Positions 1-64,000 of a stretch of 64,000 nucleotides of DNA are shown in pieces. The notes below the pieces were generated by a model, which was not told the DNA's origin, did not search any database, and worked only from the letters and a program-made list of their open reading frames with translations. The stretch is taken from assembly GCF_000420825.1 (NCBI RefSeq), contig NZ_ATVR01000007.1, forward strand, positions 62,001 to 126,000, written 5' to 3'. Source of the stretch: Butyrivibrio sp. AE2015. GTDB lineage: Bacteria > Bacillota > Clostridia > Lachnospirales > Lachnospiraceae. Position 1 is the stretch's first letter; the number at the start of each line of letters is the position of its first letter. The translations under genes were made by a program, and so were the position numbers.

Positions 1-28
1 GGATATGCTTTATGCATATCCTCTTTTT
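1..28 (+). terminator. intrinsic terminator of an upstream gene outside the window
   Basis: An 8-bp perfect stem (GGATATGC / GCATATCC, loop TTTAT) is followed by TCTTTTTA. The gene it terminates lies to the left of the window, so the operon beginning at 98 probably starts a new transcription unit. Confidence 0.75.
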
Positions 29-42
29 AGTTAATCGGTACA

Positions 43-64
43 ATAATGTCACAAGCGACATTAT
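43..64. promoter_or_regulatory. inverted repeat upstream of the glycosidase operon
   Basis: ATAATGTC-acaagc-GACATTAT is a perfect 8-bp inverted repeat between the upstream terminator and the ribosome site of the first operon gene. It could be a repressor/activator operator or a 5'-UTR hairpin. No convincing -35/-10 pair could be fixed here, so the role is inferred from position only. Confidence 0.4.
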
Positions 65-97
65 ATTAAATAAAAATAATATAAAGGAGAGCGAGGT

Positions 98-820
98 ATG
101 AGACACATATTTTGGGCAGGGGATTCAACTGTAGCCTGTAATAAGTTCAATACATATCCTCAGACCGGCATTGCGCAGGCCTTTGACAGATATACCAAGG
201 AAGATGTTGTGATATATAACCATGCTGTAAATGGCAGAAGCACAAAGAGCTTTATAGATGAGAGCAGACTTGCTGTTATTTATGATGAAATAACAAAAGG
301 CGATTATCTGTTTATACAGTTTGGTCATAACGATGAAAAGATAAATGATCCAACAAGATATACACAGCCACACGATGATTTTATTGTAAATCTCGGTAAA
401 TTTGTAAATGTGGCAAGAAATAAAGGGGCTTATCCGGTATTTATCACATCAGTTGAAAGAAGGCTTTTTGATGAGAATGGCAATTTAAAGCCATCTGAGC
501 ATACAGAGTATGTGAAAGGAATGAAAGAGGCAGGAGAGAAGTTTAATGTTCCTGTAGTTGATCTTTTTACAATGAGCCGCAGTTTCCTTGAAAAGACAGG
601 GGATGAAGCTTCCAAAAAGTACTATATGAATCTTGCAGCAGGTGAAGCTGATTGGGCACCTGAAGGGAAAATAGATAATTCGCATCTGAAATATGAGGGA
701 GCACTTCTTTATGCTGGAATGATAGCAAAGGGACTTTCTGAGCTTGATGAACCATATAGGTCACTTGTTATTGATAATCTGGCGCTTGCCAAATACTTAG
801 ATATTGAAACAAATGGTTGA
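98..820 (+). CDS. GDSL/SGNH acetylesterase, rhamnogalacturonan-acetylesterase-like
   Basis: 240 residues with no signal peptide, so cytoplasmic. All SGNH blocks are visible: GDS with nucleophile Ser10 at the very N-terminus, Gly46 in NGRS, Asn78 in GHND, and a DNSH catalytic pair (Asp193, His196). The form 'FWAGDSTV' and the overall length resemble rhamnogalacturonan acetylesterases (family CE12). Such enzymes remove acetyl groups from pectin or, in related members, xylan oligosaccharides. The start is an ATG preceded by a strong AAAGGAGAG site. It heads an operon with two GH43 enzymes 20-30 bp apart, so deacetylation of imported oligosaccharides before glycosidase attack is the likely job. 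Substrate (pectin versus xylan) cannot be settled from sequence alone. Confidence 0.85.
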   Translation: MRHIFWAGDSTVACNKFNTYPQTGIAQAFDRYTKEDVVIYNHAVNGRSTKSFIDESRLAVIYDEITKGDYLFIQFGHNDEKINDPTRYTQPHDDFIVNLGKFVNVARNKGAYPVFITSVERRLFDENGNLKPSEHTEYVKGMKEAGEKFNVPVVDLFTMSRSFLEKTGDEASKKYYMNLAAGEADWAPEGKIDNSHLKYEGALLYAGMIAKGLSELDEPYRSLVIDNLALAKYLDIETNG

Positions 821-842
821 TTCGTCTTGTGGAGGAGAAAAA

Positions 843-2525
843 ATGTCTTATTCAGATTTAGGCTCAAAATATAGAAATCCGATTATTTTTGCTGATTACA
901 GTGATCCTGATGTCATCAGGGTGGGTGATACATATTACCTTACTGCATCAAGCTTTAACTATACACCAGGGCTTCCAATCCTTATTTCAAAGGATCTTGT
1001 TAACTGGAAGCTTGTAAATTATGCTCTTAACAATATTAAGGAAAAGAGATTTGATATTCCCCGCCATTCAGAGGGAGTATGGGCTCCGGCTATCAGATAC
1101 CATGAAGGAGTGTTCTATATTTTTTACGGAATGCCTGATGAGGGATACTATGTTGTAAAAACTAAAGATCCTCTTGGAGAGTGGGATGAACCTGTGTGCC
1201 TTTTGGAAGGAAAAGGCCTTATTGACTGTTGCCCATTTTGGGATGATGACGGAAGGGCCTACATTATACATGGATATGCCAAGAGCAGGATTGGATTTAA
1301 GAGTATTCTTGGAATATTTGAAATGAGCCCTGATGGAACAAAGGCTCTTACTGAAGATCATTTTATCTTTAACGGAAATGATCCGGAACACCCTGCTGTG
1401 ACTATTGAGGGACCAAAGGTATATAAAAGAGATGGATATTATCATATCTGGGCTCCGGCTGGCGGTGTTACAGATGGCTATCAGGTTGCGCTTAGAAGCA
1501 AGAACATCTATGGACCTTATGAGATAAAAGAAGTAATGCATACCGGAAATACTGTTATCAATGGACCTCATCAGGGAGCCCTGGTTGATACTGTAAATGG
1601 AGATGAATGGTTTATTCATTTTCAGGACAGAGGCCTATATGGAAGAATATGCCACCTTCAGCCTGTCACCTGGAAAGATGGATGGCCAATTATAGGTAGT
1701 AACCCGGATGAAAACGGATGCGGTGAGCCTGTTTATGAATATACTAAGCCAAATGTTTCAAACGACCTTGACCTAGAGGATACAGGGCTTTTTGCATCTG
1801 ATGATTTTGAGAATGGAAAATATAATTTATCATGGCAATGGCTTGGCAATCATTATGATTCTTTTTACGGCCAGATACCTGATAAAAAAAATGGTCTAAG
1901 ATTATATGCCCTTAACACAAGTTCTGAAAATGAGCCTGTTATCTGGAAAAGTGCCAATGTTCTTACACAAAAACTGATCTATCCAATGTTTGAAATGAAG
2001 ATCAGGATGGATGCTTCCGGATTAAATATAGGTGACAGAGCAGGCGTATGTATGACAGGAGGCCAGTATATGGCCGCATATATCGAGAGAGTATCTGATG
2101 AGAAGTATGTAATAAAAACAATTCATTCAGAGGGAACGGATTCTGATAAAAAAGAAGTTACAGACAAAGATATCGATTTTTCAAAAATCTGCTATAATTA
2201 TGAACTTGCCGCTTCAGATGCGTTAAAAGACATTACATGGACCATGACATTTTCCCACTCGGATAGTAGTTTGAAATCAGAAGATATGTATTTTCAAAAT
2301 GTTCATAATCCTCTGGGAGGTGAAAATCCTAGTCTTAAAATAAAACTTAGTATTGGTGCATCAGATAATGAGAAACAGGGACTTGACCTTGGAGCCAACT
2401 ATACTCCGTCAGATCATACGTGGGTTGGTGCAAAGATTGGTATTTTTGCTATTTCTAATAATATAGAGAATTCTCACCCTGGATATGCTGACTTTATTTC
2501 TGCAAATTTAGATATTTTGGTATAG
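843..2525 (+). CDS. GH43 beta-xylosidase / alpha-L-arabinofuranosidase with C-terminal beta-sandwich
   Basis: 560 residues from the ATG at 843, which has a GGAGGAG site 6 bp upstream; an in-frame TTG at 804 lies inside the previous gene and lacks a site. Residues ~10-310 form the five-bladed GH43 propeller with the usual acidic trio: Asp21 (YSDPD), Asp128 (GLIDCC) and Glu189 (IEGPK). Residues ~330-560 look like the concanavalin-like domain found at the C-terminus of many GH43 xylosidases/arabinofuranosidases. The motif HFQDRGLYGR is typical of subfamilies acting on arabinoxylan side chains. No signal peptide, so it acts on imported oligosaccharides. Second gene of the operon. Arabinofuranosidase versus xylosidase specificity is undetermined. 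Confidence 0.88.
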   Translation: MSYSDLGSKYRNPIIFADYSDPDVIRVGDTYYLTASSFNYTPGLPILISKDLVNWKLVNYALNNIKEKRFDIPRHSEGVWAPAIRYHEGVFYIFYGMPDEGYYVVKTKDPLGEWDEPVCLLEGKGLIDCCPFWDDDGRAYIIHGYAKSRIGFKSILGIFEMSPDGTKALTEDHFIFNGNDPEHPAVTIEGPKVYKRDGYYHIWAPAGGVTDGYQVALRSKNIYGPYEIKEVMHTGNTVINGPHQGALVDTVNGDEWFIHFQDRGLYGRICHLQPVTWKDGWPIIGSNPDENGCGEPVYEYTKPNVSNDLDLEDTGLFASDDFENGKYNLSWQWLGNHYDSFYGQIPDKKNGLRLYALNTSSENEPVIWKSANVLTQKLIYPMFEMKIRMDASGLNIGDRAGVCMTGGQYMAAYIERVSDEKYVIKTIHSEGTDSDKKEVTDKDIDFSKICYNYELAASDALKDITWTMTFSHSDSSLKSEDMYFQNVHNPLGGENPSLKIKLSIGASDNEKQGLDLGANYTPSDHTWVGAKIGIFAISNNIENSHPGYADFISANLDILV

Positions 2526-2540
2526 GGGATAAAAATTATT

Positions 2541-4538
2541 ATGGATGCTGGAAATATAACTATATATGATGCAGCAAAAAAAGGGGATTTTGGGCTCGTA
2601 AAATGGATCGTAGAATATTCAAGGTCAAGCCTTAATGAATATGCTAAGGGGCACAGAACTGCTCTGCATTTTGCTGCAATGTCCGGAAATTTGCAGATGT
2701 TTAAGTATCTTACAGAAAGGTGTGGCCTTGATCCACTAAAGGGTGATATAAATCTTGTAACACCCTGGGATATAGTACATGACATTGCAGAGAACGGCTC
2801 AAAAAGTGAGTATGCTGTTGTGGGTAGTATCTGCAATCAGGAGCATAAGGAAATAGAGCTTTATCTGGAAAAAAGATATGCTCATTCCTATGATGACTTT
2901 TACAGGAATCCGATAAGAGCCGGATTTTTCCCGGATCCGTCCATTTGCAGAGTCGGTGACGATTACTACATGGTCAATTCATCATTTATCTTTTTTCCAT
3001 GTATCCCAATCTCACATTCAAAAGACCTGATACATTGGGAGATAATAGGCCATGCTATTACAAACCCTGACTGGGCTTATCTTGATGAACTTGAAGGTGG
3101 AAGGGGCTATTGGGCACCTGATATTTCTTTTTATGAAGGCAGATTCTATATAACAGCAACTTATAGACTTAATGATGTGGGACCGGTTTACCGCAGGCAG
3201 ATAGTTGTATCTTCAGAAAAGCCGGAAGGACCATACTCCGAGCCTGTGTTCATTGATGAGGATGGAATTGATCCAAGTATCTTTAATGACGATGATGGCA
3301 GAAGGTACATGCTTCTTAACAGGGGAGCCAGGATTTTCGAACTTAGTAAAGGTGGTACAAAGAAAATATCTGAGCCCCAGCTTCTTTTCTACGGAGATAA
3401 TAAAAGAGCTCCCGAGGGACCACACTTATATAAAAAAGATGGATATTATTATCTTCTCGAAGCAGAAGGCGGAACAGGCCCCGGACATATGGTAACTGTT
3501 TCAAGGAGTAGAGAACTCTTTGGAGTTTACGAACCATGCCCATATAACCCTATAATGAGACAAAAAGATCCTGATGCGCTTATTCAGCGCTGTGGACATG
3601 GTGATATGGTTGAAACTCCCGATGGCAGATGGTACATGGTCTATCTATGCGGCCGTAAAATAGGAGATGGCTACAGTATTCTTGGAAGAGAAACAGCTAT
3701 TGATCCTGTTACATGGACTGCAGACGGATGGCCGATTGTTAACGACCTTAAGGGGCCATCAACCATGCAAATCAAGCCTTTTCCTGATCTTACAGGGATT
3801 TGGGACTCAACTGATATACATAGTGAAATAGATAAAGAAAAATGTAGTACCCTTCTTGAATCGGAAGAAGTAAGTATTGTCAGGAATATATCGTCATGCG
3901 GACTTCCTCTGGATTATATGACACCTCGACCATTTAAAAATGGTGATGTGAAGTATATCAAAGGAGATGATGAGAATGAGCCTTCTTTTATAATAAAGGG
4001 TAGCAAGGCTCCTATTTCGAGTGTTGACAGTAGAAATCTGGTACTTAAAAGGCAGACATCTTTTTCATTTGAATATTCTGCATACATGGAGATTCCGAAA
4101 CTTTCTGAGGGCCAACATGCAGGTATTTCTGGCTACTATGATGAGAATACTTTTGTATTGTTTGGACTTATGAAAAAGGATGGTAAGTTGTTTGTCTTTT
4201 CTCAGGAACATATTGGAGATGAGGACAGATTGCTGGTATCAGATGAACCGGTTGACAGCTTGGCTAAAATGATCAGATTTTTCATGAATACTGATTACCT
4301 GAAAAGGACTTTAAGTTATGAGATTATTGGCGGGGATAAGCAAAATGCTGAAAAGACATATGGAAATGATTCTGAAGGCGTAATATTTGCTACACTTCCA
4401 GATGTATATTACCTGTGCGATGAAGGCTATAATAAAGGAAAACGCTTCACCGGAGCACTTGTTGGCATGTATGCTTATGGCGGTGAAAAAGCCCCTCTTA
4501 CAGTTCGGTTCAGTAATTGCAATTATATTGACATATAA
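2541..4538 (+). CDS. ankyrin-repeat / GH43 fusion glycosidase
   Basis: 665 residues. Residues ~5-110 form an ankyrin-like helical module: 'YDAAKKGDFGLVKWIV', 'TALHFAAMSGNLQMFKYL' and 'TPWDIVHD' match successive ankyrin helices. Residues ~120-420 are a complete GH43 propeller with Asp132 (FFPDPS), Asp244 (GIDPS) and Glu292 (APEGP) as the expected base, modulator and acid. The remaining ~240 residues resemble a beta-sandwich accessory domain. The fusion is uninterrupted in one frame with an AGGGGAT site before the ATG, so it is not an annotation artefact. No signal peptide. GH43 enzymes with this N-terminal part usually act as beta-xylosidase or exo-acting arabinosidase. The ankyrin part presumably mediates protein contact, perhaps with the neighbouring enzymes. 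Confidence 0.87.
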   Translation: MDAGNITIYDAAKKGDFGLVKWIVEYSRSSLNEYAKGHRTALHFAAMSGNLQMFKYLTERCGLDPLKGDINLVTPWDIVHDIAENGSKSEYAVVGSICNQEHKEIELYLEKRYAHSYDDFYRNPIRAGFFPDPSICRVGDDYYMVNSSFIFFPCIPISHSKDLIHWEIIGHAITNPDWAYLDELEGGRGYWAPDISFYEGRFYITATYRLNDVGPVYRRQIVVSSEKPEGPYSEPVFIDEDGIDPSIFNDDDGRRYMLLNRGARIFELSKGGTKKISEPQLLFYGDNKRAPEGPHLYKKDGYYYLLEAEGGTGPGHMVTVSRSRELFGVYEPCPYNPIMRQKDPDALIQRCGHGDMVETPDGRWYMVYLCGRKIGDGYSILGRETAIDPVTWTADGWPIVNDLKGPSTMQIKPFPDLTGIWDSTDIHSEIDKEKCSTLLESEEVSIVRNISSCGLPLDYMTPRPFKNGDVKYIKGDDENEPSFIIKGSKAPISSVDSRNLVLKRQTSFSFEYSAYMEIPKLSEGQHAGISGYYDENTFVLFGLMKKDGKLFVFSQEHIGDEDRLLVSDEPVDSLAKMIRFFMNTDYLKRTLSYEIIGGDKQNAEKTYGNDSEGVIFATLPDVYYLCDEGYNKGKRFTGALVGMYAYGGEKAPLTVRFSNCNYIDI

Positions 4539-4545
4539 ATAGTGG

Positions 4546-4595
4546 AATAATTGCATTTTTACGGCTAATATAGATATATGAGTTTTGCAATTATT
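4546..4595. repeat. long-range inverted repeat just before the ribosome site of the TIM-barrel gene
   Basis: AATAATTGCA (4546-4555) and TGCAATTATT (4586-4595) are perfectly complementary across a 30-nt loop. The right arm abuts the GGAGG site of the next gene. A related palindrome, TAATTGCAATTA, sits at the end of the preceding coding region. Possibly an RNA structure tuning translation or processing; there is no U-tract, so not a terminator. Confidence 0.35.
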
Positions 4596-4609
4596 GGAGG
4601 TTACTTAAT

Positions 4610-5458
4610 ATGATGCAGATTGGTATTAGATTTCATGATACTGTAGAGCTCCCTTTTGAAGAGAGACTTACAGAAATAAAAAAGCAGGGCTTTTCCTGTG
4701 TTCATATTGCTCTTTCCAAGGTGCCAGGCTTTACTGCAGACCCAATGGCCCTTACACCAGGATATGCAATGTACTTGAGAGATGCTTTTAGAAGAGCTGA
4801 CCTTGATGTGGCTGTTCTTGGGTGTTACCTCAACCTTTCTAATCCTGATTCCGTGCAGCTTTCTGCAATTCAGGAAAAATATATGGCGCATATCCGTTTT
4901 GCCTCACTTCTTGGCTGTGGAATGGTCGGAACTGAGACGGGAGCACCAAATGTAAACTATTCTTATGATAAAGAAGCCTGCCATTCAAAAGAGGCTTTGG
5001 AAACATTTATCACTAATTTAAGACCGGTTGTAGAATATGCAGAAAAAATGGGCGTTATTGTTGCAATCGAGCCTGTTTACAGACATATTGTTTACAGCCC
5101 ACAGAGAGCAAGAGAGGTTCTTGACAGAATAGGATCTCCTAATCTTCAGATCATTTATGATCCTGTTAATCTTCTCTGGACAGATAATTACGACAGAAGA
5201 TATGAAGTGTTTGAAGAAGCTCATGATATTTTGGGAAAGGATATCTGCATGATTCATCTAAAGGACTGCGTTCTTACAGAAAATGGTGTAAAGAGCATGG
5301 GATGTGGCCTAGGAGAACTTGATTATTCAAGTATCGTGAAGTTTGCCCTTGATAATAAACCATTCATTCAGGCGACACTTGAAGATACAACTCCGGATGT
5401 GGCTGTTTCATCTCGTGAATGTATCGAAAAAGTAGAATATGAGTATCTGAAAAAGTGA
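4610..5458 (+). CDS. sugar-phosphate isomerase/epimerase-like TIM-barrel protein
   Basis: 282 residues belonging to the xylose-isomerase-like (AP_endonuc_2) superfamily. Metal-ligand positions are visible at the ends of barrel strands: GTETGAP, AIEPV, YDPVN, HLKD and ATLE. The start is the first ATG of an ATGATG pair, with a strong TTGGAGG site. It is the last gene of the glycosidase operon, 71 bp after the ankyrin-GH43 gene, and is followed by a strong terminator. The superfamily covers epimerases, isomerases and dehydratases of sugars, sugar acids and inositols, so the exact reaction is not predictable. Context suggests conversion of a released monosaccharide. Confidence 0.8.
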   Translation: MMQIGIRFHDTVELPFEERLTEIKKQGFSCVHIALSKVPGFTADPMALTPGYAMYLRDAFRRADLDVAVLGCYLNLSNPDSVQLSAIQEKYMAHIRFASLLGCGMVGTETGAPNVNYSYDKEACHSKEALETFITNLRPVVEYAEKMGVIVAIEPVYRHIVYSPQRAREVLDRIGSPNLQIIYDPVNLLWTDNYDRRYEVFEEAHDILGKDICMIHLKDCVLTENGVKSMGCGLGELDYSSIVKFALDNKPFIQATLEDTTPDVAVSSRECIEKVEYEYLKK

Positions 5459-5510
5459 AAAAACAGTGAACATTATTTGTTGTATCGATGAATAATCTTT
5501 TGAAACATAG

Positions 5511-5554
5511 ATGATTCCTGGTGTAAGTAAATTACACCAGGAATCATTTTTTTA
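5511..5554 (+). terminator. strong intrinsic terminator of the glycosidase operon
   Basis: A 16-bp perfect stem (5511-5526 with 5532-5547) with a GTAAA loop is followed by TTTTTTTAT. Confidence 0.93.
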
Positions 5555-5571
5555 TGAAAAAAAGTATATTG

Positions 5572-5602
5572 TTGACCTGGTGGTTACCACCGGGTTTATA
5601 AA
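5572..5602 (+). promoter_or_regulatory. chemoreceptor promoter with dyad-filled 19-bp spacer
   Basis: TTGACC (5572-5577) and TATAAA (5597-5602) are separated by 19 bp. That spacer and the end of the -35 box are filled by the dyad CCTGGTGGTTACCACCGGG (5576-5594), with 8 of 9 arm positions paired. A long spacer with a dyad between the boxes is the hallmark of MerR-family-activated promoters, and a MerR-family gene lies just beyond the chemoreceptor. An alternative -10, TTTATA (5595-5600), gives a 17-bp spacer, so a plain promoter with a repressor operator is possible. Confidence 0.6.
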
Positions 5603-5666
5603 ATTCCAGCATGCAAAATGGATTTGAATTTAAGTAAAACAAGGATGTTTGAGAGGAAAAGTGAAA

Positions 5667-7661
5667 ATGAAAAAGAAGAAAATTCAGTTTTCAAAAAATA
5701 GTGTTAAGACAAAACTTATTGCTCTTATGCTTTTAATTGCAATAATACCTTTAACAGTTGCTGTCGGGATCAGTTATGTAACTTCAACTAACAGTGCAAA
5801 AGAAGTTGCCAAGCAGAATCTTGATTGGCAGGCAAAATATATTGAATCAGAAATAGATAAGATGTTTACAAAGAGCCAGACAGCTCTTACAAGCTTTGCA
5901 TCATCACCACAGACGATTGCTTTCCTTAAGGGGGAACTTACTGATGCATCTGTAGTAAAGGATCAGATGGTTGATATAAATGAGTCATTTGGTGATGACA
6001 ATACGATAGTAATGTCAAATACAGAAGGTATGATGGTTCTTCGTAGTGATGACGGTGAGTTTAAGAGCATTGCTGAAAGAGATTACTTCAAGAATGCTGT
6101 TACAGGAAAACCTTATATTTCTACAATATTTGTAAGTTCAGTTACTAATACGAGAAACATCTGTATTGCAGTTCCTGTATTTGATACAGATGATAAAACA
6201 GTTATCGGTGTAGTTCACAAGACCTTTAATCCTGATGATATACATGTACTTCTGGCTGCAGAAGCTGACGAAGCATTTCTTGTAGACCAGGAAGCAACAA
6301 TGGTAGCCCATTCTGATTTTGAAATCACAGCTACAGATGAGCCTCAGGTTTTCGCAAGTTCTCCATATATGACATCAGGTGAGTCAACAGGTTTTTATAT
6401 TAGTACAGCAAAAGGATACCCTGTATATGTAAGCTATGTAAAGAATGCCGCTTCAGGTTATACAGTGTGTGCTGGTAAAGCTGAAAGTGAAGTTATAAAT
6501 GAGGCAAGAAATGGGGCAAGACTGATCATTTTCGTAGGCCTTATTATGATAATTGCTGTTTTGGTACTTGCTATTTTTATTGCCAACAGCTTTACTAAGC
6601 CAATGTTTGAAGTAAATAAGCTCTTATCATCACTTGCAAACGGTGAGTTTATCGAAATAAATAAGTATACAAACAGAAATGATGAATTTGGCCAGATGAT
6701 CAACGATTCAAATGCTGTTGTATCTAAGCTTAAGAGTATTGTAGGACATATTAAAGAGTCTTCAAGTACAGTAAATACATCTTCAGAAGAGCTTTCTGAG
6801 ATGGCTAATCAGATCGCTTCAACTACAGAGAATGTTGCTGAAGCAGTTCAGGAAATCGCTACAGGCGCTTCTGAGCAGGCAAAAGAAGTTCAGGATTCTG
6901 TTGAGAATGCAGGACTTATTACAGAAGCTATTGAGGGCGTCCAGAGCTCAACTAATGATCTTAGCGATCTTGCAACAAGAATGAAAAAGGCTTCAGAGTC
7001 TTCAAGCGAGTCTCTTACAAGCTTCCATGAAGCAAGTGAAGTTATGGCAAATATGATTGTTGAGATTTCAAAGAAAATCTCAGCTACTCAGAATGCTGTT
7101 GCTGATATTAACGACAGAGTCGAGGGAATTTCAGGAATCGCAGCTCAGACAAATCTTTTGTCATTAAATGCTACTATTGAGGCTGCAAGAGCTGGAGATG
7201 CTGGAAAAGGATTTGCAGTAGTTGCTGAAGAGATCAGAAAACTTGCAGATGATTCAGAGTCTCTTGCAAAAGAAATCCATGAAGTTATGGAAACTCTTTT
7301 AACAGAATCAAAGTCAGCAGTTAAGGCTGCAAATGAGATCATAGAAGATAACAAAGTTCAGCAGGCTGCCCTTCAGGATACGATCACTTCTGTAAACGGA
7401 ATGATCAGTGATATTGAAAAGACAGTTGAGAGAGTAGAGAAGATTTCTAGTGAGACAGATACTTGCGTAGCTTCTAACAAGAGTGTTTCTCACTCAATGT
7501 CATCTCTTTCAGCTATTTCAGAGGAAAATGCTGCTGCAACAGAGACAACAGGTGCTTCAGTTGAGGAGCTTTCTGCAACAGTAACAACACTTGCAGATTC
7601 AGCTTCAAATCTTAAAAACATTGCTGAAAAGCTCAACGAAGAGATCGAATTCTTTAAGTAA
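5667..7661 (+). CDS. methyl-accepting chemotaxis protein with periplasmic-type Cache sensor
   Basis: 664 residues from the ATG at 5667. An AGAGG site lies 10 bp upstream; the GTG at 5661 is too close to it and the TTG at 5649 has no site. Layout: basic N-terminus, membrane helix ~15-37, extracytoplasmic double-Cache-like region ~40-275 (features 'AERDYF' and 'PYIS'), second membrane helix ~283-305, HAMP ~306-360, then a long coiled-coil signalling domain. The hairpin tip that contacts CheA/CheW is clear ([16 protein letters not shown], then [10 protein letters not shown]). There is no CheR/CheB tethering pentapeptide at the C-terminus. The ligand is unknown; Cache domains often bind amino or organic acids. 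Has its own promoter and stands next to merR and two cheW genes. Confidence 0.95.
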
Positions 7662-7669
7662 TTGAAAAT

Positions 7670-7722
7670 GAGGTATCACTCAAGCTGTGCAAAGGCCATA
7701 AAATATTGGTGATACCTCTTTT
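7670..7722. terminator. long-loop terminator hairpin overlapping the 3' end of merR
   Basis: GAGGTATCAC (7670-7679) pairs with GTGATACCTC (7709-7718), followed by TTTTC. The loop is 29 nt and is coding sequence for the last residues of the convergent merR gene. It probably terminates the chemoreceptor transcript. Confidence 0.55.
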
Positions 7723-8464
7723 CATCATCATAGAATCTGGAAACAAGCACAGCATAAATTGTATCAAAGGATCTGGAATACTTCCCGGAAATGGTCTCTT
7801 TAAACCCTTTCACGATTGTTTCATCAGCGGGAGTTCTTCCGACGATATCAATCATTTGACTTACTACGGCTGATTTTTTTATGATAAAACCCTTTTCAAT
7901 TTTCAAATAATTTGCGTACTCCCTTTCAGTTATGAGGCCATAGCAATCAAGATCGTGATTGGTCTCATTGATAGTTAATGTCGTAGCGAAGAACTGAGAA
8001 TTCTGGAATGCTTTCTGCATAGAAGAAAAGTATTCGTCTGATGGATTTGTGGTATAAGGCACAAGAAAGAAATCACCTATAACAGATTCTCTTAGTTCAA
8101 ACATGTGGTCTTTGGCCTGACGAAGATAAGAAAGATCCTTTGAGGCTTTTTGTAGGAGCATTTGATATTTAGTAATCTGATCTTCAAAATATTCAGAATG
8201 CTCTTCAAGACGTTTAATTATTTTTGGATAACTAAAATCGAATATAACGTCTTTGGTATCACTGAGTGAGAAACCAAAGGAACGATACTTTAAAATATCA
8301 ATAATAGAGCATATATCCCAGTAACTATACTCCCTGTAACCATTGTCAGGATTGATCTTTGGGTTTAGGAGCCCCTGGCGTTCATAGTGCCTTAAGGTTT
8401 CTCTACCGAAATTAAATATCTGACAGATTTCTTTTGTTGAGTATTTTGTTTCAATCATGGTCAA
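7676..8464 (-). CDS. MerR-family transcriptional regulator with C-terminal effector domain
   Basis: 262 residues. Residues ~5-72 are a MerR winged helix-turn-helix (KEICQIFNFGRETLRHYERQ, then GYREYSYWD), and a coiled-coil dimerisation helix covers ~75-120. The remaining ~140 residues are a larger effector domain of the BmrR/GyrI-like type without the cysteines of metal-sensing members, suggesting an organic ligand. The start has a GTGAGGAT site on the minus strand. It is convergent with the chemoreceptor gene (14 bp between stops) and divergent from the cheW pair, so it is positioned to control either. Candidate binding dyads lie in both promoters (5576-5594 and 8489-8504). Confidence 0.87.
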   Translation of the reverse strand: MTMIETKYSTKEICQIFNFGRETLRHYERQGLLNPKINPDNGYREYSYWDICSIIDILKYRSFGFSLSDTKDVIFDFSYPKIIKRLEEHSEYFEDQITKYQMLLQKASKDLSYLRQAKDHMFELRESVIGDFFLVPYTTNPSDEYFSSMQKAFQNSQFFATTLTINETNHDLDCYGLITEREYANYLKIEKGFIIKKSAVVSQMIDIVGRTPADETIVKGFKETISGKYSRSFDTIYAVLVSRFYDDEKRYHQYFMAFAQLE

Positions 8465-8482
8465 TCCTCACTGGAAAACATA

Positions 8483-8514
8483 TTGACTATACATAATTAT
8501 GCATTTAGTATATT
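8483..8514 (+). promoter_or_regulatory. cheW promoter with AT-rich dyad in the merR/cheW divergent region
   Basis: TTGACT (8483-8488) is followed by TAGTAT (8506-8511, 17-bp spacer) or TATATT (8509-8514, 20-bp spacer). Between the boxes lies ATACATAATTATGCAT (8489-8504), a near-perfect dyad with one mismatched pair. A MerR-type autoregulatory/activation site is plausible. The sequence does not match the dyad before the chemoreceptor. Confidence 0.5.
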
Positions 8515-8548
8515 GCTCTTGGAGTGAACTATTTTGGGAGGTAATCAA

Positions 8549-8977
8549 ATGGAATTAAGTCAAATCGTAACTGATAATATGAAGAATTCACAGGCTTTGA
8601 TTGCAGGGGTCAGAGATGAAAAGATCGCGATTCCTCTTTCATCAGTTTTATCTATAGAAAATGTAGCTGTTTCTGAGATCAACACTGTTAATTTTGAGGA
8701 TGTTATATATCTTAGGGGCCAGGTTATTCCTCTTGTTTACATGGATAAACTGTTTAATCTTGAGGAAGCTAAGAAGGAATCATTAAATATCAACGTTGTT
8801 ATTTGTATGTATAAAGATACATATCTTGGCCTTGTTGTCGATGAGCTCTTTGGGCAGGAAGATATTGACAAAAAGTCTATGGGAATTCTCGATAACGAAA
8901 ACCGTTTTTTCAGTGGAGCAACAATATTGGATGACGCAGTAGCACTTGTCCTTGATGTTGAATCACTTATCGCATAA
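8549..8977 (+). CDS. CheW-domain protein resembling the CheA regulatory (P5) domain
   Basis: 142 residues from the ATG at 8549, with GGGAGG 7 bp upstream; an in-frame TTG at 8534 lacks a site. A single CheW fold spans the whole protein. 'KIAIPLSSVLSIENV', 'VIYLRGQVIPLVYM' and 'LGLVVDELFGQEDI' look more like the C-terminal CheW-like domain of CheA than classical CheW. It is a stand-alone adaptor with no kinase part. It would sit at the tip of chemoreceptors, linking them to CheA encoded elsewhere. Immediately followed by a second cheW gene. Confidence 0.88.
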   Translation: MELSQIVTDNMKNSQALIAGVRDEKIAIPLSSVLSIENVAVSEINTVNFEDVIYLRGQVIPLVYMDKLFNLEEAKKESLNINVVICMYKDTYLGLVVDELFGQEDIDKKSMGILDNENRFFSGATILDDAVALVLDVESLIA

Positions 8978-8987
8978 GGAGTACAAA

Positions 8988-9452
8988 ATGTCTGAACTTG
9001 CTGTTTATAATGCAAACGAAAATGAGTCAAAATATATCATTTTCAAAATCAACAAAGAAGTATACGCAATTGATGTTAAGAGCGTAAATAATATCATACA
9101 GATGCCTAAAATTACACAGGTACCAAGTTCTCCAAAGTATTATAGAGGTGTTATCAATCTTCGCGGAGAAATAATTCCGGTAATGAGTCTTCGACGCAGA
9201 ATGAATTATGACGATGACTGTTTTACAAGCAATTCGCGTATTATTATCCTTAACATCGGAGAGGATAATCTTTTGGGAATTGTTGTTGATGAAGTTAATG
9301 AGGTACTTGATATATCTTCAAAAGATATTGAGCAGCCTTCACAGTTCATAAAGAACGATGCTTCTGTTGTCAGCGGAGTAGGAAAGATCGGAGATATGAT
9401 CATTTCTATATTGTCAGTTGATTCAATGATCGGTGAAAGAAAAGCATCATAA
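8988..9452 (+). CDS. cheW: CheW chemotaxis adaptor protein
   Basis: 154 residues from the ATG at 8988, with AAGGAG overlapping the previous stop codon; upstream in-frame starts lie inside the previous gene. A standard CheW domain: 'YIIFKINKEVYAIDV', then 'YYRGVINLRGEIIPVMSL' and 'GIVVDEVNEVL'. It couples chemoreceptor tips to CheA. Tight spacing with the preceding CheW-like gene indicates co-transcription, ending at the terminator at 9462-9503. Confidence 0.93.
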   Translation: MSELAVYNANENESKYIIFKINKEVYAIDVKSVNNIIQMPKITQVPSSPKYYRGVINLRGEIIPVMSLRRRMNYDDDCFTSNSRIIILNIGEDNLLGIVVDEVNEVLDISSKDIEQPSQFIKNDASVVSGVGKIGDMIISILSVDSMIGERKAS

Positions 9453-9461
9453 GTTGTAATT

Positions 9462-9503
9462 AAACCTATACTGCCTTTTGGACAGTATAGGTTTTTATTT
9501 TTT
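9462..9503. terminator. bidirectional intrinsic terminator
   Basis: A 12-bp stem, AAACCTATACTG / CAGTATAGGTTT (9462-9473 with 9483-9494), is flanked by T-runs on the + strand and by AAA/T sequence usable on the - strand. It serves the cheW pair and probably the convergent gene ending at 9495. Confidence 0.85.
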
Positions 9504-11609
9504 CAAATGTTCTATCTGGTTCGTGAGTTCCTCTGGAACATCAATTCCCTCTTTTTTAAGCTTGGCAATTATGTTAAGTATTGGCTTTGCTGTATTATTT
9601 ATTCGTACTGAGTAGTGGCTAAACAGATCTTTATATTGTGGATTGTCAGCATTTTTTTCTCTCACTGCCTTTGCAAAAGGACAGAAGGTAAAAAGAATCT
9701 CTCTGGTTACTTTATTTAGTCTTGGAGATCCTGCTGCTTCAAATTTTACATAGGAAAGGTAGTCGGCGATAAATACATTTTTATAATTATTACTGAATTT
9801 CTTTAGATCAGTTCTTAGTTTTTCTTTGTTTTCAGTAGAAAGAGCTGAATTCTTTTTATAGAACTGTAAATAATCGCAGTACATGGAGGTGAGCGAAGGA
9901 TCAGTTACATCGTTCCAGTGAACACCCTGCTCAGTCTTACACATTTCCCATCTGAATTCGCCAAAGAGCTTTATCATTGTTTCCTCAGTATTTTCAGTAT
10001 TAAAGATTGAAACAAGCATTCTGGCCTTTGTGCGCCTGTTTTTGCCGTCTATTTCCTGCCAGAGGCTGGCTCTGCTGCCAACATTTGGCATAAGGATCAT
10101 ATATGGTGTAATGTCATCTGCAAAAAAGACCTGCGGTACACCGATCTCTGTGTTGGAGAAAAGAGCCTGTCTGCAGAATACGCCATAGTCAATGCCACGG
10201 ATCATGTCAAAGTAGCCGTTTACCTTGGCGGCTGTCTGGTAGGCCATATCGAGTGGCCTTAAGACATTCTGCTCATCAAAAACAGGAACGAAAGATGAGA
10301 TTCGTCCAAATGTCATTCTGTTTCCGAGAGAGAATAGATTGTGAATCTCAAATTCAAGCCTCTTTTGAGGGTTATTTTGCATAGCTTCAAGCTGTGCCTG
10401 ATTTATAGCGCCTGTTGACTTTTGCTCTCTAAGATATGATGGCCAGTCCTGATCAAATTCATTTTTGGATGGATCAACCTCTAACATGTAGATTTTTTTT
10501 AGCCACTCATAAACGGTCAGGACATTTCCGTTTTCATCAGGAATATAGGCCTTTGCCATGTTGTATAGAATGGATGTATTTTTTGCGCCGGCCAGATCCT
10601 CGTCAACAAAGCCGAACATGAAAAACATTTTAACTTCGATAGGAAGCTCTTCATCCGTAAGACTTCTTAAGAAAGCGGGAGTAAATACTTCATAAAAAGA
10701 TGTGCTTATATTTCTGCGAAGTGCTCTTGCTTCGTCAGAAGAATCATAGCGGTTATTGTTTGATCTAAAGGATGAGATCTGTTCTTCGAATTTACTGGCA
10801 ATCTCGCTGCTTACTCCTGAATATACAAGAATGGTATTAAGAGCATTTACTATAGTTACGCTGCCTTCGCTGCCTTCAGTCTCGGCGCGCTCCATATCTG
10901 CGAGCTTTGCTTTTATCACCTTCATGGTAGAAGCAAAGGCTGATGTTTTCTTTTTTAAGACCTTCCTGTATTCATTAAGAATAAGAACCTGGTCTGAAAT
11001 GGTCTTATATATAGTGTAAGTTGTCATTATCATTCCTGTTGCGATTTCTATATTTAGGCCATAAAAAGACTTTTTTAGAACAGCTTCGCTTTCTTTTAAA
11101 CTGTTGCTAAAATCAATTACCCAGTTTGGTACCTTTTCAGATTTTTCAGGTGGGATAAGTTCATCCAGTTCAGGAAAAGTTTTGGCTATTTCACCGACTT
11201 TTATGCAAAGACTTGGATAATCTGCGTAGTCAGCCATAATCTGCTCATATTCCTGAAGCGCATCATCGAACTGTTTTTCATAGGCAGCGCAGGTTTTGGC
11301 TGCGATTTCAGATGACTGAGCTGCGAGAATAGGAGCGATTTTTGGATTGGACTTGATTATTTTTGGAAGATCATCGGGTGAATTGAAGGCATAGGAATAA
11401 ACAGTTGTTTCTTGAAGGGCTTCATAATTGTAAGCGTAGGGTGTTCCGGGATTTTCAACAATACCTATAAAGCCACCTACGTTGCATATGATGGAAGAGT
11501 AAGCATTTGAAATCTGTATACTTCCTTTTACCACAACTTCAACGCTGCTTACAGTGTCCTGCCCTGCTTTATGAAGAAACTGCCCTTTTTCAAGTTTTGT
11601 AATTCCCAT
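9495..11609 (-). CDS. large protein with degenerate cyclic-nucleotide-binding-like N-terminal domain
   Basis: 704 residues from the ATG whose codon ends at 11609, preceded by TTTGGAGGACTC on the minus strand; six further upstream residues belong to a start without a site. Residues ~5-95 look like a CAP/CNB beta-roll ('GQFLHKAGQD', 'GSIQIS', 'GGFIGIVENP'). The phosphate-binding cassette lacks the usual Arg-Ala after the Gly-Glu, so cAMP/cGMP binding is doubtful. The remaining ~600 residues are mostly helical and soluble, with no membrane segment and no catalytic motif that I recognise. Resembles a conserved hypothetical family of Lachnospiraceae. It lies beside the chemotaxis genes but on the opposite strand. 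Function unknown; a regulatory or sensory role is only a guess. Confidence 0.75.
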   Translation of the reverse strand: MGITKLEKGQFLHKAGQDTVSSVEVVVKGSIQISNAYSSIICNVGGFIGIVENPGTPYAYNYEALQETTVYSYAFNSPDDLPKIIKSNPKIAPILAAQSSEIAAKTCAAYEKQFDDALQEYEQIMADYADYPSLCIKVGEIAKTFPELDELIPPEKSEKVPNWVIDFSNSLKESEAVLKKSFYGLNIEIATGMIMTTYTIYKTISDQVLILNEYRKVLKKKTSAFASTMKVIKAKLADMERAETEGSEGSVTIVNALNTILVYSGVSSEIASKFEEQISSFRSNNNRYDSSDEARALRRNISTSFYEVFTPAFLRSLTDEELPIEVKMFFMFGFVDEDLAGAKNTSILYNMAKAYIPDENGNVLTVYEWLKKIYMLEVDPSKNEFDQDWPSYLREQKSTGAINQAQLEAMQNNPQKRLEFEIHNLFSLGNRMTFGRISSFVPVFDEQNVLRPLDMAYQTAAKVNGYFDMIRGIDYGVFCRQALFSNTEIGVPQVFFADDITPYMILMPNVGSRASLWQEIDGKNRRTKARMLVSIFNTENTEETMIKLFGEFRWEMCKTEQGVHWNDVTDPSLTSMYCDYLQFYKKNSALSTENKEKLRTDLKKFSNNYKNVFIADYLSYVKFEAAGSPRLNKVTREILFTFCPFAKAVREKNADNPQYKDLFSHYSVRINNTAKPILNIIAKLKKEGIDVPEELTNQIEHLKK

Positions 11610-11695
11610 GAGTCCTCCAAAGAACAATCAAAAAGTAAATCACGTATATAATTTAATGTTATCACGATAACCTTTTGACATCAATTAAAAGAAAA

Positions 11696-12928
11696 TTAAA
11701 GAATCACAGGTTTTAATCTATATTCGGATCCAATATTGTTCCCGGCAATGCGGTTATAAATAAGGCTCCCCGTAAGAGTTTCATTAAAAAGGGAAAGCTC
11801 AAGGGGTGAGAGAGTCTTTTGGGCATCCTTTAATCTGTACAGCATTGACAAAGCAGCATTTTCTCTGATACTTGCCAAAAGAGCTGATGATTCTTTTTTT
11901 GATCCGAGAATCCTTCCATATGCAGTAAAATCGCTGTTTTTATAGTTATCCATGTTCTCTTTTGTTATGTTTAGGAGAATGTGGAAGAGACATCTGCTTA
12001 TTCTGGTATATGTAAGGTTCTTGGTTTTTAAGCAGTCACAAAATGAATCAATATCAGTGAAGCTTTCAAGATTACTCAAAATACGATTTGAAAGATCTTC
12101 ATTAACATCAAGGTATTTTGTATAGCCGCTATTTTTTTCAGAGATCAGTTTGCAATACAAAAGATCGGAAAAATCGTTGGAATCAAGGAATCTTCCCTGA
12201 TACCCTGTGAAATAATCAAGCGCAGCATCCGGAATCTGATCCTTAAGGACAGGAGAGCTTTTGTCTTTATCCGAAAGAATGCTGTTTCTTATCCCCTGAG
12301 CACTTGATATTTTAGTGATTTCCTCACTGTGATAATCTGCACCTTCTCTTTTTATTGTGAAAGGGGTTATTTTGCTGTTTGCCCGCTTTAAGGCTTTTAG
12401 ATATTCTATAGCTAAAATGTTGTTTGGATTTTCAAGTATATTCAGAGAAACAAAAGATCCTTTTTCGGATTGATCAAAAAAGTCTTTTAAGGCATTTTTT
12501 CTTGAAACAGGGTAGGAATCGCCTTGCTTTAGGTACTTTCCAAGAGCTTCTTTATAAGTATCCGGCTCTTTTGCCAAAACATCTGCAATCATGTTTAAGG
12601 AATCAAGATCCGGATCTTCACTTCCAAAGCATAAATAGTCCACCACACCAAGTTTATCTAAAAGAGAGATGGCACCGGAGGCGAAAAATTCAGCACTTCC
12701 AAGACTGTAATAGATTGGAAGTTCTAGTACGACATCAGCTCCGGAGCTAAGTGCCATTTTTGCTCTGTCAAATTTGCTGATGATAGAGGGAGCGCCTCTT
12801 TCTACAAAGTCTCCGCTCATGATTACTATGCAGTAGTCTGCATTTAATTTCTTTTTACACTGATTTATGAGATATTCATGACCTTTATGAAAAGGATTGA
12901 ATTCTGCGATGATCCCGATTGTTTTCAT
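11696..12928 (-). CDS. tmcAL: tRNA(Met) cytidine acetate ligase (YlbM family)
   Basis: 410 residues, the usual size for the family. The N-terminal nucleotidyltransferase fold shows EFNPFHKGHEYL with the HxGH-type motif, then 'IMSGDFVERG' and 'DVVLELP'. TmcAL uses acetate and ATP to make N4-acetylcytidine at the wobble position of elongator tRNA(Met). It is divergent from ackA, which is suggestive because both act on acetate, although tmcAL neighbours vary between genomes. Start at ATG. The shared 194-bp divergent region carries repeated TTGTACAA palindromes. Confidence 0.93.
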   Translation of the reverse strand: MKTIGIIAEFNPFHKGHEYLINQCKKKLNADYCIVIMSGDFVERGAPSIISKFDRAKMALSSGADVVLELPIYYSLGSAEFFASGAISLLDKLGVVDYLCFGSEDPDLDSLNMIADVLAKEPDTYKEALGKYLKQGDSYPVSRKNALKDFFDQSEKGSFVSLNILENPNNILAIEYLKALKRANSKITPFTIKREGADYHSEEITKISSAQGIRNSILSDKDKSSPVLKDQIPDAALDYFTGYQGRFLDSNDFSDLLYCKLISEKNSGYTKYLDVNEDLSNRILSNLESFTDIDSFCDCLKTKNLTYTRISRCLFHILLNITKENMDNYKNSDFTAYGRILGSKKESSALLASIRENAALSMLYRLKDAQKTLSPLELSLFNETLTGSLIYNRIAGNNIGSEYRLKPVIL

Positions 12929-12979
12929 TAACGATATCCTGATAATATAAGCCTATATGTAACAACAATATTCAAATTT

Positions 12980-13013
12980 TTGTACAATTTTTTCCTTGTA
13001 CAAGAATTATAAT
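12980..13013. promoter_or_regulatory. paired TTGTACAA palindromes and -10 element in the tmcAL/ackA divergent region
   Basis: TTGTACAA occurs at 12980-12987 and again at 12996-13003, 16 bp apart, followed by TATAAT at 13008-13013 reading toward ackA. No matching -35 box is at the usual distance for ackA, so activator dependence or an operator role is possible. On the minus strand TTGTAC could act as the -35 of tmcAL with TGTTAC 17 bp away. Confidence 0.5.
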
Positions 13014-13122
13014 ATAAGTATGATATTCATGGAAGATTTTTTGATTCTGCTCAAAGAATAAAAAATGAACTGAAGTTACTATTATATGTAGATTTCAGAA
13101 ATATTTTGAAAAGAGGTCAAAT

Positions 13123-14316
13123 ATGAAAATTTTAGTTATTAACTGCGGAAGTTCATCACTTAAATTCCAGCTTATTGATTCAGATTCAGAAGCTGTTATC
13201 TGCAAGGGACTTTGCGAAAGAATCGGAATTGACGGAAGCCAGATCGTTTATACTCCAGCTGGCAAGGACAAGATTACTAAGGTTACTCCAATGCCTGATC
13301 ATAACAGAGCAATCGAGCTTGTTATCGAGGCACTTACAAATAGCGAAAATGGTGTAGTTTCTCTTGATGAGATAGGAGCTGTTGGACATCGTATTGTTCA
13401 TGGCGGAGAGAAGTTCACTAAGTCTGTTGTTATCAATGATGAGGTTATTAAGGCAATTGAGGAAGTATCTGATCTTGCACCTCTTCACAACCCTGCAAAC
13501 CTTATCGGAATCAGAGCTTGTCAGAAGGCTATGCCTGGTGTACCTATGGTTGCAGTATTTGACACAGCATTCCATCAGACAATGCCTGAGGAGGCTTATC
13601 TTTACGGCCTTCCCAATTCTTACTATGAGAAATATGGAATCAGAAGATATGGTTTCCATGGCACAAGCCATTCTTATGTAAGCAAAAGAGCTGCTGAGAT
13701 TCTTGGAAAGGATGCAAAAGATCTTAAGCTTATCGTTTGCCACCTTGGAAATGGTGCTTCAATTTCGGCTGTAGATGGCGGAAAATGTATAGATACATCT
13801 ATGGGACTTACTCCACTAGAGGGACTTATCATGGGAACAAGAAGTGGTGATATAGATCCTTCAGTTGTAGAGTTCATTATGAAGAAAGAAAATTCTACAG
13901 TTGCAGATGTTACAAACCTTTTAAACAAAAAGTCAGGCGTATTCGGACTTTCAGACGAGCTTTCATCTGATTTCAGAGACCTTCAGAAAGGATATGAAGA
14001 GGGTCATGCAGGTGCTAAGAGAGCAGTTGATGCATTTGTATACAGAGTTGTTAAATATATCGGTGCTTATACAGCTGCTTTGGGAAGAGTAGATGCTATC
14101 TGCTTCACAGCTGGTGTTGGTGAGAACAGCGGATTTGTTCGTAACCTTATCTGCAAGAGACTTTCATTCCTTGGCGCAACTGTTGATGAGGAAGCAAACA
14201 AGGCTCACGGCGAGGACAAGATCTTCTCAGGTCCTGACAGCAAGGTTACACTTATGATCGTTCCTACAAATGAAGAACTTGCAATTGCCCGTGATACAGT
14301 AGCACTCTGCAAATAA
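13123..14316 (+). CDS. ackA: acetate kinase
   Basis: 397 residues, standard length. ASKHA-fold signatures are present: NCGSSSLKFQL at the N-terminus, GHRIVHGG, 'FHGTSHSYVS', 'HLGNGASI' and 'GLTPLEGLIMGTRSGDID'. It converts acetyl phosphate and ADP to acetate and ATP, or the reverse, in fermentation. Start ATG with an AGAGGTC site. Single-gene unit: its own promoter region upstream and a strong terminator after it. No phosphotransacetylase gene is adjacent. Confidence 0.98.
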   Translation: MKILVINCGSSSLKFQLIDSDSEAVICKGLCERIGIDGSQIVYTPAGKDKITKVTPMPDHNRAIELVIEALTNSENGVVSLDEIGAVGHRIVHGGEKFTKSVVINDEVIKAIEEVSDLAPLHNPANLIGIRACQKAMPGVPMVAVFDTAFHQTMPEEAYLYGLPNSYYEKYGIRRYGFHGTSHSYVSKRAAEILGKDAKDLKLIVCHLGNGASISAVDGGKCIDTSMGLTPLEGLIMGTRSGDIDPSVVEFIMKKENSTVADVTNLLNKKSGVFGLSDELSSDFRDLQKGYEEGHAGAKRAVDAFVYRVVKYIGAYTAALGRVDAICFTAGVGENSGFVRNLICKRLSFLGATVDEEANKAHGEDKIFSGPDSKVTLMIVPTNEELAIARDTVALCK

Positions 14317-14340
14317 TGAGCTTATAAAAATGTGATTTTA

Positions 14341-14375
14341 AAAGAAGCGGTGAGATTTCACTGCTTCTTTTTTTA
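14341..14375 (+). terminator. intrinsic terminator of ackA
   Basis: A 13-bp stem (14341-14353 with 14358-14370, one G-T pair) and GATT loop, running into TTTTTTTT. Confidence 0.92.
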
Positions 14376-14520
14376 GTGCGCAAGATGTTAATCGTTAAAC
14401 TAAATTTTCTTGTTATTAAATAAACATAACAAAAAACTTGAAAATACTGAAGTGAAATTGTATGATATACTATGTCTTTTGCTTGGGATAATATAGAAAA
14501 AAGCTGATAATAGGGAAGAA

Positions 14521-15381
14521 ATGAAAGAGTTAAATTCATGTAAAGAGGCTATGGCCTCCAGTATTGAAAACAAGTACTTTAGCATTGCTCACTTGTATAA
14601 AGATGAAAAGGCAATGGAAATGCATATTCATGATTGCTATGAGGTGTATTTTTCCATTTCAGGAGGAAAACAGTTCCTTATCGATAATAAGGTCTATGAT
14701 ATTGCTCCGGGAGATCTTTTCCTGATAAATCAGTATGACTCTCACTATCTGACTCAGATCGAGAAGGAAAAGCATGAGAGGATCGTTATCATGATCGACC
14801 CTGATTATATGAAGGAGATATCTTCAAAGGAGACCAATCTTGATGCATGTTTCCAGGAGAGAGATGATAAGTTTTCCCATAAGATAAGCCTTACAAGTGA
14901 GCAGCAGAGCCGTTTCCTTTACTTTGTAAACAAAATACTTACAAGTAACGGATACGGACATGACCTGCTTGAGAGGGCGACTTTTACTGAACTGTTCGTC
15001 TTGATAAATCAGATAGTTAATGAGAAAAACAGTGATAAGGTGGAAGACAGGCCATCTACATACAATGAGCAGGTAGATGCCATTCTTTCTTATCTTAACA
15101 ATAATATCCAGTATCCGATAAGCATTGGAGATCTTTCTAAGCAGTTTTATATAAGTGAGTCCTATATTTGCAGGATCTTTAAGTCGGCAACAGGGACAAC
15201 TATAAATAAGTATATGACAGCCAGACGTATTTCTATTGCCAAGTCACTGCTTGCAGAGGGAATAGGTGTTAGTGACGTCTGCGAGAAATGCGGTTTTAGC
15301 GACTATAGCAATTTCCTTAAGGCGTTTACAAAGTCTGTAGGAATATCCCCCAAGAAATATTCTCAGAATTGCAACAGATAA
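14521..15381 (+). CDS. AraC-family transcriptional regulator with cupin sensor domain
   Basis: 286 residues. The N-terminal ~150 residues form a cupin-like AraC sensor (MHIHDCYEVYFSISG, 'IAPGDLFLINQYDSHY'). The C-terminal ~100 residues carry two AraC helix-turn-helix units: 'SIGDLSKQFYISESYICRIFK' region, then 'VSDVCEKCGFSDYSNFLKAF'. Such proteins usually sense sugars and activate catabolic genes. ATG start with a nearby AGGGAAG site. It stands alone between ackA and rpmF, so the target is not evident. Resembles the second AraC regulator at 25606 in layout. Confidence 0.92.
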   Translation: MKELNSCKEAMASSIENKYFSIAHLYKDEKAMEMHIHDCYEVYFSISGGKQFLIDNKVYDIAPGDLFLINQYDSHYLTQIEKEKHERIVIMIDPDYMKEISSKETNLDACFQERDDKFSHKISLTSEQQSRFLYFVNKILTSNGYGHDLLERATFTELFVLINQIVNEKNSDKVEDRPSTYNEQVDAILSYLNNNIQYPISIGDLSKQFYISESYICRIFKSATGTTINKYMTARRISIAKSLLAEGIGVSDVCEKCGFSDYSNFLKAFTKSVGISPKKYSQNCNR

Positions 15382-15389
15382 AAAAACTG

Positions 15390-15418
15390 TTGACAAATAA
15401 CGCTGCGATGAGTACAAT
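15390..15418 (+). promoter_or_regulatory. consensus promoter for rpmF
   Basis: TTGACA (15390-15395), 17-bp spacer, TACAAT (15413-15418). Transcription would start near 15425, leaving an ~80-nt leader with a small TTGCCTT/AAGGCAG hairpin before the AAGGAGG site. Confidence 0.85.
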
Positions 15419-15503
15419 ATCAAAGTATGCTAATGAATAAACGTAAACAATTGCCTTGTTAAGGCAGTTTCTTATACGGTTACTGTAAGGAGGTGTTACT
15501 CAA

Positions 15504-15686
15504 ATGTCAATCTGCCCAAAGAATAAGTCATCAAAAGGCCACAGAGATCAGAGAAGAGCTAACTGGAAAATGACAGCTCCAACTCTTGTAAAGTGCAGCC
15601 ACTGTGGAGCTCTTATGCAGCCACATTGCGCATGCAAGAAGTGCGGCTATTATAACAAGAAGAGCATTGTTGAAGTTGAGGCTTGA
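15504..15686 (+). CDS. rpmF: 50S ribosomal protein L32, zinc-ribbon form
   Basis: 60 residues, full length for L32. The N-terminal basic segment (PKNKSSKGHRDQRRANW) precedes a zinc ribbon with CSHC and CACKKC cysteines, so this is the zinc-binding (C+) paralogue type. Strong AAGGAGG site. Precedes plsX and acpP, the classic rpmF-plsX order, although a terminator hairpin and a second promoter separate it from plsX here. Confidence 0.97.
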   Translation: MSICPKNKSSKGHRDQRRANWKMTAPTLVKCSHCGALMQPHCACKKCGYYNKKSIVEVEA

Positions 15687-15721
15687 TAATTAAGTGGAAC
15701 CTCATATGTTCTGAAATTTAA

Positions 15722-15754
15722 GGCTTTCCAATTTATTTGGGAAGCCCTTTTTTT
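15722..15754 (+). terminator. intrinsic terminator between rpmF and plsX
   Basis: 8-bp stem GGCTTTCC / GGGAAGCC (one G-T pair), 9-nt loop, then CTTTTTTT. Confidence 0.85.
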
Positions 15755-15780
15755 GCCCTAAAAATCAATGTTTTATTCTA

Positions 15781-15809
15781 TTGATTTTTGATTAGTACTC
15801 TTGTATATT
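15781..15809 (+). promoter_or_regulatory. promoter for plsX-acpP
   Basis: TTGATT (15781-15786), 17-bp spacer, TATATT (15804-15809), located 33 bp before the plsX ATG and after the rpmF terminator. Confidence 0.65.
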
Positions 15810-15842
15810 ATAAGAAGTCAATTTTGATATGGGGGTAATTTT

Positions 15843-16853
15843 ATGGCAGAACTTGTAAGGGTTGCTGTTGATGCAATGGGAGGAGATAACGCTCCGTTTG
15901 TCACAGTAAAGGGTGCTGTAGACGCTGTTAAAGAGTCACAGAATCTTAAAGTTTTCCTCGTTGGAAAAAAAGATATTGTAGAAAAAGAACTTTCTGCTTA
16001 TGAATATGACAAAGATAAGATAGAGGTTGTAGATGCAACTGAAGTTATCGAAATGGCTGAACCTCCGGTAATGGCTATCAGAAAAAAGAAAGATTCTTCT
16101 ATCGTAAAGGCCATGTACATGGTTAACCATGGTGAGGCTGATGCCTATGTTTCCGCAGGAAGTACAGGCGCTACACTTGTAGGTGGTCAGGTCATTGTTG
16201 GAAGACTTAAAGGAGTTGACAGAGCACCACTTGCTCCTCTTATCCCTACAGAGAAAGGCAATTCTCTTTTGATAGATTGCGGTGCCAATGTAGATGCCAG
16301 ATCCAATCACCTGGTTCAGTTTGCAAAAATGGGAACTGTCTACATGGAAAATGTAATGGGAATTAAGAATCCAACAGTTGCCATTGTTAATATCGGCGCA
16401 GAAGAGGAGAAAGGCAATGCACTTGTAAAAGAGACATTCCCGCTTCTTAAGAACTGTCCTGATATAAACTTTATTGGAAGTATCGAGGCAAGAGATATTC
16501 CTGCTGGATTTGCTGATATAATCGTTTGTGAGGCTTTCACAGGTAACGTTATCCTTAAGATGTATGAAGGCGTTGCCAAGTCCATGATGCATGTTATCAA
16601 AAAGAGTCTTATGAGCAATCTTAAAACAAAGATTGGTGCACTCCTTATAAAGGATGACCTTAAGAAGTCTCTTTCAGATTACAGCATGGATAAATACGGC
16701 GGAGCTCCAATGCTTGGTCTTAAGGGTCTTGTAGTTAAGACTCATGGAAGTGCCAATGACATTGAAGTTAAGAATTCAATCTTGCAGTGTGTAACATTCA
16801 CAGAACAGAAAATAAGTGAAAAGATCAGTGCTAAGCTTTCAGATGAAGGTTAA
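15843..16853 (+). CDS. plsX: phosphate acyltransferase PlsX
   Basis: 336 residues, normal size. It makes acyl-phosphate from acyl-ACP for phospholipid synthesis. Signatures: 'VAVDAMGGDNAP' at the N-terminus, 'VSAGSTGAT', 'DCGANVDA' and 'FTGNVILK'. The product is used by PlsY, whose gene is at 52318 in this window. Start ATG with a TATGGGGGT site. Followed closely by acpP. Confidence 0.97.
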   Translation: MAELVRVAVDAMGGDNAPFVTVKGAVDAVKESQNLKVFLVGKKDIVEKELSAYEYDKDKIEVVDATEVIEMAEPPVMAIRKKKDSSIVKAMYMVNHGEADAYVSAGSTGATLVGGQVIVGRLKGVDRAPLAPLIPTEKGNSLLIDCGANVDARSNHLVQFAKMGTVYMENVMGIKNPTVAIVNIGAEEEKGNALVKETFPLLKNCPDINFIGSIEARDIPAGFADIIVCEAFTGNVILKMYEGVAKSMMHVIKKSLMSNLKTKIGALLIKDDLKKSLSDYSMDKYGGAPMLGLKGLVVKTHGSANDIEVKNSILQCVTFTEQKISEKISAKLSDEG

Positions 16854-16905
16854 AAGCGTTGACTAAATAAATTATTACTTTGACGGTTAAGGAAGGTCGA
16901 ATATT

Positions 16906-17142
16906 ATGGAATTTGAAAAAATGAAAGAAGTTATTGCAGGCGTTTTAAATGTTGATCCTGAGGAAATCAAGATGGATACAACTTTTACAGAGGATCTTGG
17001 TGCTGATTCACTTGATCTTTTCCAGATTATTATGGGTCTTGAGGATGAATTTGATGTTCAGATCGATCCTGAAAAGACAGAGAATATCACTACTGTTGGT
17101 GAGGCTGTAGAGCTTCTTAAAAGCGCACTTTCTACAAAATAA
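16906..17142 (+). CDS. acpP: acyl carrier protein
   Basis: 78 residues, acidic four-helix protein. The phosphopantetheine attachment serine lies in GADSLDLFQIIMGLEDEF. Carries fatty-acyl chains for fatty acid and phospholipid synthesis. Good AAGGAAGG site. Between plsX and rnc, the common Firmicutes order. Confidence 0.97.
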   Translation: MEFEKMKEVIAGVLNVDPEEIKMDTTFTEDLGADSLDLFQIIMGLEDEFDVQIDPEKTENITTVGEAVELLKSALSTK

Positions 17143-17167
17143 GCTGTAAATAAATAACAGACTATGG

Positions 17168-17195
17168 TGAGGCAGCTTTATGACTGCCTCATTTT
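17168..17195 (+). terminator. weak terminator-like hairpin after acpP
   Basis: TGAGGCAG / CTGCCTCA stem with 8-nt loop, then ATTTTAATTT. The short U-tract suggests partial termination before rnc. Confidence 0.6.
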
Positions 17196-17218
17196 AATTT
17201 AAGTAATCGAGGTTTTTT

Positions 17219-17914
17219 ATGTTATCAGAGTCAGATATTTCGAAATTTGAAAATACTATTGGATATACTTTTAAGGATAAATCACTTTTGATCCAGGCTT
17301 TTACACATAGCTCTTTTGTCAATGAACAAAAGATCAATAAAAAGCCGGATTATGAGCGTCTTGAGTTTTTGGGAGATGCAGTTCTTGAAATGCTATCAAG
17401 TGAGTATCTTTTCAAAAAATATCCGGATAAAAAAGAGGGCGAAATGTCCAAGATCAGAGCTTCTCTTGTATGTGAACCGGCTCTGGCTTTTGATGCAGAA
17501 AAACTTGATATAAGACACTACATGCAGCTTGGAAAAGGCGAAGAAGCCACTGGGGGCAGAAATAAGGAATCAATCATTGCTGATATGGTTGAGGCAGTGA
17601 TCGGTGCATTGTTTTTGGATGGTGGAATAGAAGAGTCCAAGAGATTTATTTACTCATATGTTCTTACAAATGAAGAGAGCATGCAGATGTTTAGCGATAG
17701 CAAATCTATTCTTCAGGAGATTGTGCAGGGACAGAATCTGGGACAAATTCGATATGAAATTTGTGGCGAAAGTGGCCCTGAACATGATAAAATATTTGAT
17801 GTCCGCGTTTTTGTGGGAGATAAGAATTTTGGAGAGGGGTCAGGAAAAACCAAAAAAGCAGCTGAGCAGAAGGCTGCTTACAAGGCAATTCTTGAATTAA
17901 AGAAAAGCAAGTAA
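17219..17914 (+). CDS. rnc: ribonuclease III
   Basis: 231 residues. The nuclease domain shows the ERLEFLGDAVLEM signature and a second catalytic region at 'ADMVEAVIGALFLDGG'. A double-stranded RNA-binding domain occupies the last ~70 residues ('GSGKTKKAAEQKAAYKAI'). It processes rRNA precursors and other duplex RNA. Its TAA overlaps the smc ATG by one base (TAATG), so the two are translationally coupled. Confidence 0.97.
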   Translation: MLSESDISKFENTIGYTFKDKSLLIQAFTHSSFVNEQKINKKPDYERLEFLGDAVLEMLSSEYLFKKYPDKKEGEMSKIRASLVCEPALAFDAEKLDIRHYMQLGKGEEATGGRNKESIIADMVEAVIGALFLDGGIEESKRFIYSYVLTNEESMQMFSDSKSILQEIVQGQNLGQIRYEICGESGPEHDKIFDVRVFVGDKNFGEGSGKTKKAAEQKAAYKAILELKKSK

Positions 17915-20900
17915 TGTATTTAAAAAGTATTGAGATCCACGGCTTTAAGTCGTTTGCAAATAAGATAAAATTTGATTTTCATAATGGTATCACCGGAATT
18001 GTAGGACCTAACGGCTCAGGTAAAAGTAATGTAGCTGATGCTGTCAGGTGGGTTCTTGGTGAACAGCGTATTAAACAGCTGCGTGGTGGATCCATGCAGG
18101 ATGTTATCTTTTCGGGAACTGAGCTTCGTAAGCCCTTGGGCTATGCTTATGTTGCCATCACACTTGATAATTCTGATCATTCCCTTGCTATAGACTACGA
18201 TGAGGTCACTGTTTCAAGAAGACTTTATCGTTCGGGAGAAAGTGAATATATGATAAATGGCTCCGCGTGTCGTCTTAAGGACGTTAATGAGCTGTTTATG
18301 GATACTGGTATCGGTAAAGAGGGATACTCTATCATTGGACAGGGTCAGATCGATCAGATCCTTTCAAGTAAACCTGAGGACAGGCGTAATCTTTTTGATG
18401 AGGCCGCAGGTATTGTTAAGTTTAAGTCCCGTAAAGAGACCGCTATCAAAAAGCTTGAGGAAGAGAAGATAAATCTGACTCGTCTTTCTGATATCTTATC
18501 TGAGCTTGAAAAACAGATAGGACCGTTGGAAAAACAGTCTGAAGTTGCAAAGGAGTATTTAAAACTCAGAGAGCGCCTCAAAACTTTGGATGTAAATATG
18601 TTCCTTGTTGAGAATAAGAGCCAGAGACAGCAGCTTGAGGATGCAGAGAAAAATCTCGGCATTGCTACAGAATCTCTTGATAAGGCAAAAGAGTCTTATG
18701 AAAAAGCCAAGGAAGAATACGAAGGCATTCAGAAAAAGCTTGAAATTTTGGACCGCGAGATCGATGAAGCACGGGCAAGAATCACAGATTCTTCTGTAAA
18801 AAAAGAAAAGCTTGAAGGTCAGATCGGTATCTTAAACGAAAAGATAAAATCTGCTACAACCAATGATGCTCATTTTAAATCCCGTATCAAGGATGAGCAG
18901 GCAAAAATTGAAGAAAAGAATAAAGAAAAAGAGACATATCTTTCTGAAAAAGAAAGTATTGATAAGGATGTAGAAGACCTTTCACAGAAGCGTGATGCTG
19001 CCAGAAAAGAGCTGGAGAGAGTTCTTACACAGATATCCAATATAAATGAGGAAGTAGAGACCTGCAAGAGCGCTATCATCGAAACCCTGAATACAAGAGC
19101 AACAATCAAGTCAAAGCTCAGTTCTCTTAATACCATGAAAGAGCAGGTCAACATCAGAAAGGCTGAGCTTACAGGAAAGCTTGTAAGAGCCAGATCTGAT
19201 GAGTCCAAGCAGGAAGAAACCATAAAGAAACTTAGAGATGAGTTCGACCGCATAACTTCAGAGATTTCTGAAATGAATAAAAAGCAGAAACAGGCTGAAG
19301 AAGATGTAAAAGAGATGCGTGAGACCATGTCTTTGAAAGATACTGAACTTAGAAAAGTTCAGGAGCTCTATCAGCAGGAAAAATCAAGACTTGAAGCTTT
19401 GGCCAACATTACAGAGAGATATGAGGGCTACGGCGGAAGCGTTAAGAAGGTAATGGAAAAAAAGGATACAACGCCAGGAATCATAGGTGTTGTAGCTGAT
19501 ATTATCAAAACACAGCCAAAGTATGAAACAGCTATTGAAGTTGCTCTTGGCGGTAACATTCAGAATATCGTTACTGACGATGAAGAAACAGCCAAGAAAA
19601 TGATTGCTTACCTGAAAGAAACAAAGGCAGGAAGAGCAACATTTTTACCACTTACAGCTCTTGATAATCCGCCTGAACTCAAAGCTAAAGAGGCTCTGAA
19701 TGAAAAGGGTGTTCTTGGTATGGCTGATGAACTTGTTGATACAGATCCCAAGTATAGACAGGTTGCAAAGGCAATGCTTGGAAGAATTGTTGCTGTAGAC
19801 AACATTGACAATGCTGTTAAGATTGCCAGAAAGTACAATTATACAGTACGTATGGTAACTCTTGAGGGTGAACTTCTTGTTCCCGGCGGTGCTATCAGTG
19901 GTGGTGCTTTCAAAAATAACTCAAATCTCCTTGGTAGGAGACGTGAGATGGATGAAATGGAAGCCAACGTCAAAAAGTACAAGCAAAATATTGATGATCT
20001 TAAGAGCGAGATTGAGGAGTGCAGAACAAAGAGAAATGAACTTAGAACTCTTGCTGAAGAGCTTAGAACAGAGCTCCAGGGCAAGTTCATCGCTCAGAAT
20101 ACTGCAAGACTTAATGTAGAAAATGAAGAGGCAAGACAGGCTGAGCAAAAGGCCGGATACAGCGACCTTAAAGCTGAAAATGACGAGATAGAGAGTAAGC
20201 TTTTGGAAATCGCCGATGAAAAAGCTAAGGCAGAAGCACTTCTTGAGTCTTCAGAGAATACAGAAAAAGAGTCTACAGAAAAAGTAGAGAAATATCAGAA
20301 GGAACTGGAAGGACTTCATGAGATCGAGGAAACTGAAAATGAAAAGGTTTCTAAGCTCGATATTGAATATGAAAAGATTGCACAGAAGCATGAATTCCAG
20401 CAGCAGAATTTAAGCCGTGTAGAGTCAGATATAGAAAATCTTGAAAAAGGCCTTCAGGAAATTGTAGATTCCATGGAGGAGAATGTAAGAAATCTCGAGC
20501 AGAATAAAAAGGATATCGAAGAGATCAGGCTTACAATTGAGGCTTCTGTTGACGTTCAGTCTGATGCAAATAAAGAGCTTGAGCAAAAGAAAGAAGAAAA
20601 GAATGAGCTTTCTGTTTCTCAAAAGGAATTCTTTGGAAAGACTGAAGAGCTCAATAAGCAGATATCAGACCTTGACAAAGAGGTTATCAGACTGGGTTCA
20701 AAGAGAGAAAAGTGCCAGGAGGCAATTGAGTCACATATTAACTACATGTGGAATGAGTATGAGATCACTCTTTCTGATGCAGCGCAGCTTCGTGATGAGA
20801 ATATGACCGATGTTCCTGCTATGAGAAAAGAGACCAATTCTCTTAAGGATTCCATCAGAAAACTGGGTGATGTAAACGTCAATGCCATCGAGGATTATAA

Positions 20901-21471
20901 AAACCTCATGGAGAGATATACATTTATGAAGACTCAGCACGATGACCTTATAGAAGCTGAGAGACAATTAAAAGAGATCATCAAAGACCTTGATGAATCT
21001 ATGAGAAAGCAGTTTATCGAACAGTTCCACAAGATCAATACAGAGTTTGATCAGGTATTTAAGGAAATGTTCGGAGGCGGAAAAGGATCTCTTGAACTTG
21101 CTGAGGACGAGGATGTTTTGGAGGCAGGAATCAGGATCAATGCACAGCCACCGGGAAAGAAACTGGTAAACATGATGCAGATGTCCGGTGGAGAGAAGGC
21201 TCTTACAGCTATTGCGCTTCTTTTTGCTATTCAGAACCTAAAGCCTTCACCATTCTGCCTTTTGGATGAGATTGAGGCGGCCCTTGATGAGAACAACGTT
21301 GTTCGTTTTGCTAAATATCTCCATAAGCTTTCAAGTACACAGTTTATTGTAATTACTCATCGTCGTGGTACAATGGAAAGTGCTGATAGATTATACGGTA
21401 TTACCATGCAGGAGAAGGGCGTATCTACTCTTGTAAGTGTAAACCTCATTGATAAGGAGCTTACGAATTAA
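17914..21471 (+). CDS. smc: chromosome segregation / condensation ATPase SMC
   Basis: 1185 residues, full length. Walker A (GPNGSGKSNVADAVRW) is at the N-terminus, long coiled coils cover ~170-500 and ~680-1000, and the hinge lies at ~510-670 (contains 'GYGGSVKKVM' and 'VPGGAISGG'). The ABC signature (QMSGGEKALTAIALLFAI) and Walker B (CLLDEIEAALD) are near the C-terminus. With ScpA/ScpB it organises the chromosome. Coupled to rnc upstream and ftsY downstream by one-base overlaps. Confidence 0.98.
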   Translation: MYLKSIEIHGFKSFANKIKFDFHNGITGIVGPNGSGKSNVADAVRWVLGEQRIKQLRGGSMQDVIFSGTELRKPLGYAYVAITLDNSDHSLAIDYDEVTVSRRLYRSGESEYMINGSACRLKDVNELFMDTGIGKEGYSIIGQGQIDQILSSKPEDRRNLFDEAAGIVKFKSRKETAIKKLEEEKINLTRLSDILSELEKQIGPLEKQSEVAKEYLKLRERLKTLDVNMFLVENKSQRQQLEDAEKNLGIATESLDKAKESYEKAKEEYEGIQKKLEILDREIDEARARITDSSVKKEKLEGQIGILNEKIKSATTNDAHFKSRIKDEQAKIEEKNKEKETYLSEKESIDKDVEDLSQKRDAARKELERVLTQISNINEEVETCKSAIIETLNTRATIKSKLSSLNTMKEQVNIRKAELTGKLVRARSDESKQEETIKKLRDEFDRITSEISEMNKKQKQAEEDVKEMRETMSLKDTELRKVQELYQQEKSRLEALANITERYEGYGGSVKKVMEKKDTTPGIIGVVADIIKTQPKYETAIEVALGGNIQNIVTDDEETAKKMIAYLKETKAGRATFLPLTALDNPPELKAKEALNEKGVLGMADELVDTDPKYRQVAKAMLGRIVAVDNIDNAVKIARKYNYTVRMVTLEGELLVPGGAISGGAFKNNSNLLGRRREMDEMEANVKKYKQNIDDLKSEIEECRTKRNELRTLAEELRTELQGKFIAQNTARLNVENEEARQAEQKAGYSDLKAENDEIESKLLEIADEKAKAEALLESSENTEKESTEKVEKYQKELEGLHEIEETENEKVSKLDIEYEKIAQKHEFQQQNLSRVESDIENLEKGLQEIVDSMEENVRNLEQNKKDIEEIRLTIEASVDVQSDANKELEQKKEEKNELSVSQKEFFGKTEELNKQISDLDKEVIRLGSKREKCQEAIESHINYMWNEYEITLSDAAQLRDENMTDVPAMRKETNSLKDSIRKLGDVNVNAIEDYKNLMERYTFMKTQHDDLIEAERQLKEIIKDLDESMRKQFIEQFHKINTEFDQVFKEMFGGGKGSLELAEDEDVLEAGIRINAQPPGKKLVNMMQMSGGEKALTAIALLFAIQNLKPSPFCLLDEIEAALDENNVVRFAKYLHKLSSTQFIVITHRRGTMESADRLYGITMQEKGVSTLVSVNLIDKELTN

Positions 21472-22382
21472 TGGCAAATAACTTTTTTGCAAAACTGCAA
21501 CAGGGACTATCCAAGACCAGAGACAATATTGCCAAAGGTTTTGACAATGTTTTTTCCGGTTTTTCAAGCATTGACGAGGATTTCTATGAAGAGCTTGAAG
21601 AGACTCTGATAATGGCTGATATCGGTGTTAATGCCACCAGCAGAATCATGGATGAACTTCGTAATCAGGTAAAAGAAAAAAGAATTTCTGATCCCAATGC
21701 ATGCAGGCAGCTTTTGAATCAGATATTAAGAGATCAGATGAGTACTGATGAGCATGCTTATGACTTTGAAGATAAAAAGACAATTATCTTTGTTATCGGT
21801 GTAAATGGAGTAGGAAAGACAACATCAGTTGGAAAACTTGCTTCTATTTTCAAAAATAAAGGTAAGAAAGTCTTGATAGCTGCAGCTGATACTTACAGAG
21901 CAGCGGCAACCGAACAGCTTCAGGAATGGGCAAAAAGGGCAGATACTCCTATTATTACAGGAAAAGAAGGAGCTGACCCTGCAAGCGTTATATATGATGC
22001 AGCATCTGCCTTTAAGGCAAGGGGCTGCGATATTCTGATCGTTGATACAGCCGGAAGACTCCATAATAAAAAGAATCTTATGGAAGAACTGGCCAAGATG
22101 AACAGGATCATTGATAAAGAATTGCCTGGAATCTGGCGCGAAAACTTTATCGTTTTGGATGGAACTACAGGGCAGAATGCGATCATGCAGGCAAGAGAGT
22201 TTGGAGAGGCTGCGCAGCTTACGGGCATTGTGCTTACTAAACTTGATGGAACCGCTAAGGGAGGAATTGCTGTTGCCATTGTATCGGAACTTAACATTCC
22301 GGTTAAATATGTGGGAGTTGGAGAGGGTATTGACGATCTTGAGAGATTTAACTCTGATGAATTTGTTGATGCTCTAATGTAA
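21471..22382 (+). CDS. ftsY: signal recognition particle receptor FtsY
   Basis: 303 residues: NG domain only, with the short N-terminus typical of Firmicutes instead of a long acidic region. GTPase motifs: GVNGVGKTTSVGKLA, 'DTYRAAATEQL', 'DTAGRLHNKKNLMEEL' and 'TKLDGTAKGG'. It docks Ffh-ribosome complexes at the membrane. AAGGAG site inside the end of smc. Its partner ffh lies 4.5 kb downstream. Confidence 0.97.
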   Translation: MANNFFAKLQQGLSKTRDNIAKGFDNVFSGFSSIDEDFYEELEETLIMADIGVNATSRIMDELRNQVKEKRISDPNACRQLLNQILRDQMSTDEHAYDFEDKKTIIFVIGVNGVGKTTSVGKLASIFKNKGKKVLIAAADTYRAAATEQLQEWAKRADTPIITGKEGADPASVIYDAASAFKARGCDILIVDTAGRLHNKKNLMEELAKMNRIIDKELPGIWRENFIVLDGTTGQNAIMQAREFGEAAQLTGIVLTKLDGTAKGGIAVAIVSELNIPVKYVGVGEGIDDLERFNSDEFVDALM

Positions 22383-22401
22383 GAGCTGGTAAGGAGACGA
22401 C

Positions 22402-23628
22402 ATGGAAAACGGGGAAAAGATGACACTCGCAAAATTTGAAGAAGCCTATGAAGATGTGAAAAAAGTTACTTTGGAGACAAAGCTTATTTACAGTGATTAC
22501 TGGAGCAATGCAACAGGTAACAAGGTTTATTTAAAGCCTGAGAATCTTCAGAGAACAGGTGCCTACAAGGTAAGAGGCGCTTATTACAAGATAACAACTC
22601 TTTCTGATGAAGAGAGAAAGAAAGGCCTTATTACTGCATCTGCCGGTAACCACGCGCAGGGTGTCGCATATGCTGCAAAATGCTATGGAGTAAAGGCTAC
22701 AATTGTAATGCCTACTTCCACACCTTTGATTAAAGTTAACAGAACAAAGGCTCTTGGTGCTGAAGTTGTACTTCATGGAAATGTATATGATGAAGCTTAT
22801 GAGCATGCAAAAAAACTTGCCGAGGAAAATGGATATACTATGGTTCATCCATTTGATGACCTTGATGTTGCAACAGGACAGGGTACTATTGCAATGGAGA
22901 TCATTAAAGAGCTTCCAACAGTAGATTATATTCTTGTTCCTATCGGTGGCGGCGGACTTGCTACAGGTGTATCAACACTTGCAAAGCTCCTCAATCCAAA
23001 GGTTAAGGTAATAGGTGTAGAGCCTGCCGGCGCAAACTGTATGCAGGAATCTATGAAGGAAGGTCATGTCGTTACACTTCCTACAGTAAATACCATTGCT
23101 GATGGTACAGCTGTTAAGACACCTGGTGAAAAGATATTCCCTTATCTTAGCAAAAATATTGATGAGATCATAACCGTTCCGGATGAAGATCTTGTAGTAG
23201 CATTCCTTGATATGGTTGAGAACCATAAGATGGTAGTAGAGAACTCAGGACTTTTATCTGTTGCAGCTCTTAAGCAGCTTGATGTAAAGGATAAGAAGAT
23301 CGCCTGCGTTTTATCCGGCGGTAACATGGATATTATTACAATGTCTTCTGTTGTACAGCAGGGACTTATTATGAGAGACAGAATCTTTACCGTTTCTGTA
23401 CTTCTTCCTGATAAGCCGGGAGAACTCTCCAGAGTTTCAGGCGTAATTGCTGATGTAAAAGGAAATGTTATCAAACTGGAGCACAATCAGTTTGTTTCTA
23501 TTAACAGAAATGCAGCTGTTGAGCTCAGGATCACTCTTGAAGCTTTTGGAAGCGAGCACAAACAGCAGATTATTGATGCACTCAATGACAACGGCTATAA
23601 ACCAAGAATTGTAAGGACAAATATTTAA
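22402..23628 (+). CDS. ilvA: threonine ammonia-lyase with ACT domain
   Basis: 408 residues. PLP lysine Lys56 is in TGAYKVRGA, the phosphate-binding loop is 'ASAGNHAQGVA', and the glycine-rich 'IGGGGLATG' is clear. The last ~80 residues form a single ACT domain ('VSVLLPDKPGELSRV'), as in the short catabolic/regulated class (tdcB-like) rather than the two-ACT biosynthetic enzyme. It deaminates threonine to 2-oxobutyrate, feeding isoleucine or propionate. AAGGAGACG site. It follows ftsY by 19 bp, so is co-transcribed with the smc-ftsY genes unless an unseen promoter intervenes. Confidence 0.94.
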   Translation: MENGEKMTLAKFEEAYEDVKKVTLETKLIYSDYWSNATGNKVYLKPENLQRTGAYKVRGAYYKITTLSDEERKKGLITASAGNHAQGVAYAAKCYGVKATIVMPTSTPLIKVNRTKALGAEVVLHGNVYDEAYEHAKKLAEENGYTMVHPFDDLDVATGQGTIAMEIIKELPTVDYILVPIGGGGLATGVSTLAKLLNPKVKVIGVEPAGANCMQESMKEGHVVTLPTVNTIADGTAVKTPGEKIFPYLSKNIDEIITVPDEDLVVAFLDMVENHKMVVENSGLLSVAALKQLDVKDKKIACVLSGGNMDIITMSSVVQQGLIMRDRIFTVSVLLPDKPGELSRVSGVIADVKGNVIKLEHNQFVSINRNAAVELRITLEAFGSEHKQQIIDALNDNGYKPRIVRTNI

Positions 23629-23631
23629 GTA

Positions 23632-24510
23632 ATGAATAGAATCAAATCAAAAAGATTAAGAAGAATAGCAGAATATATACTGATAACAATAGGATCAATC
23701 ATATATGGAGCAACAACGGCACTACTTATTGATCCTAACAATATAGCACCGGGAGGACTTACCGGTCTTGCTATTGTTCTTAACAGAGTTGTTCCCATGG
23801 GAACTGGTATGTGGTTTCTTGTTATGAACATACCTATTTTGATTCTTTCCATATGGAAGTTTGGAATCAGATTTACAATTTCAACTATATATGCCACGGC
23901 TGTGATTTCCTGGGTTACGGATATCTGTACTAACTTCTTTTCGGGATACATAATTCATGATGTATTTCTTGGGGCATCCTTTGGTAGTGCGGCCCTTGGT
24001 ATTGCAATAGGCCTGATTTTTAAATGTCATGCCACAACTGGCGGTACCGATGTTATAATTAAATTATTAAGGATCAAGTATCCGCATATCAAAACTGGAG
24101 TGTTATACCTTTTGACAGATATTGTAGTACTTCTTATAGCGGGTATAGTATTTGGTGACTTTGCTGCATCCTTGTATTCCTTCATGTCGGTTATGGTCAC
24201 ATCTTATGTTCTTGATCTTGTTTTGTATGGAAGAGACGAAGCTAAGCTTATTTATATTATTTCTGACAGGCCTGATGAGATAACCAAAAGACTTCTTGAG
24301 GAGCTGGATATTGGTGCCACTCATGTTTTTGCCAAGGGTGCATACAGCGGGGAAGACAAAAAAGTTATCATGTGTGCCATAAAGAAGAGACTTTCACCTC
24401 TTGCTGAAGATATAGTAAGAGACGAGGATCCGAATGCATTTATGATCATCTCAAGTGCAAGTGAGATTTATGGCGAAGGCTATAAAAGTTATTTTGACGA
24501 GAGAATTTGA
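23632..24510 (+). CDS. YitT-family membrane protein
   Basis: 292 residues. Five to six membrane helices span ~10-205, with the family signature 'LLIDPNNIAPGGLTGLAI' and 'TTGGTDVI'. A small soluble DUF2179 domain follows at ~210-290. Role in the cell is not established for the family; transporter-like functions have been suggested. Three bases after ilvA, and overlapped or abutted by the lysozyme gene. Confidence 0.93.
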   Translation: MNRIKSKRLRRIAEYILITIGSIIYGATTALLIDPNNIAPGGLTGLAIVLNRVVPMGTGMWFLVMNIPILILSIWKFGIRFTISTIYATAVISWVTDICTNFFSGYIIHDVFLGASFGSAALGIAIGLIFKCHATTGGTDVIIKLLRIKYPHIKTGVLYLLTDIVVLLIAGIVFGDFAASLYSFMSVMVTSYVLDLVLYGRDEAKLIYIISDRPDEITKRLLEELDIGATHVFAKGAYSGEDKKVIMCAIKKRLSPLAEDIVRDEDPNAFMIISSASEIYGEGYKSYFDERI

Positions 24511-24512
24511 GT

Positions 24513-25601
24513 ATGAATAGTTCATCTGGGGAATTTCGCGAGAGAAGGGGTGTCAGGAACACTCATAATATTATATCTATAATATTCTTAAGCCTTGTAG
24601 CGCTTTTGGCGCTGTCTTTTAGCATTGCGCTTCTGATAAAAAATGCCATGCTTAAAAGAGAGGAAGAGGCTGTAAGGAGCGAGCTTGAAGCCCTGAATAA
24701 TGAGGGCTATTACACAGAAGTTGAGACACAGATCCTTGTTGATGAGGCTAAAAAGGTTGCCGCTGAAGAAACTGAGAAATCAATCAAGGGTACGATCCAG
24801 AAAAAGCTTGAGTCCGGCGAAGGTACTACTTCGACTATCAGGTCTCTTTTTCCTGAACAAATTGTTGTTGCCAGTGATGGAAGATATTATTTCTTCCCAA
24901 TAACAGATGAGATAGAGCATCATCCATTTGATGAAGATGATTTCGAATTTGATGAAAAGGGTTACCTTCAGTACGTTGGTGATGATGAGAGTATTAAGAC
25001 CAAAACAGGGATTGATGTATCAAGATTCCAGGGTGATATAGACTGGAAGAAGGTTGCCGGTGCAGGAATTGACTTTGCTATCATAAGGACAGGCTTTAGA
25101 GGAACCACAGAAGGTAAGCTTCTTCAAGATGATTATTTTGAAGATAATATAAAGGGCGCCACAAAAAATGGCATTGATGTTGGTGTTTATTTTTACTCGC
25201 AGGCGCTGAATGAAACAGAAGCTCTTGAAGAAGTTCAGATGATGCTTGACATGATCGAACCGTACGAGATCAAGTATCCTGTTGTTATCGACATAGAATC
25301 TGCTGATTCCGATTCAGCAAGAACAGTTAATCTCTCAAGCGATTCTTATGAAGAGGTTGCCAGGGTTTTCTGTGAGGCTGTTAAAAAAGCAGGCTATAAG
25401 CCGATGATTTATGGCAATGTTAAGTCATTTACGCTTTTGATGGATGCTGCTGATGTAGATGACTACGATATTTGGATTGCTTACTACGGAACACCACTTT
25501 ATTATCCATATCACTTTGATATGTGGCAGTATACATCCACTGGAAGTGTTGATGGAATAACAGGCAACGTTGACCTTAACATTTGTATAACAGATTATTG
25601 A
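24513..25601 (+). CDS. membrane-anchored GH25 lysozyme-like muramidase
   Basis: 362 residues from the ATG at 24513; the TTG at 24507 is two codons earlier and equally possible. One membrane helix at ~18-40 anchors the protein outside, and a short coiled-coil/linker covers ~45-160. GH25 domain ~165-362: 'TGIDVSRFQGDIDW', 'IIRTGFRG', 'VVIDIES' (acidic catalytic region) and 'DMWQYTSTG'. Predicted to cut peptidoglycan glycan strands for wall remodelling. Sits between yitT and an AraC regulator. Confidence 0.92.
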   Translation: MNSSSGEFRERRGVRNTHNIISIIFLSLVALLALSFSIALLIKNAMLKREEEAVRSELEALNNEGYYTEVETQILVDEAKKVAAEETEKSIKGTIQKKLESGEGTTSTIRSLFPEQIVVASDGRYYFFPITDEIEHHPFDEDDFEFDEKGYLQYVGDDESIKTKTGIDVSRFQGDIDWKKVAGAGIDFAIIRTGFRGTTEGKLLQDDYFEDNIKGATKNGIDVGVYFYSQALNETEALEEVQMMLDMIEPYEIKYPVVIDIESADSDSARTVNLSSDSYEEVARVFCEAVKKAGYKPMIYGNVKSFTLLMDAADVDDYDIWIAYYGTPLYYPYHFDMWQYTSTGSVDGITGNVDLNICITDY

Positions 25602-25605
25602 TCAT

Positions 25606-26448
25606 ATGGACACAAAAGATTACGAACAGAAGGGCTATCTAAACGAAGACTATAAATTCTTCCATATATGTGATAATGAGAATATTGATATACCCTTTCA
25701 TTACCACGATTTTGATAAGCTTATTCTGATACTGAATGGAAATGTGAAATATATTATCGAAGGGCGAGAGTATGAACTTTTGCCCTTCGATTTTGTGCTT
25801 GTAAACAGGTTTGACATACATAAGCCTGTTTGCGAGGAGGGCGATGGGAAGAAGAAATATGACAGGATAATTCTTTATCTCAACCATGATTTTCTTGAGA
25901 AATATGGGCTTTTAGATGCTTTTATTAAGGCAAAAGAAATGGAGAGCTGCGTTGTCAGATTCCCAGCTGATATCAGCACTAAGATATATGATGCTTTTAA
26001 GAAAATAGAAGAAGACCTTAAAGTGGAAGACAAAGAATATGCAGGTCACCTGTCTACAGGAATAGATGTGCTGCGAGCTTTGATCGAGTTTAATAAGGCC
26101 TGCATATCAGAAGAAATCGGGTTTACTCAGGAAGCAAGATACAACAGAAAAGTAATTGATATCATAGAATATATAAACAAAAATCTTTCCAAGGACCTTA
26201 CAATTGACAAACTTGCTGATAATTTTTATATGAGTAAATATCACATGATGCGCGTATTTAAGCAGGAGACAGGCTACTCAGTTCATCAGTATGTTTCCGA
26301 AAAGAGAATCCTTTTTGCAAGGACTCTGATAATGTCAGGAACTCCTGCAACCAGTGCTTGCCTTGAAGCAGGGTTTAAAGACTATTCATCATTTAGCAGG
26401 GCTTTTAAACTTCAGCTTGGGATACTTCCTTCAGAACTAAAGATATAG
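25606..26448 (+). CDS. AraC-family transcriptional regulator
   Basis: 280 residues with an N-terminal cupin-like sensor (FHYHDFDKLILILNG, 'LLPFDFVLVNRFDIH') and a C-terminal double helix-turn-helix ('LTIDKLADNFYMSKYHMMRVFK', 'TSACLEAGFKDYSSFSRAF'). The ATG follows the lysozyme stop by four bases and has no clear ribosome site, suggesting translational coupling. It ends before a strong terminator. Target genes are unknown; yitT and the lysozyme are the immediate candidates. Confidence 0.9.
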   Translation: MDTKDYEQKGYLNEDYKFFHICDNENIDIPFHYHDFDKLILILNGNVKYIIEGREYELLPFDFVLVNRFDIHKPVCEEGDGKKKYDRIILYLNHDFLEKYGLLDAFIKAKEMESCVVRFPADISTKIYDAFKKIEEDLKVEDKEYAGHLSTGIDVLRALIEFNKACISEEIGFTQEARYNRKVIDIIEYINKNLSKDLTIDKLADNFYMSKYHMMRVFKQETGYSVHQYVSEKRILFARTLIMSGTPATSACLEAGFKDYSSFSRAFKLQLGILPSELKI

Positions 26449-26456
26449 TGAGATAT

Positions 26457-26495
26457 AGGTGTCAAGAAAAAATACTTGACACCTCTTTTCTTTTT
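26457..26495 (+). terminator. intrinsic terminator whose 3' arm carries the ylxM promoter
   Basis: 10-bp stem AGGTGTCAAG / CTTGACACCT (26457-26466 with 26475-26484), 8-nt loop, then CTTTTCTTTTT. Ends the ilvA-yitT-lysozyme-araC transcript. Confidence 0.9.
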
Positions 26496-26504
26496 ATATA
26501 TTAT
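26476..26504 (+). promoter_or_regulatory. consensus promoter for ylxM-ffh, embedded in the terminator
   Basis: TTGACA (26476-26481) lies inside the descending arm of the terminator stem. It is followed by a 17-bp spacer that includes the U-tract, then TATTAT (26499-26504). The start would be ~26511, about 26 nt before the ylxM ATG. Confidence 0.85.
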
Positions 26505-26536
26505 AGACATTGTTGATTTTTAGGAAGAGGTATATC

Positions 26537-26887
26537 ATGGAGAAAATCGTAGAACAGGGTCTTCTATATGATTTTTACGGCGAGCTTCTGACAGAGCATC
26601 AGAGACAGATCTATGAAGCTGCTGTATACGATGATATGTCACTTACTGAAATAGCAGATGAGCACGGTATCAGCAAGCAGGGAGTACATGATCTTATAAA
26701 GAGATGTACCAAGACTTTGCAGGGATACGAGGATAAGCTTCACATGATTCGAAGGTTTGAAGCTATCAAGGAGAGTGCTAAAGAGCTAAAAAGCGTTTCT
26801 GATCATAATGGAGATATGTCAGATGAGGAGCTTCGAAAGAGGCTGGGCAGTATTTCCGACAGAATTTTAGAGGAGCTTAATAACTAA
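26537..26887 (+). CDS. ylxM: YlxM/p13-like SRP-associated DNA-binding-type protein
   Basis: 116 residues from the ATG at 26537 with an AGGAAGAGG site; upstream in-frame starts precede the predicted transcript start. It contains a sigma-70-region-4-like helix-turn-helix (ERQIYEAAVYDDMSLTEIAD-type segment, then 'GISKQGVHDLIKR'). YlxM proteins associate with the SRP pathway in Gram-positive bacteria. TAA overlaps the ffh ATG by one base, as in most Firmicutes. Confidence 0.93.
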   Translation: MEKIVEQGLLYDFYGELLTEHQRQIYEAAVYDDMSLTEIADEHGISKQGVHDLIKRCTKTLQGYEDKLHMIRRFEAIKESAKELKSVSDHNGDMSDEELRKRLGSISDRILEELNN

Positions 26888-28257
26888 TGGCTTTTGAAAG
26901 TCTTACCGATAAATTGCAGGATGCCTTTAAGGGGCTTAGGAGCAAGGGAACTTTAACTGAAGATGATGTAAAAGCTGCTTTAAAAGAAGTTAAGATGGCT
27001 CTTTTGGAAGCGGATGTTAACTTTAAGGTTGTCAAACAGTTTGTTTCTTCAGTTCAGGAGAGAGCAATCGGCGAGGAAGTTCTAAACGGACTGAATCCTG
27101 CTCAGATGGTCATCAAGATTGTCAATGAAGAGATGACCAAGCTCATGGGCTCTGAGACAACAGAGCTTATGCTTCAGGATAGCAAGTATATCACTGTTAT
27201 CATGATGTGTGGTCTTCAGGGTGCTGGTAAAACAACTACCGCAGCTAAACTTGCCGGAAAACTTAAAGGCAAAAGAAAACCGCTGCTTGTAGCCTGTGAT
27301 ATTTATAGACCGGCGGCTATTGATCAGCTTGAGGTCAATGCTAAAAAGCAGGAAGTTGATTTCTTTTCAATGGGCACAGATGTTAGCCCAGTTAAAATTG
27401 CTAAATCCGCAATGGACTATGCAAAAGAGCATGGCCACAATGTTGTGATTTTAGATACAGCGGGTCGCCTTCAGATTGATGAAGCGATGATGAAAGAACT
27501 GCGTGATATTAAGGATGCTGTTACAGTGCATCACACACTCCTTGTAGTAGATGCCATGACTGGTCAGGAAGCGGTTAACGTTGCTGAGCAGTTCAATGAA
27601 AAGGTCGGCATAAACGGAATCATCCTTTCTAAGATGGATGGTGATTCACGAGGCGGTGCAGCTCTTTCAACCAAGGCAGTTACAGGAAAGCCTATTCTGT
27701 TCGTCGGTATGGGCGAGAAGTTATCTGACCTTGAACAGTTCTATCCGGATCGTATGGCAAGCCGTATCCTTGGAATGGGAGATGTGCTAAGCCTTATCGA
27801 TAAAGCCGTTGAGGCAAACGCAGAGCGTGATGCTGAAAAAGACCGCGAGATGGTCTCCAAGATGAAGAAGGGCAAGATCGACTTCGAAATGTATCTTGAG
27901 AGCATGAAGCAGATGCGCAATATGGGAGGACTTGCTTCCATAATGGGAATGCTTCCGGGTATGGGCAAGATAAGCGATGATCAGCTCCCTGATGAGAAAC
28001 AGCTTGCAAGGATTGAAGCTATTGTACTTTCAATGACTCCTGAAGAGCGCAGGAATCCTAAACTTATGACTCCACAGAGAAAGTTCAGGATTGCTAAGGG
28101 ATCAGGTAACGATATTGCAGCTGTAAACCGCTTCATAAAGCAGTTTGAACAGATGCAGAAAATGATGAAGCAGATGCCAGGTCTTATGGGCGGCAAGAGA
28201 GGATTTGGAAAATTTGGTAATCCTTTCGGAGGCTTCGGCGGCAATAAGTTCTTTTGA
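26887..28257 (+). CDS. ffh: signal recognition particle protein Ffh
   Basis: 456 residues. NG GTPase domain: [15 protein letters not shown], '[12 protein letters not shown]', '[13 protein letters not shown]' and '[10 protein letters not shown]'. The C-terminal M domain is methionine-rich ('MIRQ'-type helices, '[15 protein letters not shown]') and ends with a glycine/phenylalanine-rich tail. It binds 4.5S/SRP RNA and signal sequences and delivers ribosomes to FtsY. SRP RNA is not encoded in the window. Confidence 0.98.
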
Positions 28258-28340
28258 TATGTGATTCAGCAAATAGCTGGTTTATCCATATAAATACAAT
28301 ATTATTTAATTTTTTATTCATTTTACGGAGGAAATTTAAA

Positions 28341-28583
28341 ATGGCAGTAAAGATCAGATTAAAGAGAATTGGTAAGAAGAAGGTTCCTTTCTACAGAATC
28401 ATCGTTTCTGATTCAAAGTTCCCTGTACAGGGTAAGTTCATCGAGGAGATCGGAACATACGATCCTAACACAGATCCTAGCACAGTAAAGTTCAACGAAG
28501 AACTTGCAAAGAAGTGGCTTTCAAACGGTGCACAGCCTACAGAGTCTGTTGCAAAGCTTCTTAAGCAGGCTGGTATCAAGTAA
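28341..28583 (+). CDS. rpsP: 30S ribosomal protein S16
   Basis: 80 residues from the ATG at 28341 with a strong ACGGAGGAAA site; upstream in-frame starts overlap ffh. Typical S16: '[20 protein letters not shown]', 'IGTYDP' and 'AQPTESV'. First of the rpsP-khpA-trmD-rimM cluster. Confidence 0.98.
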
Positions 28584-28630
28584 TAAAACTTGAATTATAA
28601 ATTTTAATTACTTGTGCCGGAGGTTAATCA

Positions 28631-28858
28631 ATGAAAGAGTTAGTTGAAGTAATCGCAAAATCGCTCGTTGATAATCCTGAAGAAGTCGTTGTGACTGAGA
28701 AGGCAGAGGGGCGTAATATTATGATCGAGCTTCATGTTGCACCTTCAGACATGGGCAAGGTAATTGGCAAACAGGGACGCATTGCTAAGGCAATCAGAGC
28801 TGTTGTAAAGGCTGCTTCTACCAGAGAAAACCTTAAGGTAGACGTGGAGATAGTTTAA
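28631..28858 (+). CDS. khpA: KH-domain RNA-binding protein KhpA
   Basis: 75 residues, a single KH domain with the GKQG loop ('GKVIGKQGRIAKAIR'). KhpA with KhpB binds many RNAs and affects cell elongation and division in Gram-positive bacteria. CCGGAGG site. Standard position between rpsP and trmD. Confidence 0.96.
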   Translation: MKELVEVIAKSLVDNPEEVVVTEKAEGRNIMIELHVAPSDMGKVIGKQGRIAKAIRAVVKAASTRENLKVDVEIV

Positions 28859-28869
28859 GCCAAATATTA

Positions 28870-28910
28870 TTGAGTCGAATTGGTAACATACCAATTCGGC
28901 TCAAATTTAA
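28870..28910 (+). other. strong hairpin between khpA and trmD
   Basis: A 15-bp stem (28870-28884 with 28890-28904, one G-T pair, 5-nt loop). It is followed by ATTTAAAA and lacks a U-tract, so a processing or stability element is more likely than a terminator. Confidence 0.6.
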
Positions 28911-28949
28911 AATAAGCATTTATGCTTGTAATTTTTAGTGGGATATAAG

Positions 28950-29699
28950 ATGAATTTTCACATCATGACATTGTTTCCCGAAATGATTCAGAGTTCTCTT
29001 TCAAGTAGCATTACAGGAAGAGCTGAAAATAAGGGATATATTTCTTTTAATGCAGTAAATATCAGAGATTATTCTAATGATCTCAAACATCACAAGGTTG
29101 ACGATTATACATATGGTGGCGGTGCTGGTATGCTTATGCAGGCACAGCCTATTTATGATTGTTTTATAGATATCAAAAACAAGATCATCCAAAACGGTGG
29201 GAAGTCTCCAAGGGTCATTTACGTTACTCCTCAGGGAAGCGTATTTAACCAGCAAAAAGCTCAGGAGCTCTCAAAAGAGGAGGATCTTGTTTTTTTATGC
29301 GGCCATTATGAGGGCGTAGATGAGAGAGTTTTAGAAGAGATTGTTACTGACTATATTTCAATCGGAGATTATGTCCTTACTGGTGGAGAGCTTCCGGCCA
29401 TGGTCATGATCGATGCAATCTCAAGGCTTGTTCCCGGTGTTCTTAATAATGATGAGTCTGCTCTTACGGAGAGTTTTCACAATAATCTTCTTGAGTACCC
29501 TCAATATTCAAGACCGGAGGAATGGATGGGCAAAAAAGTGCCTTCGATTCTTTTGTCGGGAGACCACAAGAAGGTTGATGAGTGGAGACTTGAGCAGTCG
29601 ATTATAAGGACAAAAGAAAGGCGTCCTGATCTTTATGAAAAGTGGCTTTTAGAAAATCCGCCAAAGCCTGAGAAAAAGAAAAGAAGGAGAATAAAATGA
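28950..29699 (+). CDS. trmD: tRNA (guanine37-N1)-methyltransferase
   Basis: 249 residues from the ATG at 28950; a GTG four codons upstream is possible but would consume the GTGGGAT region that can serve as ribosome site. SPOUT trefoil-knot motifs: 'CGHYEGVDERV', 'SIGDYVLTGGELPAM' and 'EYPQYSRP'. It methylates G37 next to the anticodon to prevent frameshifting. Lysine/arginine-rich C-terminus. Overlaps rimM by four bases (ATGA). Confidence 0.97.
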   Translation: MNFHIMTLFPEMIQSSLSSSITGRAENKGYISFNAVNIRDYSNDLKHHKVDDYTYGGGAGMLMQAQPIYDCFIDIKNKIIQNGGKSPRVIYVTPQGSVFNQQKAQELSKEEDLVFLCGHYEGVDERVLEEIVTDYISIGDYVLTGGELPAMVMIDAISRLVPGVLNNDESALTESFHNNLLEYPQYSRPEEWMGKKVPSILLSGDHKKVDEWRLEQSIIRTKERRPDLYEKWLLENPPKPEKKKRRRIK

Positions 29700-30208
29700 C
29701 AGATAGATTTCAGGTTGGTGTAATAGCATCTACACATGGCCTTATGGGTGAAGTTAATGTATTTCCTACAACTGAGGATCCGAACAGATTTAAGAAACTT
29801 AAAAAAGTAACTCTTCACACCCAGAGAGGAGAAGAGATGGAGCTTGATGTTCAGAGCGCAAAATTTTTCAAGAAATTTGTCATTGTTAAATTCAAACAGT
29901 TTAATAATATAAACGAAGTTGAGAAATTCAAGGGATGCGAGCTAACCATCGAGAGAAAAGATGCTCTAAAGCTTAATCCCGGCGAGTATTACTGCGCAGA
30001 TCTTATTGGTCTTGATATAGTCGATGAGGATGGAAACGTTCTGGGGAGCGTGACGGATGTTATTCAGACCGGTGCCAATGATGTCTATGAGATGAAAAGG
30101 ACAGATGGCGGCGAGAACGTCTATATTCCTGCTATAAAAGACTGTATAAAAGAAATAGATATAACGAAAAAAAGAATTATTATACATGTTATGGATGGAC
30201 TTATGTAA
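29696..30208 (+). CDS. rimM: 16S rRNA processing protein RimM
   Basis: 170 residues with the RimM N-terminal beta-barrel ('VGVIASTHGLMGEVNV') and a C-terminal PRC barrel ('DLIGLDIVDEDGNVLGSV', 'YIPAIKDCIKEID'). It aids 30S assembly by binding S19. ATG overlaps the trmD stop. In many relatives rplS follows directly; here a nucleoside operon intervenes. Confidence 0.97.
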   Translation: MTDRFQVGVIASTHGLMGEVNVFPTTEDPNRFKKLKKVTLHTQRGEEMELDVQSAKFFKKFVIVKFKQFNNINEVEKFKGCELTIERKDALKLNPGEYYCADLIGLDIVDEDGNVLGSVTDVIQTGANDVYEMKRTDGGENVYIPAIKDCIKEIDITKKRIIIHVMDGLM

Positions 30209-30283
30209 ATCCTGATGACTTTTATTGCTAAATAAACTATAATTATATGTGTTAGTTTTTTACTAGGAATGTGAGGAAAAGTA

Positions 30284-31060
30284 ATGGTTGATTATACAGA
30301 AGGTGCGGGGTACCAATATCATACACACGTTGCTCCGGGAGATGTAGGAAGATATGTTATTCTTACTGGGGATCCTGGACGTTGTGAGTCTATTTCCAAG
30401 TTATTGGACAATCCCAAATTTGTTGCTTATAACAGAGAATATAACTGCTACACAGGATATCTGGACGGAGAAAAGGTAAGTGTTATTTCCCATGGTATCG
30501 GTGGAGCATCTACTGCAATATGTATTGAAGAGCTTGCAAAGTGCGGCGCAGATACATTTATCAGAATGGGTACTTCAGGTGGAATGCAGGATGATGTAAT
30601 CGGAGGCGATATAGTTATCGCGTCAGGAGCTATAAGAGCTGAAGGCACATCTAAGGAATATGCTCCGATCGAGTACCCGGCAGTTGCTTCTTTTGAAGTT
30701 GTAAATGCTTTGGTTGAGGGAGCTAAAAAGGCAGGAGCCAATTACCACGTAGGTGTTGCACAGTGCAAGGATTCTTTCTTTGGACAGCATGAGCCTGAGA
30801 CAAAACCTGTTGGTCCGGAGCTTTTATATAAGTGGGATGCATGGATCAAGTGCGGCGCCCTTTGCTCTGAAATGGAAAGCTCAACATTATTTATAGTTGG
30901 TAGTTATTTAAGACTTCGTACTGGTGCGGTTTTGCTTGTTGTCGCAAACCAGGAGCGAGCTAAAAAAGGTCTTTCTAATCCTCAGGTACACGAAATGGAT
31001 AAAGTGTACAGTACAACAATAGAGGCCATTAGAAGACTCATTGCCTCGGATAAAACCTGA
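30284..31060 (+). CDS. udp: nucleoside phosphorylase, uridine-phosphorylase-like
   Basis: 258 residues of the PNP/UDP family: 'LTGDPGRCESI' (phosphate loop), 'GIGGASTAICIEEL', 'RMGTSGGMQ' and 'SEMESSTLF' (ribose-binding Met-Glu). The size and the Q/H-rich insert near 160-170 fit uridine phosphorylase. It splits nucleosides to base and ribose-1-phosphate. GTGAGGAAAAG site. A TATAAT at 30238-30243 probably serves as its -10. It leads a unit with a BMP-type ABC nucleoside importer and cytidine deaminase, so pyrimidine salvage is a coherent role. Confidence 0.88.
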   Translation: MVDYTEGAGYQYHTHVAPGDVGRYVILTGDPGRCESISKLLDNPKFVAYNREYNCYTGYLDGEKVSVISHGIGGASTAICIEELAKCGADTFIRMGTSGGMQDDVIGGDIVIASGAIRAEGTSKEYAPIEYPAVASFEVVNALVEGAKKAGANYHVGVAQCKDSFFGQHEPETKPVGPELLYKWDAWIKCGALCSEMESSTLFIVGSYLRLRTGAVLLVVANQERAKKGLSNPQVHEMDKVYSTTIEAIRRLIASDKT

Positions 31061-31111
31061 AAAGGGGTTTATCAATAAATGTTTTCATTAATCAAAAAAT
31101 GGAGGACGATT

Positions 31112-32332
31112 ATGAAAAAGAAATTTTTAGCAGTACTTATGGCTGCAACAATGGTTTCTTCACTTGTAGCTTGCGGACAGACAGCTACTACAACAACAGA
31201 AACTACTGAGACAACTGAGGCTACTCAGGAGACACAGGTTACTGAGCCAGCAGCTGAAACAGCAGCTGAGACTACAGAAGCTGGTGACAAGATGATGATC
31301 GCTATGGTAACAGACTACGGCGATATCACAGACCAGTCTTTCAACCAGTCAACTTATGAGGCTTGTAAGGCATTTGCTGAGGCAAACAATGCTGAGTTCA
31401 CTTACTACAAGCCAGAAGGCGACTCAACAGCAGAGAGAGTTGCTATGATCGATAAGGCTGTATCTGATGGTTACAACGTAATCGTAATGCCTGGTTATGC
31501 ATTTGCAGAAGCTATCGTTGAGACAGCTGATATGTACCCAGACGTTAAGTTTGTTGCTCTTGATGTTTCTGAGTATGACCTTGAAGGTGATGGATCTGAT
31601 TTCAATTCAGAGACATATCCTAACGTATTCTCAGCAGTATATCAGGAAGAGCTTCCTGGATACATGGCTGGTTATGCTGCAGTAAAGATGGGCTATACAC
31701 AGCTTGGTTTCCTTGGCGGTATGGCTGTTCCTGCTGTTATCCGTTATGGCTATGGCTTCGTTCAGGGTGCTGACGCTGCTGCAAAGGAGCTTGGCGCTGA
31801 CGTTTCTATCAACTATGCATATGGTAACCAGTTCTACGGTGATTCAGATATCACAGCTGCTATGGATACATGGTATCAGGGCGGCACACAGGTAGTATTC
31901 GCTTGTGGTGGCGGTATCTTCACATCAGCTGGTGAGGCTGCAGGCAAGGTTGGCGGAAAAGTTATCGGTGTTGACGTTGACCAGTCAAAGACTATCGATG
32001 GAATGTTTGAAGCAGGTATGACTGTTACTTCAGCTATGAAGGGCCTTCAGGCTACAGTTAACACACTTCTTGCTGCTATCAGAGATGGTCAGTGGGATTC
32101 TTATGCCGGCAAGATTCTTAACCTTGGTCTTGTTTCTGGCGATGACACATCACTTAACTATGTTGGTCTTCCAGAAGATACAACAATTTGGACAGAATCT
32201 TTCACAGTTGATGATTACAAGAAGCTCGTTGCTGATATGGTAAGCGGCGCTGTAACAGTATCTAACGATACAACAGCAGCTGAGCCTACAGCAGAGAATG
32301 TAAAGATCAACTTCCAGGGCAATATTAAGTAA
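31112..32332 (+). CDS. BMP-family nucleoside-binding lipoprotein
   Basis: 406 residues from the ATG at 31112 with ATGGAGGACG; an upstream in-frame ATG at 31079 would destroy the signal peptide layout. Lipoprotein signal with lipobox LVAC (Cys21), a Thr/Glu-rich linker ~22-60, then the Basic Membrane Protein / PnrA-like fold ('DYGDITDQSFNQ', 'GMAVPAVIRYGYGF', 'IGVDVDQSKT'). It is the extracellular receptor of the ABC importer encoded by the next three genes. A hairpin with U-tract after it probably sets its expression above the transporter genes. Confidence 0.93.
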   Translation: MKKKFLAVLMAATMVSSLVACGQTATTTTETTETTEATQETQVTEPAAETAAETTEAGDKMMIAMVTDYGDITDQSFNQSTYEACKAFAEANNAEFTYYKPEGDSTAERVAMIDKAVSDGYNVIVMPGYAFAEAIVETADMYPDVKFVALDVSEYDLEGDGSDFNSETYPNVFSAVYQEELPGYMAGYAAVKMGYTQLGFLGGMAVPAVIRYGYGFVQGADAAAKELGADVSINYAYGNQFYGDSDITAAMDTWYQGGTQVVFACGGGIFTSAGEAAGKVGGKVIGVDVDQSKTIDGMFEAGMTVTSAMKGLQATVNTLLAAIRDGQWDSYAGKILNLGLVSGDDTSLNYVGLPEDTTIWTESFTVDDYKKLVADMVSGAVTVSNDTTAAEPTAENVKINFQGNIK

Positions 32333-32355
32333 TAATTACTTCAGTATGAAGTTCA

Positions 32356-32390
32356 GGGACCGGAAGCCTCAAAACTTTCGGTCTCTTTTT
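32356..32390 (+). terminator. attenuating terminator between the lipoprotein and ABC ATPase genes
   Basis: GGGACCGGAAG / CTTTCGGTCTC, 11 pairs with two G-T, 8-nt loop, then TTTTT. It lies inside the operon, so it probably causes partial termination. Confidence 0.7.
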
Positions 32391-32432
32391 ACCAGTCAAA
32401 TGGTGATTAATATTGGTAGGAGGAAAAAGAAG

Positions 32433-33974
32433 GTGGCTTTAGAAAGCGCGTATGCTATTGAAATGCTAAATATAACAAAGCGTTTCCCTGGAATAATTGC
32501 GAACGACAATGTTACTATTCAGCTCAAAAAAGGTGAAATACACGCTCTTTTAGGGGAAAATGGTGCTGGTAAGTCAACACTCATGAGCGTTTTGTTCGGC
32601 CTTTATCAGGCAGAAGAGGGGACAATTAAAAAGGATGGTAAGGTTGTTACTATCAACAATCCTAATGATGCCAATGACCTTGGAATAGGAATGGTTCATC
32701 AGCACTTCAAACTTGTTCAGTGCTTTACTGTTCTTGATAACATCATCCTTGGGGTGGAGACAACAAAACATGGATTTTTACAGAAAGATGTAGCAAGAAA
32801 GAGAATCTTGGAGCTTTCTGACAAATATGGTCTTAAGGTAGATCCTGATGCAAAGATTGAGGATATTACCGTAGGAATGCAGCAGAGAACTGAAATTCTT
32901 AAGATGCTCTACAGAGATAATGAGATTCTTATTTTTGATGAGCCTACAGCTGTTTTAACTCCTGCAGAAATTGATGAACTTATGCAGATCATGAGAAATC
33001 TTGCAAAAGAGGGTAAGTCAATTCTCTTTATTTCTCACAAGCTTGCTGAGATCATGTCTGTTGCAGACAGATGCACTGTACTTAGACGTGGTAAGTACAT
33101 TGGAACTGTTAATATTGCTGACACTAATCAGGAAGAGCTCAGCCGTATGATGATCGGTAGAGATGTACAGCTTGTCGCAACAAAGGAAGATAAGACACCT
33201 GGTGATGTTATTCTTCATGTTGAGAATATGACTGTTCCTTCCAAGCTTCACCATAACAATGCAGTAAAAAATGTTTCTTTTGATGTAAGATCAGGAGAAA
33301 TCGTATGTATTGCCGGCATCGATGGCAACGGTCAGACAGAACTTGTTTATGGTTTATCAGGTCTTGAGAATATTACTTCCGGTAAGATCACGCTTTCAGG
33401 AAAAGACATTTCTCATGCATCTATCAGAGAGAGATCTCTTAGCGGAATGAGCCATATTCCTGAAGACAGACACAAACATGGCCTTGTTATGGACTATTCA
33501 CTTGCCTATAATCTTGTGCTTCAGAGGTATTTTGAACCACAGTTTAGTTCAAAGGGATTCCTTAAAAAAGGCGAGATAAACAAGTATGCTGAAAAGCTCA
33601 TTGATCAGTATGATATCAGATCAGGCCAGGGTGCTCCTACAATTGCAAGGAGTATGTCAGGTGGTAACCAGCAGAAAGCAATCATTGCTAGAGAAATTGA
33701 TAAGGATCCGGATCTTCTGATCGCGGTTCAGCCTACCAGAGGTCTTGATGTAGGCGCTATCGAATATATTCACAAGCAGCTTATTGCCAGAAGAGATGAG
33801 GGACACGCAGTTCTTTTGGTTTCTCTTGAACTGGAAGAAGTTATGAGTATATCAGACAGAATACTTGTTATGTACGAAGGCGAGATAGTAGGAGAGTTTG
33901 ATCCAAAGAAGACAACTCCTGAAGAACTTGGTCTTTACATGGCAGGAGCAAAGAGAAAGGAGGCTGGAGCTTAA
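32433..33974 (+). CDS. nucleoside/simple-sugar ABC transporter ATP-binding protein (tandem ATPase)
   Basis: 513 residues starting at GTG 32433, with GGAGG 9-10 bp upstream. An earlier ATG at 32346 would place the terminator hairpin inside the coding region. Two ABC domains: the first with Walker A (GENGAGKSTLM), degenerate signature 'DITVGMQQRTEIL' and Walker B 'ILIFDEPTAVLTP'. The second has an altered Walker A ('GIDGNGQTELV'), signature 'SMSGGNQQKAIIAREI' and a divergent Walker B ('LLIAVQPTRGLD'). Typical of NupO/RbsA-like energy subunits. One base separates it from the first permease. Confidence 0.94.
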   Translation: MALESAYAIEMLNITKRFPGIIANDNVTIQLKKGEIHALLGENGAGKSTLMSVLFGLYQAEEGTIKKDGKVVTINNPNDANDLGIGMVHQHFKLVQCFTVLDNIILGVETTKHGFLQKDVARKRILELSDKYGLKVDPDAKIEDITVGMQQRTEILKMLYRDNEILIFDEPTAVLTPAEIDELMQIMRNLAKEGKSILFISHKLAEIMSVADRCTVLRRGKYIGTVNIADTNQEELSRMMIGRDVQLVATKEDKTPGDVILHVENMTVPSKLHHNNAVKNVSFDVRSGEIVCIAGIDGNGQTELVYGLSGLENITSGKITLSGKDISHASIRERSLSGMSHIPEDRHKHGLVMDYSLAYNLVLQRYFEPQFSSKGFLKKGEINKYAEKLIDQYDIRSGQGAPTIARSMSGGNQQKAIIAREIDKDPDLLIAVQPTRGLDVGAIEYIHKQLIARRDEGHAVLLVSLELEEVMSISDRILVMYEGEIVGEFDPKKTTPEELGLYMAGAKRKEAGA

Positions 33975-33975
33975 A

Positions 33976-35106
33976 ATGGCTGGAAATAACAGAAAAATGG
34001 AAAAAGAAAGCTTTTTCTCAAAGCCGGCAGTCCAGTCTATAACTGCGTCATTACTTTGTATAGTTATAGGACTATTGATAGGATACATTGCCCTTCTTAT
34101 CATTAACCCTGTTGGTGCTACAGAAGCTATTATCACAATTATAAAGAACTATTTCACATATCCATCAAAGGCGGCAGCACTTAAGTACCTTGGTAACACA
34201 CTTGTAAAGGCAGCACCACTTCTTATGTGTGCTTTATCTATTCAGTTCTGTTATCAGGCCGGATTATTCAACATTGGAGCTGCAGGACAGTACGTTGCCG
34301 GAGCAGGAGCTTCACTTTATTTTGCACTTGGTTTTGGACTTCCATGGTATATATGTATTCTTGCAGCACTTGTTGCTGGTGGAATCTTCGGAATCATCGT
34401 TGGAATTTTAAAGGCATATCTCAATGTTAATGAGGTTATTTCAGGAATCATGCTTAACTGGATTGGACTTTATACAGTTAATATGCTCCTTGGAGGCGTA
34501 AAAGAGGTTTCAAGCCCTTATACACTTTCACTTGCAAGTACTAATCCTTCGGCTATCATTCCTTCACTTGGACTTGAGAAGCTCTTTTCAAACAATAAGT
34601 ATGTTACAATTGCGATTCCTTTAGCTGTGATTATTGCGATCATTTTAAAGGTTATCTTGAGCATGACTGTATTTGGATATGAGATCAAGGCAACAGGTAT
34701 TGCAAAGGATGCTGCAAAATACAGCGGAATGAAAGAAAAGAAGAATGTTATTCTTACTCTTTTCATCGGCGGTGGTCTTGCAGGTCTTGGAGCTGCATTC
34801 CTTTTCCTTACAGGATATGAGCAGTGGTCTGTAACACAGTCATCTGTTCCTGGAATGGGCTTTAATGGTATTGCTGCAACATTCCTTGGCGGACTTGATC
34901 CTATAGGAACAATTTTTGCATCATACTTTATTCAGCACATTACAAGTGGTGGTTCATACCTTGATAAGAACGTTTATCCATCACAGATTTCAGATTTTAT
35001 ATCTTCAATAATCATCTACCTCTGCGGATTTGTTCTCTTCTTTAAGTTCTTCTTAAACAGCAGAATAAGAGCCGGCAAGGAAAAGAAAGAAGGAGGTAAT
35101 AAATAA
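33976..35106 (+). CDS. nucleoside ABC transporter permease 1
   Basis: 376 residues from the ATG at 33976. About nine hydrophobic segments and the BPD_transp_2 family motif region ('LFNIGAAGQYVAGA', 'NEVISGIMLNWIG', 'GGLAGLGAAF'). It forms the import channel with the second permease. GGAGC region at the end of the ATPase gene acts as ribosome site. Overlaps permease 2 by one base (TAATG). Confidence 0.92.
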   Translation: MAGNNRKMEKESFFSKPAVQSITASLLCIVIGLLIGYIALLIINPVGATEAIITIIKNYFTYPSKAAALKYLGNTLVKAAPLLMCALSIQFCYQAGLFNIGAAGQYVAGAGASLYFALGFGLPWYICILAALVAGGIFGIIVGILKAYLNVNEVISGIMLNWIGLYTVNMLLGGVKEVSSPYTLSLASTNPSAIIPSLGLEKLFSNNKYVTIAIPLAVIIAIILKVILSMTVFGYEIKATGIAKDAAKYSGMKEKKNVILTLFIGGGLAGLGAAFLFLTGYEQWSVTQSSVPGMGFNGIAATFLGGLDPIGTIFASYFIQHITSGGSYLDKNVYPSQISDFISSIIIYLCGFVLFFKFFLNSRIRAGKEKKEGGNK

Positions 35107-36047
35107 TGGTATTACTTCTTCAATACACATTACTTTTTTCATCAGTACTTATCCTGGTTGCTCTTGGTGGATGTTTTTCGGAGCATTCAGGTGTTATTAA
35201 CCTTGGACTTGAGGGAATAATGGTTATGGGAGCTTTAGGCGGAGCCCTTACATTAAAGGTTATTTCACCTACACTTCCCGCTATAGTTATTGTTCTTACA
35301 GTGTTACTTACTTCAACTTTGTGCGGAGTACTTTATTCAGTTCTTTTGGCTTTTGCCTGCATCAATTTCAAGGCAGATCAGACACTGGTAGGAACAGCTC
35401 TTAACATGCTTGCGGCAGCTGCTGCAACAGTTATTGTCAAGACTATCAATATTGCTGAAAATCCTGATAACGTATCATCAACTGTTCAGTATGTAGCTTC
35501 TAAAAAAGCTCTTGTCGTTAACATTGGAAGCTTCCAGTTCAACTGGTTTATGCTTGTAGCTCTTATAGCTCTTATAGCAGCTTATGTTATTCTCTATAAG
35601 ACAAGATTTGGCTTAAGACTTATGGCTTGCGGTGAGCATCCTCAGGCTGCTGACAGTGTTGGAATCAATGTTTATACAATGCGCTGGGCCGGTGTTCTTA
35701 TTTCCGGAATGCTTGCAGGAATCGGTGGTATTGTCTACATTACAGCCGGAGTAAGTGAATGGAAGTTCGAAAACGGTGTTGCAGGTTTTGGATTCCTTGC
35801 CCTTGCAGTTATGATCTTTGGACAGTGGAAGCCTCTCAACATTGGTCTTGCAGCTTTGTTGTTTGGGTTCTTTAGAGCTCTTTCCAACGTTTACTCAGGA
35901 TTTGACTTTTTGGCAGCGCTCAATATTCCGAGTTCTGTATATAATATGATGCCTTATATCATTTCTCTTGCAGTACTTGCATTTACGTCTGCGAACTCAA
36001 GAGCACCTAAGGCAGAAGGAATTCCTTACGACAAGGGATCAAGGTGA
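35106..36047 (+). CDS. nucleoside ABC transporter permease 2
   Basis: 313 residues, eight or nine membrane segments, BPD_transp_2 family: 'HSGVINLGLEGIMVMGAL', 'GLRLMACGEHPQAADSVGI' and 'ISGMLAGIGGIVYI'. Paired with the preceding permease. AAGGAGG site in the end of permease 1. Confidence 0.92.
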   Translation: MVLLLQYTLLFSSVLILVALGGCFSEHSGVINLGLEGIMVMGALGGALTLKVISPTLPAIVIVLTVLLTSTLCGVLYSVLLAFACINFKADQTLVGTALNMLAAAAATVIVKTINIAENPDNVSSTVQYVASKKALVVNIGSFQFNWFMLVALIALIAAYVILYKTRFGLRLMACGEHPQAADSVGINVYTMRWAGVLISGMLAGIGGIVYITAGVSEWKFENGVAGFGFLALAVMIFGQWKPLNIGLAALLFGFFRALSNVYSGFDFLAALNIPSSVYNMMPYIISLAVLAFTSANSRAPKAEGIPYDKGSR

Positions 36048-36055
36048 TTTTTTAT

Positions 36056-36481
36056 ATGAATGAAAAACAAATTAAAGAATTAATAGAGAAAGCTTTGGAT
36101 ATGAGAAATTTTTCTTATACTCCATATTCTCACTTCAATGTTGGAGCAGCGCTTCTTAGTGCTGATGACAGGATATTTACAGGATGCAATATAGAAAATG
36201 CTTCTTATACACCTACCAATTGCGCAGAGAGAACAGCTTTTTTCAAGGCGGTAAGTGAGGGCGTGCTCACTTTTAAAGCAATAGCAATTGTGGGAGGACC
36301 TGCAGATGCAACAGAGCTTGAATACTGTCCTCCATGTGGAGTTTGCAGACAGGTTATGAGCGAGTTCTGCGATGATGAGTTTATAGTTATTGTTGCAAAA
36401 TCAACTGATGAATACAGGGTATATACCTTACCTGAAATCCTTCCAGACAGATTTGGACCTACAAATCTCATTAAAAGATAA
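36056..36481 (+). CDS. cdd: cytidine deaminase
   Basis: 141 residues from the ATG at 36056, with AAGG nine bases upstream. The homotetrameric zinc type: 'GCNIENASYTPTNCAERTA' holds the first zinc cysteine and catalytic Glu, 'CPPCGVCRQV' the other two cysteines. It converts (deoxy)cytidine to uridine, which the phosphorylase of this operon can then cleave. Last gene of the nucleoside unit; no strong terminator follows. Confidence 0.97.
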   Translation: MNEKQIKELIEKALDMRNFSYTPYSHFNVGAALLSADDRIFTGCNIENASYTPTNCAERTAFFKAVSEGVLTFKAIAIVGGPADATELEYCPPCGVCRQVMSEFCDDEFIVIVAKSTDEYRVYTLPEILPDRFGPTNLIKR

Positions 36482-36491
36482 GAATCATTTG

Positions 36492-36521
36492 TTGACGGAT
36501 TAACATATTTTGTGTTATATT
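36492..36521 (+). promoter_or_regulatory. promoter for rplS
   Basis: TTGACG (36492-36497), 18-bp spacer, TATATT (36516-36521) preceded by TGT, an extended -10 arrangement. It gives rplS its own promoter. Confidence 0.75.
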
Positions 36522-36630
36522 ATAGTACGTTGTGAAAATCAGACGGTCCTCTGTTATGATTTAGAGTCGGAAATTCATCTGATTCTGTAATATTACATAT
36601 TAAGAACGTCCATAGAATAGGAGAAAAGAT
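36522..36630 (+). other. rplS 5' leader, possible L19 leader RNA
   Basis: About 100 nt of non-coding leader precede rplS. Complementary pieces (for example ACGTT at its 5' end and AACGT near its 3' end, plus GACGG / CCGTC-like pairing options) suggest a folded RNA. Firmicutes rplS genes can carry an autoregulatory L19 leader; this match is not confirmed by covariance. Confidence 0.35.
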
Positions 36631-36981
36631 ATGAGTACAATTATCGAAGAGCTCGAGAAGGAGCAGCTGAATGCTAACGCACCTCAGTTCAACACTGGTG
36701 ATACTGTAAGAGTACACGCTAAGATTAAAGAAGGAAACCGTGAAAGAGTACAGGTTTTCGAAGGAACTGTTAAGAAGATCCAGGGCGGTAGCAACCGTAC
36801 AACATTCACAGTAAGAAAAGAGTCTTACGGTGTTGGCGTTGAGAAGACTTGGCCACTTCACTCACCTATCGTTGAGAAGGTTGAGGTTATCAGAAGAGGT
36901 AAGGTTAGAAGAGCTAAGCTTAACTACCTTAAGGGTCTCACAGGTAAGAAGGCAAAAGTTAAGGAACTTGTTACCAGATAA
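36631..36981 (+). CDS. rplS: 50S ribosomal protein L19
   Basis: 116 residues, full length: '[19 protein letters not shown]', '[15 protein letters not shown]' and '[13 protein letters not shown]'. AGGAGAAAAG site. Separated from trmD/rimM by about 6.4 kb of nucleoside genes; has its own promoter, leader and terminator. Confidence 0.98.
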
Positions 36982-36991
36982 GTTGTTAGTT

Positions 36992-37024
36992 AAAAGGCAG
37001 TTACTTTTTAGTAATTGCCTTTTT
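36992..37024 (+). terminator. intrinsic terminator of rplS
   Basis: 14-bp stem (36992-37005 with 37010-37023, one G-T pair), TTTT loop, then T-run. Confidence 0.88.
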
Positions 37025-37059
37025 CTTTACTTACATTCCATGCCAGACAGAGGATGAAT

Positions 37060-37656
37060 ATGTTCAGGAAGAAAAAAAGAAATCTCTACCTAAATCCCAA
37101 GAAAAAGATAATTACACCCAAAATGCTTCATGAGATTTTTTCATGGCTATTTGTTACAGTAGTAGCCATCTTTTTTGCATTTGTATTTGTAATCGCATTT
37201 GGAATGCAGGTTACTAATATTGGAGATTCCATGACGCCAACACTTGCCAATGGTCAGGTGGTTTTGGTAAACAGGCTACAGTTTAAGATATTGCGACCTT
37301 CTACAGGCGATATCATAGCTTTTTTACCAAATGGCAATGCTAACTCGCATTACTATGTTAAAAGAGTTGTCGCCTCTTCCGGGGACAAAGTTCAGATAAT
37401 TGATGGATATTTATATGTAAACGGTGAAAAAACTGAAGATACAGATGAAATATATGATAAAATGGAAGATGCAGGGATAGCTGCTAATGAGATCAAGCTT
37501 GGAAGCGGCGAATATTTTGTCCTTGGAGATAACAGAAATAGTAGTGAGGACTCAAGAAGTGCCAATATTGGTATTGTTAAGACCAATATGATTATTGGCA
37601 AAGTGTGGTTTAAACTTGCTGGTAACGATAACAGCGGAGGTTTTATTTTAGAATGA
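37060..37656 (+). CDS. lepB: signal peptidase I, first copy
   Basis: 198 residues from the ATG at 37060 with AGAGG six bases upstream; an ATG two codons earlier is possible. Basic N-terminus, one membrane helix ~30-52, then extracytoplasmic catalytic domain: Ser in GDSMTPTL, Lys in YYVKRVVASSGD, and the box 'GDNRNSSEDSR'. It removes signal peptides from secreted proteins such as the giant surface protein in this window. Overlaps rbgA start by four bases. Confidence 0.95.
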   Translation: MFRKKKRNLYLNPKKKIITPKMLHEIFSWLFVTVVAIFFAFVFVIAFGMQVTNIGDSMTPTLANGQVVLVNRLQFKILRPSTGDIIAFLPNGNANSHYYVKRVVASSGDKVQIIDGYLYVNGEKTEDTDEIYDKMEDAGIAANEIKLGSGEYFVLGDNRNSSEDSRSANIGIVKTNMIIGKVWFKLAGNDNSGGFILE

Positions 37657-38534
37657 ATTTGCAATGGTATCCTGGTCATATGACAAAAGCAATCAGAATG
37701 ATGCAGGAAAACATTAAATTGATAGATATTATAATTGAAGTGGTAGACGCCAGAATTCCGGCGGCATCCAGAAACCCTGATATTGATGAGCTTGGTAAAA
37801 ACAAGTTCAGACTTATAGTTTTAAATAAGTCTGATCTGGCCGATAATCAGGTGACTAAAAAATGGAAAGAGTATTATGAAAAACAGGGCCTGTTTGTAAT
37901 GGAGATGAATTCCAAAACAGGTAATGAGGCAGGTAAAGTTAAGGACCTTGTTCAAAAAGCCTGTGCTGAAAAGATAGAAAGAGATAAGAAAAGAGGAATT
38001 GTAGGCAGACCTATAAGAGCGATGGTTGCCGGTATTCCAAATGTTGGTAAGTCGACATTCATAAATAAGCTTGCAGGAAAGGCTTCTGCAAAAACAGGCA
38101 ATAAGCCCGGAGTCACAAAGGGTAAACAGTGGATCACCCTTAGTAAGAGTATGCAGCTTCTAGATACTCCCGGTATTCTGTGGCCTAAGTTTGAGGATGA
38201 GCAAGTGGGGCTTAGACTTGCACTTATTGGTTCAATGAATGATGAGAATCTCGACATTGCTGAGCTTGCCTGTGAACTGATAAAGAAGCTTGAAAAGTTC
38301 TATCCGGAAGCAATTTTTGAAAAATATGGTATTACCAAAGAGCAGCTCACTGAACTTGAGAAGGATCAGTATTCTACTCCTGCAAGCAGAGTTTTATCAG
38401 CAATTGCCATAAACAGAAAGTGCCTTCTTGCAGGTGGTAACCCGGATATCTCAAGAGCGGCAGCGCTTCTTTTGGATGATTTTAGAAACGGAAGACTTGG
38501 CAAAATATCTCTTGAAAGACCAGATGAACAATAA
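37653..38534 (+). CDS. rbgA: ribosome biogenesis GTPase RbgA (YlqF)
   Basis: 293 residues, circularly permuted GTPase: G4 'LNKSD' comes before G1 'GIPNVGKST' and G3 'DTPG'. N-terminal 'QWYPGHMTKAIRMM' is the family signature. It assists late 50S assembly. ATG overlaps the lepB stop; GGAGG lies 13 bp upstream. Confidence 0.97.
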   Translation: MNLQWYPGHMTKAIRMMQENIKLIDIIIEVVDARIPAASRNPDIDELGKNKFRLIVLNKSDLADNQVTKKWKEYYEKQGLFVMEMNSKTGNEAGKVKDLVQKACAEKIERDKKRGIVGRPIRAMVAGIPNVGKSTFINKLAGKASAKTGNKPGVTKGKQWITLSKSMQLLDTPGILWPKFEDEQVGLRLALIGSMNDENLDIAELACELIKKLEKFYPEAIFEKYGITKEQLTELEKDQYSTPASRVLSAIAINRKCLLAGGNPDISRAAALLLDDFRNGRLGKISLERPDEQ

Positions 38535-38558
38535 ACTATAATACGATGGGCGAATGTT

Positions 38559-39092
38559 ATGAAGAAGTTTCTTAAAGAATTATTTAGCACAATAATCTAT
38601 TTAGCAGTCATTTTTCTTTTGACATTTCTATTTATTACCTTTGTTATGCAAAGGACTGAGGTAAGTGGTCAGTCTATGGAGCCAACGCTTCAGGACGGAG
38701 ATTCGCTTCTTATTGAGAAGGTATCTTATAGATTCAGTTCACCAAAGAGGTTTGATATCATAGTATTTCCGTATCAGTACGGCGACAATCAGTTCTTTAT
38801 CAAAAGAATTATTGGTCTTCCGGGCGAGAGTATCAGGATTGACATTGATGGAAACATATATGTGGACGGTGAGATCTTAAAGGAAGGCTATGGCGCAGAA
38901 GTTATACTTGATCCGGGTAGGGCTGAGACGGAAGTTGTCCTTGGCGAAGACGAATATTTCGTCATGGGTGATAACAGAAATCACAGCATGGATAGCAGGG
39001 ATATTTCTGTTGGTAGTATCAATAAAGCTGATATTACGGGCAGAGCCTTCATTCGTATTTTTCCATTTTCTAAATTCGGGAGCATAAACTAA
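38559..39092 (+). CDS. lepB: signal peptidase I, second copy
   Basis: 177 residues: membrane helix ~8-30, catalytic Ser in GQSMEPTL, Lys in FFIKRIIGLPGE, box 'GDNRNHSMDSRD'. The catalytic motifs are those of active type I signal peptidases. Distinct in sequence from the copy 0.9 kb upstream, so not a recent duplication. Its stop overlaps the rnhB start (TAATG). Confidence 0.94.
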   Translation: MKKFLKELFSTIIYLAVIFLLTFLFITFVMQRTEVSGQSMEPTLQDGDSLLIEKVSYRFSSPKRFDIIVFPYQYGDNQFFIKRIIGLPGESIRIDIDGNIYVDGEILKEGYGAEVILDPGRAETEVVLGEDEYFVMGDNRNHSMDSRDISVGSINKADITGRAFIRIFPFSKFGSIN

Positions 39093-39853
39093 TGGGTTCA
39101 ATGACAGATATTAAGGCAGCGTTACAGTTTGCGGCAACAAGGGAAGAGTATGTTTCTTTTATCGAGGAATATTCATCTGATGAGAGGGCAGGCGTAAAAA
39201 AGCTCGTAGAATCAGCTGAAAAGAAATTAAAAGCCCTTGAAAAAGAAATGGCCCGTATAGAAGAGATGAAAAAATATGAGAAAGAATATGCTCATTTGGG
39301 GCCCATTTGCGGAATTGATGAAGTGGGAAGAGGCCCTCTTGCAGGACCTGTCTATACAGCTGCTGTTGTGCTTCCGCCCGATTGCGATATTTTGTATGTT
39401 AATGATTCAAAGAAATTATCCGAAAAAAAGAGAGAAGAGCTTTACGATGTGATCATGGAAAAGGCTCTTGCTGTCAGCATTGGATGTAATTCTCCTGAGA
39501 GAATTGATGAGATCAATATCCTTAATGCTACAAAAGAAGCTATGGTCATGGCTGTAAAGAACCTCAAAGTTAAACCGGCAACTCTTTTGATCGACGCAGT
39601 TCACCTTGATGGTCTTGATGAATATAATCAGGTATCCATCATTAAGGGCGATGCAAAGAGTATCTCCATAGCTGCTGCCAGCATAGTGGCAAAGGTTACA
39701 AGGGACAGGATGATGAAAGAGGAAGCCAAAAAGTATCCTGAATATTTCTTTGATTCAAATAAAGGCTACGGAAGCCAGGACCACATTGAAGCTCTAAAGA
39801 AATATGGTCCTTGTCCAATACACAGAAGGTCGTTTATAGGTAATTTCGTATGA
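39092..39853 (+). CDS. rnhB: ribonuclease HII
   Basis: 253 residues. An N-terminal ~75-residue helical extension is followed by the RNase H fold: 'CGIDEVGRGPLAGPV' (catalytic Asp-Glu), 'NDSKKLSEKKRE', 'IDAVHLDG' and 'KVTRDRMM'. It removes ribonucleotides from DNA. Coupled to lepB upstream and to the FliK-like gene downstream by overlapping codons. Confidence 0.97.
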   Translation: MGSMTDIKAALQFAATREEYVSFIEEYSSDERAGVKKLVESAEKKLKALEKEMARIEEMKKYEKEYAHLGPICGIDEVGRGPLAGPVYTAAVVLPPDCDILYVNDSKKLSEKKREELYDVIMEKALAVSIGCNSPERIDEINILNATKEAMVMAVKNLKVKPATLLIDAVHLDGLDEYNQVSIIKGDAKSISIAAASIVAKVTRDRMMKEEAKKYPEYFFDSNKGYGSQDHIEALKKYGPCPIHRRSFIGNFV

Positions 39854-41562
39854 GTGGTATTTCCAGCGTATCACAATCAAATCAGCCTATAGTTCTGAAT
39901 GGTAGCAGTCTCCAGATTCCACAGGAACAGGGGGAGGCTTTAAACCTGAAAAATGGTGCTGTCATTCAGGGGACTGTTGTGTCTGTAAATGATACCCCTG
40001 ATGGAAAGCTCGTAAATATAAATGTGTCCGGTAATGAAATATCTGCTAAGTTACAGGACGGAATGGACCTTAGAGAAGGCCAGTCCTTGCAGTTTGCAGT
40101 TAAAGGTCTAAGTTCAAGGGCAGTTACCATAATGCCTCTATTTGAGAATACTGCAGCTATGCAGAGCACTATTAAGGCTTTGACAGCTGCCGGACTTGAG
40201 AATACCCCTGAAAATGTTCAGATGGTAAAAGACATGATGGAAGCCGGTCTTCCTATCGATAAAGCATCTTTGCAGGAAATGAGCAAGAATCTAAACTTGT
40301 TCTCTGATTCATCTGTTTCAACTTTGGTTGAGATGAAGAGCCTGAATATCCCAATAAATGAAAATAACATAAATGGTTTTGAAAGCTACAAAAACTATGA
40401 GCATCAGGTAGTAAATGAGATGGAAGATATAATAGAGTCTCTTCCTGATACATATAATGCGCTTGTAGCAGGTGGTGAAGAGGCTAAAGCTCTGAATTTG
40501 TATGGCTCTGTATTAAAGCTCTTCGGGCAGGAAAATGCAGAAAACAATATGGGGCAGGAGATGGATGGCGTTTCGCAAGCAGCTAAAGATGTCACTGGAG
40601 AGGCTGAAGCAGAAAATGGATCTATACAGGGTACCCTCGATTCAGGAAAAGAAATTCTTGATAAAAGCGGAAATACTAACAAAGATCTGGCTCTTTCCTT
40701 AGAAAGCATAAATAAGGAGCCGGGTGCCTTAAAAGAAGAGGCAGTTATAAATAACAAGGCTGTTTCTGATGAGTTCATTGATACGTTAAAAAATCTTGGT
40801 GTTTCGGATAAAAGTATAGATAAACTAATAGCTTCATCTGATTCAAAAGCTCTTTTAAATGAACTTGCAAAAAGCTTTGAAGGTGCTGATCTTACTAATG
40901 TTGTAGAAAATGCAGCATGGAAAAAGCTTTTTGCAAGTGATGAATATAACAAGATCATAAAGAACAATATTTCGGAGCAATGGCTCTTGAAACCATCAGA
41001 GGTTGAGGATAAGGAAAATATCCAGAATTTGTATCAGAGGCTCAATAATCAGGTGAAACACCTTGCTGAAACGGTGAATAACACAGGACTTGCTGAATCA
41101 AAGCTTGGTCAGTCCATTAATAACCTTTCTAATAATCTGGACTTTATGAATCAGCTGAATCAGATGTTTCAATATGTTCAGCTTCCGCTTCAGATGGCGG
41201 GGCAGAACGTGCACGGGGATTTATATGTCTATAGGAACAAGAACAGAAAAATGAGTGAAGACGGATCTGTCAGTGCGGTGCTTCATCTTGATATGGATAA
41301 TCTTGGACCTATTGATGTCTATGTTAAAATGCTTGAAAAAAAGGTTACCACAAACTTTTATGTGGCAGATGATTCAATACTGGATCTTATCAATGACAAT
41401 ATACATATTTTGAATGAGAGACTTGAAAAACGTGGCTATTCCATGAATGTAACACTTAAACTTCAGGATGATATGGACGGCGAGGATGCAGCGGTTGATG
41501 AGATGTTTGATGTTGCAAGAACACCTATATTATCCACAACATCTTTTGATGCGAGGGCATAA
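39850..41562 (+). CDS. FliK-like flagellar hook-length control family protein
   Basis: 570 residues, soluble, Asn/Gln/Ser-rich and low-complexity between ~230 and 420. The C-terminal ~110 residues match a Flg_hook domain: 'LQMAGQNVHGDLYVYRNK', 'AVLHLDMDNLGPIDVYVKM', 'LNERLEKRGYSMNV'. The N-terminal ~90 residues form a small beta-rich unit. FliK proteins measure hook length and switch export specificity; this gene lies outside a flagellar operon, next to an FlhB-tail-like gene. A second, canonical fliK may exist elsewhere. Overlaps rnhB by four bases. Confidence 0.8.
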   Translation: MSGISSVSQSNQPIVLNGSSLQIPQEQGEALNLKNGAVIQGTVVSVNDTPDGKLVNINVSGNEISAKLQDGMDLREGQSLQFAVKGLSSRAVTIMPLFENTAAMQSTIKALTAAGLENTPENVQMVKDMMEAGLPIDKASLQEMSKNLNLFSDSSVSTLVEMKSLNIPINENNINGFESYKNYEHQVVNEMEDIIESLPDTYNALVAGGEEAKALNLYGSVLKLFGQENAENNMGQEMDGVSQAAKDVTGEAEAENGSIQGTLDSGKEILDKSGNTNKDLALSLESINKEPGALKEEAVINNKAVSDEFIDTLKNLGVSDKSIDKLIASSDSKALLNELAKSFEGADLTNVVENAAWKKLFASDEYNKIIKNNISEQWLLKPSEVEDKENIQNLYQRLNNQVKHLAETVNNTGLAESKLGQSINNLSNNLDFMNQLNQMFQYVQLPLQMAGQNVHGDLYVYRNKNRKMSEDGSVSAVLHLDMDNLGPIDVYVKMLEKKVTTNFYVADDSILDLINDNIHILNERLEKRGYSMNVTLKLQDDMDGEDAAVDEMFDVARTPILSTTSFDARA

Positions 41563-41564
41563 AA

Positions 41565-41861
41565 ATGGCTGATGAGAAAAGAGAAAAACAAAAAACTGCC
41601 GTAGCTCTTGCGTACGATCCTAACGAAGACGGAGCGCCAAAAGTCATCGCTTCAGGTAAGGGAGCTCTTGCTGAAAAAATCATAGAGCAGGCAAAAGAGA
41701 ATAAGATTCCTGTTCATGAAGATGACAAGCTTGCAGAGACCTTATCTAAATTGGAAATAGGCGAGATGATACCGCCTGAGCTCTATGAAGTGGTAGCAGA
41801 GATCCTTGTATTTGTTGATGCAATGGACAAGATTAAGGCAAAAGACCGCTCAAGAAAATAA
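41565..41861 (+). CDS. FlhB C-terminal-domain-like protein (FhlB/YlqH type)
   Basis: 98 residues matching only the cytoplasmic tail of FlhB/YscU export switches: 'AVALAYDPNEDGAPKVIASG', 'VHEDDKLAETLSKLEIGEMIPPELYEVVAEIL'. It begins just after where the NPTH autocleavage site would be, so it mimics the cleaved C-terminal fragment. Two bases after the FliK-like gene, as in several Firmicutes. Probable partner in export switching. Confidence 0.9.
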   Translation: MADEKREKQKTAVALAYDPNEDGAPKVIASGKGALAEKIIEQAKENKIPVHEDDKLAETLSKLEIGEMIPPELYEVVAEILVFVDAMDKIKAKDRSRK

Positions 41862-41888
41862 AGTATTTAAAAGGAACAAGAAATAAAA

Positions 41889-42251
41889 GTGAATAAAAGA
41901 ACAACAGGATCTTGGTATGAAGATATGGCTTGTGATTACCTTAAGAGCCAAAATGTAAAGGTCTTAAAAAGAAATTTCAGAGTAAGAAGTGGTGAAATAG
42001 ATATTGTTGCATTTGATGAAGGATATTATAGCTTTATCGAAGTTAAATACAGAAAAAACAATAAATATGGCGGCCCGGAGGCCGCCGTTGGTTTTGCAAA
42101 ACAAAAACAGATATGTAACGTATCAAGGTTTTATATTTCTTTTAACCACATACCTGAAGATGCGCCTGTAAGATATGATGTGATAGCCATAAGCGGAGAA
42201 GAAGGTGCATGTAAGATAAAGTGGTATAAAAATGCCTTTGAGTACATTTAA
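41889..42251 (+). CDS. YraN family (UPF0102) endonuclease-fold protein
   Basis: 120 residues, GTG start with an AAGGAAC site. Restriction-endonuclease-like fold with 'GSWYEDMACDYLKSQN', 'RSGEIDIVAFDEGYYSFIEVKYR' (the D-ExK catalytic set). Role unresolved in the family. Usual neighbour of rnhB in many bacteria. Confidence 0.94.
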   Translation: MNKRTTGSWYEDMACDYLKSQNVKVLKRNFRVRSGEIDIVAFDEGYYSFIEVKYRKNNKYGGPEAAVGFAKQKQICNVSRFYISFNHIPEDAPVRYDVIAISGEEGACKIKWYKNAFEYI

Positions 42252-42255
42252 AACT

Positions 42256-43974
42256 TTAAATACTGTATAGCCATATTGTATATGGCGAAGTCTTACTTTC
42301 ATACTGACCTATTAGCTCTATGCCAAGGTCATCTGCGTTACTTATTTCTATTCTTGAGAAAATATACTTCCCGTTTAACTTTTTGAAAGAATTAACATCA
42401 ATTAAAAGTCTTTTGTCTGTGACATCCTTTGTTCTTACAGGAGACCAGATGGAATCTACAGTTCCTGAATAAATGTAGGCTCTAGCTCCCCATTGATCGT
42501 AATATTCCCTGGCTGACTCTGACTCCTCAAGGGCCGGAGCAATAATGTTTCTAAAAGAATCCTTATAGGACTGATAGTAGTAACTAAGGCATCCATCAAG
42601 AGTAGATATTCCGTTATATGACAATATTGCCGGGTGGAAACCATAGGCAACAGCGTACTCGCCATCATAATCAATATCTTCTTTGATGCTTTCGAATAAG
42701 TCAGCTGAATAGAACTCACCGTATGAAAGGGTTTCTGACTTGTCGTTTTTTATGAGCTGCCAGACGTTGACATATACAGTGTTAAAAAAGTCATTATATA
42801 AAGACTGAGTGCCTAAAACAGAGAGAAGTACAAGGCTTATTACGATAATTGGAAGCTTCTTAAAACGGCCTGATAATCTGATAGTAATTATGACTATTTC
42901 TAAATACCACAAAAATGGATTAAAGAATAATGTTCTGTTAAACTGCCAGCCCTTTAGAGGGGAAAAAATGATCTCAAAAAGACTTCTTATAGGTTTGCAG
43001 TAGTACAGACCATAAATTATGCAGTTAAAAACTATAAAATAGAGAACAAGATTAAATGGATCTGTAAGTAGTTTTTTATAATCTTTATCCTTAATGTGCA
43101 GGAAATTGATCACGAAAAAGGAGATGATCACAATTGGCATTGCCACAAACCTGTGAAGGTCATCGCAGTGGAACATGTTATTTACAAACACATCCTTTAT
43201 GGTTAAAAGAATCTGACCAAAACTGAAATTCTCAATGACCATTTCATCCCTTATTGTCTGTTCGCTACCGGCAAAGATAAGGAGAAAAAGCCTGTATTCG
43301 ATAAGTATGAAAGAAATCGAAATAAGAACTATGCTAATGATAAGCTGCACATTTATCTTTTTATCCTTGATCAGTCTGTAAAGGAAATAGATAAAGATAT
43401 ATCCGATTATGAATGGACCAAAGAATGTGAAATATGACAAAGTAGGATAGAGAAAAAGAAGTATATAATACTTAACCTTTTTTTCTGTCATAACTTTCCT
43501 TAAAAGATAGATGAGCAGAGGGATAGAAGCAAAGGCAAAAGAAAAAGCGGGATAAAGCGGAAGCAGTCCATATATAAAGCTGCCAAGAACTATAGCCCAT
43601 TCATATTTCTTATAATTGTCCTTTAAAACATCTTTTCCAAGAAGAATTCCGGAGAAAGTCGCTATGAAGATCTTTAAAAAGTAACCGATAATATACGCTG
43701 TGAAATTAGGAAAAAGCATATATAAAACGGCATATAAATAAAACTCTGAAAGGAGAAAGTTTCTATCAATTCCTCCAAGCAAAGGTACGGTAACACTATG
43801 CGAAAAGAAAGCATTATTTAGTTTTAAGATCTGGTAATCTGCGATGTGAATATCAAGATTATCGTGAACACCAATATATGTGTGATTTTTTCCTGCAATA
43901 ACGAATGTTATAAGTTCGATAGCAGTAATAAGGATGACAATTCCCCAATACCAGTTTGATTTAATTTTTTTCAT
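42256..43974 (-). CDS. DUF6044-like polytopic membrane protein
   Basis: 572 residues from the ATG ending at 43974, with CGAGGAGAAT upstream on the minus strand; 12 further codons upstream lack a site. About ten hydrophobic helices occupy ~5-400, followed by a soluble ~170-residue C-terminal part. Near the N-terminus 'YIGVHDNLDIHIADY' lies just after the first helix, as in GT-C-like glycosyltransferase or DUF6044 proteins, where an Asp follows the first helix. A role in surface polysaccharide modification is plausible but not shown. It is the only minus-strand gene for several kb and lies 4 bp from the convergent yraN stop. Confidence 0.75.
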   Translation of the reverse strand: MKKIKSNWYWGIVILITAIELITFVIAGKNHTYIGVHDNLDIHIADYQILKLNNAFFSHSVTVPLLGGIDRNFLLSEFYLYAVLYMLFPNFTAYIIGYFLKIFIATFSGILLGKDVLKDNYKKYEWAIVLGSFIYGLLPLYPAFSFAFASIPLLIYLLRKVMTEKKVKYYILLFLYPTLSYFTFFGPFIIGYIFIYFLYRLIKDKKINVQLIISIVLISISFILIEYRLFLLIFAGSEQTIRDEMVIENFSFGQILLTIKDVFVNNMFHCDDLHRFVAMPIVIISFFVINFLHIKDKDYKKLLTDPFNLVLYFIVFNCIIYGLYYCKPIRSLFEIIFSPLKGWQFNRTLFFNPFLWYLEIVIITIRLSGRFKKLPIIVISLVLLSVLGTQSLYNDFFNTVYVNVWQLIKNDKSETLSYGEFYSADLFESIKEDIDYDGEYAVAYGFHPAILSYNGISTLDGCLSYYYQSYKDSFRNIIAPALEESESAREYYDQWGARAYIYSGTVDSIWSPVRTKDVTDKRLLIDVNSFKKLNGKYIFSRIEISNADDLGIELIGQYESKTSPYTIWLYSI

Positions 43975-44099
43975 ATTCTCCTCGAGATATATGTTGTAAT
44001 TAAGAATCAAGGAAAATTATATCATAGCTTTTGAATCATTTACAATTGAGAGGGCGGCATTAAGGTATGAAAGTAAGGCGTCTTGCATGTATGGTAGAG

Positions 44100-44118
44100 T
44101 TTATCAAATTATGATAAA
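44100..44118. promoter_or_regulatory. inverted repeat upstream of pgeF
   Basis: TTTATCA-aatta-TGATAAA, a perfect 7-bp inverted repeat 38 bp before the pgeF ATG, overlapping the probable promoter region. Candidate operator. Confidence 0.4.
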
Positions 44119-44155
44119 GTGTGTAAATACGATAGATACTAAATGAGGAAGAAAA

Positions 44156-45025
44156 ATGACAGATAAGACATTGATCAGATATGGAAAAAAAGTAACTACT
44201 CAGATAAGAGAAAAAAATGGTGTGAAATATATTGTTTTTCCTGAAATTGAAAAACTAGGGTTTGTGGATCATCTTTTTTCTACCAGGATAGGCGGAGTCT
44301 CTACAGGAGATTACGCAACCATGAATTTGAGCTATACGCGTGGAGATGACAAGGAATGCGTGGATGAGAATTATAGAAGGATAGCGCAGGTTTTAGGACA
44401 TGGCAAAGCTTTAGACGACTTCGTTTGTACTTTCCAGACACATACTACCAATATAAGAGTTGTTACAGAAAGTGACAGGGGAAAAGGACCAGCAAGAGTC
44501 AGGGACTACACAGATATCGATGGACTTATCACAAATGTCCCTGGCATTATTCTTGGTACATTTCACGCTGACTGTCCGCCAGTTTATATTGTTGACCCTG
44601 TTAAAAGAGCTATTGGTCTTGTTCATTCAGGTTGGAAGGGAACCCAGGGAGAAATTGGCAAAAAAGCAATTGAGAAAATGAGTGCTACGTATGGCACTAA
44701 GCCTGAGGACTGTGTATGTGCAATAGGGCCGTCAATATGCGGTGAATGTTATGAGATAGGCGAAGATGTAGCTTTGGAATTTGCCAAGGCTTATACTGAA
44801 AAAGAATTGGAGAATAATAAGATATTAGTGCCTTATCCCAATAACAAATACAGATTATATCTATGGAATGCCATAAAGCTTTCTTTGCTAAGGGCAGGAG
44901 TATCGGAACAAAATATAATTGTCACAGATATATGTACAAAGTGTAATCCTGAACTTTTATTTTCACACAGGGTACACGGCGAAAAGCGCGGAAATCTCAT
45001 GGCTTTTTTAACCATTAACGAATAA
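44156..45025 (+). CDS. pgeF: PgeF/YfiH-family purine nucleoside phosphorylase / peptidoglycan editing factor
   Basis: 289 residues, the usual size. Multicopper-polyphenol-oxidase-like fold with zinc ligands: His-Cys in 'FHADCPPVYI' and His in 'HSGWKGTQGEI', plus 'GPSICGECYEIG' and 'HRVHGEKRGN'. Family members act on purine nucleosides or edit peptidoglycan precursors. AGGAAG site. Followed by a two-component system with its own promoter region. Confidence 0.92.
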   Translation: MTDKTLIRYGKKVTTQIREKNGVKYIVFPEIEKLGFVDHLFSTRIGGVSTGDYATMNLSYTRGDDKECVDENYRRIAQVLGHGKALDDFVCTFQTHTTNIRVVTESDRGKGPARVRDYTDIDGLITNVPGIILGTFHADCPPVYIVDPVKRAIGLVHSGWKGTQGEIGKKAIEKMSATYGTKPEDCVCAIGPSICGECYEIGEDVALEFAKAYTEKELENNKILVPYPNNKYRLYLWNAIKLSLLRAGVSEQNIIVTDICTKCNPELLFSHRVHGEKRGNLMAFLTINE

Positions 45026-45030
45026 TCGTT

Positions 45031-45081
45031 AAATTCTTAAGAAATCTTAAGAATTTTCGTAGGTAAATCTTAAGAATTTTC
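45031..45081 (+). promoter_or_regulatory. triple TCTTAAGA repeats before the OmpR-type regulator
   Basis: TCTTAAGA occurs at 45035-45042, 45045-45052 and 45068-45075. The last two lie in an identical 17-base direct repeat (45042-45058 and 45065-45081, core CTTAAGAATTTT). The array is just upstream of the response-regulator start, a typical layout for autoregulation by an OmpR-class protein. Confidence 0.65.
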
Positions 45082-45115
45082 TGATTTAATAGAATTATAA
45101 GATATGGAGCAGAGT

Positions 45116-45817
45116 ATGGAGAACATATTAGTTTGCGATGATGACAAAGAAATAGTTGATGCGATCGAGATCTATCTTTCACAGGAGGACTTCAGAATAT
45201 ATAAGGCCTATGATGGGGTAGAGGCACTTGATATCATTAGGAAAACAAAGATATCACTGGCAATTGTAGACATCATGATGCCCAAAATGGATGGGATGAG
45301 AATGGTGATGGAGCTTAGAAAATTCAGTTCTATTCCTGTTATATTCTTATCTGCCAAGTCAGAGGATTCTGATAAGATATTGGGACTTAACATCGGCGCC
45401 GATGATTATGTCACAAAGCCCTTTAATCCTCTGGAGCTGGTTGCAAGAGTCAAGTCCAACTTAAGACGATACACAACCCTTGGAAGCATGGAAGATAAGG
45501 AGAATGTCTATAAGACCGGTGGCCTTGTTATTGACGACAATTCCAAGGAATGTTTTGTAGATGGTGAAAGGATAAGACTTACGCCTATCGAATATAATAT
45601 TTTAGAGTTTCTTGTGAAAAATAAGGGCAAGGTATATTCGATCAATCAGATCTATCAGAGCATCTGGCAGGATAACGGATCTTTTGCTGCAGACAATACA
45701 ATAGCTGTCCATATCAGACATATCAGAGAAAAAATAGAGATCAATCCAAGAGATCCAAGGTACCTCAAAGTTGTGTGGGGTGTGGGATACAAGATTGAAG
45801 ATGAGGAGCCATGTTAA
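45116..45817 (+). CDS. OmpR/PhoB-type response regulator
   Basis: 233 residues from the ATG at 45116 with GGAG six bases upstream; an ATG four codons earlier overlaps that site. Receiver domain with phospho-acceptor Asp52 ('AIVDIMMPKMDG'), Thr/Lys switch ('FLSAKSED', 'DYVTKPFNP'). The winged-helix output domain covers ~135-230 ('TPIEYNILEFLVKNKGKV', 'AVHIRHIREKIE'). Its gene overlaps that of the sensor kinase. Similar to VanR-like regulators of wall or antibiotic stress. Confidence 0.95.
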   Translation: MENILVCDDDKEIVDAIEIYLSQEDFRIYKAYDGVEALDIIRKTKISLAIVDIMMPKMDGMRMVMELRKFSSIPVIFLSAKSEDSDKILGLNIGADDYVTKPFNPLELVARVKSNLRRYTTLGSMEDKENVYKTGGLVIDDNSKECFVDGERIRLTPIEYNILEFLVKNKGKVYSINQIYQSIWQDNGSFAADNTIAVHIRHIREKIEINPRDPRYLKVVWGVGYKIEDEEPC

Positions 45818-48264
45818 AAAAGCCAATTAATTTTAAAATTCTTACATTGATCCAGCATGTTCTTGCGGCATTTATAGCCTTTTCGCTGGTCTTTATATTT
45901 GCCGGGACCAGCATAATCATTACAGGTGCCAGGGGAGATTATTCCTACACATTGTATGAATCAGACAGGAACAGAGCCTATGAGGATTCATATCTTTTCA
46001 ACAACATTCTTGGCAATAACCTTGCTGATGTCATAAGGCTCATAGCCATCAGAAGCCAGTTAGAAACGGCAGGCGAGTACGACAGCGAAAAGACAATTGA
46101 TGTAACTGCCTATGTGAACAGAGGAACTACGCTTCCGGGAGACTACGTCACTGCTGTTTATACAGTATCAGATCTTTTAAAGTGGGCCCAAAGTGGCTTT
46201 ACTTATGAAACAAGAAATTTCACCGAGGAAGAGAGCAGCTCATTTTTAAGTGCCACAACTACATATACGCACCTTAAGAACAATCTTATGTCAGGTGGGA
46301 TGAATTCTTATCTTAGTTCCGGGCTTTCTGATAACAGCGTTGCCTTTACAGTTTCAGGAAATTCCGTTCCTTCGGGAGGTACTCACAATATTCTCGTTTC
46401 AAGATATCAGACTGTAGATGGGAAAAATATTGAGGACCTTGTATCAAACTGGGAAGAGTACAGCCTTTTGTGCAGTAATGTAGAGGAGGCTGCGGGAACG
46501 CTTTTATCCAACTTCGAGGAATATGGAAAGCTCCTTTCGTACTATGGATATCAGTCAAGTAACTTAAGGTACTATATTTCCAGAACAGTAAGTGGCAGTA
46601 CATCTGTGTTTACCAATATTTCCGAGCTTTCTGGAGAGACAACCGGAATAGATATAAAGAGTGTATTTGAAGGCTACGGCAGATACATATATTACTGCCC
46701 ATATGAGCTTAAGTACGAGACCAACACTCTTATAAAAGAAAACGTGGTAAGAAGCCTTCTTAAAACTTACAGCTACGCCTATCCTGATCAGATAAAGGTT
46801 TACGTGGCTGTAGATACTTTAGGCTACCCATGCAGCGATGATTTTTATCAGGGAAAGAGCAGTTTTGCCAAATATATGCCTTACAGGACACAGATCTTGA
46901 TACTGTGCTTTGTTGCGGCATTCATGTATATACTTCTGTTTATAATAACTCTTAAGACGCCTGTTATTGTAAACGGAAGTACTATAAAGACCGAGATAGC
47001 CTGTCTTAAGAATATTATAATAATGGCGGCTCCTTTTGGTGCTTTTGTACTGGCGTCTGTTATAACACAGATGAGTTACATGAAGATGGTTCGGCTTGAG
47101 AACTTCCCCGTATATGCGGCTTTAGGTGCTTTCGTGTTTAATGTTGGATTTCTGGGACTTATTTATGGTATTGCAGATAAGGTAAAAGAGAAGGCTCTTT
47201 GGAAAGATTCTATCCTAAGAATGGTAATTATTGGGGCAAAGAATCTGATCCTTACAACTACTGACAATGGAAATGTGATCATAAGGACCTGGATTCCATA
47301 TATATTTTTTGTGGTAATAAATCTTTGCCTGTTTAAAATAGGTCTTGCAGGTGTAATTATCGCAGCATTTTTGGATATACTAATTGGTATATATCTGTAC
47401 AGACAAAACCTTGACAGAGACCGTATCATCAAAGTCATAGAGCAAATAAAAAATGGGGACGTTAAATCAAAGGTCGACGTTTCAGCACTTCATTCAGACA
47501 ATATAGCTCTTGCAGATGCAGTTAATTCCATTGGTGAAGGAATTGAAAAAGCTGTGGATACCAGTATGAAGGATGAAAAACTGAAAGCAGATCTTATAAC
47601 AAATGTATCTCATGATATTAAGACTCCGCTGACTTCCATAATCAACTATGTGGACCTTATAAAGAGGGAAGATATCGGTAATGAGAGAGTAATCGAGTAC
47701 GTAAATATACTTGATCAAAAATCTCAAAAGCTTAAAAAGCTTACTGAAGATCTGGTTGAGGCTTCAAAAATAAGTTCGGGAAATATTAGTATTGAGCTTT
47801 CAAAAATAGATTTTGTTGAACTGATCAATCAGACTATCGGCGAATTTTTCGAGAAGTTTGAAAAAAGTGGCCTTACTCCGATTTTTAAAGCCCAGGAGAC
47901 GAATATATCCATAGTTGCAGATGCAAGGCACTTATGGAGAGTCTTGGAGAATCTTTTTAACAATACCTGTAAGTATGCCCTGTCAGGAACCAGAGTATAT
48001 CTGGAGATGTACACTTTGGAGGATGCAGAAGGCAAAAAGAAAGCCTTCTTCTCAATTAAGAACATATCTGCAAAAGAGCTTAACGTAAGTGCCGATGAAC
48101 TGACTAAGAAATTTATAAGAGGGGATGAATCAAGGACAACTGAAGGAAGCGGACTTGGACTTTCTATTGCCAAGAACCTTACCATTGCCCAGGGCGGAAC
48201 CTTTGACATCAGGCTTGACGGAGATCTCTTTAAAGTAATAATTGGATTTGATATTGCAGAATAA
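45811..48264 (+). CDS. sensor histidine kinase with large extracytoplasmic domain
   Basis: 817 residues, coupled to the regulator gene. Helix ~13-35, an extracytoplasmic region of about 320 residues (~38-358), then a cluster of about six membrane helices (~362-530). HisKA with His601 ('NVSHDIKTPLTSI') and HATPase: 'LFNNTCKYA' (N box), 'GSGLGLSIAKNL' (G2). The long Ser/Tyr/Asn-rich outside region has no domain I recognise. It probably senses an envelope or extracellular signal and phosphorylates Asp52 of its partner. Confidence 0.92.
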   Translation: MLKKPINFKILTLIQHVLAAFIAFSLVFIFAGTSIIITGARGDYSYTLYESDRNRAYEDSYLFNNILGNNLADVIRLIAIRSQLETAGEYDSEKTIDVTAYVNRGTTLPGDYVTAVYTVSDLLKWAQSGFTYETRNFTEEESSSFLSATTTYTHLKNNLMSGGMNSYLSSGLSDNSVAFTVSGNSVPSGGTHNILVSRYQTVDGKNIEDLVSNWEEYSLLCSNVEEAAGTLLSNFEEYGKLLSYYGYQSSNLRYYISRTVSGSTSVFTNISELSGETTGIDIKSVFEGYGRYIYYCPYELKYETNTLIKENVVRSLLKTYSYAYPDQIKVYVAVDTLGYPCSDDFYQGKSSFAKYMPYRTQILILCFVAAFMYILLFIITLKTPVIVNGSTIKTEIACLKNIIIMAAPFGAFVLASVITQMSYMKMVRLENFPVYAALGAFVFNVGFLGLIYGIADKVKEKALWKDSILRMVIIGAKNLILTTTDNGNVIIRTWIPYIFFVVINLCLFKIGLAGVIIAAFLDILIGIYLYRQNLDRDRIIKVIEQIKNGDVKSKVDVSALHSDNIALADAVNSIGEGIEKAVDTSMKDEKLKADLITNVSHDIKTPLTSIINYVDLIKREDIGNERVIEYVNILDQKSQKLKKLTEDLVEASKISSGNISIELSKIDFVELINQTIGEFFEKFEKSGLTPIFKAQETNISIVADARHLWRVLENLFNNTCKYALSGTRVYLEMYTLEDAEGKKKAFFSIKNISAKELNVSADELTKKFIRGDESRTTEGSGLGLSIAKNLTIAQGGTFDIRLDGDLFKVIIGFDIAE

Positions 48265-48271
48265 AAAATAA

Positions 48272-48308
48272 GTGCCCATAACATGGAGTTATGGGCACAT
48301 TTTTTATA
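48272..48308. terminator. bidirectional terminator between kinase and prs
   Basis: 11-bp perfect stem GTGCCCATAAC / GTTATGGGCAC with 5-nt loop, then ATTTTTTATA. A-rich bases precede it, so it can serve the convergent prs transcript as well. Confidence 0.9.
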
Positions 48309-48311
48309 TAT

Positions 48312-49511
48312 TTAATCGAAGAGCTCAGTTGGAGTCTTGCATCCTGAGTTGTATTTGCCGACAATCTCATGAATCTTGTCTGTTGGCATATTAACTGTAG
48401 CCATAGAAGCGTCGTGATTAAGGAAATCAATGATAGTAGCAAGGAATTTACCCATATCTGCGATGAATATGTATTCTCTTGATGTAACTTCCTCATTCAT
48501 GTAAGTGAGGTTAGTAGTAATAACTGCGTCAAAGTATCCTTTTTCGTAGCCGTCATCAAACTTGCTCATTCCGTCTGTGAAAAGACCGAAAGTAGTGCAG
48601 ATGAATACCCTTTTAGCTCCCATGTTCTTGAGCTGCTTGGCAGTATCTATCATACTTGATCCCGAAGATATCATGTCATCGATGATGATAACATCGCGGC
48701 CTGAAATATCAGAACCAAGGAATTCGTGAGCAACAATAGGGTTAGTTCCGTTAACAACGTGAGCATAATCACGTCTCTTATAGAACATACCTGTATCAGC
48801 GCCGATTACGTTTGCAAAATAAACGGCTCTGTCAAGAGCTCCCTCATCAGGGCTAATGACAGTTAGATGATCCTTATCAACTACAAGGTCATCAATGTGA
48901 GATAAAAGAGCCTTCATAAACTGATATGAAGCAAGGAAATTATCAAATCCACCAAGAGGCTTGGCGTTTGATATTCTTGGGTCATGAGCATCAAAGGTAA
49001 TAAAGTTTGAGATACCCATGTCATGAAGCTCAGCAAACATCTGAGCAGCATCAAGTGATTCCATACCATTTCTCTTGTGCTGACGTCCTTCGTAAAGGAA
49101 TGGCATGATAACATTTATTCTTTTTGCTTTGCCAGTAATTGCACCTATAACACGTTTAAGATCCTGATAATGATCATCAGGAGATTTGTGGTTGACGTAA
49201 TTGTACATTTTATAAGTTATGCTGTAATTGCATACATCAGTAAGAATGTAAACGTCGTTTCCTCGAACACTTTCCTTGATAGTAGCTTTAGCTTCACCAC
49301 TGTTGAATCTGTCAAGGTTGATATCGATCTTGTAATTGTCTTTTACATAGCCGTGAAAAGCGGGATCGTTCTCAGGCATTTTGTAAAGTTCGTGTCTGAA
49401 CTCTGAGATATAACGATTGACGCTGTCACCAAGTTCTTTGGCTGAATCCATTACAATTAGATTAAGAGGTGCAACCGGAATAGTACCTTCCAGTTTTCTA
49501 AAATCTGGCAT
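48312..49511 (-). CDS. prs: ribose-phosphate pyrophosphokinase, long variant
   Basis: 399 residues, about 80 longer than classical enzymes, as seen in related clostridia. Motifs: 'MPFLYEGRQHKRNGMESLDAA' region (divalent/ATP site), 'FDAHDPRI', 'VISPDEGALDRA' and PRPP loop 'DVIIIDDMISSGSSMID'. It makes PRPP for nucleotide, His and Trp synthesis. AAGGAAG site. Divergent from the DUF512 gene; their -35 boxes appear to abut. Confidence 0.95.
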   Translation of the reverse strand: MPDFRKLEGTIPVAPLNLIVMDSAKELGDSVNRYISEFRHELYKMPENDPAFHGYVKDNYKIDINLDRFNSGEAKATIKESVRGNDVYILTDVCNYSITYKMYNYVNHKSPDDHYQDLKRVIGAITGKAKRINVIMPFLYEGRQHKRNGMESLDAAQMFAELHDMGISNFITFDAHDPRISNAKPLGGFDNFLASYQFMKALLSHIDDLVVDKDHLTVISPDEGALDRAVYFANVIGADTGMFYKRRDYAHVVNGTNPIVAHEFLGSDISGRDVIIIDDMISSGSSMIDTAKQLKNMGAKRVFICTTFGLFTDGMSKFDDGYEKGYFDAVITTNLTYMNEEVTSREYIFIADMGKFLATIIDFLNHDASMATVNMPTDKIHEIVGKYNSGCKTPTELFD

Positions 49512-49543
49512 ATTTTTCGCTTCCTTCTTTGAAATATTTAGAT

Positions 49544-49558
49544 TAGAACATAGTTCTA
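49544..49558. promoter_or_regulatory. inverted repeat in the prs leader
   Basis: TAGAAC-ata-GTTCTA, perfect 6-bp inverted repeat ~35 bp from the prs start. Candidate operator or small leader hairpin. Confidence 0.35.
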
Positions 49559-49584
49559 CATTTACTGTTTTAACATCTATGGTG

Positions 49585-49613
49585 CTGACACGTCAAGGAC
49601 AAGATGGTATAAT
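49585..49613 (+). promoter_or_regulatory. consensus promoter directly before the DUF512 gene
   Basis: CTGACA (49585-49590), 17-bp spacer, TATAAT (49608-49613). The expected start is 49620-49621, exactly at the ATG of the DUF512 gene. On the other strand TTGACG (49591-49596) abuts this -35 and may serve prs. Confidence 0.8.
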
Positions 49614-49620
49614 ACAGGGC

Positions 49621-50979
49621 ATGAAGAAGAATATAGGACACCTTATCGGTAGTGTCGATGAGGGAAGCATAGCACAAGAATTAAATATTGAACCGGGCGA
49701 TAAGCTCTTAAAAATTAATGATCAGGTAATAGAGGATATTTTTGATTTTCAATACCTTGTTCAGGATGAACACCTTGATGTACTGATTGAGAAACCAAAT
49801 GGCGAGCAGTGGCTTTTAGATATTGATAAGGATTTTGACGAGGATCTTGGAATTGAGTTTGAGAACGGACTCATGGATGATTACAGGTCCTGTAGCAATA
49901 AATGTATTTTTTGCTTTATTGATCAGATGCCAAAGGGCATGAGAAAAACACTGTATTTTAAGGATGATGACTCAAGACTGTCTTTCCTTCAAGGCAATTA
50001 TGTAACACTTACCAATATGTCTGAGGCGGATATTGACAGGATATTAAAATATCATCTTTCTCCTATCAATATTTCTTTTCAGACTACCAATCCGGAACTT
50101 AGATGTAAGATGCTCGGCAACAGATTTGCCGGTGAAGCACTTAAAAAAGTAGACAGATTATGTGCTCCGGGTACCGGAATTGAGATAAATGGGCAGATAG
50201 TTCTTTGTAAGGGCGTCAATGATGGTAAAGAGCTTGAAAGGTCCATTTCTGATATGTCCAAATATATACCGAACCTTCAAAGTGTATCAGTAGTTCCGGT
50301 TGGACTTTCCAAATACAGAGACGGGCTTTATCCGCTTGAACCCTTTAACAGTCAGGATGCCGGAGAGGTCATTGACCTTATAGAAAGCTGGCAAAAGAAG
50401 ATTTATAATGAATATGGGATGCATTTCATTCATGCAAGCGATGAGTGGTACTTCCTTGCAGGAAGAGATTTCCCTGAAGCAGAAAGATATGACGGCTATA
50501 TTCAGCTTGAAAATGGCGTTGGAATGATGAGGCTTCTTATAGATGAGTATGAAGAGGCACTTAAAAAGGCTGTTTCAGAACACAAGACGCACCTTGATAG
50601 CCTAAACAGAGAGATATCGATTGCCACAGGAAGACTGGTATATCCATGCATCAGGGATATGGCAGAGAAGGCTATGAGTATTTGTACTGGACTAAAAGTG
50701 CATGTTTATGAGATAATTAACGAGTTTTTTGGCGAGAGGATTACCGTTTCAGGTCTTCTTACCGGAACAGATATCATAAATCAGCTTAAGGGAAAAGAGC
50801 TTGGGAGCGAGCTTTTTCTTCCTGAAAACCTTCTTCGAAGCGGAGAGGACTATCTTCTTGATGACGTGAGGATCTGCGACATTGAGGAAAAACTAAACAC
50901 TAAAGTTGGAATATCAAAGTGCGATGGTCATGACCTTGTTTCAATATTATTTGATATTCCGGAAGATGAACTTTTATAA
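49621..50979 (+). CDS. radical-SAM-like DUF512 protein with PDZ-like N-terminus
   Basis: 452 residues from the ATG at 49621. Residues ~5-65 resemble a PDZ domain ('GSVDEGSIAQELNIEPGDKL'), followed by an iron-sulfur cluster motif CxxxCxFC (Cys91, Cys95, Cys98 in 'CSNKCIFCFIDQMP'). A DUF512 domain follows to the C-terminus ('VSVVPVGLSKYR', 'FHASDEWY'-like segment). Function unknown; gene neighbours der-plsY-gpsA are usual in clostridia. No ribosome-binding site at useful spacing, consistent with leaderless translation. An upstream in-frame ATG at 49579 also lacks a site. Confidence 0.88.
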   Translation: MKKNIGHLIGSVDEGSIAQELNIEPGDKLLKINDQVIEDIFDFQYLVQDEHLDVLIEKPNGEQWLLDIDKDFDEDLGIEFENGLMDDYRSCSNKCIFCFIDQMPKGMRKTLYFKDDDSRLSFLQGNYVTLTNMSEADIDRILKYHLSPINISFQTTNPELRCKMLGNRFAGEALKKVDRLCAPGTGIEINGQIVLCKGVNDGKELERSISDMSKYIPNLQSVSVVPVGLSKYRDGLYPLEPFNSQDAGEVIDLIESWQKKIYNEYGMHFIHASDEWYFLAGRDFPEAERYDGYIQLENGVGMMRLLIDEYEEALKKAVSEHKTHLDSLNREISIATGRLVYPCIRDMAEKAMSICTGLKVHVYEIINEFFGERITVSGLLTGTDIINQLKGKELGSELFLPENLLRSGEDYLLDDVRICDIEEKLNTKVGISKCDGHDLVSILFDIPEDELL

Positions 50980-50988
50980 AGGATAATT

Positions 50989-52317
50989 ATGAGTAAGAAA
51001 AATATTGTTGCGGTAGTTGGCCGCCCAAACGTTGGAAAATCAACACTTTTTAACGCTCTGGCAGGTAGCAGGATTGCTATTGTTCAGGATACACCTGGCG
51101 TTACCAGAGACAGAATATATCAGGATGTTGAATGGCTTAATCACAGCTTCACACTTATTGATACAGGTGGTATTGAGCCTGATTCCAAGGACATCATTCT
51201 CTCACAGATGAGAGATCAGGCACAGATAGCCATTGATACAGCAGATGTTATCATTTTCATGGTAGATGTTAAGCAGGGACTTACTGATTCTGATTCAAAA
51301 GTGGCAGATATGCTCAGAAGATCAGCAAAGCCTGTAGTTTTGTGTGTAAATAAGGTAGATAACTTCAACAGGGATTCACTGGATGTATATGAGTTTTATA
51401 ACCTTGGAATTGGAGAGCCTTTCCCTATTTCAGCGGTTAATAAGCAGGGAATAGGTGATCTTCTTGAAGAAGTTGTAAGTCATTTCAGTAAGGATTCAAC
51501 AAGTGATGAAGATGATGACACAACCAAGATAGCAATCATTGGTAAGCCTAACGTTGGTAAGTCATCTATTATCAACAAACTCATAGGCGAGAACAGACTT
51601 ATTGTATCTGATATTGCAGGAACAACGCGTGATGCTATCGATACAGAAGTAAAATATAACGGTAAGAAATATACATTCATTGATACAGCAGGACTGCGCA
51701 GGAAAAATAAAGTAAAGGACGAGCTTGAGCATTACATGATCGTCAGAACTGTCGGTGCCGTTGAAAGAGCTGATATAGCAATCCTTGTTATTAATGCAGA
51801 GGAGGGCGTAACGGAGCAGGATGCCAAGATAGCCGGAATAGCTCATGAAAGTGGTAAGGCTGTGATCATCGCTGTTAATAAGTGGGATCTTATCGAAAAG
51901 GATAACCACTCTGTAAAAGAGTTTACAAAGGATATCAGAAATACTCTTTCATTTATGAATTATGCAGAGATCATCTTTATTTCTGCCGAGACAGGACAGC
52001 GTCTTGTAAAGCTCTATGATCTTATTGATATCGTAAGTGAGAACCATTCACTCAGAGTTGCGACTGGTGTTCTCAATGAGATCATGACACAGGCAGTTGT
52101 AATGCAGCAGCCACCGAGTGATAAGGGTAAGATATTAAAGCTTTACTACATCACGCAGGCTTCTGTAAAGCCACCAACATTCGTTATATTTGTAAATGAC
52201 AAAAAGCTTATGCATTTTAGTTATACCAGATATATTGAAAACCAGATCAGAGAAGCCTTCGGATTCAAGGGGACTCCTTTGAGATTTATTATCAGGGAGA
52301 GAAAAGAGGATAAATAA
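50989..52317 (+). CDS. der: ribosome-associated GTPase Der (EngA)
   Basis: 442 residues with two tandem GTPase domains ([12 protein letters not shown] and [12 protein letters not shown], 'DTGGI' and 'DTAGLRRK', 'NKVD' and 'NKWD') and a C-terminal KH-like domain. Essential for 50S maturation. AAAGGATAAT site, nine bases after the DUF512 gene, and immediately followed by plsY. Confidence 0.98.
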
Positions 52318-53001
52318 ATGACCACATCAGGTTTAGTTGGGGCGCGAATTGTCTGCATTATCATCGGTTATGTTTTTGGAATGATACAGACAGCTGTTTT
52401 CTATGGAAGGCTTAAAGGCGTAGATATAAGAAAAGTTGGCTCGGGTAACGCCGGAACCACCAATACATTAAGAGTACTTGGACCCAAGGCAGGAGCTGTA
52501 GTTCTTTTAGGTGATATGCTCAAATGTATGGTTGCCATATTTATAACTTATCTTATGTTTGGAAGATCCAATCCGGAATATATCATACTGTTTATGGCTT
52601 ATACTGCTGCAGGAACTGTTCTTGGGCATGACTTTCCTTTCTTCCTTAAATTCAAGGGTGGCAAGGGAATCGCATGTACTGCAGGATATACTATTTATCT
52701 CAGTATACAGTTCAATATTCTTTTCCTTATAATGGGACTTATTTCATTCTTCCTGCCATTTAATCTGTTCCATATTGTTTCAATCTGCAGTTTGTTCTAT
52801 TATTCTGCACTTCTTGTAACAACGATCATATATGGACAGATGGGTCTGTTTTATGCACCTCAGGGAGCTCTTATTGAAGTTTATATAATAGTTGCACTCT
52901 TGACTTTGCTTGCTTTTTATCAGCACAGAGGAAATATTAAAAAGCTCATAAATGGTCAGGAACGCAAAACCTATATATTTAAAAAGAATAAAGTGGATTA
53001 A
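52318..53001 (+). CDS. plsY: glycerol-3-phosphate acyltransferase PlsY
   Basis: 227 residues, five membrane helices. Family motifs: 'VGSGNAGTTNTLRVLG', 'GHDFPFFLKFKGGKGIA'. It transfers acyl from acyl-phosphate (made by PlsX) to glycerol-3-phosphate at the membrane. Adjacent gpsA supplies that substrate. Confidence 0.96.
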   Translation: MTTSGLVGARIVCIIIGYVFGMIQTAVFYGRLKGVDIRKVGSGNAGTTNTLRVLGPKAGAVVLLGDMLKCMVAIFITYLMFGRSNPEYIILFMAYTAAGTVLGHDFPFFLKFKGGKGIACTAGYTIYLSIQFNILFLIMGLISFFLPFNLFHIVSICSLFYYSALLVTTIIYGQMGLFYAPQGALIEVYIIVALLTLLAFYQHRGNIKKLINGQERKTYIFKKNKVD

Positions 53002-53026
53002 TTTAAGACTTAATGGGAGATAGGAC

Positions 53027-54052
53027 TTGGATAACAGGCAAATTGGTGTCATAGGAGCAGGTAGCTGGGGAATAGCACTTGCGTATCTTTTAACAAATAA
53101 TGGACATAGTGTTACTGTATGGTCGCGAAGTGAGGCTACAGTAGAAAAACTTAAGAATTATCATGGTAATGAAGATAAACTTCCGGGAGTCAAACTACCT
53201 GAAAGCGTTGTTTATACTTCAGACATAAAGTCAGCAGTAGAGAATAAAGATCTTTTAGTTTTAGTTGTTCCATCTGCACATTTACGTGAGACCGTAAAGC
53301 TTATGAAGCCTTTTATAACAGGTGATGATGAGCATAAGCAGATAATAGTCAACTGTACAAAGGGAATTGAGGATGACACACTTATGGTCATGTCAGATGT
53401 AATCCTTGATGAAATCCCGGGATGTGATGTATGTGTTTTATCAGGTCCTTCTCATGCAGAAGAAGTGGGTAAGGGGCTACCAACATCAATTGTTGTTGGA
53501 GCTTTTGAGAAAGATATTGCAAGATATGTACAGAACGTATTTATGAATAATGTTTTCAGGGTATATATTAGCCCTGATATGCTTGGAATAGAAATTGGTG
53601 CAGCTCTCAAAAATGTTATTGCCCTTGCTGCAGGAATGGCTGATGGATATGGACTTGGGGACAATGCCAAGGCAGCCCTTATCACGAGAGGAATTGCTGA
53701 GATTGGGCGTCTCGGAATGGCAATGGGCGGAAAGTTTGAGACCTTTAGCGGACTTTCAGGAATTGGTGACCTGGTTGTTACCTGTGCTTCAATGCATTCC
53801 AGAAACAGACGAGCAGGAATTCTTATTGGACAGGGGAAATCCTATCAGGAAGCCATGGACGAAGTTCATATGGTTGTAGAGGGCGTATATAGCGCCAGAG
53901 CTGCTCTTAAGCTTGCTCAAAAGTATGAAGTGGAGATGCCTATCGTACAGGCAGTAAATGACATATTGTTTAACAATAAAGCACCGGGAGATGCACTAAA
54001 TGACCTGATGCTAAGAGATAAGAAGATAGAGAACAATTCACTGGATTGGTAG
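53027..54052 (+). CDS. gpsA: glycerol-3-phosphate dehydrogenase [NAD(P)+]
   Basis: 341 residues with a TTG start (53027), good GGGAGATAGG site. The Rossmann motif 'GVIGAGSWGIALAYLL' begins at residue 6, so no upstream start is possible. Other motifs: 'VLSGPSHAEEV', 'ALKNVIALAAGMADG', 'TFSGLSGIGDL'. It reduces dihydroxyacetone phosphate to glycerol-3-phosphate for phospholipids. Functions directly with PlsX and PlsY. Confidence 0.97.
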   Translation: MDNRQIGVIGAGSWGIALAYLLTNNGHSVTVWSRSEATVEKLKNYHGNEDKLPGVKLPESVVYTSDIKSAVENKDLLVLVVPSAHLRETVKLMKPFITGDDEHKQIIVNCTKGIEDDTLMVMSDVILDEIPGCDVCVLSGPSHAEEVGKGLPTSIVVGAFEKDIARYVQNVFMNNVFRVYISPDMLGIEIGAALKNVIALAAGMADGYGLGDNAKAALITRGIAEIGRLGMAMGGKFETFSGLSGIGDLVVTCASMHSRNRRAGILIGQGKSYQEAMDEVHMVVEGVYSARAALKLAQKYEVEMPIVQAVNDILFNNKAPGDALNDLMLRDKKIENNSLDW

Positions 54053-54076
54053 CATTTAAGTAACTGGGGGCTTTTT

Positions 54077-55375
54077 ATGGCATATATAAATGCTTATCTT
54101 CAGTTTTATACAGCAATCATCATGTCACTGTTTTTGATCGGTAATCTCATGCATGGTTTTCGTAATGTTGAAAAGAGCGTGAAGGTTTTTTACCTTATGC
54201 TTTCTTTTGATGTATTGATGTTAGTGGCAGGTAGTTTTGATAACTACCTGCTTTTGTCATATTCAGAAGAAAAGTTTATGCTTGAAGCATTAGCTTCAGG
54301 CATTAGTGACTTTTCATATTTTATGGTAATAGGTCACTTTACTTTGTATCTTGATCTTTATAACAGACCGGCCGTTTATAAGGCAAGTATTTGGGCCAAA
54401 GCAGCTGTCATGCTAGGCATTGTGATGGGTGAATTTTGGTTCATTACAGGCTTTACGGGCGGTATATATACACAAAGTGCTGATTCTCTTACTCCGGGAC
54501 CTTTGTACTATATAGGTCAGTTCGGAGGATATCTCATTACGGCTATCATGATCGGAATACTTATTAGCAGGATAAAGACCTTTAGTAAAGGTGAAATTTT
54601 TGCTTTTGCTGTTTTTATTGCGGGACCTCTTTTTGGTTCATTATTAAGAGGCTTTTTTAAAGATATAATCCTTATGCCTCTAATGGTAACACTTACTTTA
54701 GTGGTAATTCAGATATTTGTTCAGCTGGAAAAAGAACTGCTAATTAAACAGCAGGAAATTGAGCTGTCTGAGATCAGGACAGATCTTCTTATGAGCAGGA
54801 TGAAACCTCATTTTATCTACAACGTTTTAAATACTATCTATGTACTTTGTGACAGTTCTGCTGAAGAAGCGCAAAAGGCAATAGCTATGTTTTCAAGTTA
54901 TCTAAGGACAAGCATGGTGGACTTAGATAGTCATAGACTTATTCCTTTTGAAGATGAGCTGGAGCATGTAAAAAATTACCTTGCAATAGAAAAAATCCGT
55001 TTTGGAGATAAGCTTGAAACAATACTGGAGGTAGAGACAAAAGATTTTATGCTTCCTCCACTTGCACTTCAGGCGCTTGTTGAAAATGCGGTCAGACATG
55101 GCATTGAAAAGAATCCTGACGGTGGGACAATTAGTATATTTGTAAAAAAGGATTTAAAAAAAATAAACATAATAGTTGCTGACAATGGTGTAGGTTTTGA
55201 GCCATCATTAGAACTAAAGACTGAGAGAAAAAGTGATACGAGAAAACATGTAGGAGTATACAGTGCTTCCTACAGATTAAAAAGCCTTTGCAACGGAAAA
55301 CTGTTGATAGATAGTAAATTAGGTGAAGGAACAACTGCCACCATTATTATTCCAATTGAGGGGGAAGGGAAATGA
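54077..55375 (+). CDS. LytS/YehU-type sensor histidine kinase with membrane sensor
   Basis: 432 residues. Six or seven membrane helices in ~8-215 form the sensor, then a short coiled coil. The His_kinase box follows with His245 in 'MKPHFIYNVLNTIY', where the usual Gln is Met. HATPase motifs: 'ALVENAVRHGI' and 'VADNGVGF', with 'GVYSASYRL' replacing the classical G2. GGGGG site. Overlaps the response-regulator gene by four bases (ATGA). Its ligand is unknown. The giant adhesin follows the regulator, making it a candidate target. Confidence 0.92.
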   Translation: MAYINAYLQFYTAIIMSLFLIGNLMHGFRNVEKSVKVFYLMLSFDVLMLVAGSFDNYLLLSYSEEKFMLEALASGISDFSYFMVIGHFTLYLDLYNRPAVYKASIWAKAAVMLGIVMGEFWFITGFTGGIYTQSADSLTPGPLYYIGQFGGYLITAIMIGILISRIKTFSKGEIFAFAVFIAGPLFGSLLRGFFKDIILMPLMVTLTLVVIQIFVQLEKELLIKQQEIELSEIRTDLLMSRMKPHFIYNVLNTIYVLCDSSAEEAQKAIAMFSSYLRTSMVDLDSHRLIPFEDELEHVKNYLAIEKIRFGDKLETILEVETKDFMLPPLALQALVENAVRHGIEKNPDGGTISIFVKKDLKKINIIVADNGVGFEPSLELKTERKSDTRKHVGVYSASYRLKSLCNGKLLIDSKLGEGTTATIIIPIEGEGK

Positions 55376-56166
55376 AAATACTGGCAGTAGACAATGAGGA
55401 AATTGCCCTTAGAGGGCTATGTAAAGCAATAAAGCAGGCACTTCCTGACGCGGAGATATTCTCTACACAAAACAGTAGTGAGGCTTTAAGTATGGCACTG
55501 CATTGCGAACCTGCAGTTGCGTTTCTGGATATTGAAATGCCTAAGGTAAATGGGCTTGAGCTGGCAAAACAGCTCAAGAAGGAAGTAAACCCAAGGATCA
55601 ATATTATTTTTACAACCGGATACAATGAATACATCGAGGAAGCGTTTACAAAACTAAGGGTAAGCGGTTACCTGATGAAGCCGATCACAAAAGATATGAT
55701 CCTGACTGAAATTGACAATCTGCGTTATCCTCAGGAACTAAAATGGGATGGTAGGATAAAGGCTCGGTGTTTTGGATCCTTTGAACTCTACGTAGATGAG
55801 CTTCCGGTAATGTTCCATTACAATAAGACAAAAGAAATGTGTGCTTATCTCATAGACCATAGGGGAATGTGTTCAATAGGAGAACTACAGGATAAGTTAT
55901 GGGAAGATGATCATAAGGCATCAGAACACAAATCCTATCTCCAAAACATGATAAGTGATCTTAACAAAACTCTCACAGAGCTTGGTTGTAACGACATTGT
56001 ACTTCGAAAATATGGCTCAATTGGCATCGACTCCAACAAAATCGATTGTGACTACTACGCTTACATCCAGGGAAACCCTGCAGCAATCAACGCCTTTCGT
56101 GGCGAATATATGTCCCAATACTCCTGGGCTGAAAAGACTTTGGCAACCCTCGTATTTAAGGCATAG
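55372..56166 (+). CDS. response regulator with SARP-like winged-helix output domain
   Basis: 264 residues. Receiver domain ~1-118 with phospho-acceptor Asp53 ('AFLDIEMPKVNG') and 'GYLMKPITK'. Residues ~130-230 form a winged helix as in SARP/OmpR activators ('RCFGSFELYVDELPVMF', 'KEMCAYLIDHRGMCSIGEL'), then a short C-terminal remnant of the SARP helical domain. This is not a LytTR domain, the usual partner of LytS-type kinases. Co-transcribed with the kinase and ends at a terminator. Confidence 0.88.
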   Translation: MKILAVDNEEIALRGLCKAIKQALPDAEIFSTQNSSEALSMALHCEPAVAFLDIEMPKVNGLELAKQLKKEVNPRINIIFTTGYNEYIEEAFTKLRVSGYLMKPITKDMILTEIDNLRYPQELKWDGRIKARCFGSFELYVDELPVMFHYNKTKEMCAYLIDHRGMCSIGELQDKLWEDDHKASEHKSYLQNMISDLNKTLTELGCNDIVLRKYGSIGIDSNKIDCDYYAYIQGNPAAINAFRGEYMSQYSWAEKTLATLVFKA

Positions 56167-56185
56167 AGCGCAAATATAACACATC

Positions 56186-56213
56186 AAAGCCTGAATTTTT
56201 CAGGCTTTTTTTA
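56186..56213 (+). terminator. intrinsic terminator of the kinase/regulator operon
   Basis: 10-bp stem AAAGCCTGAA / TTCAGGCTTT with 3-nt loop and T-run. Confidence 0.93.
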
Positions 56214-56253
56214 TTGTAATTTTAGAGATTGGTGATAGTTTGTTCCTGTTTTG

Positions 56254-56275
56254 TGACATTTGAGTGACAGTTGAG
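56254..56275 (+). promoter_or_regulatory. 11-bp tandem direct repeats upstream of the adhesin gene
   Basis: TGACATTTGAG (56254-56264) and TGACAGTTGAG (56265-56275) match at 10 of 11 positions. A degenerate copy, TGATAGTTTGT, begins at 56233. SARP-family activators bind direct repeats with 11-bp periodicity near promoters, and the neighbouring regulator has a SARP-like domain. An AT-rich TATATATATA at 56302-56311 may hold the -10. Confidence 0.6.
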
Positions 56276-56347
56276 TTGATAACATATTGGTGAGGGGAAA
56301 ATTATATATATAGCGCTGTGGCGCTCATTTTACAAGATTTCATTGCT

Positions 56348-56400
56348 CATAGAAAGCATACGGGAGTAGGTATGCTTTCTATGGCTTTTTATTTTTTTAT
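56348..56400 (+). terminator. leader terminator/attenuator before the giant surface protein
   Basis: 14-bp perfect stem (56348-56361 with 56370-56383), extended by two more pairs past a bulge, with a GGGAGTAG loop and then CTTTTTATTTTTTT. It ends 13 bases before the adhesin ATG. No gene lies between it and the preceding terminator, so it most likely regulates the adhesin transcript. A small AGCGC/GCGCT hairpin sits upstream at 56312-56325. Confidence 0.75.
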
Positions 56401-56412
56401 GAGGAAATGCTT

Positions 56413-59400
56413 ATGAGAAGAAATCTATTATCAAGAGGAATTGCAATTACACTTAGCACAGTGCTTTTTCTTAGCAGCGTGGACTTCAGAGTTTTTGCTG
56501 AAGGTGAAATGGAATCTAAAGAGGAAAGAAAGAAGATCATAAAGATTGAAGAGCTTGATGAAGACGTACTTAATCAGACTCTTGATTTTGGTGCAGAAGA
56601 AGAAAATATTGTTTTTCCGAAGGCTTTGAATGTTACAGTCTCCTATGAGGAGGAAAAAGAAGTAAAGATCAGGGTCGAGAAGAGTTCTTCAGCTGCAAGC
56701 AGTGCTTCCTCCATAGAAGATAGTGCCAATTTGGCCTCATCTGAAAATGATGAGGCTTGTACTCTTGGAAGTTCAGATACAGAAGAAGCAGAAACAAGCA
56801 CAGATTCTGCAACTGAAGGTGCATGTATAGATGAAGAATTGCCGGATATTAAGGAACCTGAAGAAGAACAGGATGGCAAAGAAGAAACCGAGGGCGAAGC
56901 AGATAAGCAGGATGAGAATACTCAGGAGGAGACTTTAGAGCCTTCTGCAGAAGATACTCAAACTGAGCCTGAAGAGATAAATGAAGAGTCAGACTCTGCA
57001 ATGCTTGATCTTATTTTCCCTGCGCTTAGAGTTTATGCGGCTTCTGATGAAGCAACTATAGAAGATAGTTCTGAAGAAGAGCTATTTGAAGACGAAGAAG
57101 GCTTTTACAAGCTTGAAAAAGAGATAGTTACTGCTCAAGAAGATGTGACTATTGAAAACATCACATGGAAACTTGATATAGAAAACAGCTCTTTTGAGGA
57201 GTTTAATTCAAATGAAGCAGGCGCAGAATATAAGTATGTGCCTGAGTTTTCTGATGAATATATTTTAGAGACTGATGCTCCTTCTATCACTGTTGTGATT
57301 AAAGAAAAAGAAATAGTCTATGAATATGCAGTACTTGAAGCATCAGGAGTTAAGGTTGAAGGAAATCTCCCGGTTGGTGCTGAGCTTGTAGTATCAGAAA
57401 TAAGTATGGACGAGGCAAAGGACCTCTTTGCGGATGGAGAAAGAGAAGTTGTCTATGCTCTTGATATTTCTGTAGTACTGGATGGAGAAGAAATAGAGCT
57501 TGATGAGAGTGTTAAGGTAACTATTATACCTCCTGAAAACATTGACACTGACAGTCTTAGAAATGATGATTTTCAGCTTATCCATGTAAAAGATGAAAAT
57601 GAAAAAGAAGTTATCGCTACAGATGTTGACACTGAGGGCAATGTCAACTTTGAAACTGATAGTTTCTCTCCCTATGGATTTACTTTGCTTGCGACAACGC
57701 CGACCACATATGATGTCGAATACTCCGATAAGTCTTTTTCTCAAAATGTTCATGTTGTCTTTTCAGATGCGTCGCTCATTGTAGGAAATGAGTCAAAAGT
57801 TACAATAAAGCTGCTCGGAAACATCAATGGAAAAAATGTAAAAAAACAAGACTCGGAGCTTACAGCTGACGTTATTGAGATAGCTTCTTTAGAGCAAACT
57901 GTAAATGGAATCATAGATGACGGAAGTGGCAATACAACTGCTTCTGTCGATTTTTCATTTTCAGGTATTCCTGCTTATATTGAGAAGGGAAGCGGGGCTG
58001 CACCTGAAGGAACTGGACAGTATACGATACCTTCAGGTTTTTATGGAATTCAGATCACAACGGCTGATGGATACTCTGTTACCAAAGGCGTTATAGGAAG
58101 TGATACATATTTTGTGCTTTCTCCAGTGAGAGATTTAAATGAAGCAGCATGGACTACATCAACTATAACTATTGATAATGCAATCCTTGCTCTTGTAAGT
58201 CCTCTCTTTACTGTAGAATGGCTGGATAACCGAAACTATGCTGATCTAAGACCCTTTACTACAGGAACATCAATAGAAGGAAAAGAATCTTCTATAGCAG
58301 GATCTATTGAGCTGTATTACAAAAACGGAACTACATATGAAAAGGTAACCAATAATTCATCAATACTTGTATCACCGGGGGCAAATGTGCCCACAGTAGT
58401 TGGTGGTCCTTTTAGCTGGAACATAGCTTATTCAAAGCTTCCAATGTACATGGCCGATGGAACTACAAAATATGACTGGTATATAAAGCTGTCAGATACT
58501 TTCTATGATGGTAAAAAAGATTATTATCAGTTAAATGGTTTAAACGCAGATGGTTATCTTAGTATTTCTGAAAGTGGGGTTGATGAGGTAAGCCTTGTAT
58601 TTACGAACAGTGTAAACGGAAGCATAACCTGGCGTATTGGACAGGCAACAGAGGAATCACTACCTGCACTTCCGGCTGAAAATACCCTGTTTAGTGATGG
58701 AAAGAGCACAATGCATCTGTATAGGGTTGTTGGCAGCAATCCGGCAGAGGAAGTTACCTCAGGATTTTCTATTAATTGGACTAAAGGGACAGATGCTGAA
58801 GGAAAAACTGTATGGTCTTATAGCAGCACTGGACTGCCTCTTTATAATATCGATGGCGATGCAATCTTATACTACACAGTAATTACAAGTTCTTCTGATG
58901 CAAACTATAAATTCACCTATGACAACGGTGCAGACAGTACCGAGACAGATAAGTGTCTTCCTGGGCAGAAAATCTATGCAACAGCCATTGGTGATGCGGA
59001 ATTTACATTTAAAAAGGTATGGTGCGACGATAATGATCAGGACAGTATAGATAGACGAGCACTTGCGATACAAAAAGGAATTACATTCTATCTGTGGAGA
59101 TATCCGAGTAATGGTACACTTTCTGATGGTGCTCCCGTTACTTATAATGCAAAACAGTATTCATTTTCATTGAGCTCTGAACATGCAAATTCTAGTGAGA
59201 TCACTTTTTCATTTGCTGATTTTGCAGGTAGTTCTGTAAAGTTCCCAAGATTTGATGAAATGGGATACACCTACAATTATTACGTGACAGAAGTATCAAA
59301 GTCTGAGCTTTATAAGACTGTCTATTTTAACGGAGAAGGTTCCTTTAATGGGGAATCTTCTGACAAGGTTGCGCTCAATAATGGTCGCGTATGCAATGTA

Positions 59401-62400
59401 AGAAGTGCCAAGATTGCACCGGCAATTACAAAGAACTGGAATGTATCTGCAATAAGTGATTATGTCGGCTCAACTTGCGAATTAACACTTCAGAGAAAAG
59501 AAGGATCAGAATGGGTTGATGTAGAAACCAAGGAACTTTCAGGCTTTTCTTCAAGTAAGAAGAAAGTGTCTGGTTCTTTTGCTGCCCAGGAACTATATGA
59601 TAGTCTTGGAAAAAAATACGAATATCGAGTAATTGAATCAGCAGTTACTTCAGGAAGCGGGGCTATTGCCGAATTTGATGCCTCCGGATGGGAAGCTGAT
59701 GTTAATACAGCAGGAAAATACAGCGCGCTCTATACTCTTGGTACTGCGCCATATGAATACTCTTATAAGGCCGTTTCAACATATAAGACATCTGTAGAAA
59801 ACGGAGTCGAGTCAGCAGAGGCCATAATCGTAAATAAATTATACGGAACCAAAAAGCTATCCATGCTAAAAACATGGAGCGGCAACTGGGGGATTGAGAC
59901 TGAAAACGATTATACAGGAAATGTTCATCTCTTGCTTTACAGGGCTGTAGATGGAGAAAGCAGTTCCGTATATGCTTCGATAATACTAAATAAGCCTGAA
60001 GAAAATGGGACTTCAGGTACCTTTAACATACATTTTAACGAGACAGATACTGATGAGGTACATAACTATACAGTTACAAAGAATACAACTACAACAGGTA
60101 GTTCTTACTGGACTTGGAAAACAGAAGATCTGATAGTTCCGGCCTACACAGATGAGGGGCAGCAGTACGTTTATACAATGCTGGAAGAGTATGTCGAAAA
60201 TGCCACTGAACAGGGAATTCATTATGGTAAAGATTACGATAAAACTGTAACGGGTAAGAGAATTGATCTTTCTGTCAGAAACTATACTGGTTCAGAGACT
60301 TCAAAAACAAGGATCGATGTAAGTAAGATCTGGAAGGATGATTCAGACACCTCACAGAGGTCAAATATTACAGTTTTATTTGGTACATATGATGATGCAG
60401 GAGAATTTACACAGGTTTATGAAGGCGGAGATACAGAAAAGCCTTATAAACTTACTCTTACATCGGCCAAAGATTATGCAAACTATATATGGGTCGATGG
60501 AAATGATTTTAAGGCAGAGGGTTCTGAAGAGGATGCAGCAGAGGCGATAAAGAAGCACCTTAGCATAAAGCTTACAGACGGCTATGGAAGGACAGTAGAA
60601 AAGGCCACATATTCAAATAATTCAATTACCGGTGGCGTGATAACAGCTATTGAAAACGGAGATTCATTTAAGCCGGGCTATAAAGTAGATATTGTTCGAA
60701 ATGACACCGGAACAAGCTTTAAGATTACCAATACAAGAGTTGGAAGCAGAGCATTTACTTTTACTAAGATATGGGAAGATTCTGCCAATCATCTTGGACT
60801 TAGAGGTGATTTCCTTAGAGTTGCCCTTTTCAGGGAAGTTAATGATACAGAAAAAGAAGTAGCATTTATTGATATTCCAACATATTCAGATGAAGGTAAG
60901 ACAACACTCACAAGTGGCAACGCACTTACAGTTACTTTCAAAAATGGTAATAATTATTATCCTGCATATGATGAAAATGGAAATAACTATATCTATTCTG
61001 TAAAGGAATATCTGTGTACAGGTACTCCAAAGGCTTTAGAAACTCTGTGTGATGAAAACGGAATTGAAGATGATGCAGCAAATATAGTAAAAACAGAGCT
61101 TGATCTAAATGCCACAAAGGATACCACAACTACGGGATATGTTGTTGAAAAAGATGTTGAAACACCAGAATATTCTCTTATTGATGGCACCAATGATCTT
61201 GGATATCAAGACGTAAAAACGATGCTCATGTCTGAAAGCTATAAGTATACTAACAGGGCTGCAGGCGAAAGAGATGAAGTATCGTTTTATGTAATATGGC
61301 ATGATCAGGCAAAGAGTAATGAGAGACCGGATATCTACTATACTTTGTATTATGACGGCGGCGAAAACGGTGCGCTTATTCCATATACAGGCTCTTATAC
61401 CGAGAGATGGGAAGATGTCGAGTCTGGCAACAAGTTTATACAGAAGGCTGTATTTAGCGGACTTCCTGCTGCCGATGACAATGGAAATGTCTATACCTAC
61501 TATGTAACTGAAACCTTTAATAATGCCACATCCCAGTATAATCCTGAGCATTACACAGAGCCTTTAAGAAATAGCGCTGATACAGATTATAATTCGGAAG
61601 CTGTAGATACTACGACAGTTGGTACAGATAAACAGCTTCTGGTAAAAGAGGCACTTTGGGCAGACAAAGATACTGTTACATTAGGTAATCTTTGCTTTAC
61701 TAAGGAAGACAGCTTTACTCTTGTCAGTATTTCTGACACCGTTAAAATCGAAGGAAGAAAGCTTTGGGTAGGTGTTCCTGATGGTATTGATGTCGGTAAT
61801 CTGCCACTTGCTCATATATATCTTTTCAGGGATAGTTCTTATGACCATTCCAGAGATGTTCCTGATGTATCCGGTCAAGATCAGGCAGGAAAAATGGCTA
61901 CCTATGAAGCAGGTTCAGTAGCTCAGATAAGTACTGATGATGGTTCTAAATCACCACAGGAGTTAAATAAACTTAAGTCTATGTACGTTTATGGTACATA
62001 TAATGATAGCGGCACAGTTGTGTCTACTTATGCAGAATTTCCTAAATATGACAGCTTGGGATATCTGTACACATACAAAGTAAGGGAAGTTATTTATAAC
62101 ACATTAGAAGGGCACAATGAACTTCCGGCTGAGATCATGATCCCACATTATTCTGATAATACGACGGATCTGACAAATCAGTATAAGCTTAATGCAGCTA
62201 CTAACAAGCGAAACTTTAAGATAATAAAAGACTGGACTATCGATAAGAAGACATATCAGGAAGTTGTTGCAAAAGCAACTTTCAGATTGTACAGAAAAGA
62301 ACTTGAATCAGATGGACATGGCTATACAAATGGAAATTATGCTGATGATACAAATTCAAATGATATCGGTTCTTCCATAGCTGCTGCGGCCGCTTTTAAC

Positions 62401-64000
62401 ATTGATGGCGGGAATTTAGAGCTTCTTGATACAAAGATAATAGAATATAACAAAAATGCAACTGAACAGGAAACGATCACCTGGGAGAACTATCCTATAT
62501 TTGCTCCAAGTGGAAAGCTCTATGCATATTATGCAGTAGAGCTTACTGATGATATGCCCGGTTACGATATAAAGTTGATCGGAGGTGGAGATGGAATAGC
62601 TACTACAGGTAACACTATGATAAGTGGTAGTGGATATATTGGTGTAGCTTTTGCCAATTCCGGTGTCAGCCTTGCAAATACAGCTGAGAACAATTTAAAA
62701 ACAGAGACATTTAAGAATACTTATGATCCAACAGGCTTTTATAAGATACAGTTTACAAAGGTATGGGAAGCTAAAAAGGCTGATGGAACAATCTGGACTG
62801 ATATGCTTCCAAAAACAACAGATACTCAGGAAGCTCTTTCTTTTGAGGTCTATGCAATTGCAAATACCCAGTCAGGAAAGGGAAATCCAGATAAGATTAC
62901 TTTTACTTCAAGCGATTACAATATTGAGAAGGTTTCATCAGATGATGGCACAACCTGGACTTACACTATAAGTTTTAAGAATGCAAATGGTGATCCGATT
63001 GTTGCTCCGATCTACTCTGTTAACGGTAATCTTTATACATATTACGTAAAAGAGACACTTAATTCAGATTTTGTTAAGGCAAATTATAAAACGGTCAAGG
63101 ATTTAGTTTATTCAAAGGCTAACAATGCCTCGGATAGTAACAATGCCTCGGATAGTATCCTTACACTTGGCAGTTTGAAGAACTCTTTAAAAGGTTCCTT
63201 TAGCATTCAAAAGATGTGGGATGATTACAGCAACGACTATGGAATGAGAGAAGGTTCCATTACTTTTGATGTATATTATCGCCTTGCTGGTAGTTCAAAC
63301 TGGACTAAGTACAATAATAATAATAGTCCATATTCACTTAGCTCATCTTCAAAGTGGGCCAAAACATTAACCGGCCTGCCTGTTACTGCCAATAGCAATG
63401 GATCGTGTGGGGCAAACTATGAGTACAGGATCCGCGAAACAGGCATAGTAGACAAAAATGGGACTACTATTGAAGTTACAGAACCTGCAGATAATGCTCA
63501 AACTACCACATGGACTAAAAACGGCACAACAGAAACAGATAGTGATCTGTATTGCACAAGGGTAACAGCAGGTAACTATCAGGTTTACAACCCGGCTGAT
63601 ATAACAAGTATTAAAGGCACTTCACCCACTAAGAAACTTGTAAATCAGCTTGATACATCAAGAGCTGTTGTAAGTCTTACTGTTACAAAAAAATGGAATG
63701 ATGACAGTGATAAATATGGTCTTAGACCAACACGTATTTATGTGAAAATCCAAAATTCAAAGGATAATGGAACGACTTGGGAAGATGTAACAACAAAGGA
63801 AATAACAAACTCGGAACTTGTTTCCGGCACTGATACATGGAGTAAGACCTTTAATAATCTTCCTAAATTCTATGGAACTGGAGAGAATAATACTTATCTC
63901 TACCGTGTTGTAGAAACCAAAATAGGTAGTACCAATACTGCCGGCACATTTCCGGAATCAAGTGGCGGATCATATTCTATAGTTCATTCTAGAAGTAGTG
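56413..64000 (+). CDS. giant secreted Cna_B-repeat surface protein (adhesin-like), 3' end outside window
   Basis: One frame stays open from the ATG at 56413 (GAGGAAATG site) to the window end: at least 2,529 codons. Signal peptide ~1-29 with cleavage after VFA, then a very acidic, Glu/Ser-rich stretch ~30-235. Beta-rich N-domains follow, then at least 13 repeats of ~150-180 residues. Each begins with a K-x-W motif (KKVWCDDND, SKIWKDDSD, TKIWEDSAN, QKMWDDYSN, KKWNDDSD) and ends with Y-x-Y-x-V-x-E (YTYYVKE, YTYYVTE, YEYRIRE). These are Cna_B-type domains; the Lys, Glu and Asn positions allow internal isopeptide bonds. Likely a wall-anchored rod or adhesin. The sorting signal would lie beyond the window. 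Confidence 0.9.
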   Translation, partial: MRRNLLSRGIAITLSTVLFLSSVDFRVFAEGEMESKEERKKIIKIEELDEDVLNQTLDFGAEEENIVFPKALNVTVSYEEEKEVKIRVEKSSSAASSASSIEDSANLASSENDEACTLGSSDTEEAETSTDSATEGACIDEELPDIKEPEEEQDGKEETEGEADKQDENTQEETLEPSAEDTQTEPEEINEESDSAMLDLIFPALRVYAASDEATIEDSSEEELFEDEEGFYKLEKEIVTAQEDVTIENITWKLDIENSSFEEFNSNEAGAEYKYVPEFSDEYILETDAPSITVVIKEKEIVYEYAVLEASGVKVEGNLPVGAELVVSEISMDEAKDLFADGEREVVYALDISVVLDGEEIELDESVKVTIIPPENIDTDSLRNDDFQLIHVKDENEKEVIATDVDTEGNVNFETDSFSPYGFTLLATTPTTYDVEYSDKSFSQNVHVVFSDASLIVGNESKVTIKLLGNINGKNVKKQDSELTADVIEIASLEQTVNGIIDDGSGNTTASVDFSFSGIPAYIEKGSGAAPEGTGQYTIPSGFYGIQITTADGYSVTKGVIGSDTYFVLSPVRDLNEAAWTTSTITIDNAILALVSPLFTVEWLDNRNYADLRPFTTGTSIEGKESSIAGSIELYYKNGTTYEKVTNNSSILVSPGANVPTVVGGPFSWNIAYSKLPMYMADGTTKYDWYIKLSDTFYDGKKDYYQLNGLNADGYLSISESGVDEVSLVFTNSVNGSITWRIGQATEESLPALPAENTLFSDGKSTMHLYRVVGSNPAEEVTSGFSINWTKGTDAEGKTVWSYSSTGLPLYNIDGDAILYYTVITSSSDANYKFTYDNGADSTETDKCLPGQKIYATAIGDAEFTFKKVWCDDNDQDSIDRRALAIQKGITFYLWRYPSNGTLSDGAPVTYNAKQYSFSLSSEHANSSEITFSFADFAGSSVKFPRFDEMGYTYNYYVTEVSKSELYKTVYFNGEGSFNGESSDKVALNNGRVCNVRSAKIAPAITKNWNVSAISDYVGSTCELTLQRKEGSEWVDVETKELSGFSSSKKKVSGSFAAQELYDSLGKKYEYRVIESAVTSGSGAIAEFDASGWEADVNTAGKYSALYTLGTAPYEYSYKAVSTYKTSVENGVESAEAIIVNKLYGTKKLSMLKTWSGNWGIETENDYTGNVHLLLYRAVDGESSSVYASIILNKPEENGTSGTFNIHFNETDTDEVHNYTVTKNTTTTGSSYWTWKTEDLIVPAYTDEGQQYVYTMLEEYVENATEQGIHYGKDYDKTVTGKRIDLSVRNYTGSETSKTRIDVSKIWKDDSDTSQRSNITVLFGTYDDAGEFTQVYEGGDTEKPYKLTLTSAKDYANYIWVDGNDFKAEGSEEDAAEAIKKHLSIKLTDGYGRTVEKATYSNNSITGGVITAIENGDSFKPGYKVDIVRNDTGTSFKITNTRVGSRAFTFTKIWEDSANHLGLRGDFLRVALFREVNDTEKEVAFIDIPTYSDEGKTTLTSGNALTVTFKNGNNYYPAYDENGNNYIYSVKEYLCTGTPKALETLCDENGIEDDAANIVKTELDLNATKDTTTTGYVVEKDVETPEYSLIDGTNDLGYQDVKTMLMSESYKYTNRAAGERDEVSFYVIWHDQAKSNERPDIYYTLYYDGGENGALIPYTGSYTERWEDVESGNKFIQKAVFSGLPAADDNGNVYTYYVTETFNNATSQYNPEHYTEPLRNSADTDYNSEAVDTTTVGTDKQLLVKEALWADKDTVTLGNLCFTKEDSFTLVSISDTVKIEGRKLWVGVPDGIDVGNLPLAHIYLFRDSSYDHSRDVPDVSGQDQAGKMATYEAGSVAQISTDDGSKSPQELNKLKSMYVYGTYNDSGTVVSTYAEFPKYDSLGYLYTYKVREVIYNTLEGHNELPAEIMIPHYSDNTTDLTNQYKLNAATNKRNFKIIKDWTIDKKTYQEVVAKATFRLYRKELESDGHGYTNGNYADDTNSNDIGSSIAAAAAFNIDGGNLELLDTKIIEYNKNATEQETITWENYPIFAPSGKLYAYYAVELTDDMPGYDIKLIGGGDGIATTGNTMISGSGYIGVAFANSGVSLANTAENNLKTETFKNTYDPTGFYKIQFTKVWEAKKADGTIWTDMLPKTTDTQEALSFEVYAIANTQSGKGNPDKITFTSSDYNIEKVSSDDGTTWTYTISFKNANGDPIVAPIYSVNGNLYTYYVKETLNSDFVKANYKTVKDLVYSKANNASDSNNASDSILTLGSLKNSLKGSFSIQKMWDDYSNDYGMREGSITFDVYYRLAGSSNWTKYNNNNSPYSLSSSSKWAKTLTGLPVTANSNGSCGANYEYRIRETGIVDKNGTTIEVTEPADNAQTTTWTKNGTTETDSDLYCTRVTAGNYQVYNPADITSIKGTSPTKKLVNQLDTSRAVVSLTVTKKWNDDSDKYGLRPTRIYVKIQNSKDNGTTWEDVTTKEITNSELVSGTDTWSKTFNNLPKFYGTGENNTYLYRVVETKIGSTNTAGTFPESSGGSYSIVHSRSS
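63121..63156 (+). repeat. perfect 18-bp tandem duplication within the surface-protein gene
   Basis: AACAATGCCTCGGATAGT occurs twice in direct succession and adds a second NNASDS hexapeptide. It keeps frame, lies in a loop region between repeat motifs, and looks like recent slippage. Confidence 0.9.

Follow-up and report, generated by a model that had tools for sequence, protein, structure and literature searches.

A GH43 glycosidase with a conserved N-terminal ankyrin domain in Butyrivibrio and related bacteria

A 665-residue protein encoded in the window (the whole 64,000-nucleotide stretch of Butyrivibrio sp. AE2015 DNA analysed here) joins an N-terminal ankyrin domain to a complete GH43 glycosidase; it is real, is conserved across many related bacteria and is a GH43 variant for which the titles and abstract openings of the open-licence literature yielded no description. 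The accessory domains described for GH43 enzymes are usually carbohydrate-binding or sandwich domains, and enzymes that trim oligosaccharides in the cytosol are usually pictured as diffusing freely. Our main reading, to which we give an even chance, is that of a cytosolic GH43 exo-glycosidase carrying a rigidly docked ankyrin domain with a structural or quaternary role, rather than a flexible tether. The conserved ankyrin, together with three arrangements in which the enzyme (GH43-B, or B) or its ankyrin-less sister type is fused to its GH43 neighbour (GH43-A, or A), makes this a testable case of gut and rumen bacteria organising their intracellular sugar processing. In the available parts of PMC6344614 and PMC2914790 the word 'ankyrin' does not occur, and PMC6801697, within its available text, counts ankyrin proteins and GH43 enzymes separately.

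Architecture of the protein

The features of the locus are the following.

98..820, plus strand: GDSL esterase, first operon gene inside the window (Pfam Lipase_GDSL_2, 1.6e-10)
843..2525, plus strand: neighbouring GH43-A with GH43_C2 and no ankyrin, stopping 15 bases before the ankyrin-GH43 start
2541..4538, plus strand: ankyrin-GH43 protein (GH43-B), 665 aa
2562..2879, plus strand: ankyrin domain, three helix pairs, residues 8-113 (Pfam, phmmer, AlphaFold2 helices)
2901..3734, plus strand: GH43 catalytic domain, residues 121-398 (Pfam PF04616, E 2.9e-84; VIA-align)
2934..2936, plus strand: catalytic Asp132, invariant in 71/71 aligned rows
3270..3272, plus strand: catalytic Asp244, invariant in 71/71 aligned rows
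3414..3416, plus strand: catalytic Glu292, invariant in 71/71 aligned rows
3993..4511, plus strand: GH43_C2 concanavalin-like domain, residues 485-657 (Pfam PF17851, E 8.9e-17)
4610..5458, plus strand: xylose-isomerase-like TIM barrel (PF01261, E 1.6e-28), with kin in 25 of the listed ankyrin-type loci L001-L066

The frame at 2541-4538 is open from its ATG, with an in-frame stop close upstream and AGGGGA 11 bases 5' of the ATG, which bears out the single frame and good start site of the first-pass annotation. The GH43 profile scores 283.3 bits against a curated cut-off of 32.2, and the invariance of Asp132, Asp244 and Glu292, which correspond to the catalytic Asp/Asp/Glu triad of the family, agrees with the intact triad claimed earlier. 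Both the GH43 propeller fold and the GH43_C2 sandwich are found (Z 50.1 to 6ms3; PF17851), the C-terminal domain being absent from that annotation. No signal peptide was seen on inspection of the protein by eye, in support of the cytosolic location first proposed.

The ankyrin-like helices formerly placed at residues ~5-110 are recovered by Pfam, phmmer and structure prediction. Searched with the whole protein, Pfam places Ank_4 at 9-57 (E 1.2e-8) and Ank_2 at 10-64 (E 3.6e-6), with Ank_4, Ank_2, Ank_3 and Ank above their gathering scores, all inside residues 9-65, and Ank_5 below its own, and residues 1-122 by themselves match the solved ankyrins of latrocrustotoxin (2.4e-18) and espin (5.8e-18) in phmmer. 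AlphaFold2, run on the whole protein with 71 aligned sequences (mean pLDDT 91.1, pTM 0.90), gives an ankyrin fold with helices at 8-14, 17-26, 41-48, 51-60, 75-88 and 99-113, that is, three pairs; a relative with a fuller ankyrin (L005) is predicted with four (pLDDT 95.4, pTM 0.93). The last ankyrin helix, at 99-113, is followed by the first GH43 strand at residue 120, mean pLDDT being 95-97 over residues 101-130 and 82 over 91-100, and values below 50 occur only where the catalytic domain leads into the C-terminal one, at 423-425 and 427-445. As modelled, the ankyrin-to-GH43 junction is not a flexible linker. None of the 50 listed VIA-align matches has ankyrin in its description, and 48 of them begin at residue 116 at the earliest, the exceptions 7erl and 7jvh beginning at 70; since the listed matches are all GH43 chains, the fold search barely tests the ankyrin part.

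The ankyrin domain and the GH43 enzyme are a genuine fusion. A one-off accident or annotation error is ruled out by the ankyrin standing in frame in 65 of the 79 listed loci (by eye) and by the stop close upstream of the window protein's start, and a known GH43 subdomain is ruled out by the listed VIA-align matches and by the ankyrin-less relatives, which begin directly at the GH43 domain.

Distribution and phylogeny

The loci listed are the best 79 of 563 confirmed stretches from a scan of genome contigs, so that their proportions should not be taken as frequencies. The ankyrin type comprises L001-L066, with 65 in one frame and L053 through a shifted frame, while L067-L079 have no ankyrin. 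By title, the listed loci come from Butyrivibrio, other Lachnospiraceae, Solobacterium/Erysipelotrichaceae, Clostridium puniceum, Gemmiger formicilis and one Spirochaetales MAG, and a protein of Monoglobus pectinilyticus that matches over residues 12-662 is annotated just as 'family 43 glycosylhydrolase'. Within the window's genus the ankyrin type occurs in 36 of 79 genomes (32 with a match starting at residue 1-9, plus G001, G077, G002, counted through a shifted frame, and G073, assumed to be the genome of L038, both having an 890-residue frame), and five more carry a fused type without ankyrin. Recurrence of the architecture is also seen in the ankyrin alignment, 61 members including the window protein and L005, each of which is matched by Ank_2 (at E 0.01), GH43 and GH43_C2. 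Because ankyrin-GH43 is the sole Ank_2 match in the window's genome, and the GH43 fusion the sole one in 5/6 other genomes scanned, the ankyrin domain is not genomic background. G001 has, besides its GH43 fusion, a separate 171-aa ankyrin frame (C1:1769806-1770171).

A quick tree built from 150 GH43 catalytic domains separates the A type (57 rows) from the B type (93 rows); 72 ankyrin rows fall in a 75-row branch (support 89) with L053, L090 and L091, and 18 ankyrin-less B rows form a second branch (support 86). A careful tree of 83 rows, five A rows serving as outgroup, likewise unites the ankyrin-less B rows in one clade (98/93, in 99% of bootstrap trees), with 63 ankyrin-type rows (frame-shifted L053 and L091 included) and L090 on the other side in a weak branch (41/82). 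L053 and L091 are ruled out as ankyrin losses, both being frame shifts with the ankyrin readable in another frame. L090 groups with L061 (100/98), two long branches meeting, so its position is less sure. The simplest account of these trees would be a single gain of the ankyrin followed by its loss in L090; because the branch joining the ankyrin rows is weak, the common ancestor may instead have had the domain already, with the ankyrin-less clade losing it.

Conservation within the ankyrin domain

An additional N-terminal repeat, which the first-pass annotation did not mention, is present in 46 of the 61 aligned ankyrin rows and missing from 15, the window protein among them. Over these rows the canonical paratope positions have a mean conservation of 1.63 bits (n = 14), against 2.66 bits at the outer positions of helix B (n = 8) and 2.80 bits in the post-helix loops (n = 8), a difference significant by Mann-Whitney (p 6e-4; p 0.003 without the consensus-hydrophobic positions) in a comparison made within this ankyrin family alone. 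The positions with which ankyrins usually bind are 2, 3, 5, 13, 14 and 33, the register here being set by eye, and 2 of the 14 are exceptions in being strongly conserved (3.29 and 3.53 bits). Judged from the alignment, the usual ankyrin binding face is variable here and the convex side conserved.

Mean pairwise identity is 0.37 for the ankyrin, 0.35 for the C-terminal domain and 0.69 for the catalytic domain. An ankyrin as variable as the C-terminal domain is equally compatible with a loosely constrained accessory, and could be a passive extension for solubility or stability, kept by descent; the absence of the first repeat from 15/61 rows also favours that reading. We consider it very improbable: of the 75 rows in the branch, 72 keep the ankyrin and two more are frame shifts in which it can still be read, and residues outside the ankyrin consensus are conserved.

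On the enzyme itself, 24 positions distinguish the 61 rows with an ankyrin from 10 without one; 7 of these positions fall within 154-190, and the set includes 184-190 and 633-639. By comparison with GH43 xylosidase structures, 154-190 presumably lies near the catalytic pocket, and 184-190 and 633-639 presumably line the active site. The presence of the ankyrin may accompany a change of specificity, and the 24 positions may mark nothing beyond such a change. In L038:3957-6626 a Ser/Asn-rich insert of ~100 residues interrupts the last ankyrin repeat, and the C-terminal part holds a repeated Glu-rich stretch.

Gene neighbourhood

Read by eye, the operon comprises, 5' of the window, an altronate-dehydratase-like gene, a binding protein and two permeases, followed by the GDSL esterase, GH43-A, ankyrin-GH43 and the TIM-barrel isomerase. 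On the opposite strand lie two genes named by eye, one uronate-isomerase-like and one for a LacI-type regulator. The L001 relative of the altronate-dehydratase-like gene matches GD_AH profiles and the permeases were identified by Pfam, while kin of the binding protein gave no Pfam match, the name resting on a lipoprotein-like start and on position. The esterase is a partial match to the pectin acetylesterase PaeY (56 bits vs a cut-off of 1000), and GH28, GH88, pectinesterase and alpha/beta hydrolase genes appear in addition at some related loci. This gene content, of the operon and of related loci, points to pectic oligosaccharides and to a pectin/galacturonate uptake operon; the cutting of a pectic side chain, xylogalacturonan or arabinan, would fit. 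The accessible part of PMC2914790 reports an intracellular location for the majority of GH43 enzymes in B. proteoclasticus B316 and for every GH28, GH88 and GH105 enzyme of that strain.

For GH43-A, a mechanical ORF call (804-2525) starts at TTG 804 and overlaps the esterase; the start at 843, used in the first-pass annotation, seems likelier. An exporter-type ABC protein (ABC_membrane + ABC_tran; L012:9855-11618) has kin in 24 of the listed L001-L066, in or near the sugar-uptake operon and often directly after ankyrin-GH43; no such gene is present in the first 14 kb of the window.

Kin of the binding protein and of the two permeases occur in 31, 34 and 33, respectively, of the listed L001-L066 stretches, which would suit an ankyrin that binds some other cytosolic partner, such as the inner face of the importer or a regulator, and so places the enzyme where oligosaccharides enter. 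That reading is improbable in our view, given partial mirror-tree values for the ankyrin of -0.05 and -0.16 with the two permeases and -0.11 with the binding protein, and given ankyrin-B genes in stretches without the importer; in L005-L008 and others the gene stands without this operon around it. The esterase, proposed in the first-pass annotation as a tethered partner, finds no direct support in that role: L028 and L031 keep it without A adjoining, and L005-L008 have neither esterase nor A beside the gene. The ankyrin-esterase mirror-tree value is 0.25 (2/300 permutations), lower than the 0.38 (0/300) of the B C-terminal control, and the ankyrin-isomerase value is 0.20 (17/300); we base no conclusion on either.

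Relationship to the neighbouring GH43

Of the 66 listed ankyrin loci, 43 have GH43-A within the fetched stretch. Searches of the whole genome for 22 of the remaining 23 (all but L059) found A elsewhere in 16 and none in six, namely L037, L040, L050, L052, L053 and L061; the same search was positive for L027, L034 and L043, where A is in the stretch itself, making 19/25 altogether. At a laxer cut-off the six still show no A, five of them matching just the B gene itself and the genome of L053 also a 511-aa GH43 at 125 bits. Five of the six are MAGs, possibly incomplete, and L061 (Gemmiger formicilis) is an isolate; L050, L052 and L061 form one divergent group with L090. Within the window's genus A is found in 36/36 ankyrin-B genomes, in the five fused-B genomes by fusion, and in 6/38 of those with neither ankyrin-B nor fused B, one of these (G076) a weak partial match. 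Elsewhere in the class A is present at >400 bits in 12/12 ankyrin-B genomes sampled outside the genus.

The two enzymes also occur as single chains. An A-Ank-B fusion is encoded by a single 1189-aa frame (L043:6348-9914), A-B fusions without ankyrin are found in L076 and L086-L089, and L090 is a B-A fusion without ankyrin; the L043 and L090 arrangements are known from one record each. The ankyrin-free fusions, in both orders, measure 1045-1113 aa. The five A-B fusions sit in the ankyrin-less clade (in the quick tree, and four of them in the careful tree), and L090 is placed inside the ankyrin branch, so that order and tree position together indicate at least three A/B fusion events. Elsewhere, a 1270-aa open frame at G332:C22:5520-6917 has a stretch like GH43-A (125 bits) and is perhaps a multi-domain fusion.

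Co-occurrence and the three fusion arrangements are good evidence that A and the ankyrin-type GH43 are functionally linked and act together, in line with the link to the neighbouring GH43 first suggested. Whether the ankyrin forms that link is a separate matter. Docking of A by the ankyrin, giving a two-enzyme cytosolic complex to which the covalent A-B fusions elsewhere would be equivalent, draws on the contrast of 36/36 with 6/38 genomes in the genus, on the 12/12 genomes outside it, on the 43/66 loci with A at hand and on the A-Ank-B, A-B and B-A arrangements, with L090 lacking an ankyrin inside the ankyrin branch; repeated A/B fusion suits this reading better than our main one. We nevertheless judge it unlikely, if a serious contender. 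Six ankyrin-B genomes, one an isolate, are without A; the usual ankyrin binding face is variable; L043 retains its ankyrin despite being fused to A; and a shared pathway and operon could explain co-occurrence without contact. With the catalytic domain controlled for, the partial mirror-tree correlation of ankyrin and A is 0.13, a value attained in 34/300 permutations (n = 46), and the C-terminal domain of B scores higher with A (0.26, 0/300), so no specific ankyrin-A signal beyond descent is seen in this set. Fusion as a replacement for a lost ankyrin could apply at most to L090, the five A-B fusions lying in the ankyrin-less clade. The fuller proposal, an ankyrin-held cytosolic complex of GH43-A and ankyrin-GH43 for pectic side chains that gene fusion replaces in other lineages, is rather doubtful; were it true, it would be a bacterial intracellular enzyme assembly for such side chains.

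A proposed docked ankyrin module

The tether of the first-pass annotation is possible but not supported, in view of a predicted junction that is no flexible linker, the variable binding positions, the six genomes without A and the five ankyrin-free A-B fusions in the ankyrin-less clade, and a structural or quaternary module is favoured over it. The conservation pattern, the lack of a mirror-tree signal, the A-less genomes and the fused L043 that keeps its ankyrin argue for a docked module with a contact on its convex side, most simply with the enzyme that carries it or with a dimer of that enzyme; the docking on GH43 is read from pLDDT and pTM only. The 24 positions that set the ankyrin-bearing enzymes apart also count in favour of this reading. 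In our main reading a putative β-xylosidase/α-L-arabinofuranosidase type enzyme would trim imported pectic oligosaccharides in the cytosol, and the N-terminal ankyrin would be a standing component throughout one branch of the family. The domain may use its conserved helix-B/convex side to pack on its own enzyme, or on a second copy, and so might fix either the rim of the active site or the quaternary structure. It is plausible that GH43-A associates with the enzyme, not necessarily through the ankyrin.

Comparison with known systems

The closest structural counterpart, BlXynB of Bacillus licheniformis (6ms2, 6ms3), has the GH43 domain and C-terminal β-sandwich of residues 119-665 of ankyrin-GH43 (6ms3: Z 50.1, 495 residues aligned, 1.7 Å, 42% identity), whereas its aligned chain of 511 residues holds nothing matching residues 1-118. 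The same two-domain fold is found in the β-xylosidases/arabinofuranosidases of Selenomonas ruminantium (3c2u) and Bacteroides ovatus (BoGH43A/B; 5jow, 5joz), with Z of 43.2, 44.2 and 44.4 and 29-32% identity, again with nothing matching residues 1-116. Xsa43E of Butyrivibrio proteoclasticus (4nov), a GH43 of the same genus, aligns over just the catalytic domain (Z 27.7) and, from the part of PMC6344614 available, has a C-terminal CBM6, not an ankyrin. Espin (5et0) and the designed ankyrins share the repeat sequence and helix pairs of the domain described here; unlike them, this ankyrin is fused to a glycosidase and is conserved on its convex side instead of the usual face.
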